Source of the DNA: a virus
Reading direction: 5' to 3' (one strand)
DNA length: 25,643 nucleotides
IMG/VR virus record: IMGVR_UViG_3300022877_000005
Span: 1 to 25,643 of that record
The notes beneath the pieces were generated by a model that saw only the letters and a list, made by a program, of their open reading frames with translations, did not search any database and was not told the DNA's origin. Shown here piece by piece: positions 1-25,643 of this stretch (positions are counted from its first letter, which is position 1; every line of letters begins with the position of its first letter). The position numbers and the translations under genes are program-made.

Positions 1-2
1 AG

Positions 3-131
3 CAACGGTTCGGATGGTTCGAGTCAGAAGAGACGGGCCAGAAGCATCGCTGGAGTTGTTGGAGATGCCACCAGTTTGAACATCAGCACGGAAGTAAACC
101 ACACATCGAAAGGAAAGATCATGAACTATGA
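3..131 (+). CDS. C-terminal end of an unknown protein (5' truncated)
   Basis: An open frame runs from the window edge to a TGA at 129-131 and encodes about 42 residues. The fragment is rich in Trp, Cys and His (W-x-C-W-x-C-H-x-F followed by H-Q-H), which could be half of a zinc-binding element. Its stop overlaps the preferred start of the helicase at 121 by 11 bases, the tight junction seen throughout this phage. Only the tail end is visible, so no function can be given. The competing open frame through 1-75 is the one that runs into the helicase; it is less likely because the helicase has a well-placed ribosome site at 121. Confidence 0.4.
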   Translation, partial: QRFGWFESEETGQKHRWSCWRCHQFEHQHGSKPHIERKDHEL

Positions 132-1509
132 AGAGTTTCTGGAGGCAAAGGCACAATACGGTGGAGATGCTGGATTCAAGGCTATCTCTATTCCCGATAT
201 GCTGTTCGACTTCCAAGGCGATACGGTTGAGAGGTCCCTGCGGAGAGGGCGCTCGTCTATCTTCTTCGATTGCGGACTTGGCAAGACTCCGATGGAATTG
301 GCCTGGGCCGACAACGTGGTCCGCCACACAAATAAGAAAGTTCTGTACATCACTCCGCTAGGCGTGGCCAAGCAAACCATTCGAGAGTCTGAGAAGTTCG
401 GCATCGAAGCGCACCGTTCAAATGATGGGCAGCTTGTCTCTGGAATCAACGTCACCAACTACGAGAAACTCCACCGCTTCAATCCGAACGACTTCGCCGG
501 CGCGGTGTGCGATGAGTCATCATTCATCAAGGCCATGAACGGCAAGCGGCGCGCACAGGTTACGGAGTTTCTGCGCACGCTACCTTTCCGCCTGCTGGCC
601 ACGGCAACAGCCGCCCCCAACGACTACGTCGAACTTGGAACATCCTCCGAAGCCTTGGGCGTGATGGGTCAGATTGACATGCTCAATCGCTTCTTCAAGA
701 ACGACCAAAACACCAGCGACACACGCATGATGATTCGACGCGCGCCAAACCAAGGCGGTCCAGTTAGCGCAGGATGGCGATTCAAGGGACACGCCGAGGA
801 ACCGTTCTGGCGTTGGGTTTGCTCATGGGCACGAGCAGCACGCCGCCCTTCTGATGTTGGTCCATACTCCGATGCTCGCTTTGTATTGCCGCGACTCATT
901 GAGCGCGAGCATATTATAGAAACGCGCACGCTCCCCGATGGTATGCTCTTTCCGCTGGCAGCAACCAACATGCAAGAGGAGCGCGAAGAACGGCGCCGAA
1001 CCGTGCAGGAACGTTGCGAGATGGCTGCCTCTTTGGTGTCTGGGACCGGAAAGCCTTTCGTGATTTGGTGCCAGTTGAATCCTGAAGGCGACCTTCTTGA
1101 GCATCTTGTTCCCGATGCCGTTCAGGTTTCAGGGTCAGACAGCGACGAAGAGAAGGAAGAGAAATACGAAGCCTTCGCAAGCGGTCAGGCCCGCGGTATC
1201 GTCACAAAGCAGGTCATCGGTGGGTGGGGATTGAACTGGCAGCATTGCGCTCACGTGGTAGAGTTTGCGACGCATAGCTTTGAGCAGCACTATCAGGGTG
1301 TTCGCCGCTGCTGGCGTTTTGGACAAACGCATGATGTAATCAACGACCTAATTGCGACTGAAGGCCAACGCGGCATCAAAGAGAACTTGCGGCGCAAGCA
1401 GGTTGCCGCAGACAAGATGTTTGACGAACTGGTACGCCACATGAACGAGTCAGTCCGCATCGAAGGCGGATACAAATTCGAGAAAGAGGTAACAACGCCA
1501 TGCTGGTAA
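121..1509 (+). CDS. SNF2-family DNA helicase/ATPase (phage type)
   Basis: The protein has 462 residues and is a superfamily 2 DNA translocase of the SNF2-like type found in phage replication modules. It should act on DNA in the cytoplasm. Visible motifs are Walker A GLGKT (residues 52-56), Walker B variant DESS (131-134), the motif III-like LLATATAAPND (158-168) and a C-terminal motif VI with QGVRRCWRFGQ (about 392-402), the Q-x-x-x-R-x-x-R-x-G-Q signature of this family. The frame is open further upstream with a TTG at 76, but the ATG at 121 is preferred because AAAGGAAAG sits just before it. Its last 10 bases overlap the methyltransferase start, so the two are translated together. SNF2 helicase plus methyltransferase pairs are common in phages; the exact role (replication, recombination or anti-restriction) is inference. 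Confidence 0.85.
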   Translation: MNYEEFLEAKAQYGGDAGFKAISIPDMLFDFQGDTVERSLRRGRSSIFFDCGLGKTPMELAWADNVVRHTNKKVLYITPLGVAKQTIRESEKFGIEAHRSNDGQLVSGINVTNYEKLHRFNPNDFAGAVCDESSFIKAMNGKRRAQVTEFLRTLPFRLLATATAAPNDYVELGTSSEALGVMGQIDMLNRFFKNDQNTSDTRMMIRRAPNQGGPVSAGWRFKGHAEEPFWRWVCSWARAARRPSDVGPYSDARFVLPRLIEREHIIETRTLPDGMLFPLAATNMQEEREERRRTVQERCEMAASLVSGTGKPFVIWCQLNPEGDLLEHLVPDAVQVSGSDSDEEKEEKYEAFASGQARGIVTKQVIGGWGLNWQHCAHVVEFATHSFEQHYQGVRRCWRFGQTHDVINDLIATEGQRGIKENLRRKQVAADKMFDELVRHMNESVRIEGGYKFEKEVTTPCW

Positions 1510-2582
1510 TCGATCAGAAAATCACAGACAAGTACGCCATCTACAACGGCGATTCAGTAGACATGCTCACCGCCTTGAAGGATGAGTCGATCCATTTTTC
1601 CGTCTACTCTCCGCCTTTTGCAACAGAGAATGGAGGAGCACTTTACCACTACAGTTCCTCTGATCGCGACCTTTCCAACTCTCGTACCTATGAGGAGTTT
1701 TTCTCTCACTACGAGTTCATCGTGCGAGAGATTCACCGGGCCACATTGCCAGGACGCATGACCGCTGTGCATTGCATGGATGTACCAAACAGCAACAGCG
1801 GAAACGGAGACTCCTACACCGACTTCCCCGGCGACATTATCCGGTTGCATGAGCGGTGCGGATGGAGAATGGCCTCTCCTCGCATCTCGATTTGGAAGGA
1901 GCCGCTTGCTGTACGCAACAGGACTATGACGAAAGCTTTGGCCCATAAGTCGATTGTGGAAGACTCTTGCAACTGCGCAGTCGCCGGGGCCGACTATCTC
2001 CTGATCTTTCGGCGCTCAGGGAAGAACGAAATTCCCGTCACTCACCGTCATGGGCTTATCAACTATGCCGGGACACGCAAGGTTCCAAAAGAGTTGCTCA
2101 AGTACAAGGGGTGGACTGGAAACCAGATTGAGAATCGGTATTCGCAATGGATTTGGAGACAGTACGCTTCGAGTATGTGGGACGACATTCGCGGCAACAT
2201 GGGCGACCGCAAAGAGAAAGGCGTCTTGCCCTACCGTGAGGCCCGCGAAGAGGAAGACGAGAAACATTTGCATCCCCTTCAGTTGGATGTCATCACGCGC
2301 TCCGTGGAGCTATGGTCGAACCCAAGCGAAACGGTTCTCACTCCATTCATGGGCGTTGGTAGCGAAGTTTGCGCCTCACTAATGAGCGGTCGCCGGGCGA
2401 TTGGATGCGAACTCAAGCCGAGCTACTACCGACAAGCCGTGCGCAATGTAGAGGAGGTAGAAAAGAACGGTTGGCACGACGACAGCGGCCAAGAGATGCT
2501 TTCATTCCGTGAAGAGTTTGACGCGGTTGATCCTGAAGTCCAAGACGGGCCGATGGAAGATCCAAAAGAAATGGACTTCTAA
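1500..2582 (+). CDS. DNA methyltransferase, N4-cytosine/N6-adenine type
   Basis: This 360-residue protein is a SAM-dependent exocyclic-amine DNA methyltransferase. The catalytic motif IV is SPPF (residues 37-40), preceded by YNGDSVDML, while the SAM-binding motif I (TPFMGVGSE, about 281-289) is near the C-terminus, followed by RRAIGCELKPSYY. Catalytic motif before SAM motif is the beta-class order. An S-P-P-F/Y motif is more typical of N4-cytosine than N6-adenine enzymes, but this does not settle the base. The ATG overlaps the helicase stop by 10 bases and has AGAGG upstream. No restriction endonuclease is visible, so it is probably an orphan phage enzyme protecting or marking phage DNA. The stretch between the two motifs (about 40-270) is long and may hold the target recognition region. 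Confidence 0.85.
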   Translation: MLVIDQKITDKYAIYNGDSVDMLTALKDESIHFSVYSPPFATENGGALYHYSSSDRDLSNSRTYEEFFSHYEFIVREIHRATLPGRMTAVHCMDVPNSNSGNGDSYTDFPGDIIRLHERCGWRMASPRISIWKEPLAVRNRTMTKALAHKSIVEDSCNCAVAGADYLLIFRRSGKNEIPVTHRHGLINYAGTRKVPKELLKYKGWTGNQIENRYSQWIWRQYASSMWDDIRGNMGDRKEKGVLPYREAREEEDEKHLHPLQLDVITRSVELWSNPSETVLTPFMGVGSEVCASLMSGRRAIGCELKPSYYRQAVRNVEEVEKNGWHDDSGQEMLSFREEFDAVDPEVQDGPMEDPKEMDF

Positions 2583-2588
2583 CCCAAC

Positions 2589-2621
2589 ACCCCGCAGGAC
2601 TCAATCGAGCTTCTGCGGGGT
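2589..2621. terminator. Bidirectional hairpin between convergent genes
   Basis: ACCCCGCAG (2589-2597) pairs perfectly with CTGCGGGGT (2613-2621) around a 15-base loop. It lies immediately after the plus-strand methyltransferase stop and contains the stop codon of the minus-strand helicase in its loop. Position and GC-rich stem fit a shared terminator for convergent transcripts. There is no strong T run on either side, so efficiency is uncertain. Confidence 0.45.
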
Positions 2622-5573
2622 TACGTCCTTCTCCCAATCGAACTTCGCTGGCATTAGAATTCCCTGCTCCGTCCCACCCTCATGCTTTGTGAACGTTATG
2701 ATTCGTCCTTTGCTTCCCGGCTTCAACTGTCCATAGGCCCCCAGCAGATTCCCGGTAATGATCTTCGCGCGCTGCCGAGTGTCGCTGAGATAGTCCTGAA
2801 ACAACTCAGCAATATCAGCATTGCGGCCAAGATTCGCCAGCGTGATCTTCTTGATTTGCGAACCTGGTACGCGCACCTCGCGCAAAGGTCCGTTGACGGC
2901 AATGTAGAACTTCAGAGAGCTGGGAGCGTATGGATTGCCGCTTACCTTCTTGCGACCGCGAATATCGTAGATAACGCCGTTGTAAGTGTCGCCGTTGATT
3001 TCGATTCTGAGTCCTGATCCCACTCGAAAGTCGTTTAGAATCGTCCGCGACCATTCCCTAATGCGCTCGGCCCGTTCGATGATGTGTGGCGCTTCAACGG
3101 ATGCGATGTATGGCTTGAACAAGCCCTCAAGGTGTGCGCTCAAGGCCCGCGCGTGGTACGTGTCCCGCTGCCATGGCTCGTACTTCATGAGGTCAGGACC
3201 ATAAGTCTGTGCGATCAGTTCGGATACCTCCTCCGGTGTATAAGACTTTCCTTGCCGCTTGATTGAGTATGTCCCGAAGGTGGCGTCTTCCCCGAACGGC
3301 GATGAAGGATCAGACCCAACGTAGATGACGTGCGAGGTCTTCTGCTCTGCGTCGAAGTCGTAGGTCTTGGGCTCAAGGTCATTCTGCCCTGTCTCATCAA
3401 GATACGCGATGTAGTCCGTGTAGCTCTCGGTGATCGTCTCCATAAACTCTCGCTGCTCTTTGACGGGCAAGAGTGCTGAGCGTCCTGTTGCCGTGCGTGC
3501 CAGGTCTTCCTCTGGAGTTCCGCCTTCCTCCTCCGACTTGTCCATCGTCAGGCCCATGAGACGGGCAATCTGCTCATTCTCGTGCAGCCACTCCGCGACG
3601 ATCTTGTCGCCGTACTTGTTCATCATGTCTGGCGCCTCAATCGACATTGCCGACCGCGTGTTGCTCGACGTGTTGGCGTTCAGGCTCTTCAGTTTCTTGG
3701 CGAGGCTGATGGCCGGGCGAATCTCTGCGGGGATGGCCAGGGAGAGCATCGTGTACCTTGGCAGGACCATCTGGCCGGTCCTGTTCGAACGTCCGAGGAT
3801 CTGCATGAACACGTTCACGTCGCCGGCCGGTTGAGCAACGATCATGTGCCGCTGATGTTGGTCTTTGAACTTCTCGGAAGCGTGGAGACTGATTCCTGTC
3901 GAGCCCGCCTGGTTCAGAACCAAACAATCGACGCCGCCATTATTGAACAGGCTGCCGGTCTGCACGCGGTCCTTCCGCTCGCTGGCCGGGACTGAAGACA
4001 GGACAGGGACGGGACCCGCATAGTTGATTCGATACGAGCGTCCGGTAATCTCTGCCACGGTAAAGCCGGCTTGCGTGATTCGAGTCCTGATCCAATCGAT
4101 AGGCGACACCGGCAGCGTTACCGCAAGAGCGTCCAGAAGCCTCTCAGCTTCCCGGTACTTTGCTTCCGTCTCGACGTAGAGCAGATGGCGCGGGAACTCT
4201 TGGCGGTCATTGCCCATTGAGGTCTTGATGGTGTAGTGAAGGGTCCTGTCGAGGGCACGCCTGAGTATGGTGGACCATGAGAGCTTATCAAGCACTTCGC
4301 CCTCGCTCAAGTTCGCCGCACTCACATAGCTGTCGAGGAACGCGCCCATAGTGCTCTCAAGGGCGACAATTGGCTTTTCCCCGCGTCCGAGCGCTTCGAT
4401 GGCGCAATCTGCTGCGGCATCCGACTTCAAGGCCAGGAGAAACTGCTTCACGATGTTGTGGACGATGGCGCTGAACTTGTGATGGTAGATCTTGATGTGC
4501 CGCTTCTTGTACTGGAGGCGCAGAGTCTCGAAATCGTTCTGATGATAGTCCTGATCTGCTTTGAAGATGGCCCGCAAGACTTCCGTCACCTGATCACATA
4601 TATCCTCTTGTGTGTCCTGATTTCTGTCGTCAATGAAGTTCAGGATGCTGATGCCCTCAAAGGACCGCTCACGGCGCACGAGTTGGCCGGTCTGGGCGAG
4701 TTGGTGGCTCACGACGGTCTGTAGTGGTGGACCACCGGCGCGGATGGCGTCAGAGACACGCTGGTTGTCGGGAATGGCAATCGAGATGTCCGTCTTGGTG
4801 GCGTAGAGCGTCATGTTGTCCGGCCGCTTCGCCCACGTTGCCGACAGGAACATCACGCCGTGCGCCGCTGGAAGAACCTCTTGGAAGAACGCTCCTGTGT
4901 TCGACTCATCGCCGCCGGCGTTGTGGGACTCGTCAAGGATGAAGACGGCTTTCGGCGCCAACCGTCTCAGTGCCTCCTGCTGGATGTTGATCGTATTGAT
5001 CTGCGAATAGGTCAAGTACACGGCATTCCGCGCGCGCGGCAGTTCGCCAGTCTCGGCAATCCTTGTCAGGACCCCCTTCATGCTGCTCTTGTTGGCGAAG
5101 ATTTTGCGTCCTGTTGCCTGCTCAGTTATCGACGCCCCGGCATTGAAGAGCAGAGGCCAGACGCTTGGACCGAAGCCGATGTCGTCAAGATCGCGTTGGA
5201 AGTCGGTGAAGAGGGTATCCGAGTAGGTGACGAAGATCGGCAACAGACCGTGAAGAATGGTCCACCGGCAGACAGCCGCCGCTACCCTACCCTTTCCAAC
5301 TCCGGTCTGATCCGCGCACACCAGCGCCCTTTGCTTCCTGATCTGCCAGATGGCCAGGGCAATCGAATCAACCTGGAGGCCCATGAAGTAGCTCTGCATC
5401 TCCTTGACGGAGGGGTACTCCAGTTCGCGGGCCACGAACTCGTCCAAGTCGCCACCCTCAGCCCGGACGCGCTCCATAGCCACCCGCATCGGCTCTTTCA
5501 TTGATCGCGGGCACATCACTGCTTCATCTTGGAGGCTGGAAAGTGAGGCGTAGACCTCTTGATAAGCGTTCAT
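2601..5573 (-). CDS. Strawberry-notch (SBNO)-type helicase
   Basis: The protein has about 990 residues from the ATG at 5573. The same frame extends to an ATG at 5639 (1012 residues). It is a large superfamily 2 helicase of the SBNO-like group found in phages and plasmids: an AAA-type helicase N-half and an SBNO helicase C domain. Visible are ADQTGVGKGR (Walker A, about 87-96), FILDESH (DESH box, 214-217), FLSATWAKRP (motif III) and GRSNRTGQ (motif VI, about 600). The C-terminal third is less conserved. The upstream start at 5639 has no ribosome site; 5573 overlaps the end of a short ORF as ATGA. Phage relatives include the helicase half of P1 DarB, an anti-restriction protein, so protection of incoming DNA is one plausible role and replication is another. 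It lies beyond the late-operon terminator, so it is probably expressed separately. Confidence 0.85.
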   Translation of the reverse strand: MNAYQEVYASLSSLQDEAVMCPRSMKEPMRVAMERVRAEGGDLDEFVARELEYPSVKEMQSYFMGLQVDSIALAIWQIRKQRALVCADQTGVGKGRVAAAVCRWTILHGLLPIFVTYSDTLFTDFQRDLDDIGFGPSVWPLLFNAGASITEQATGRKIFANKSSMKGVLTRIAETGELPRARNAVYLTYSQINTINIQQEALRRLAPKAVFILDESHNAGGDESNTGAFFQEVLPAAHGVMFLSATWAKRPDNMTLYATKTDISIAIPDNQRVSDAIRAGGPPLQTVVSHQLAQTGQLVRRERSFEGISILNFIDDRNQDTQEDICDQVTEVLRAIFKADQDYHQNDFETLRLQYKKRHIKIYHHKFSAIVHNIVKQFLLALKSDAAADCAIEALGRGEKPIVALESTMGAFLDSYVSAANLSEGEVLDKLSWSTILRRALDRTLHYTIKTSMGNDRQEFPRHLLYVETEAKYREAERLLDALAVTLPVSPIDWIRTRITQAGFTVAEITGRSYRINYAGPVPVLSSVPASERKDRVQTGSLFNNGGVDCLVLNQAGSTGISLHASEKFKDQHQRHMIVAQPAGDVNVFMQILGRSNRTGQMVLPRYTMLSLAIPAEIRPAISLAKKLKSLNANTSSNTRSAMSIEAPDMMNKYGDKIVAEWLHENEQIARLMGLTMDKSEEEGGTPEEDLARTATGRSALLPVKEQREFMETITESYTDYIAYLDETGQNDLEPKTYDFDAEQKTSHVIYVGSDPSSPFGEDATFGTYSIKRQGKSYTPEEVSELIAQTYGPDLMKYEPWQRDTYHARALSAHLEGLFKPYIASVEAPHIIERAERIREWSRTILNDFRVGSGLRIEINGDTYNGVIYDIRGRKKVSGNPYAPSSLKFYIAVNGPLREVRVPGSQIKKITLANLGRNADIAELFQDYLSDTRQRAKIITGNLLGAYGQLKPGSKGRIITFTKHEGGTEQGILMPAKFDWEKDVTPQKLD

Positions 5574-5659
5574 ATTCTCGACAGGACGCTGAATCCGAGT
5601 CCTGCGGTTGAGTAGCAATAGTCTGGTTGATAAGTCCATATCAGTGCATTGTAAATCAT
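5570..5659 (-). CDS. Possible short leader ORF upstream of the SBNO helicase
   Basis: A 29-codon ORF begins with ATG at 5659, preceded by GTGGAG at good spacing, and ends with a TGA that overlaps the helicase ATG at 5573 as ATGA. The peptide (MIYNALIWTYQ...) has no recognisable domain. The ribosome site and exact stop/start overlap suggest a translational-coupling leader. It overlaps in another frame the 22 residues that would be added if the helicase began at 5639, so only one reading can be right. Confidence 0.25.
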   Translation of the reverse strand: MIYNALIWTYQPDYCYSTAGLGFSVLSRI

Positions 5660-5683
5660 AATTTGCTCCACTTTAGGATATTT

Positions 5684-5714
5684 ATCAAAAAGAAAAGCGC
5701 CCTCGAAAGGACGC
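5684..5714 (-). terminator. Rho-independent terminator of the late operon
   Basis: Read on the minus strand, GCGTCC-TTTCGA-GGGCGC forms a six-pair stem (one G-U) and is followed at once by TTTTCTTTTT. It lies about 60 bases downstream of the last gene of the lysis cluster. The stem plus T tract is the clearest terminator in the window. The A/T-rich 30-40 bases that follow are a likely place for the helicase promoter, although no convincing -35/-10 pair was found. Confidence 0.75.
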
Positions 5715-5772
5715 CTCTCTCTGCTCTGGCTACTACCGCAATCCTCCTACATGTTGAATTTGACTCCTAAGC

Positions 5773-6504
5773 TCATCTCAAAAGGTAACCGCCCACCTGT
5801 GCTCCGAAGAGAATGTCGCTCTTTAGCACGCAAGGAAGCGTTGGGTGTAGCGTGCATTGAGCCAACTTTTGCTCAAGCTGAACCGCCGTGGTAGTGAACT
5901 GCGCTCCGTTCGCCAGCATGATCGTGACGTTTGGACTTGCCATGATGTCGTTGGCGGTTTTGATAGTGGTATCCAGGTCATTTCCGGTGGCTGTGTAGCT
6001 GGCTATGAGGGGCCTCAACTGCATCAGCAAGTCGTTGGCCGTCTTGGCATCTATCGTGACTGTCTGAATGGCTACAGTGGCCGCGTCAGCCGTCTTAGAC
6101 AGGTGTCCCGCTGTATCCTTTACCGCATCGCCAGCCAGATTGAGGTTCTGCGCCGCCGCCGTGATGAGCGGTTGCGTCTGTGCCACCTGCTGTTGCATTG
6201 TCTGGACAGCTGCGCCGGTGTCTTGCACCGTCATCCGAACCGCCGGAATCAGTCCACAAGTTTCAGGGCGCCCCAACTTGCACGGCTTGAGCACGGCAAT
6301 GGTAACGTCGCGACTCTCGGCTGTAACGTCTAAAATGCCCTGGTGCGCGTCCTTGATTGTTTGTGAAAATTCTGGCCCCGGCGCGGAGTTTCCCCACTTG
6401 TCTACGGCCACGATCAAATGGTGCGATATCCCGAAGCATCCCCACACGGTCAGCCCGAGTAGGGATGCTGAAACTACGCCGACGGCGATGGGTAGGAGGC
6501 GCAT
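5773..6504 (-). CDS. Membrane-anchored helical protein, unknown
   Basis: The protein has 243 residues. The N-terminus (MRLLPIAVGVVSASLLGLTVWGC) is a signal anchor or signal peptide; the V-W-G-C at its end only loosely resembles a lipobox. The rest is mostly Ala/Thr/Gln-rich helix (about 85-200), with two short Cys pairs (C-K-x(6)-T-C near 75-85 and C-T...C-V near the C-terminus), consistent with a periplasmic rod. The ATG at 6504 is chosen over an in-frame TTG at 6510 because AAGGG lies just before it and the previous stop is two bases upstream (TGACCATG). As the last gene of the lysis cluster it could play a spanin-like or envelope role, but no family is recognised. Confidence 0.6.
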   Translation of the reverse strand: MRLLPIAVGVVSASLLGLTVWGCFGISHHLIVAVDKWGNSAPGPEFSQTIKDAHQGILDVTAESRDVTIAVLKPCKLGRPETCGLIPAVRMTVQDTGAAVQTMQQQVAQTQPLITAAAQNLNLAGDAVKDTAGHLSKTADAATVAIQTVTIDAKTANDLLMQLRPLIASYTATGNDLDTTIKTANDIMASPNVTIMLANGAQFTTTAVQLEQKLAQCTLHPTLPCVLKSDILFGAQVGGYLLR

Positions 6505-6506
6505 GG

Positions 6507-6599
6507 TCAACCCTTCTTCTTGGCGAAGATGAATTTCAGCGCGGCCACAAGTTGCGACCAGGCGCTTGGCGCGGGGATTACTAACGGGTCTTTGCTCAT
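6507..6599 (-). CDS. 30-residue basic/hydrophobic peptide
   Basis: A very small ORF opens with ATG at 6599, preceded by TGAGGTTCC (a good ribosome site), and stops two bases before the next gene. The peptide has a hydrophobic second half (SQLVAALKFIFA) followed by KKKG, so it probably touches the membrane. The junction TGACCATG suggests translational coupling to the 243-residue membrane protein. A longer frame extends upstream, but that part lies in hairpin sequence without a ribosome site. No homologue is recognised. Confidence 0.5.
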   Translation of the reverse strand: MSKDPLVIPAPSAWSQLVAALKFIFAKKKG

Positions 6600-6609
6600 G
6601 GGAACCTCA

Positions 6610-6647
6610 AAAATCGGGCGGTCCAAGCCTCTCGACAAAAACCGCCC
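6610..6647 (-). terminator. Hairpin with T run inside the lysis cluster
   Basis: On the minus strand GGGCGGT (6641-6647) pairs with ACCGCCC (6616-6622), a seven-pair stem, followed by GATTTTTG. It sits directly before the 30-residue ORF and could act as a terminator or attenuator that lowers expression of the last two genes. Confidence 0.5.
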
Positions 6648-6656
6648 ATGGCCACA

Positions 6657-6693
6657 ATTGCGCTGCTCGTTTGACGTTTCCCCGCAGCGCAAT
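6657..6693. repeat. 10-bp perfect inverted repeat
   Basis: ATTGCGCTGC (6657-6666) pairs perfectly with GCAGCGCAAT (6684-6693) around a 17-base loop. It lies between the 108-residue protein stop and the terminator-like hairpin at 6610-6647, giving two stem-loops in under 90 bases. With no T run it looks more like an RNA processing, stability or protein-binding structure than a terminator. Confidence 0.6.
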
Positions 6694-6697
6694 ATCG

Positions 6698-7024
6698 TTA
6701 GAGTTTGATGTTGAGCGCTTCGAAGTCAGCCACAACGGTTTTTTCGCCTGCGATGAAGTCCTTGACGACAGTCTGCACGAGGCTTACGGTTGTTTCGCTC
6801 AGCGTGATAGCGCTTGTCACGTTACCTGTGCTGGCGGCGGCAGCGGCCTTCTCGGCGGCGGCGACGGTTTTCACCACATCGTAGAAAACTGCCATCGAAG
6901 CGGCAATAACTGGGCCGGAAAGGGCACCGTAGATCTTCTGGATGGTTTTGGCGCCGTTCACAATGTCATTGAGAAACGTGCCGATTTTGGTTCCTGCGGA
7001 TTCAAGTGTGCTGAGAAAAGACAT
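6698..7024 (-). CDS. Small Ala/Val-rich helical protein, unknown
   Basis: The protein has 108 residues and starts at ATG 7024, preceded by GGAGG at ideal spacing. A longer frame to 7234 exists, but that extension overlaps the membrane protein at 7044-7289 and has no ribosome site. The sequence is mainly predicted helix, with hydrophobic segments around IYGALSGPVIAASMAVFYDVV and a KTVAAAEKAAAAA stretch. The position between the candidate holin and the membrane-anchored protein suggests a lysis or accessory role. No known family is recognised. Confidence 0.55.
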   Translation of the reverse strand: MSFLSTLESAGTKIGTFLNDIVNGAKTIQKIYGALSGPVIAASMAVFYDVVKTVAAAEKAAAAASTGNVTSAITLSETTVSLVQTVVKDFIAGEKTVVADFEALNIKL

Positions 7025-7043
7025 GTCTTGCGCCTCCTTGGCG

Positions 7044-7289
7044 CTACTTGTTTGCGTCACCGGGAAAGGTGGCGCCAGGGTTGTTGATTGTGGCGTTGGG
7101 TCCTGTGGAGTTGCTGGTTGCACTTGCGTGGCCGGCAAAGGCCCCGAGGGCTCCGCTGACCAGGTTGCTTGCGATTGCGAGGACTGCGGTTCCGACTGCG
7201 ACCGGGTCCGGGTGAAAAAGAACGGCCAATGCAACGATCACCCCCAGAACTGCGAGTAGAACTGCCCAGAAGGGCTCGGGAATCTTCAT
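7044..7289 (-). CDS. Small two-helix membrane protein, candidate holin
   Basis: The protein has 81 residues from ATG 7289, with AAGGGA just upstream. It has one strong transmembrane segment (about residues 6-25, FWAVLLAVLGVIVALAVLF), a short HPDP turn, and a second hydrophobic segment (about 29-52). A polar Ser/Asn/Pro-rich tail follows. Small size, two membrane spans and a place three genes after the endolysin match a class II-like holin, but holins are too diverse for a firm call. Its ATG overlaps the stop of the zinc-ribbon gene as ATGA. It could equally be another small phage membrane protein. Confidence 0.6.
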   Translation of the reverse strand: MKIPEPFWAVLLAVLGVIVALAVLFHPDPVAVGTAVLAIASNLVSGALGAFAGHASATSNSTGPNATINNPGATFPGDANK

Positions 7290-7426
7290 AGCGTTCCCTT
7301 CCCGCTGCAAACGCAGCATTTTAGATGCTCCTGAGTTCCTTCACGATGGCCAACCTGAATCCAACCTTTGCCGTCGCAAAGAGAGCAGATACGCTTCCAC
7401 AATAGATTTTTGATAAACCAAATCAT
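7286..7426 (-). CDS. 46-residue zinc-ribbon protein with paired CxxCxGKG motifs
   Basis: This short gene fills the gap between the endolysin and the candidate holin. The protein carries CSLCDGKG near residues 14-21 and CCVCSGKG near 37-44, the double C-x-x-C-x-G-x-G pattern of DnaJ-type zinc ribbons. The first ten residues (MIWFIKNLLW) are hydrophobic. The ATG at 7426 comes 7 bases after the endolysin stop, without a clear ribosome site of its own, so translation is probably coupled. Its TGA overlaps the next ATG (ATGA). The paired motifs make a chance ORF very unlikely. Function is unknown; small zinc ribbons in phages may bind RNA, DNA or a protein partner. Confidence 0.75.
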   Translation of the reverse strand: MIWFIKNLLWKRICSLCDGKGWIQVGHREGTQEHLKCCVCSGKGTL

Positions 7427-7433
7427 ATTGGAA

Positions 7434-7946
7434 TCAGGATACACCAGACATGGATTGTTTTACGGCAGAATCGTATGCTTTCTGCAAATCCGCGCAGTAG
7501 CCGACGACTCCTGCCGGCGGGTTGACTGTCTTGTGGCCGAGGTTCCAGATTTGGCCGATCTCAACCAAGTTCTTGGGTTCGAAGTGCGCCACATAGGAGT
7601 TGAAGTGGCTGACGAATGACCGTGCGCAATCATCAAGGCTGGTTTCGAGCTCGGCAGGAGTAAGCCCTGGGCAGTTGATCAGCATGGTCTGCCACGGGCC
7701 AAAGCTGGAAGCGCCATTGCGGCTGTATTGCGCCACCAAAGAACGCTGCGCAGGGCTCGAAGCCCATACTGAACCACCTACGTCATATGCGGGTTCATGC
7801 CGCGGTCCGCAGTTGGCTCCTGTGCTGCTTTCGTTAGATGCCAGAGCTGCCATGACGCGCTCGCCGTCGAGTCCTGCCGGGACTTTTAGAACCGGACCAT
7901 ACTTTGCGCAGGACGCCAAGACTTCACTTTTTGGAAAACTGTTCAT
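7434..7946 (-). CDS. Lysozyme-like endolysin (muralytic transglycosylase type)
   Basis: The protein has 170 residues from ATG 7946, which follows GAGGG. An alternative ATG at 7964 has no ribosome site. ALASNESS places a candidate catalytic Glu at residue 39, and SFGPWQ at 81-86 matches the G-P-x-Q element of lysozyme/soluble lytic transglycosylase folds. A helix-rich C-terminal part with VEIGQIWNLGHK follows. The enzyme would cut the glycan strands of peptidoglycan at the end of infection. There is no signal peptide, so it would need a holin, and a candidate lies just downstream. It could alternatively be a virion-associated muramidase, but its position in a cluster of small membrane proteins favours an endolysin. 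Confidence 0.75.
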   Translation of the reverse strand: MNSFPKSEVLASCAKYGPVLKVPAGLDGERVMAALASNESSTGANCGPRHEPAYDVGGSVWASSPAQRSLVAQYSRNGASSFGPWQTMLINCPGLTPAELETSLDDCARSFVSHFNSYVAHFEPKNLVEIGQIWNLGHKTVNPPAGVVGYCADLQKAYDSAVKQSMSGVS

Positions 7947-7953
7947 TTCGCCC

Positions 7954-8019
7954 TCAAAGATCATCTGGTTGCGGTAAGTCTTTCGGAGTTTGTGGCGGGA
8001 TAGGAAAATAATGCTCCAC
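7954..8019 (-). CDS. Possible 21-residue Pro-rich micro-ORF
   Basis: A GTG-start ORF (GTG at 8019, preceded by GAGGG at short spacing) fills the gap between the coiled-coil protein stop and the endolysin start and ends eight bases before the latter. The peptide is Pro/Asp-rich (PIPPQTPKDLPQPDDL). The fit in an otherwise gapless operon is suggestive, but at this length it may be chance. Confidence 0.25.
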   Translation of the reverse strand: MEHYFPIPPQTPKDLPQPDDL

Positions 8020-8026
8020 TACGCCC

Positions 8027-8353
8027 TCATCGACGAAACATCAATGTCAAGGCACCGCCTATCAGTGTTCCGATGAACGTAAAGGCGGAAGCGATGCCCG
8101 CGAGATAGACTTTCCATGATTCCAGACGCAATACTCGCTTAGAAAGATCAGGGAGATCTTTGGTCCTCTCAATCAAGAGCCCAAGTTGAGACTTCAGGGC
8201 CTCAAGAGCTACACCATGTTCTTCGAGCAGTTTAGTCTGCGAGTTCTCTCGCTCTTTGGCGAGCGCATCACGCTCTTTGGTAAGCCGCTCAATGTCTTTT
8301 TGGAGAGCGTTCACACCCTCGAATTGACTTACATTTGTCCTGCGCTCAAGCAT
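8027..8353 (-). CDS. Coiled-coil protein with C-terminal transmembrane helix (XhlA-like)
   Basis: The protein has 108 residues. ATG 8353 is chosen because AGGGGAAAAG precedes it; the ATG at 8368 has no ribosome site. Residues about 10-75 are a charged heptad-rich coiled coil (KDIERLTKERDALAKERENS...), and about 82-104 form one hydrophobic segment (VYLAGIASAFTFIGTLIGGALTLMF) ending in RR. This layout resembles hemolysin XhlA-type phage proteins and other C-tail-anchored lysis accessory proteins encoded next to endolysins. It probably sits in the inner membrane with the coiled coil in the cytoplasm or periplasm. A spanin-like role is possible; the family call rests on architecture only. Confidence 0.6.
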   Translation of the reverse strand: MLERRTNVSQFEGVNALQKDIERLTKERDALAKERENSQTKLLEEHGVALEALKSQLGLLIERTKDLPDLSKRVLRLESWKVYLAGIASAFTFIGTLIGGALTLMFRR

Positions 8354-8381
8354 CTTTTCCCCTGTCATAAATTCAAATTCT

Positions 8382-9431
8382 TTACCAGCCTATTGCATAC
8401 CAGTCCCAAGTCTCGCCGCTTGGCTCTGGGTTGACGGTGAACGTGCTGAGTGCCGTACAAGTGGCGGCGGCCGAAGCCGCAGACTGACCGCTCGATATTC
8501 TTGGGCCGCTATCGTTGGCGACAATCTTGCACTGCGAGGTCATGGCGATGGGAAGGTTCTGAGTGCATGGGGTGGTAGAGGTTGTGCAACTGATGGTTCC
8601 CCATTCTTCTATCGTCCCATCTCCGAATTTTATGTAGCACCCATTGGCATTGCATGTGCGCGTCGTTCCGTTTCCAGACACAGCAGAGACTCTACCTTGG
8701 GCGTCTGTGGTGATCGATGAGGGGTTGGTCACCGTGCCGGCCGTGCCAGTGTTCGGAAGTCCAACGTTAGTCTTTCCAGTCCCGTTGCTGCCTACCACCG
8801 TTCCGTCGAAGTTTAAGATTGGCTGCTGGGCGAGCGCCGATCCGTTCTCCTGCACTGTTTGATAGTAGATGGTTGCGGGCGTGGGAAGCGCATTGCATAG
8901 AGCGTTTCCGTTGGATGCGATACCGTAGGCGAAGTATGATGCTGGGTTGCATGCTGTCGGAGTGGATGCAAGGGCATTCGCCGTACTTGAGTTGCCGGTC
9001 AGTGGGCCGATGAAGCCGGATGTGTCAGTGAGCGCGCCGGACATTATTCCACCTTTGGACCAGTCGTCTACCAGCGCAAGGTCATTGACGAAATATGTCC
9101 CATAGGACGATGAAATCAGGACCCCATAATGCCCCACGTGAGCGCAGAAGTAGTAGTTTCCGCCGGCATCGGCCGTGAATGGGTTTGTAGGGGTTGCCGT
9201 GCTGAGGGCTGTTGTGGTGTAGATGTTAACTTTGTTCGCCACGCAATTGGCCGCTGTCGATCCCGACGAGCAGAGCGCCACGGTCGCGTAGGGAATCGGA
9301 GCAATGACGCCGTTTGAGATGGTCTGTGCGACATTGTTCAGGCAAACTCCGATGGGAGCCTGGGCAATGGCAAAGGCCGCGCACAGCCAGAGAGCAGTGA
9401 GGGCGATGATGCGCTTTACTGTTCGATTCAC
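8382..9431 (-). CDS. Tail-fibre-like protein with an N-terminal signal peptide
   Basis: The protein has 349 residues. The GTG at 9431 has GGAGG four bases upstream and overlaps the previous stop as GTGA. Residues 1-24 are a typical Sec signal peptide (KR, then a hydrophobic core, ending AIAQ). The body is Ser/Thr/Asn/Gly-rich, with a fibre-type GGIMSGALTDTSGFIGPLTG stretch near 128-147. The last 85 residues begin YIKFGDGTIEEWG and end WDWYAIGW, resembling the C-terminal receptor-binding domains of phage fibres (the 'W-x-x-F-x-D-G-T-x-x-x-W-G' style). Cysteines are numerous, consistent with an oxidising compartment. A cleavable leader is unusual for a virion protein assembled in the cytoplasm. 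It could be an adhesin, a lysogenic-conversion surface protein, or a true fibre with a retained leader. Confidence 0.65.
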   Translation of the reverse strand: MNRTVKRIIALTALWLCAAFAIAQAPIGVCLNNVAQTISNGVIAPIPYATVALCSSGSTAANCVANKVNIYTTTALSTATPTNPFTADAGGNYYFCAHVGHYGVLISSSYGTYFVNDLALVDDWSKGGIMSGALTDTSGFIGPLTGNSSTANALASTPTACNPASYFAYGIASNGNALCNALPTPATIYYQTVQENGSALAQQPILNFDGTVVGSNGTGKTNVGLPNTGTAGTVTNPSSITTDAQGRVSAVSGNGTTRTCNANGCYIKFGDGTIEEWGTISCTTSTTPCTQNLPIAMTSQCKIVANDSGPRISSGQSAASAAATCTALSTFTVNPEPSGETWDWYAIGW

Positions 9432-9712
9432 AGGGCCTCCGGAGACTTCACCAACTGTGGGCCAGCAACTGCGGCCTCTTGCTGTTTCGAGTCCTGATTC
9501 GGTGCCTGCTGTTCAATCCTTCCAACGATCTGCGTCGAGATGATCTTCCGGCACTCTGGGTTACCGCAGAAGATGATGGTGCCAATCATGCCGCCAGGAA
9601 AGATCTGGTTCATGATCGAGAGTCGGGCCGGATCGTCTGCACAATACGGGCAGGCTGGCAGCATAACAGGGGTCACAATAGCGGTTTCGTTCGGTTCAAT
9701 CTTCGTTTCCAT
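9428..9712 (-). CDS. Small Cys-motif protein, unknown
   Basis: The protein has 94 residues from ATG 9712, with GGAGGG upstream; a TTG at 9727 is less likely. CPYC (about residues 21-24) and CGNPEC (about 49-54) could bind one zinc ion, and between them is a hydrophobic segment (IFPGGMIGTIIF). The C-terminus is Gln/Ala-rich and probably disordered. Its TGA overlaps the fibre-like gene's GTG, so the two are likely made together. No family is recognised; a small zinc-binding partner of the neighbouring surface protein is only a guess. Confidence 0.5.
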   Translation of the reverse strand: METKIEPNETAIVTPVMLPACPYCADDPARLSIMNQIFPGGMIGTIIFCGNPECRKIISTQIVGRIEQQAPNQDSKQQEAAVAGPQLVKSPEAL

Positions 9713-9734
9713 CGGTGTTCCCTCCAAAGCGAAA

Positions 9735-9775
9735 GACTCGCCACTGAGCCTCTTATCAAGGTCCCGTGGCGAGTC
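9735..9775 (-). terminator. 10-bp hairpin between gpI and the accessory/lysis genes
   Basis: GACTCGCCAC (9735-9744) pairs perfectly with GTGGCGAGTC (9766-9775) around a 21-base loop. On the minus strand the stem is followed by TTTCGCTTTG, an interrupted T run. It lies after the tail operon and before the small Cys protein, so it may act as a leaky terminator or attenuator setting the level of downstream genes. Confidence 0.55.
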
Positions 9776-9814
9776 AGACTGGTTCTGTACCCGTCAAAGC
9801 GATTGTACCGCACC

Positions 9815-10951
9815 CTAGTAGCGGTAAAAGGCCAGATGCGTGGCCGTGGGCGGCGGGGCGATGGTGTAGGTGATTGTTGCACCGCTCAATGTGAAGTCAA
9901 CCCCTCCCGGCTTCAGGACTTGCCATCCGCGGTAAAGCCGAAGACTGGCGGCGGGATTCGGGGCTTGCGGCAACGTAAAGACTTTGTTGGTCCCGTTCAG
10001 CGTTCCGGTCGGGGTAATCCAATCCGCAAAGTTTGGTTCAGTTCCGCTTCCGGCGTAGGTTCCCCAAGCGAGAAAAGATGCGCTGCCAATCGGCACAGAG
10101 GGGATGATCGTGTTTCCATCGAGGATGTAGTAATCTTCTCCCGATTCAGAGAACACCGAATCGAGCAAGCACCGTGCCGGCTTGAAGAAGTTGATGATCG
10201 TAGCCATGTAGCTGAGTTGATCTGGAGACGCGCCAAAATTCTGAAACATCCCATTGCGGTAGAGTTCAATGGAAATCGGGGCGTCTGGCAGTACCAGATT
10301 CGACCCTGAGATGGTCGGCACTACGGCATCGAAGTAGAGTGGCGTCCCGTCCGTGGCCTTGCGCATCAGGACACACAACGAAGAATTCAACGTGGGGGCA
10401 AAGGACATGGCGAGTACCGTCCCGGCCGATGTGTAGTCAACTCCTGGACGCTGCAAGAGTCCGTTGTAGAAGACGCGGAGAGAACCGCCCACCGGAATTG
10501 AAGGGAGACTGAATACGCGGTTGCTTCCATCGATTACTCCGATGGGTGATTGCCCTGACCCACTCACTCCGACGCGAAATACAGCCCATCCTTGATTAGC
10601 GGGGTAAGCAGACCCTCCCCACGATGCCTGCCCCTCATAGCAGGTTGCAGTGAAGCCACAAAGCCCAAGTGCTTGGACAATAGCTCCCGGTGTGCCCATG
10701 ATCTTGTGGAGTGGCAGCGCGTTCTGGATGATGGTCTGTGAGGTAACGCCCAACGCCTGCATCGGGACGCTGGGAATCATCATGTCGAGTTCCCATATCA
10801 AGTAGGGGAGGATGGACGCGGGGAGATTGCTGCCTAGCGTCCTGATAAGCAAAGGCGTGAGGTCGATGGACTCAAGGCGCGCAGAGAGTTGCATGTGGGC
10901 TTGGGTGCGGAGGTCATTGATAGATGATGCGGGCCTGAGATTGTTTGCCAT
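9815..10951 (-). CDS. I: Baseplate protein I (P2 gpI family) with added beta repeats
   Basis: The protein has 378 residues. The N-terminal ~110 residues (LESIDLTPLLIRTLGSNLP..., LPYLIWELDM, GTPGAIVQALGLCGF) match the P2 tail protein I family, a baseplate component that connects J to the fibres. The P2 protein is about 176 residues, so this one is twice as long. The extra part holds copies of a small beta module, seen as NRVFSLPSIPVGGSLRVFYN...GVDYT (about 141-175) and NKVFTLPQAPNPAASLRLYR...GVDFTLSG (about 320-355), plus a partial one at LVLPDAPISIELYRNG. Such modules occur in many phage structural proteins and may form the fibre attachment site. ATG 10951 follows AGGAGG at somewhat long spacing. 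It is encoded after the SGNH spike, whereas I normally follows J directly. Confidence 0.8.
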   Translation of the reverse strand: MANNLRPASSINDLRTQAHMQLSARLESIDLTPLLIRTLGSNLPASILPYLIWELDMMIPSVPMQALGVTSQTIIQNALPLHKIMGTPGAIVQALGLCGFTATCYEGQASWGGSAYPANQGWAVFRVGVSGSGQSPIGVIDGSNRVFSLPSIPVGGSLRVFYNGLLQRPGVDYTSAGTVLAMSFAPTLNSSLCVLMRKATDGTPLYFDAVVPTISGSNLVLPDAPISIELYRNGMFQNFGASPDQLSYMATIINFFKPARCLLDSVFSESGEDYYILDGNTIIPSVPIGSASFLAWGTYAGSGTEPNFADWITPTGTLNGTNKVFTLPQAPNPAASLRLYRGWQVLKPGGVDFTLSGATITYTIAPPPTATHLAFYRY

Positions 10952-11068
10952 GTTGTTCAGGCCCTCCTGTGGCCCTCCCTCTATCGTAGATGCCGGCCTT
11001 GCTCAGGCACCGCACCTCTCGTGCCCGACCTGTAAGTAATCCTGAGCCAATCGCATCAGCTTTAGCGC

Positions 11069-13657
11069 TTAGTTCATCCGGTATTCTGCCGATATCGACA
11101 GGTTTGCCGAGGTACATGTGCCCGATGACACTCCGAAGGTGATGTAGTGCCCCGCCGTGAGCGTTGCACTTGAAACCGACCCATCAAAGTCAGTTGCACT
11201 TGTGATGGTGACGGACCCCTTTGTAGTGGGGGAGCTACAAGACCCCGGAGAGGTTCCACAGTCGTACATCGTGATTACCGGGTTTACGGTGCATGTGAAA
11301 GTTGCTGCGGCCCCTTCAATATTCTCGACTGTGCCCGGTTTCACCACTTTGAAAACGCCGATGAATGCCCCAACAGGCAGGCTGGAAACTTGCCCGGTCG
11401 TTGAATAGTATGACGCACGCGGCCCGGCTGAAATTGATGTGTCACCTCCGAAAGCGAAGTTAATTGCACCTATCCCAGCGGGGAATTGATTGCTTGAATT
11501 CACCCCCACATGCTTTGAGCATGTCGCTTGTGTGAGGCTAGAAAATGCCGACGCATGAACGTAAGTGCAAAACAACTCCCCGCCATAGCTGTCGGGGATG
11601 ACGTGCATAATGTATGGTGTCGATCCCCACGCGGACGGTACGCCGAACATCACGCCCGCAGAATACCCCGCTGTCGGATAAGCGGTGGAGTAGTTGAGTC
11701 CCGGATAGACTCCATCGACGGTTACGCTTGGACTCACAACCGATGAAGGGCTGTAGTCCATGTTTGGAACATAGGACGGTTCTGACAGAATCCTATTGAT
11801 CGACCCTGCCGGCGGGATAGGGAGCATGTGGCATCCGCCGCTTAGGAGTTGCGTGTTCGACGTGAGCATCGTCCCGTAGGCATAGTCACACCATCTCCAC
11901 CCAGCCCAGCTATTCGGCTGATAGTGCGTATCCCAGGGGGCATTGGACGCGTCAAAAGATAAATTCCATCCCGCAGCAAAACCGGGCAAAGCTTTGACTA
12001 GATTGATGCCCTGCGAAAGCTGGTTGGGCACACTTGCTGGAGGGAAAGCTGGAGGGAAATACGATATTGCCGGATTATCTTCCACGCTCGTGATCGATGG
12101 GGGGAAGAGTCCCAAAAACTGGTTACTTTTGAATGGAGCGTAGTTGACCGCATTTAGCTTACCCTGGATGAAAGACAAGACGGACTGATAAATGACCTGA
12201 TGGCCTGGGTTGTTGGGGTGGACGCCATCAGCACCAAGCAGTGCTGCATTATTGAGGGCAGGGACGGCGATTGTGTTCGCGGCTCCGTAGGTGGAGTTAA
12301 TCCAAGCCGTCAGCGGGACGTAATTCACGCCGCTTGTTTCAAACAAAGGAAGCAGGTGGTAGACCGTAATCCCCGCTGCCTGCAGTTGTGAGACGATAGA
12401 AGCATAGTTTGTTTCAATTGTTCCGAGCGCCACGCCAAATGCTACATCATTTCTCCCGATGCACAGGATAATCGTTTTGGGCTTCAAGGCGATCAATTCT
12501 GGAATTCGGTTCAGCGTGTCATAGGTTGTTTCCGCGCCGCCGGCATCTACTGTCACGCGATAGTTATCCTGGAGCAGTCCCGACCAACTCAACCAGTATG
12601 GCCCGGCAAACTCCCCGAGCGTCTTAGAGTCGCCCACTGCCAAAATATCAACTCCGGTCGGTGTGCCAGAAGAGATGCTCAGGCTAGTAACCGTCTCCGT
12701 TCCGCCGAAGTAATAAATGGCGAACTTGCCGCTGTTCCCCGGCACGTATGGGTTTGTGGTGAGATTGGTCCACTGGTAGGAGGTTGAGACGGGGGCGCTT
12801 TGCGTCGTCACGTCATAAGCTGAGACGTTGATTATATCGTAGTTCCGGCTCACTGTCAGGCTAATGGTATCTCCTGCGGCGAGTGTAAGAGCCGTCGCGG
12901 ATGTAGCCACGGGTGCCGTAACATTCGATCCAGCGTCAAGTGCCAACTGTACCTTTCCAGCAAGGGAATCGTTGGACAAATCGATCAGGCCGACAATGTT
13001 TTCACGATACGAACTGACCCAGTTGTTGCTACGAGTTCCGATTCCGATTGCCGTGTTTGTGCTGATCGCGCCCGCAATGATCGTCTCCGTCATTGACCAG
13101 ACAGGAAGATCAGTGGTCCAGTTGTAATCAAGAGTCTGCGAGTAGCTTGGCGTTCCGCCACTGAAAACAAAATTACCACCCGTGATCGTGGGAGTGGCAC
13201 CATTGGATGTGAATCCATTAAGGTTCGTCCAATTCGAGCCACTATAAATTTGACCGAGTGCTGGAAGGTTATTTGTCACGACAAAGCCATTCGAGCACAC
13301 GCTTCCTGCGGGCGCTCCAGATGGACATGCAGCGCCAGCTGCGAGGGTGCCTGAGAACGATGCGCTGGTGCCGGTGAGTGCGCCGGTCAGCGTACCGCCA
13401 GTTGCGGGTAGATTCTTCACCCATCCAGAGGTTGTGCATTTGTACTCGACATTATTCGTCGTGTCCTGATAAGACTGTCCCCACTCTGCTCCATAGGGGT
13501 AAACAGTGTAGTTTCCGTTCTGGGTGCACGTGATCGAAGGCGCACCAGAACCGGAAAGCAAATTCCATTTAATCTGATAAGTCGGGTCAATCTGCGTCTG
13601 AGCAAAGCAGGTGATAACTGACAAGATCAGGAAAATAAAGAGCGCGATTCGTTTCAT
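11069..13657 (-). CDS. SGNH/GDSL-hydrolase tail spike with signal peptide
   Basis: The protein has 862 residues; ATG 13657 follows AAGGAG at ideal spacing. Residues 1-20 form a Sec-type signal peptide ending CFAQ. Residues about 85-105 carry a fibre-like GGTLTGALTGTSASFSG stretch. Residues about 140-335 look like a jelly-roll, lectin-like sandwich. Residues about 337-500 are an SGNH hydrolase: VGDSKTLG (catalytic Ser344), AGG in block II (372-374), IGRND (block III, Asn403) and DGVHPN (Asp477, His480). The C-terminal ~350 residues are beta-rich and unassigned. SGNH enzymes remove O-acetyl or other acyl groups, so the likely substrate is acylated surface polysaccharide of the host. Location between baseplate J and I supports a virion adsorption role; the leader peptide does not fit a cytoplasmically assembled tail protein. 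Confidence 0.75.
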   Translation of the reverse strand: MKRIALFIFLILSVITCFAQTQIDPTYQIKWNLLSGSGAPSITCTQNGNYTVYPYGAEWGQSYQDTTNNVEYKCTTSGWVKNLPATGGTLTGALTGTSASFSGTLAAGAACPSGAPAGSVCSNGFVVTNNLPALGQIYSGSNWTNLNGFTSNGATPTITGGNFVFSGGTPSYSQTLDYNWTTDLPVWSMTETIIAGAISTNTAIGIGTRSNNWVSSYRENIVGLIDLSNDSLAGKVQLALDAGSNVTAPVATSATALTLAAGDTISLTVSRNYDIINVSAYDVTTQSAPVSTSYQWTNLTTNPYVPGNSGKFAIYYFGGTETVTSLSISSGTPTGVDILAVGDSKTLGEFAGPYWLSWSGLLQDNYRVTVDAGGAETTYDTLNRIPELIALKPKTIILCIGRNDVAFGVALGTIETNYASIVSQLQAAGITVYHLLPLFETSGVNYVPLTAWINSTYGAANTIAVPALNNAALLGADGVHPNNPGHQVIYQSVLSFIQGKLNAVNYAPFKSNQFLGLFPPSITSVEDNPAISYFPPAFPPASVPNQLSQGINLVKALPGFAAGWNLSFDASNAPWDTHYQPNSWAGWRWCDYAYGTMLTSNTQLLSGGCHMLPIPPAGSINRILSEPSYVPNMDYSPSSVVSPSVTVDGVYPGLNYSTAYPTAGYSAGVMFGVPSAWGSTPYIMHVIPDSYGGELFCTYVHASAFSSLTQATCSKHVGVNSSNQFPAGIGAINFAFGGDTSISAGPRASYYSTTGQVSSLPVGAFIGVFKVVKPGTVENIEGAAATFTCTVNPVITMYDCGTSPGSCSSPTTKGSVTITSATDFDGSVSSATLTAGHYITFGVSSGTCTSANLSISAEYRMN

Positions 13658-13676
13658 GCTGAAGTCTCCTTGTGGA

Positions 13677-14963
13677 TTAGCTAACTGGTTGGTTCTTTGT
13701 GCCCATAACGATGGTGAGGTTTACCGCAGTGCAGTTTGCCCATTGTCCTGCTGTGAGCAAGAAACTGCCGTCAGAAGTTGGCGTGAGTGGTGTCCCGCCG
13801 ATGTTTGCGGTCAGCGTTAGTTGCATGTCGTAGACGCCAGAAACACTGAGCGCCGATTGCCATTGGCTCAGGACTATATCTTGCTCGATGTTTGCGGCGA
13901 GCGTCAAGGCGAGATTCTGGGCGGCCGCAGTGATTCCAGCGGCGATGGTCGAGTAACTGGCGTTGGCGTAGAGCGTGATCGCTCCGGTCACGGTGTAATC
14001 AACTTCGGTCACAGCCGAAACCAGAACGGTGTCGCAAAGAGGACGCACGGTCTGCGCACTGAGAGCCGATTGAACAGCGGAAAGCAGCGTGCCAGAGGCA
14101 ATGCCAGAACTGTTTGGGGATGCGGACGGTTGCGTTACGGGTCCTGTCAGGACATAGACCTGCACCGTGCCCGGCGTTGTCGGCGTTGTCGGGACTTGCG
14201 CATCAACGATTGTCGAACTCACGTCAAGCGCGAGAGATCGGTACTGCCCTGATGGACCAGCCGTCGTGAGGTTGTTCGGCGCTGCCTGAATGCGCGTGCG
14301 GTAGTGGTTGTCTCCCGCAGTCGTTCCGGCCGGCTCTCCGTCAGTTCCATTGGCCGTTGTGGTAGTGTTGGCGACGGCAGAGACGAGCGGAAAAGAACCC
14401 ATCAGGACACTGACTTGTCCGGCAATATAGCCGTTGCCGCTGAGTCCCGCCGTGGTGCATTGCGCCGCCACAGTGCCGACCGTCTGCCCGGCGACTATCG
14501 TGAGCGCCGCAGTCGTGGCGAAGATGTTGAGGCCGTCTTGAGTCCCGACCTGCGTGCCAGAGGCTATCGTGGTGTCGGATGACTGTGATGCAGTGAGCGT
14601 GAACTGTAACGTCGTGGTGGCGTACTGCGCGGGTAGCCTGGTGCAATCCAGATACTCGCCGAGGTAGTCCAGCATCGGATAGACGGCGAACGCGAGCAGG
14701 TTCTGAAGACCGCAATACTGGATCGCATTTCGGACCAGAATCTCGCGGTAGGCGTAGAGATTGATAAGCAACTGCTCTACCTGGGCCGGGTAGAGGGTCC
14801 TGCTGGTGTAACTCTCAAAAAGCGTCACCATGTCGTTCAGGACACTCGTCGGGTCGAGGCCGTCTGAGTCGTTGACGAATGAAGGTGTGGGCAGGTCAAC
14901 AGGGACTGTCTGAGGAGTGCCGGTGGCCGGCGGGAACGAGTTCGCGGGGATTATGACCGGCAT
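13677..14963 (-). CDS. J: Baseplate assembly protein J (P2 gpJ family)
   Basis: The protein has 428 residues and belongs to the baseplate J-like family, the wedge component that forms the periphery of contractile-tail baseplates. Recognisable features are the N-terminal helical part (LNDMVTLFESYTSRTLYPAQVEQLLINLYAYREILV), the YLGEYLDCTRLPA segment, a GTxVGTQDGLxFATT beta region, the PAGTTAGDNHYRTRIQAAPNN element typical of the family, and a C-terminal domain with VDYTVTGAITLYA. ATG 14963 directly follows the TAA of the previous gene (TAAATG), with GGAG upstream. Gp25/W before it is the usual neighbour. Confidence 0.88.
   Translation of the reverse strand: MPVIIPANSFPPATGTPQTVPVDLPTPSFVNDSDGLDPTSVLNDMVTLFESYTSRTLYPAQVEQLLINLYAYREILVRNAIQYCGLQNLLAFAVYPMLDYLGEYLDCTRLPAQYATTTLQFTLTASQSSDTTIASGTQVGTQDGLNIFATTAALTIVAGQTVGTVAAQCTTAGLSGNGYIAGQVSVLMGSFPLVSAVANTTTTANGTDGEPAGTTAGDNHYRTRIQAAPNNLTTAGPSGQYRSLALDVSSTIVDAQVPTTPTTPGTVQVYVLTGPVTQPSASPNSSGIASGTLLSAVQSALSAQTVRPLCDTVLVSAVTEVDYTVTGAITLYANASYSTIAAGITAAAQNLALTLAANIEQDIVLSQWQSALSVSGVYDMQLTLTANIGGTPLTPTSDGSFLLTAGQWANCTAVNLTIVMGTKNQPVS
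14141..14153. repeat. Palindromic pair of the over-represented hexamer GTCCTG
   Basis: GTCCTG-T-CAGGAC is a perfect inverted repeat inside gene J. It unites both orientations of a hexamer that recurs about 60 times across 2590-25643. It is the only place where I saw the two orientations abut so closely. No function is known. Confidence 0.4.
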
Positions 14964-15413
14964 TTAAGAAGCTCCTCCCACAGATATTGTCGTGCTCTCT
15001 GTGCCTATCGTAGTCGTGGTAGAACTGCTCGACCCCATATTCGGCTTCCAGTTGATCGTCACGGTCAGAGTCCCGATGTTCGTTGTGCTGGCTACCACAT
15101 CGACGCTCTCAAGTGTGATGCGCGGTTCCCAGTCGGCAATAGCGGCAGAGATGGCACCGATGATGGCCGGAATCGCAGCGGTGAGCGGCCGGTCAAGGAA
15201 CTGCGTCAGGTCGCATCCAAACGTGGGGCGGAATGGATCTTCACCGGGGATTGTCGAAAAGATGATCTTGAGGCACTGGTGAACATCCGCATAGGACTGG
15301 CAAACTTGTCCGAGTCCTGAACCAGCACCGCCCCCAGCCGTCGAGTCAAGCATCAGCTCCCAGCTCGACGACTGGATGTTGGTGAGGGTCGCATATGGAA
15401 AAGTCGTTGCCAT
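14964..15413 (-). CDS. W: Baseplate wedge protein W / gp25-like
   Basis: The protein has 149 residues of the GPW/gp25 family, a wedge component with lysozyme-like topology that nucleates sheath attachment. Supporting segments are DVHQCLKIIFSTIPGEDPFRPTFGCDLTQFLDRP (the R-P-x-F-G-x-x-L signature), IGAISAAIADWEPRITLESV and a final beta strand LTVTINWK. The C-terminus has a Ser/Thr run. ATG 15413 overlaps the previous TAG region (AACTAGATG) and has GAGGAA upstream. It matches the family in length (P2 W is 115 residues; T4 gp25 is 132). Confidence 0.88.
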   Translation of the reverse strand: MATTFPYATLTNIQSSSWELMLDSTAGGGAGSGLGQVCQSYADVHQCLKIIFSTIPGEDPFRPTFGCDLTQFLDRPLTAAIPAIIGAISAAIADWEPRITLESVDVVASTTNIGTLTVTINWKPNMGSSSSTTTTIGTESTTISVGGAS

Positions 15414-15794
15414 CTAGTTCCTCGGAGGCCAGTTCCATTTGCCTTGCTTGGGATCAATGGATTCGCCCGCGCTGGTGATCCAAAGAGAATCGTTGCCGTC
15501 AAGGAAAGCCTGCCCGTTGACTCCCGGTTGACCTGGGCCATATTCATCAGGCCAAACTCGCACAATTAGGAGTGGAACAACGTCTCCCGCTGAAGCCGGG
15601 TTCCCAATGTGGGCTTGTGCTCCGATAGGCCACTGTTCCCCAATTACCGCTCCATCTGTGGCAATTTGTCCGTTATTTTGAATGCGGGCAGCAATTGCTT
15701 TGCCTGTGGTTCTGCGCCGGTTGATCTGTTTCGCATCATCTTCAGTCAGCGTGTACTGCACGATGCGACCGACTGACGGTTTTTGCTCGCTCAT
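15414..15794 (-). CDS. Conserved phage tail-region protein, function unknown
   Basis: The protein has 126 residues with VGRIVQYTLTEDDAKQINRRR at the N-terminus, VPLLIVRVWPDEYGPGQPGVNGQAFLDGNDSLWITS in the second half and a final GKWNWPPRN. This combination recurs in hypothetical proteins encoded among tail genes of many phages, but I know of no assigned function. It is probably a small beta-rich protein. ATG 15794 follows GGAGG. The place between V and W suggests a baseplate-linked or regulatory role, but this is inference. Confidence 0.6.
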   Translation of the reverse strand: MSEQKPSVGRIVQYTLTEDDAKQINRRRTTGKAIAARIQNNGQIATDGAVIGEQWPIGAQAHIGNPASAGDVVPLLIVRVWPDEYGPGQPGVNGQAFLDGNDSLWITSAGESIDPKQGKWNWPPRN

Positions 15795-15802
15795 AAATCC
15801 TC

Positions 15803-16447
15803 CTAGTTACTGATTTTTGTCAGGACACTCTCAATCGTACTTGCCGTCCATGGCGTTGTCGGCGCGCCGGTCACTCCACCTTGCGGGTCCGAGTGCGTGT
15901 GCGCATTGAACGCTGTAACCAGTTTACTCACCAGCGCCAGCGCATCCGCTGCGGTGCCACCGTTGGAAAGAGAAATGCTGCTTGCAGCCTGAATCTCAAC
16001 ATTGCCCGCCGAATCCAGTTCAATGCTGCCTCCCGATGGTTGGCTGAGAACCATCTGGCCGCCGGCTCCGAGTGTCACCTGGAGCTGGTGTGTGCTGGTG
16101 TTGTAGTGGATGATCGTTCCATCGGCGAATTGGGTATAGCGATCGGCGGGTGTGAGTCCTGCTGGTGCCGAGTCCACGGTTGACGGGACTCCACCTGTCA
16201 CGATGCCGTTCTCGTCCCACTCATCCATGACCACCGACACCTGCTCGCCGATGTCCGGTTGCCAGAAGTCTTTGTCGTTCATCGTCTTCATGACTTGGAC
16301 CGGCAACCAAAAAGAGAGCACGTTCGCCTGGTCGGGGAACTGCACGCGCACCCGATAGGGCGGCACAGACTCGATCTGCGCAACGATGCCCGTCCTGTAA
16401 GGCGGGTGGAACTGCTCCGTGTATGGTCCGCGTACTGAGTCTGGCAT
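15803..16447 (-). CDS. V: Baseplate spike protein V (P2 gpV family)
   Basis: The protein has 214 residues and belongs to the phage baseplate V family, the trimeric central spike that pierces the outer membrane. An N-terminal OB-like domain is seen as RTGIVAQIESVPPYRVRVQFPD...FWLPV...DIGEQVSVVMDE. A beta-helix-forming repeat region follows (TIIHYNTSTHQLQVTL, GGSIELDSAGNVEIQAASSISLSNGG), ending with HTHSDPQGGVTGAP. The His-x-His pair (183 and 185) corresponds to the metal-binding apex of such spikes, where an iron ion is coordinated in P2 V. ATG 16447 follows the previous TAG directly with GGAG upstream. An intact spike tip indicates a working tail. Confidence 0.88.
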   Translation of the reverse strand: MPDSVRGPYTEQFHPPYRTGIVAQIESVPPYRVRVQFPDQANVLSFWLPVQVMKTMNDKDFWQPDIGEQVSVVMDEWDENGIVTGGVPSTVDSAPAGLTPADRYTQFADGTIIHYNTSTHQLQVTLGAGGQMVLSQPSGGSIELDSAGNVEIQAASSISLSNGGTAADALALVSKLVTAFNAHTHSDPQGGVTGAPTTPWTASTIESVLTKISN

Positions 16448-17530
16448 CTACTCTCCGTAGTCGTCCGAGGCAAACTGTGTGGCCGCGCCGGTTATCGTAG
16501 TCCTGAGTTCCAATGAGGTCTTGTACCCGTTCCGGTCCATCCGATGCTTGCCCTCATTGATAATCCATTTTATCGAATCGAGCGCCGTGCCAAATCCCGA
16601 AAGCATGACCGGATTTCCGGCCCGGTAGACCATCGACCCTGGGATGATTACCTCGGCCTTCAGGACGTGCATATTGGCGGCGTGGAGGTGGGCTTGTGCG
16701 CGTAGAGTGGCCTGCTGTGCGTTCTCTATCCGCTCCCGGACTAGTAGGGTGTCCTGAAGCCCTAAGTCAGCGCCCTGGGTATCTGTGGCCGCCGCATTGG
16801 CTGTCGCCTGAAGAAGTTTCTTTGACAGCGGGTCGAAATACATGACCACGGCTTTCTTATATGTCTTGTCGCCGTGGTGCTGCTGGTGAATCCTGAATCG
16901 CGTGGAGTCGGTCTTGTAGATGTACTGCGCACTCTTGTCTGCCAAGCTGGAGATGGTCTTCGCGTCCAGCTTCGGGCGACTGTAGAAGACAAGTTGATTG
17001 CCGCGGATAGTGAACTCGTAGTTATGCGCGTTGGCGATGCGGTGCAGGAATCCGAGGTCAGTTTCAAGACGCTGCGTCAGGCGTTGATAAGGAACATCGG
17101 GGCTCACCTCTGAAGGGTCCACGCTCATGCCGTACTGGTTGGCGATGGTGTTCGCTATCGAGACAAGAGACTGTCCCTCGTAGGCAACTGATTTTGGAGT
17201 CCTGATGGCGTGCGTAACCCCGGCCTGGATGGCGCGAATCAGGAACGTGTCTGGCGGTCCCTCTGCTTCCCACTCGTCCACTTCAAAGTTCCCGCAGGAC
17301 ACGAGAGACTGGCCTTGATAACCAATGGACAGGCTCAGCGCTGTGCCGATCTTCGGCGGATTGTTCGCCCACGCGCGCGCTGAGTCCTCGACCTGAATCT
17401 CCAGCACATTGGCTTTGCCGCCAATCGCTTCGTCGTAGTGGATGTGCTGGGAATGGGTCAGCAGGTTTCCGGCGACTTGAGTACCGCCGATCATAATTTG
17501 CCACGCCGGGATTTGTACGGATGCGCTCAA
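16448..17530 (-). CDS. D: Tail hub protein D (P2 late control D family)
   Basis: The protein has 360 residues of the late control D family, the baseplate hub that joins the tube to the spike. It contains MIGGTQVAGNLLTHSQHIHYDEAIGGKANVLEI..., the domain at VAYEGQSLVSIANTIANQYGM, RLTQRLETDLGFLHRIANAHNYEFTIRGNQLVFY (a hallmark segment) and a C-terminal RAGNPVMLSGFG...WIINEGKH...GYKTSLELR. The start is a TTG at 17530 with AGGA just upstream; it overlaps the previous stop as TTGA. No ATG occurs until residue 13, so the TTG is needed for full length. In P2 it follows U, with X further away. Confidence 0.88.
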   Translation of the reverse strand: MSASVQIPAWQIMIGGTQVAGNLLTHSQHIHYDEAIGGKANVLEIQVEDSARAWANNPPKIGTALSLSIGYQGQSLVSCGNFEVDEWEAEGPPDTFLIRAIQAGVTHAIRTPKSVAYEGQSLVSIANTIANQYGMSVDPSEVSPDVPYQRLTQRLETDLGFLHRIANAHNYEFTIRGNQLVFYSRPKLDAKTISSLADKSAQYIYKTDSTRFRIHQQHHGDKTYKKAVVMYFDPLSKKLLQATANAAATDTQGADLGLQDTLLVRERIENAQQATLRAQAHLHAANMHVLKAEVIIPGSMVYRAGNPVMLSGFGTALDSIKWIINEGKHRMDRNGYKTSLELRTTITGAATQFASDDYGE

Positions 17531-17835
17531 TCTTCCTGCTCCGGTAATTCAACTGTCTGACCTGCAAGAGCGTGGGTGCAATCGCCAAGAAACTGGATTT
17601 TCCCATCAGTCACAAAGGAATGACAAACTCGCTCTGTGCGCCACTCTTTAAACTCCTCAATCGCATCAGGATTGGCAGGATAGGTCACTTTGATTGACGG
17701 GGTAAACGTGGGAGAGTTGACGCTCCCGTTCCACCCCCAAGCGTGCGCTCCTGCTATAGGTATGCCGTGGCTTTCTTTGCATCCTGGACATTCAAATATT
17801 GCGAAATTGTCGCTAGCTATGCTGACCTTTGCCAT
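17527..17835 (-). CDS. Conserved phage Cys-containing protein
   Basis: The protein has 102 residues with FECPGCKESHGIPI near the N-terminus, WGWNGSVNSPTFTPSIKV in the middle and CHSFVTDGKIQFLGDCTHALAGQTVELP at the end. I recall this pattern in small phage proteins labelled DUF6527 or, wrongly, ammonia monooxygenase, but cannot verify it here. CPGC plus the later cysteines could bind a metal. ATG 17835 follows TGATAA of the X gene, and its stop overlaps the TTG of D. It has no counterpart in P2, so it is an insertion between X and D. Function unknown. Confidence 0.7.
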   Translation of the reverse strand: MAKVSIASDNFAIFECPGCKESHGIPIAGAHAWGWNGSVNSPTFTPSIKVTYPANPDAIEEFKEWRTERVCHSFVTDGKIQFLGDCTHALAGQTVELPEQED

Positions 17836-17838
17836 TTA

Positions 17839-18123
17839 TCAACCCCACGGCGTGCTGCTGGTTGTGCTGGTCGCTGGTGTGATCAGCGGGACGAAAACCT
17901 GAACTCCCTGCGCCACATAGTCGCCAATCGGAATCCCTGGATTATTTTGGATAAGGGACTCCACCTCAAATGGGGTTCCATACATTTTCTGGCTTATCGC
18001 GTCCCAGCGTTCCCCTTTGGACACGTAAATAATTCCCGATGACGGTGCGGACGGATTGACGTAGGTGGTAACGAGTGACGCTGTCAGGACCCCGCTTCCA
18101 CCGTTTGGAATTACAACTGGCAT
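17839..18123 (-). CDS. X: Tail protein X (P2 gpX family, LysM-like)
   Basis: The protein has 94 residues. The core IIYVSKGERWDAISQKMYGTPFEVESLIQNNPGIPIGDYVAQGVQVFVPLI is the tail X/LysM-type fold (G-E-R-W-D-x-I-A/S ... Y-G ... N-P). P2 X is 67 residues; this one has an extra N-terminus of about 30 residues and a Ser/Thr-rich tail. It is required for tail completion near the hub, and it stays between U and D as in Mu-like clusters. ATG 18123 overlaps the previous stop (TAAATG). Confidence 0.85.
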   Translation of the reverse strand: MPVVIPNGGSGVLTASLVTTYVNPSAPSSGIIYVSKGERWDAISQKMYGTPFEVESLIQNNPGIPIGDYVAQGVQVFVPLITPATSTTSSTPWG

Positions 18124-18702
18124 TTATGCAGCCCTCGCAATCGTGCTCAACGGGACATTGGTGTACGGCGTCTGTGCCGGTATTCCCGAGGGGGAAGCCG
18201 TCGCGGGACTCACGACAAGCGTTGAGCCGGCCGCCGCGCTCTGTGAAGTAGTGAGCCCTGGGGGGTTGGTGTTGATTGTCGAGTTGCCGATGGTCCCGAC
18301 CGTCATGGTGTTGCTCTGTAGCGTGGACGGCGCGACATACTCGGTCAGTTCAAGATCCATCTCCGCTGCGATTACAGAGCCGTCGTCTGCCATCCACCGC
18401 TGTTTTAGACGGTAGTTCGAGATGACGAATGTCCCGAGGTTGTTCTTGTTCCCGAATACAAACTGCTGTGGAACGTGGAAGTCGGCAAGCTGCGTCAGCG
18501 CATTGATGGCCGTCTGCGGCTTGCACCAAAAGTTGTGAAGGTAGATCGACAGTTCAACGTGACGGAGATTGTCGTATATCCATTGCAAGACAGGCGGCGC
18601 ACCGATCACGTTGATCGCTTCGTAATGGTACTTTTTTTCGATCTCCAGTTTGGTCGGACTCGCAAGAGGCTGGAAACTGACTGGTCCGAAAGATGCAAAC
18701 AT
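18124..18702 (-). CDS. U: Tail protein U (P2 gpU family)
   Basis: The protein has 192 residues. The first ~125 residues match the P2 U family: FQPLASPTKLEIEKKYHYEAINVIGAPPVLQWI..., LRHVELSIYLHNFWCKPQTAINAL and FGNKNNLGTFVISNYRLKQRWMADDGSVIAAEMDLELTEY. The remaining ~65 residues are a low-complexity Thr/Ser/Pro-rich extension that the family does not usually need. U is a small tail component assembled near the tape measure and hub. The ATG overlaps the TAA of the tape measure gene by one base (TAATG), a classical coupling. Confidence 0.82.
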   Translation of the reverse strand: MFASFGPVSFQPLASPTKLEIEKKYHYEAINVIGAPPVLQWIYDNLRHVELSIYLHNFWCKPQTAINALTQLADFHVPQQFVFGNKNNLGTFVISNYRLKQRWMADDGSVIAAEMDLELTEYVAPSTLQSNTMTVGTIGNSTINTNPPGLTTSQSAAAGSTLVVSPATASPSGIPAQTPYTNVPLSTIARAA

Positions 18703-20504
18703 TAGCGTGCCCCCTCAAGTGACGGGTTTCCGAAACTGCGCCGTGCATCGTCGTGCTGGATGTCGTGAAGGAATCGCATCAGGTTATCGCTATGCTGGTC
18801 GAGCGCTCCGCGGACAGCACTCCCAACTTGCTGACCGTCAACTCCTGCACCAACTTGCACGGAAACTGTTGCACCCTCCATGTAGTGTAGATGCGTCTCC
18901 ACTTCCCGTATCTGGTGAGAGATGTCTGAAGGTTCAGCCATGTGCGCGGAAAAAATTTCTGCCGGGGATGCTGCAAACCGAGGGTCGAAGTGCTGTTTAT
19001 CGAATGGGTGTACGGGCAGGGTGGGGTTCATGTGCGCGCCAGGATGCAAACCCATAGCCTCTTCGATGTCTTTGATGTGGTAGAGAGCCTCCGCGATTGC
19101 TACCAGTCCTGCCAAGGCAACGACTACCCATCCCAGCGGGTTCGCAGCGAAGACGAGGGACATTGCCTCTCCCGCTGTTGCCGCCCCACCGATAGCCGCC
19201 GTGATGCCAAAGATGGCAGTCTGCATCATCCCAAAGAGTGCCGTAATGCCAGTAATCCTCGACGCGAGCGCGATGAATGGAGCAATCATCTTTCCGGCCC
19301 CGACGATGCCTGCCAAAGTCACTAGCCCTGCAGAAGCTAGGGTCAGGTCGCCTATGATGCCAGTAAGCGTCGGGTGTAGCTTTGAGAACTCAGTGATTCC
19401 GACTGCTGTTCCTTTGAGTGCGTCAGAAATGCCGTCGATTTGAGGCTTGAGTCCTGCTCCCAGTGCAACCCGAAGGTTAGTTGCCGAGTCCGCCAGTTCC
19501 TTCCATCCTGAAGACGTGAGTTCGTTGACCTTCTTTGCGTCCTTGGCTGATTCTCCTGCGTCCGCATTGAACCGGGCAAGTGTCGTGTTCATGTCACCCA
19601 TGTTCTGCACCAGCAGTCCGAGTGCGTCATTCTGGCCTTTCATTTGGTTCACAAGGGCTGAGCGTTGCGCACTGGGTAAGTTGGCAATCTGCTGCAACGT
19701 CGCAATCAGGTCGAGATGCTTCTCTTTCGTTCGCTGGATATGAAGTCCGTACCGGGCGAGTTCGTTGGTCCCGTTCTTGTTCGATTCGGTGAGCTTGTCG
19801 ATGATTCCCTTGACGACAATCGCAGCACCAGCGCGGCCACCTTGCCCGAGTTTGCTCAACTCAGCCCAAACGGTGAAGAGTTGGTCCACATCCACATGAG
19901 TCTTTCCGGCAACCTGCCCCAACTGCCGCAAGTCCCGCTCCATATTTCCAACCGGAGCATCGGACTTCAGGAAGCCGGCGCGCAACAGTGCCAGATTGTC
20001 GGACAGTTTCTCAAGAGACTCGTTTGTGTCCTTGCCCTTGATTTTCAGGTTCTCGAAGGCTGAGCCGAGGATGTTTGACCCTGTCGTCGCATCCACCCGC
20101 AAGGCCGTTGCGAGTTGCGTGGCGATCTCCGTAGCCTTCAGGGTGGCACCCACATCCCCGAGTTTCTTGTACATGTTCTCCTGGGCTGTGGTGATGTCCT
20201 CCGCAGACTTCGGGAACTTGATGGAAAGCTCTTCCGCCTGCTCCTGAAACTGCTTCAATGCCTCCGCGCTGTCGTTCGTGACCATCCGCAGGCCAACCTG
20301 GGCATCCTCAAAGGCAGACGCGGGCTCGATAATGCCCTTCAGCATCTCGTAGCCCGCTCCGATCTCTAACGCCGAATACCAGATGCCGTGGAGGCTGTCC
20401 GAGAACGCTTCAAAGCTCTCGCTCACCTTCTTCAGCGGCTCTGTTGCCTCGTCGCGGAGTTGGACGAGAACCTTCAGGATGGATGTTTGATCGTCTTCGC
20501 TCAA
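18702..20504 (-). CDS. T: Tail tape measure protein
   Basis: The protein has 600 residues. The N-terminal third is helical, with the phage minor-tail core (SAFEDAQVGLRMVTNDSAEALKQFQEQAEELSIKF..., ITTAQENMYKKLGDVG, ATQLATALRVDATTGSNILG). The middle has LGQVAGKTHVDVDQLFTVWAELSKLGQGGRAGAAIVVKGII. A long hydrophobic region around 365-460 (LTLASAGLVTLAGIVGAGKM, ITALFGMMQTAIFGITAAIGG, NPLGWVVVALAGLVAIAEALYHI) could cross the host membrane during DNA entry. Using the usual ~0.15 nm per residue, it predicts a tail of about 90 nm. The start is TTG 20504 with GGAGG upstream, overlapping the GpE-like stop as TTGA. Confidence 0.87.
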   Translation of the reverse strand: MSEDDQTSILKVLVQLRDEATEPLKKVSESFEAFSDSLHGIWYSALEIGAGYEMLKGIIEPASAFEDAQVGLRMVTNDSAEALKQFQEQAEELSIKFPKSAEDITTAQENMYKKLGDVGATLKATEIATQLATALRVDATTGSNILGSAFENLKIKGKDTNESLEKLSDNLALLRAGFLKSDAPVGNMERDLRQLGQVAGKTHVDVDQLFTVWAELSKLGQGGRAGAAIVVKGIIDKLTESNKNGTNELARYGLHIQRTKEKHLDLIATLQQIANLPSAQRSALVNQMKGQNDALGLLVQNMGDMNTTLARFNADAGESAKDAKKVNELTSSGWKELADSATNLRVALGAGLKPQIDGISDALKGTAVGITEFSKLHPTLTGIIGDLTLASAGLVTLAGIVGAGKMIAPFIALASRITGITALFGMMQTAIFGITAAIGGAATAGEAMSLVFAANPLGWVVVALAGLVAIAEALYHIKDIEEAMGLHPGAHMNPTLPVHPFDKQHFDPRFAASPAEIFSAHMAEPSDISHQIREVETHLHYMEGATVSVQVGAGVDGQQVGSAVRGALDQHSDNLMRFLHDIQHDDARRSFGNPSLEGAR

Positions 20505-20650
20505 GGTTTCCTCCGCTTCGGAATGCGCTTCTCAACTGCCTTCGAGTAGGAGTGCATAACTAGATACCACCCCACCAAATCGCCTATTGACATGGAATCG
20601 ATGGATTCAGGACTGACCCCTTCATGTACCATCGCGCCCAGTGCTTCCAT
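20501..20650 (-). CDS. GpE-like small tail assembly protein
   Basis: A 49-residue ORF lies in the gap before the tape measure. Its central part, MSIGDLVGWYLVMHSYSKAV, resembles the S-x-x-E/D-L-x-x-W-x-x-x-A core of P2 GpE-family proteins, and the C-terminus is basic (KRIPKRRKP). It begins two bases after the previous stop and ends overlapping the tape measure TTG (TTGA). In P2 the E protein sits in exactly this place and is also made as an E+E' frameshift product. Here the two frames are offset by -1 and the upstream gene frame remains open for at least 25 codons before this ATG, so a fusion is possible, but I found no canonical slippery heptamer. Confidence 0.65.
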   Translation of the reverse strand: MEALGAMVHEGVSPESIDSMSIGDLVGWYLVMHSYSKAVEKRIPKRRKP

Positions 20651-20652
20651 GC

Positions 20653-21063
20653 TTAGGACGATTGGTCTGTTGGCGCGTCCTGAGCGGGTTTCGGCGCGTC
20701 CGGCGCTGGAGGTATCGTTGCGATCAGCTGGTCTACCTTCAGGAGTAGACCAATCCTCTGGAGCAAAGGGCGCAATACCTGAGAGACCTCGGCACGAAAA
20801 ACCATCGCATCATCGAAGTCCATCTCGTCCACGTCTTCCATGCGGATGCGTTTGCCATCCACGAGGGAAAGCCGGGAAGCCAGAGCATCCTGAATCTTGA
20901 TGCTATCTGCGTTTTCGCCGGCGACCGTAGCGGCCAAGCGCTGGTCACGGCCGGTCCCTTTGAGCAAGATCACATGCTTGCCAGAGGGGAGGTCGAACTC
21001 GCGGCGAATCTGTTCGGGGGAGGGGGTTGTATCGGAAGTAAGTACGATGGGTCCTGTTGCCAT
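20653..21063 (-). CDS. Tail assembly chaperone-like protein
   Basis: The protein has 136 residues from ATG 21063, with GAGGTGA upstream; a GTG at 21072 is less likely. It has an N-terminal half with FDLPSGKHVILLKGTGRDQRLAATVAG, then MEDVDEMDFDDAMVFRAEVSQVL, and a C-terminal Pro/Ala/Asp tail. This size, acidic helix and place between tube and tape measure match tail assembly chaperones (Mu gp41-like and relatives), which wrap the tape measure before tube polymerisation. Sequence similarity I can see is modest, so the assignment rests largely on position. Confidence 0.65.
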   Translation of the reverse strand: MATGPIVLTSDTTPSPEQIRREFDLPSGKHVILLKGTGRDQRLAATVAGENADSIKIQDALASRLSLVDGKRIRMEDVDEMDFDDAMVFRAEVSQVLRPLLQRIGLLLKVDQLIATIPPAPDAPKPAQDAPTDQSS

Positions 21064-21108
21064 TTTAATCACCTCACGCCAGTGCTTGGCTATGGTTGTG
21101 GTCGGCCT

Positions 21109-21405
21109 CTACGTCCCTTGCGAGATGTTGAGCCGAACATTGAAAGTGCATCCGTCAGTCACGAAGCCGATGAACCCGCTTGATACTGCCGTCAAAAACT
21201 CAGCAGGCGCACCGGGCAAGATTGCGAGTCCCGTCTGGGGAGTGACCACAACAGGACTCGACGCACCCAGTGCTACATACACGGGTTCTGCTCCTACATT
21301 GACAAGACGCAGTGTTGCTCCCGTGCCAGGATTGGAGATTGTCTGCGCGATTCCGCTTGCTACGACTTGCTGCGAAGCGGACGGTGCATATCCATTGGCT
21401 GCCAC
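21109..21405 (-). CDS. Small beta-rich protein, unknown
   Basis: The protein has 98 residues, starting at GTG 21405 with GGAGG at the end of the previous gene (TGATAAGTG). It is composed of short beta-strand-like segments (TLRLVNVGAEPVYVALG, PVVVTPQTGLAILPG, SSGFIGFVTDG) and has one Cys and no charged helix. This pattern resembles small phage decoration or fibre-attachment folds. No P2 or Mu counterpart is known at this spot between tube and chaperone. A tube or sheath decoration role is a guess. Confidence 0.5.
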   Translation of the reverse strand: MAANGYAPSASQQVVASGIAQTISNPGTGATLRLVNVGAEPVYVALGASSPVVVTPQTGLAILPGAPAEFLTAVSSGFIGFVTDGCTFNVRLNISQGT

Positions 21406-21408
21406 TTA

Positions 21409-21930
21409 TCAACCTCCGATGTTCGCTCGGTAACCGGCCAACTGGTCAACGCCATTCACGACGTACTGGTTCGAAAAAGCGTCAAAGAGGTAAATCTGGA
21501 CGCCTCCGACGCTCAGGTCGACGTGGTAAACGTCGAAGCTGGAAGTGAACTCGACCAACTCCTGAGACTTGAAATCCACGTCGCCCACGTCGAACGGAAC
21601 GCCGTTGAAGTTGTAGATGACAGGACTCTCGGAAATCTCCCCGTTCGCCGATAGGGTCTGCAAGTCGCCCAGGCAGCTTATGGAGCACGTCTGGCTGGAC
21701 AAGGCCACTTGGCTGATGGTGTCAGGATCGAACGAAGACCATTTGATGGTGGACTCCATCATGTCCCAGCCGGTCGGGATCTTGATGCGCGCGGCCATGC
21801 CGAGGCCCTTGTAGTCTGTCCTGATGCGCTTGGGCTGAGGAATCTTGACTTCGGCGGCGCGCCCGAGGAGTTCGACACCGTTCAAGTACACGTTGCAATT
21901 GCTCAGCGAATTGATGACAAGATTTGCCAC
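21409..21930 (-). CDS. FII: Major tail tube protein (P2 gpFII family)
   Basis: The protein has 173 residues of the FII tube family, which stacks in hexameric rings to form the inner tube through which DNA passes. Characteristic segments are NVYLNGVELLGRAAEVKIPQ, the YKGLGMAARIKIPTGWDMMESTIKWSSFD block, and PVIYNFNGVPFDVGDVDFKSQELVEFTSSFDVYHVDLSVGG with YVVNGVDQLAGYRANIG at the end. The start is GTG 21930 with GGAG upstream. It follows the sheath gene, the standard order. Length equals the P2 protein (172 residues). Confidence 0.9.
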   Translation of the reverse strand: MANLVINSLSNCNVYLNGVELLGRAAEVKIPQPKRIRTDYKGLGMAARIKIPTGWDMMESTIKWSSFDPDTISQVALSSQTCSISCLGDLQTLSANGEISESPVIYNFNGVPFDVGDVDFKSQELVEFTSSFDVYHVDLSVGGVQIYLFDAFSNQYVVNGVDQLAGYRANIGG

Positions 21931-21940
21931 GGTGCGCTCC

Positions 21941-24250
21941 TTATGCGGTCACGTTGAAGTTGCTGGTTGTGCTGGTGCTCGTTACGGATGCCCCGAGGTT
22001 CGCAAGCAGGCTGGTGTTGATGGAGAAGTTGTAAATGATCTGCTCGGCCGGCGGCGGCGGCATCACGCTTACTTCAAACGTGAGTTGCCCATTCGCCAGA
22101 CTCGCAGGGGGGTTGTCAACCGGGTTGTAGGTGACCGTGCTTCCAGCAATCAATGCGCCCTGCTGAATCAGCGAGTTGATAAAGGCGTTCACGCTCTGCA
22201 AGATCGAATTGATGAGGCCGTTGGTGATGGGCTTGTCGGCAAAGGGGAGCGAACTGTACTGGATGCTCTGCTCCACAACGTCGAGGGTCCTGCGAACGGC
22301 GATAAACGTGGTCACTGCGCCGCTCGACGGGAAGCTAGATGCCCGGTTGCCCCAGGTCCTGTATCCAGTCCCGAAGCCGTTGAATACCGTCATGATGCCG
22401 GCCGCGTTCAGCGCGTTCGTGTCCGAAGTCGGATCGTAGGCGCTCATGTAGAGACTGACATCAGGACCCAGAATCCCGTTGATGATAGTGTTCGACGGCG
22501 AGAACCAGAAGCCATTGGCGATGTCGTTGGCTGCTGTAGCTCCGGCAACCCAAGTGCTGTACGGCGTGTCCACTGTGCCGGTAACGTTCGTGTATCCGAT
22601 GGTCCCTTGTGCGCTCACCGTGACTCCGGTGGGGCTGATGGTGGTGGGCGTCTTCAACTGCCATGGGAAAGTGAGGGCGAGCCGGTCGCTGGCCTGATTG
22701 AAGGCATTTCCGGCGGCGCCACGGTTGGCGATAGCGGTTGCCACGGTCGTGTTCGGCGGCGCGTCGGTGAACGAGATGGCCCGGAGCTTCGTCGCCATGG
22801 CCAGCAGATTGGCGCTGGTCGACGCATCGTAGAAGGTTGGGGTGATGAGCAGTTTGGCGAACAGTCCCATCGTCTGGAATGTGGTCTGCAAGGCTTGGAT
22901 GCCGGTGTAGGTGCTTCCGGTCACGGTCCCGATGATGTCGGTGTAGGCAACCTTGGACGGGTCGCAGTAGGCACCGGAGACCTGCAATGCCTGCGCTGAG
23001 GTGATTGCGCCGCCGCTCTTGGTGTAGAGCAGGCCGTTCACGTAGTCGATGGTGTAGTCGGTGTTCTCGACGTAGGTCGTCGATCCGGCCTGGTTCTTTA
23101 CCACGACGGTGGTAGGCGGTCCAGCGAAGGTCACGTTGAAGGTGGCGCCGGTGCCACTTCCCGAGGTGCTGGCCTGAGATACAGGATTCGACGGCGTGGC
23201 CGAGTAGCTGCCGGCCGTCGTGATATTCGCAGTATTCACACCAAAGACGCCAAGGTTGAAGGTTGCCCCGGTTCCGAGTCCTGTTGAGCTTGCCTGTGTC
23301 AGTGCCGCGCTGTTCACCGTGAAGACGCCAGCATTGACGATGCTGAAGGTGGCCACGCCCAGGGTAATTGCCAGTTCGGCGCCAACCAGTCCAGCACCCG
23401 TTACCGGCTCAAGAGTTGGCGCGGTAGGGTTGACCGTGTAGGAGCCCGCCAAGGTGATGGACAGTACCGCGGTAATCGCGCCGCTGGCCACCGTCACAGA
23501 TGCCTGGAAGCGTGTCCCGGTTCCAGTCGTACCCGTGACGGTCTGAGTCCCGTTGGTGCCGCCGCTTCCGCCCGCCGCCACAGTGGCCGCTGTGACCTGC
23601 GTCGATGTCACTGTGAGTTGCGGCGCAACTGAGGACGTGCCACCAGTGAGCGTAACGCTGTCACCTGCTGCGTAGTTGTGCGATGTAGCGCCGCCGGGGG
23701 CATTCACCGCCAGAGACACGAGCTTTGTCGTGGCCACCGTCAGGACAGCAGAGACGGAAGCGGTTCCACCAGCCAAGGTGATCGTGTCGGCTGTTGCATA
23801 GCTGTGGCTTGCCGCGCCGCCCGCCTGCGCCACGGTGTCAACCGAAGCGGTAGAAAGGGGAGTGTTGGGCAAGCCTGGACCAATTAGGCCCATGTGACCG
23901 AGTGTTACCGGCACACTGTTGGATGCGGGTCCTGTCAAGGGATTGGTCGCAAAGGTGCTTTGATGCAGGAGCGGGTTGAACACGTCGATGACGATGACGG
24001 CACCCGCGCCCTGGAGTTGAATGTCCGCAAGAGCTTCAGGAATCGTGTAGCCGGCAATCTGTTTACCGAAGTTCGACCCCTGCGCGGCGGACTGAATGAG
24101 CGTCGGGACATTGATTCCGGGTCCTGCTCCAGACGATGCCGACCACTGCGGAGCCGAGCCGATGAGGCCAATAACTGCCGAGTTGACCACCTGAATGGAT
24201 ACGCCGTTAGTGTTGACCTCGGTTACCGTGATGCCATGGAAGAAAGCCAT
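21941..24250 (-). CDS. FI: Contractile tail sheath protein (P2 gpFI family) with a large insertion
   Basis: The protein has 769 residues; ATG 24250 follows GGAG (an upstream frame to 24307 runs through a terminator and is not used). The ends match tail sheaths: FFHGITVTEVNTNGVSIQVVNSAVIGLIGSAP at the N-terminus, FQTMGLFAKLLITPTFYD and AANDIANGFWFSPSNTIINGILG in the middle, and WGNRASSFPSSG, VAVRRTLDVVEQSIQ-type and VMPPPPAEQIIYNFSI at the C-terminus. P2 FI has 396 residues; the extra length is mainly an insertion at about 132-378 of six repeats (about 24-45 residues each) with the GTGATFNV...ITxAGSY...P pattern. These repeats, common in phage decoration proteins, would project from the sheath surface. 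Reading frame is intact across the insertion. Confidence 0.88.
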   Translation of the reverse strand: MAFFHGITVTEVNTNGVSIQVVNSAVIGLIGSAPQWSASSGAGPGINVPTLIQSAAQGSNFGKQIAGYTIPEALADIQLQGAGAVIVIDVFNPLLHQSTFATNPLTGPASNSVPVTLGHMGLIGPGLPNTPLSTASVDTVAQAGGAASHSYATADTITLAGGTASVSAVLTVATTKLVSLAVNAPGGATSHNYAAGDSVTLTGGTSSVAPQLTVTSTQVTAATVAAGGSGGTNGTQTVTGTTGTGTRFQASVTVASGAITAVLSITLAGSYTVNPTAPTLEPVTGAGLVGAELAITLGVATFSIVNAGVFTVNSAALTQASSTGLGTGATFNLGVFGVNTANITTAGSYSATPSNPVSQASTSGSGTGATFNVTFAGPPTTVVVKNQAGSTTYVENTDYTIDYVNGLLYTKSGGAITSAQALQVSGAYCDPSKVAYTDIIGTVTGSTYTGIQALQTTFQTMGLFAKLLITPTFYDASTSANLLAMATKLRAISFTDAPPNTTVATAIANRGAAGNAFNQASDRLALTFPWQLKTPTTISPTGVTVSAQGTIGYTNVTGTVDTPYSTWVAGATAANDIANGFWFSPSNTIINGILGPDVSLYMSAYDPTSDTNALNAAGIMTVFNGFGTGYRTWGNRASSFPSSGAVTTFIAVRRTLDVVEQSIQYSSLPFADKPITNGLINSILQSVNAFINSLIQQGALIAGSTVTYNPVDNPPASLANGQLTFEVSVMPPPPAEQIIYNFSINTSLLANLGASVTSTSTTSNFNVTA

Positions 24251-24276
24251 TTTCTCCGCTCCTTTGCCGCCAAACG

Positions 24277-24302
24277 TGAAAAAGCCGGGACGAATCCGGC
24301 TT
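24277..24302 (-). terminator. Rho-independent terminator before the sheath gene
   Basis: On the minus strand AAGCCGG-ATTCGTC-CCGGCTT forms a seven-pair stem with a seven-base loop and runs into TTT (CGGCTTTTTC). It sits between the gp37-like gene and the sheath ribosome site. The arrangement suggests that head/neck transcripts partly stop here and the sheath and tube genes have their own promoter or depend on read-through. Confidence 0.65.
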
Positions 24303-24344
24303 ATCAAGCCTTCTCCATCCCGGCCAGGTTGTTCCTGTACCGTC

Positions 24345-24359
24345 GATACAAAGTGTATC
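24345..24359. promoter_or_regulatory. Short inverted repeat in the sheath leader
   Basis: GATACA-AAG-TGTATC is a perfect 6-3-6 palindrome just after the gp37-like stop, upstream of the sheath terminator. Such symmetry fits a regulator binding site. A related sequence block (GACGG(G)TACAG(G)AAC on the minus strand) follows it here and also occurs near 9785-9800, before the hairpin at 9735-9775. Confidence 0.3.
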
Positions 24360-24365
24360 AGGTTG

Positions 24366-24974
24366 CTACTCTGATGGGACGATGACCTTATCTCCGCTCG
24401 GAGTAACGTTGAAAATCGCTTGCTGCAAGTTCGCCAGCGCGTAAGAGGGCAACAGCCGCGGGCGAATGGTGAGGACGTTGAAAGTCAGATCGTAAAGCCA
24501 GACGCGCCCTTGTGGGTCCTGTTCCGAGAATCTTTCCTCAGTGAAGTAGGCGTGACGGCATCCGGTAGGCTGGAATCCACCCAGCGCTGATTCAATCGCA
24601 TCGATGAGAGCATAGACTGAGCCGGCCCCACTGAGGTTCCACGCCGTCTTGCGCGCCTCGACATGGACCTTGAATTGAAGAGTGCGCTCCTGGACCATGC
24701 TCGACGTTGCAAGCGGTTTCGAGAGTCCCGTGTTGCTGTAGGAGATCAGGACAAAAGCTATCGCCGATGATGCCCACCACGTATCAAGGTCAAATGCCGG
24801 GTAGATGTAGACCGGGATCGCCAGGGAACCGGAAGCAAAGAACGCCACAAGTTGCGCGGCAATCTGGTTCTGAATTGAGTCCACGGTAAGGGACGCGGGG
24901 GGCGTGTTGGTCCTGCCGCCCCATGCCGTCGGGTCGATCTGTACCGGGAGCGCGCCATAGGTGGGGTCGCTCAT
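24366..24974 (-). CDS. Gp37-like tail-region protein (Mu gp37 family)
   Basis: The protein has 202 residues. The central and C-terminal parts (TLQFKVHVEARKTAWNLSG..., VYALIDAIESALGGFQPTGC, DPQGRVWLYDLTFNVLTIRPRLLP) resemble the Mu gp37 family, which sits directly before the sheath in Mu-like phages and is thought to take part in tail completion. The N-terminus contains SIQNQIAAQLVAFFA, the usual family start. The ATG overlaps the previous stop as TAAATG. The assignment is supported by position next to sheath and tube. Confidence 0.68.
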   Translation of the reverse strand: MSDPTYGALPVQIDPTAWGGRTNTPPASLTVDSIQNQIAAQLVAFFASGSLAIPVYIYPAFDLDTWWASSAIAFVLISYSNTGLSKPLATSSMVQERTLQFKVHVEARKTAWNLSGAGSVYALIDAIESALGGFQPTGCRHAYFTEERFSEQDPQGRVWLYDLTFNVLTIRPRLLPSYALANLQQAIFNVTPSGDKVIVPSE

Positions 24975-25418
24975 TTACGTGTTCGCCTTTGCGCTCAGTT
25001 TCTCGGCTCGCGCCGCCGCTTCCTCTGCCAACTTCTGATGCTCAGCCGCGCCCTTGGGGAGGTTGTCACGGTAGGAGTTGGCAGCTTGCCGATAATGGTC
25101 CTGAGCCTGTCCATGAGCGGCTGCGGCCTCCAGATGTTTGGCCTTCTGCTCGACAGTGAGTTCGGGCGGTGCCTGTATATCCTGAACGCCTCCCCAGCCG
25201 TAGGCCTTGCGCTCATGTTCGCCCTTCATCTGCGAGTGGTGCAGACCATGGGCAATGGCCAGGTGCATCTTCTCTTCGCTGGCACCGGCGTCCCGCTTTG
25301 CCATTGCCAGTCCGCGCGTCTGGCCGCATAGAACACAAGTGCAGCCCACGCCGTGATTGTTGTATGGGTTAGGAGTTGCCGACTTCGCCATTCCCATTCT
25401 GGAGTCTTCGTAGAACAT
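24975..25418 (-). CDS. His/Cys-rich protein of unknown function
   Basis: The protein has 147 residues; ATG 25418 has GAGGTGACAA upstream. It contains GCTCVLCGQTRG near residues 25-36, a His-rich block (HLAIAHGLHHSQMKGEHE, about 52-69) and an Ala/Glu/Lys-rich helical C-terminus likely to form a coiled coil. The Cys and His groups could bind a metal. No family is recognised. Its neighbours (a truncated structural gene and gp37) suggest a head-to-tail or neck context, but an accessory role is equally possible. Confidence 0.5.
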   Translation of the reverse strand: MFYEDSRMGMAKSATPNPYNNHGVGCTCVLCGQTRGLAMAKRDAGASEEKMHLAIAHGLHHSQMKGEHERKAYGWGGVQDIQAPPELTVEQKAKHLEAAAAHGQAQDHYRQAANSYRDNLPKGAAEHQKLAEEAAARAEKLSAKANT

Positions 25419-25421
25419 TTG

Positions 25422-25643
25422 TCACCTCGAATGCGGCAGTACGATTTCTACGCCGAAGTTCTGTTTGCTCTGACGTTGCGACGATGAGCCTGTGATTGTC
25501 AAGGTGCGGTGCGTGATCCAGCACTCTTGCACCAGACCGCCCAAAGTCAAGTCCGCCGTGGGTCCTACTGAGTCTTGGATGGCGCTCTCAACCGCATCCG
25601 CAAGGTTGTTAAGATTTGAGACATTGGTCTCATCTGGAACTTC
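25422..25643 (-). CDS. C-terminal part of a structural/neck protein (5' truncated)
   Basis: An open frame enters from the right edge and ends with TGA at 25422-25424, giving 73 residues (NLNNLADAVESAIQDSV..., LTLGGLVQECWITHRTLTITG, NFGVEIVLPHSR). The pattern of a helix with Ala/Glu, then L-G-G-x-V-x-x-C and a final beta strand ending V-E-I-V-L, is like small tail-terminator or neck proteins of tailed phages. The stop is three bases before the next ATG, so it is part of the same operon. The identification is tentative because the N-terminus lies outside the window. Confidence 0.4.
   Translation of the reverse strand, partial: EVPDETNVSNLNNLADAVESAIQDSVGPTADLTLGGLVQECWITHRTLTITGSSSQRQSKQNFGVEIVLPHSR

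Follow-up and report, generated by a model that had tools for sequence, protein, structure and literature searches.

Sec signal peptides on exchangeable spike-like proteins of uncultured phages, including a putative SGNH hydrolase encoded between baseplate genes J and I

Here, we describe a family of phage proteins that combine a predicted Sec signal peptide (SP) with a conserved N-terminal module and exchangeable C-terminal parts, and of which one member is encoded between the baseplate genes J and I. We propose, with a probability of slightly less than one half (about 0.48), that these proteins are exchangeable receptor-binding spikes which would leave the cytoplasm via Sec, lose their SP by cleavage, fold in the periplasm and be attached to the particles at lysis. 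At the level of sequence, we can demonstrate that the SP module exists, is conserved and evolves under purifying selection, as well as the exchange of its passengers, the position between J and I, and the recurrence in other lineages. The starting point is a stretch of 25,643 nt, the complete record IMGVR_UViG_3300022877_000005, referred to as the window; a near-identical sequence is part of a 61-kb contig (L064) of the same phage.

The gene between J and I and its neighbourhood

The features of the region are collected in Table 1. Coordinates and strand of the 862-aa open reading frame, called the slot gene in the following, agree exactly with those in an earlier note on this DNA. The block from the ribosome binding site to the ATG is conserved among relatives; together with the Shine-Dalgarno sequence it rules out a wrong start codon.

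Table 1. Features of the tail region, in coordinates of the window
Feature	Position	Strand	Basis
Second fibre, SP-bearing, Cys-rich, Gp53-like C-terminus	8382..9431	-	SP rule, Pfam PF21882, relatives with SP
Signal peptide of second fibre, likely cut between A23 and Q24	9363..9431	-	rule on relatives: FAIA before, QAP after the cut
Small conserved protein with CxxC pairs, between I and second fibre	9428..9727	-	translation, synteny
Baseplate I (Tail_P2_I), long C-terminal extension	9815..10951	-	Pfam PF09684, E 2.7e-6
SGNH spike-like protein with SP, 862 aa, J-I slot	11069..13657	-	ORF and translation, PF13472, slot kept in relatives
SGNH/GDSL hydrolase domain, residues 340-488	12194..12640	-	Pfam and residues checked
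Mature part of conserved N-terminal module, residues 20-96, Cys44 and Cys74	13370..13600	-	identity in contigs, alignment A6, dN/dS
Sec signal peptide, residues 1-19, predicted cut between A19 and Q20	13601..13657	-	tripartite rule; dN/dS 0.36, 14 relatives
Shine-Dalgarno AAGGAG, 8 nt upstream of slot-gene ATG	13666..13671	-	sequence; kept in relatives
Baseplate J	13677..14963	-	Pfam PF04865, E 1.3e-44
Baseplate wedge gp25	14964..15413	-	Pfam PF04965, E 7.3e-17

The full SGNH catalytic set reported for the protein stands up to inspection. A Pfam search places Lipase_GDSL_2 (PF13472) at residues 340-488 with 56.5 bits against a curated cut-off of 32.9 (E 6.6e-15), and S344, N403, D477 and H480 occupy the motifs GDS, GRND and DGVHP in catalytic order. 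We propose an esterase or deacetylase activity, predicted from these residues, that would suit acylated surface polysaccharide. Beyond the SGNH domain, the 862-aa protein itself has no match to known spike or fibre families; siblings with the same module and other SP proteins have such matches. Its description as a long beta-rich spike could not be confirmed, as a single-sequence AlphaFold model of the whole protein reaches a pLDDT of only 33.

Baseplate_J and Tail_P2_I flank the open reading frame, which places the gene inside the tail/baseplate operon, as had been stated. I was said to follow J directly as a rule, and this is what we find in nine named phages as well as in most relatives with J at 67-76%, so that an inserted slot gene is unusual. 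In relatives of the window, J is likewise followed by the SP spike, I, the small protein, the SP fibre and the downstream genes, in this order. At three loci (L014:3787-4389, L017:2721-3305 and L019:2551-3222), an additional ORF of approximately 200 aa separates J from the SP spike gene.

The second fibre carries 13 Cys in 349 aa, and its match to PF21882 (E 7e-4) lies below the family cut-off. Its family exhibits a Cys-rich N-terminal domain unlike that of the slot module, a variable C-terminus, and an SP in the relatives as well. In the C-terminal half of the second fibre, residues 131-297 show similarity to a PilV pilus-tip adhesin (shufflon) encoded on a Salmonella plasmid (33%, E 2e-4).

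Signal peptide and N-terminal module

The slot protein starts with the leader MKRIALFIFLILSVITCFA, followed by QTQ, which comprises a positive n-region, a hydrophobic core and the predicted cleavage site C17-F18-A19 in front of Q20. All SP calls were made with a tripartite rule of our own (n, h and c regions, small residues at -3/-1) and not with SignalP; this rule may not match the signal-peptide preferences of the host. Within the window, it is passed by the slot gene, the second fibre (8382-9431) and a membrane protein (5773-6510), and by no other gene; the first two are thus the only tail genes with an SP by this rule. None of 28 tail-region genes from the nine named phages passes the same rule. 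Gln occupies +1 in 33 of 45 SP ORFs. A chance hydrophobic N-terminus is ruled out by the recurrence across loci and by the named-phage controls. This is in good agreement with the Sec signal peptide that the earlier note assigned to the spike-like protein, and Sec export of the SP proteins appears well supported by their sequences.

A comparison of 14 close relatives gives dN/dS ratios of 0.36 for the SP and 0.10 for codons 20-82; substitutions in the SP core mainly replace one hydrophobic residue by another. Judged by these ratios, the SP is under purifying selection. Purifying selection, together with the recurrence of leaders on unrelated fibre families, suggests that the leader does something. 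Both observations speak against the view that the leaders are inefficient or post-translational export signals, with most of the spike staying in the cytoplasm, the usual assembly, and a minor or no exported pool. Such a view would fit the rule of cytoplasmic assembly in tailed phages and the occurrence of related domains without an SP; we regard it as improbable.

Residues 1 to approximately 96, i.e., the SP and a small domain with a Cys pair, recur in about 34 viral contigs at 82-95% identity. The parts behind this module are exchanged. Clustering of residues 131 onwards at 90% identity yields 18 passenger types among 19 module proteins of at least 400 aa, with unrelated C-terminal parts, and 15 types among the 19 if any match of at least 100 aa joins two of them. 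The passenger of L042 is tailspike-like, with End_N_terminal and a pectate-lyase family (PF12218, PF12708), and that of L038 combines a PHROG tail fibre match with an SGNH domain different from the window's. Where passengers match PHROGs with a named function, these are tail fibre, tail spike, and tail or virion structural proteins. In the Pfam/PHROG scan, one member of set A4 matches Baseplate_J; it was left out of the argument.

Most module passengers have no esterase domain; by these comparisons, the esterase is one of many passengers. Taken as a whole, the interpretation in the earlier note is borne out in part. A spike-like protein with an SGNH domain, a Sec signal peptide and a resulting conflict with assembly is what we find as well. 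Its reading as a surface esterase is correct with respect to the SGNH domain and the SP but too narrow, since the same SP module carries unrelated and mostly non-esterase passengers. Its other suggestion, a leader retained as an assembly anchor, is disfavoured for the reasons given below.

An N-terminal fold for baseplate attachment was also looked for. The model of the module (pLDDT 65) consists of the leader helix and short strands, and a search with it in PDB and BFVD gave no match at E<=1e-3, only weak collar-, Mtd-N- and fibre-like ones. Scans of cellular genome contigs with both N-terminal modules confirmed no relative, and a cellular origin was rejected.

Mature slot proteins are rich in cysteine, with a median of 1.55% versus 0.28% in the window's other structural proteins (P 0.002), and in a second family, described below, SP proteins reach 1.96% versus 0.94% in SP-less fibre-like proteins (P 1.5e-6); both P values are optimistic, as the proteins are related.

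Recurrence and leaderless relatives

Loci were sampled by J alone. All loci with J at 88% or more and enough downstream sequence carry an SP slot gene. In the 67-76% group, J is mostly followed directly by I and then by one to four SP fibres; in two of these loci, L117 and L118, the slot holds a different SP protein of 249 aa. At 54% or less, the rule finds an SP ORF in one of six J loci. In a second J family, which was defined starting from loci with an SP fibre, 35 loci extend for 2.5 kb or more downstream, and 31 of these contain an SP ORF; further proteins in L141, L176, L179 and L197, which the rule missed, resemble the SP proteins by eye. Several of the sampled contigs are near-identical, so the loci are not independent. 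On this basis, SP-bearing spike-like proteins recur in other phage lineages. A search of the named phages for relatives of the spike, of a diverged module, of the second fibre or of the L203 fibre found none. One phage contig carries a tandem of five fibre-like genes that are SP-bearing and Cys-rich (L003:6528-20308).

The leader appears to be a separable unit. Directly after a tail tube gene, L035:1393-2715 encodes a 440-aa protein without SP whose start, MDILTGNGEPSQVC, aligns with the region immediately behind the SP of the L117 slot protein (32%, 163 columns, E 8e-11). The L203 fibre combines an SP with an N-terminus of the TPNIGL type, which also occurs close to the beginning of genes without SP in L171 and L176. 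Related fibre domains thus occur with and without an SP, which suggests that the leader is removable. The L035 domain, which is related to the mature module, also has the Cys pair, so that Cys pairs alone are no proof of export.

These relatives bear on the idea that the leader stays uncleaved as a hydrophobic anchor or assembly peptide and inserts the N-terminus of the spike into the baseplate. In line with it, close relatives conserve the leader, and the gene lies between J and I. Against it, the signal-peptidase site is preserved in diverged families (A/G/S at position -1, Gln at +1 in most), whereas their hydrophobic cores have drifted; the L035 domain begins without leader at about the mature start; and the second fibre family, whose N-terminus is unrelated, has a similar leader. 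We consider a retained anchor very improbable.

The cassette may also move. In the 125-kb contig L004, two SP fibre genes (8569-12800) form an island with a GC content of 0.47-0.55 between flanks of approximately 0.30-0.40, and the module shares 90% DNA identity with the window over 216 nt. From these two observations, the spike cassette appears to cross between unrelated phages.

Export, assembly and possible roles

Tail spikes of tailed phages are normally assembled in the cytoplasm, and signal peptides are usually taken to mean that a phage-encoded protein is not part of the virion. The conflict between a Sec leader and cytoplasmic assembly, which had been pointed out for this protein, is upheld by our analysis. 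We know of no precedent for the joining of an exported spike after lysis.

In the reading that we prefer, this phage has two exchangeable receptor-binding spikes, and the slot gene encodes the one whose passenger is an SGNH esterase/deacetylase. The cleavable Sec signal peptide would carry the spike across the inner membrane, signal peptidase I would cut between A19 and Q20, and the mature spike would fold in the periplasm, probably with disulfides, e.g., C44-C74. At lysis, it would meet tails made in the cytoplasm and bind to the baseplate via its conserved N-terminal domain, and it may double as a free enzyme. We infer export, cleavage and disulfides from the sequence features described and, above all, that the mature spike joins the virion at or after lysis. 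Membership in the virion is suggested by the gene position, the modularity, the matches to spikes and fibres, and the 61-kb contig, whose sole SP-less fibre candidate is the C-terminal extension of I. It is a more tentative proposal, with a somewhat less than even chance in our view, that many uncultured phages pass receptor-binding spikes through the host Sec system, as disulfide-bonded proteins added to tails at or after lysis, and thus finish assembly outside the cytoplasm.

The main rival, which we consider rather unlikely, is that the SP proteins are secreted and never become virion parts. They would act in the periplasm or outside the cell, as enzymes and adhesins that modify the surface or matrix of the host, with roles in superinfection exclusion, in receptor or capsule deacetylation, or in aiding the release of progeny. 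Co-expression would then account for their position in the tail operon, and an ancestry shared with spikes for their fibre-like domains. Cleavable SPs and richness in Cys are as expected for such proteins, and in phages of the second family the SP genes are accompanied by fibre-like genes without SP, whose products could be the true receptor-binding proteins. In phage lambda, the SP protein Lom has its gene among those of the tail (PMC12309495), and the SP proteins of Porphyromonas gingivalis phages with Gln at +1 may be a further case (PMC10367356). The spike-like modularity and the fixed J-I position are harder to reconcile with secretion only; the same holds for the passenger matches to tail and virion families and for the window's phage, in which no SP-less fibre gene other than the extension of I is visible.

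The known systems differ in several points. Tailspikes and receptor-binding proteins of contractile-tailed phages (P2 gpH position, SGNH-bearing fibres) are likewise encoded in the tail operon beside J/I, with a conserved N-terminus and swapped C-terminal enzyme or binding domains, and some slot-family members match tailspike and tail-fibre families. Unlike them, the slot protein has a conserved Sec SP, and its gene lies between J and I, whereas theirs follow I. Lom is an outer-membrane beta-barrel, unlike the modular spike-like slot protein with its enzyme and fibre passengers. The P. gingivalis phage proteins share the Gln after the cut, in accordance with the Q-rule of Bacteroidetes, but are of unknown function and not described as tail spikes (PMC10367356). 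WceF of Pantoea is a tailspike-like polysaccharide enzyme with an export signal, but it is a bacterial gene product with a Tat signal, encoded outside a phage tail operon (PMC7949094). A survey of phage targets of diversity-generating retroelements found no SPs and read this as supporting phage origin (PMC6199706). Our literature search, with preprints and most subscription papers outside its range, found no report of SP-bearing tail fibres.

If the spikes are exported and virion-borne, assembly of tailed phages would include an extracytoplasmic step, and fibres could make use of disulfides. If they are secreted only, these phages would equip the cells they infect with exchangeable surface enzymes. 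In both cases, enzymes with an SP on environmental viral contigs may be tail spikes rather than host-derived metabolic genes.

Two further genes of this phage were recorded. The window encodes a Strawberry-notch-like helicase family protein at 2601-5639 on the minus strand, with 27-34% identity to proteins of many plasmids. The 61-kb contig carries a phage-borne permuted (two-piece) tmRNA (L064:12421-12717, minus strand), which reaches 87.7 bits with the Rfam model tmRNA_permuted and for which ARAGORN gives the tag AKNTDSAKNAKVLAFPARPAVALQMAA.
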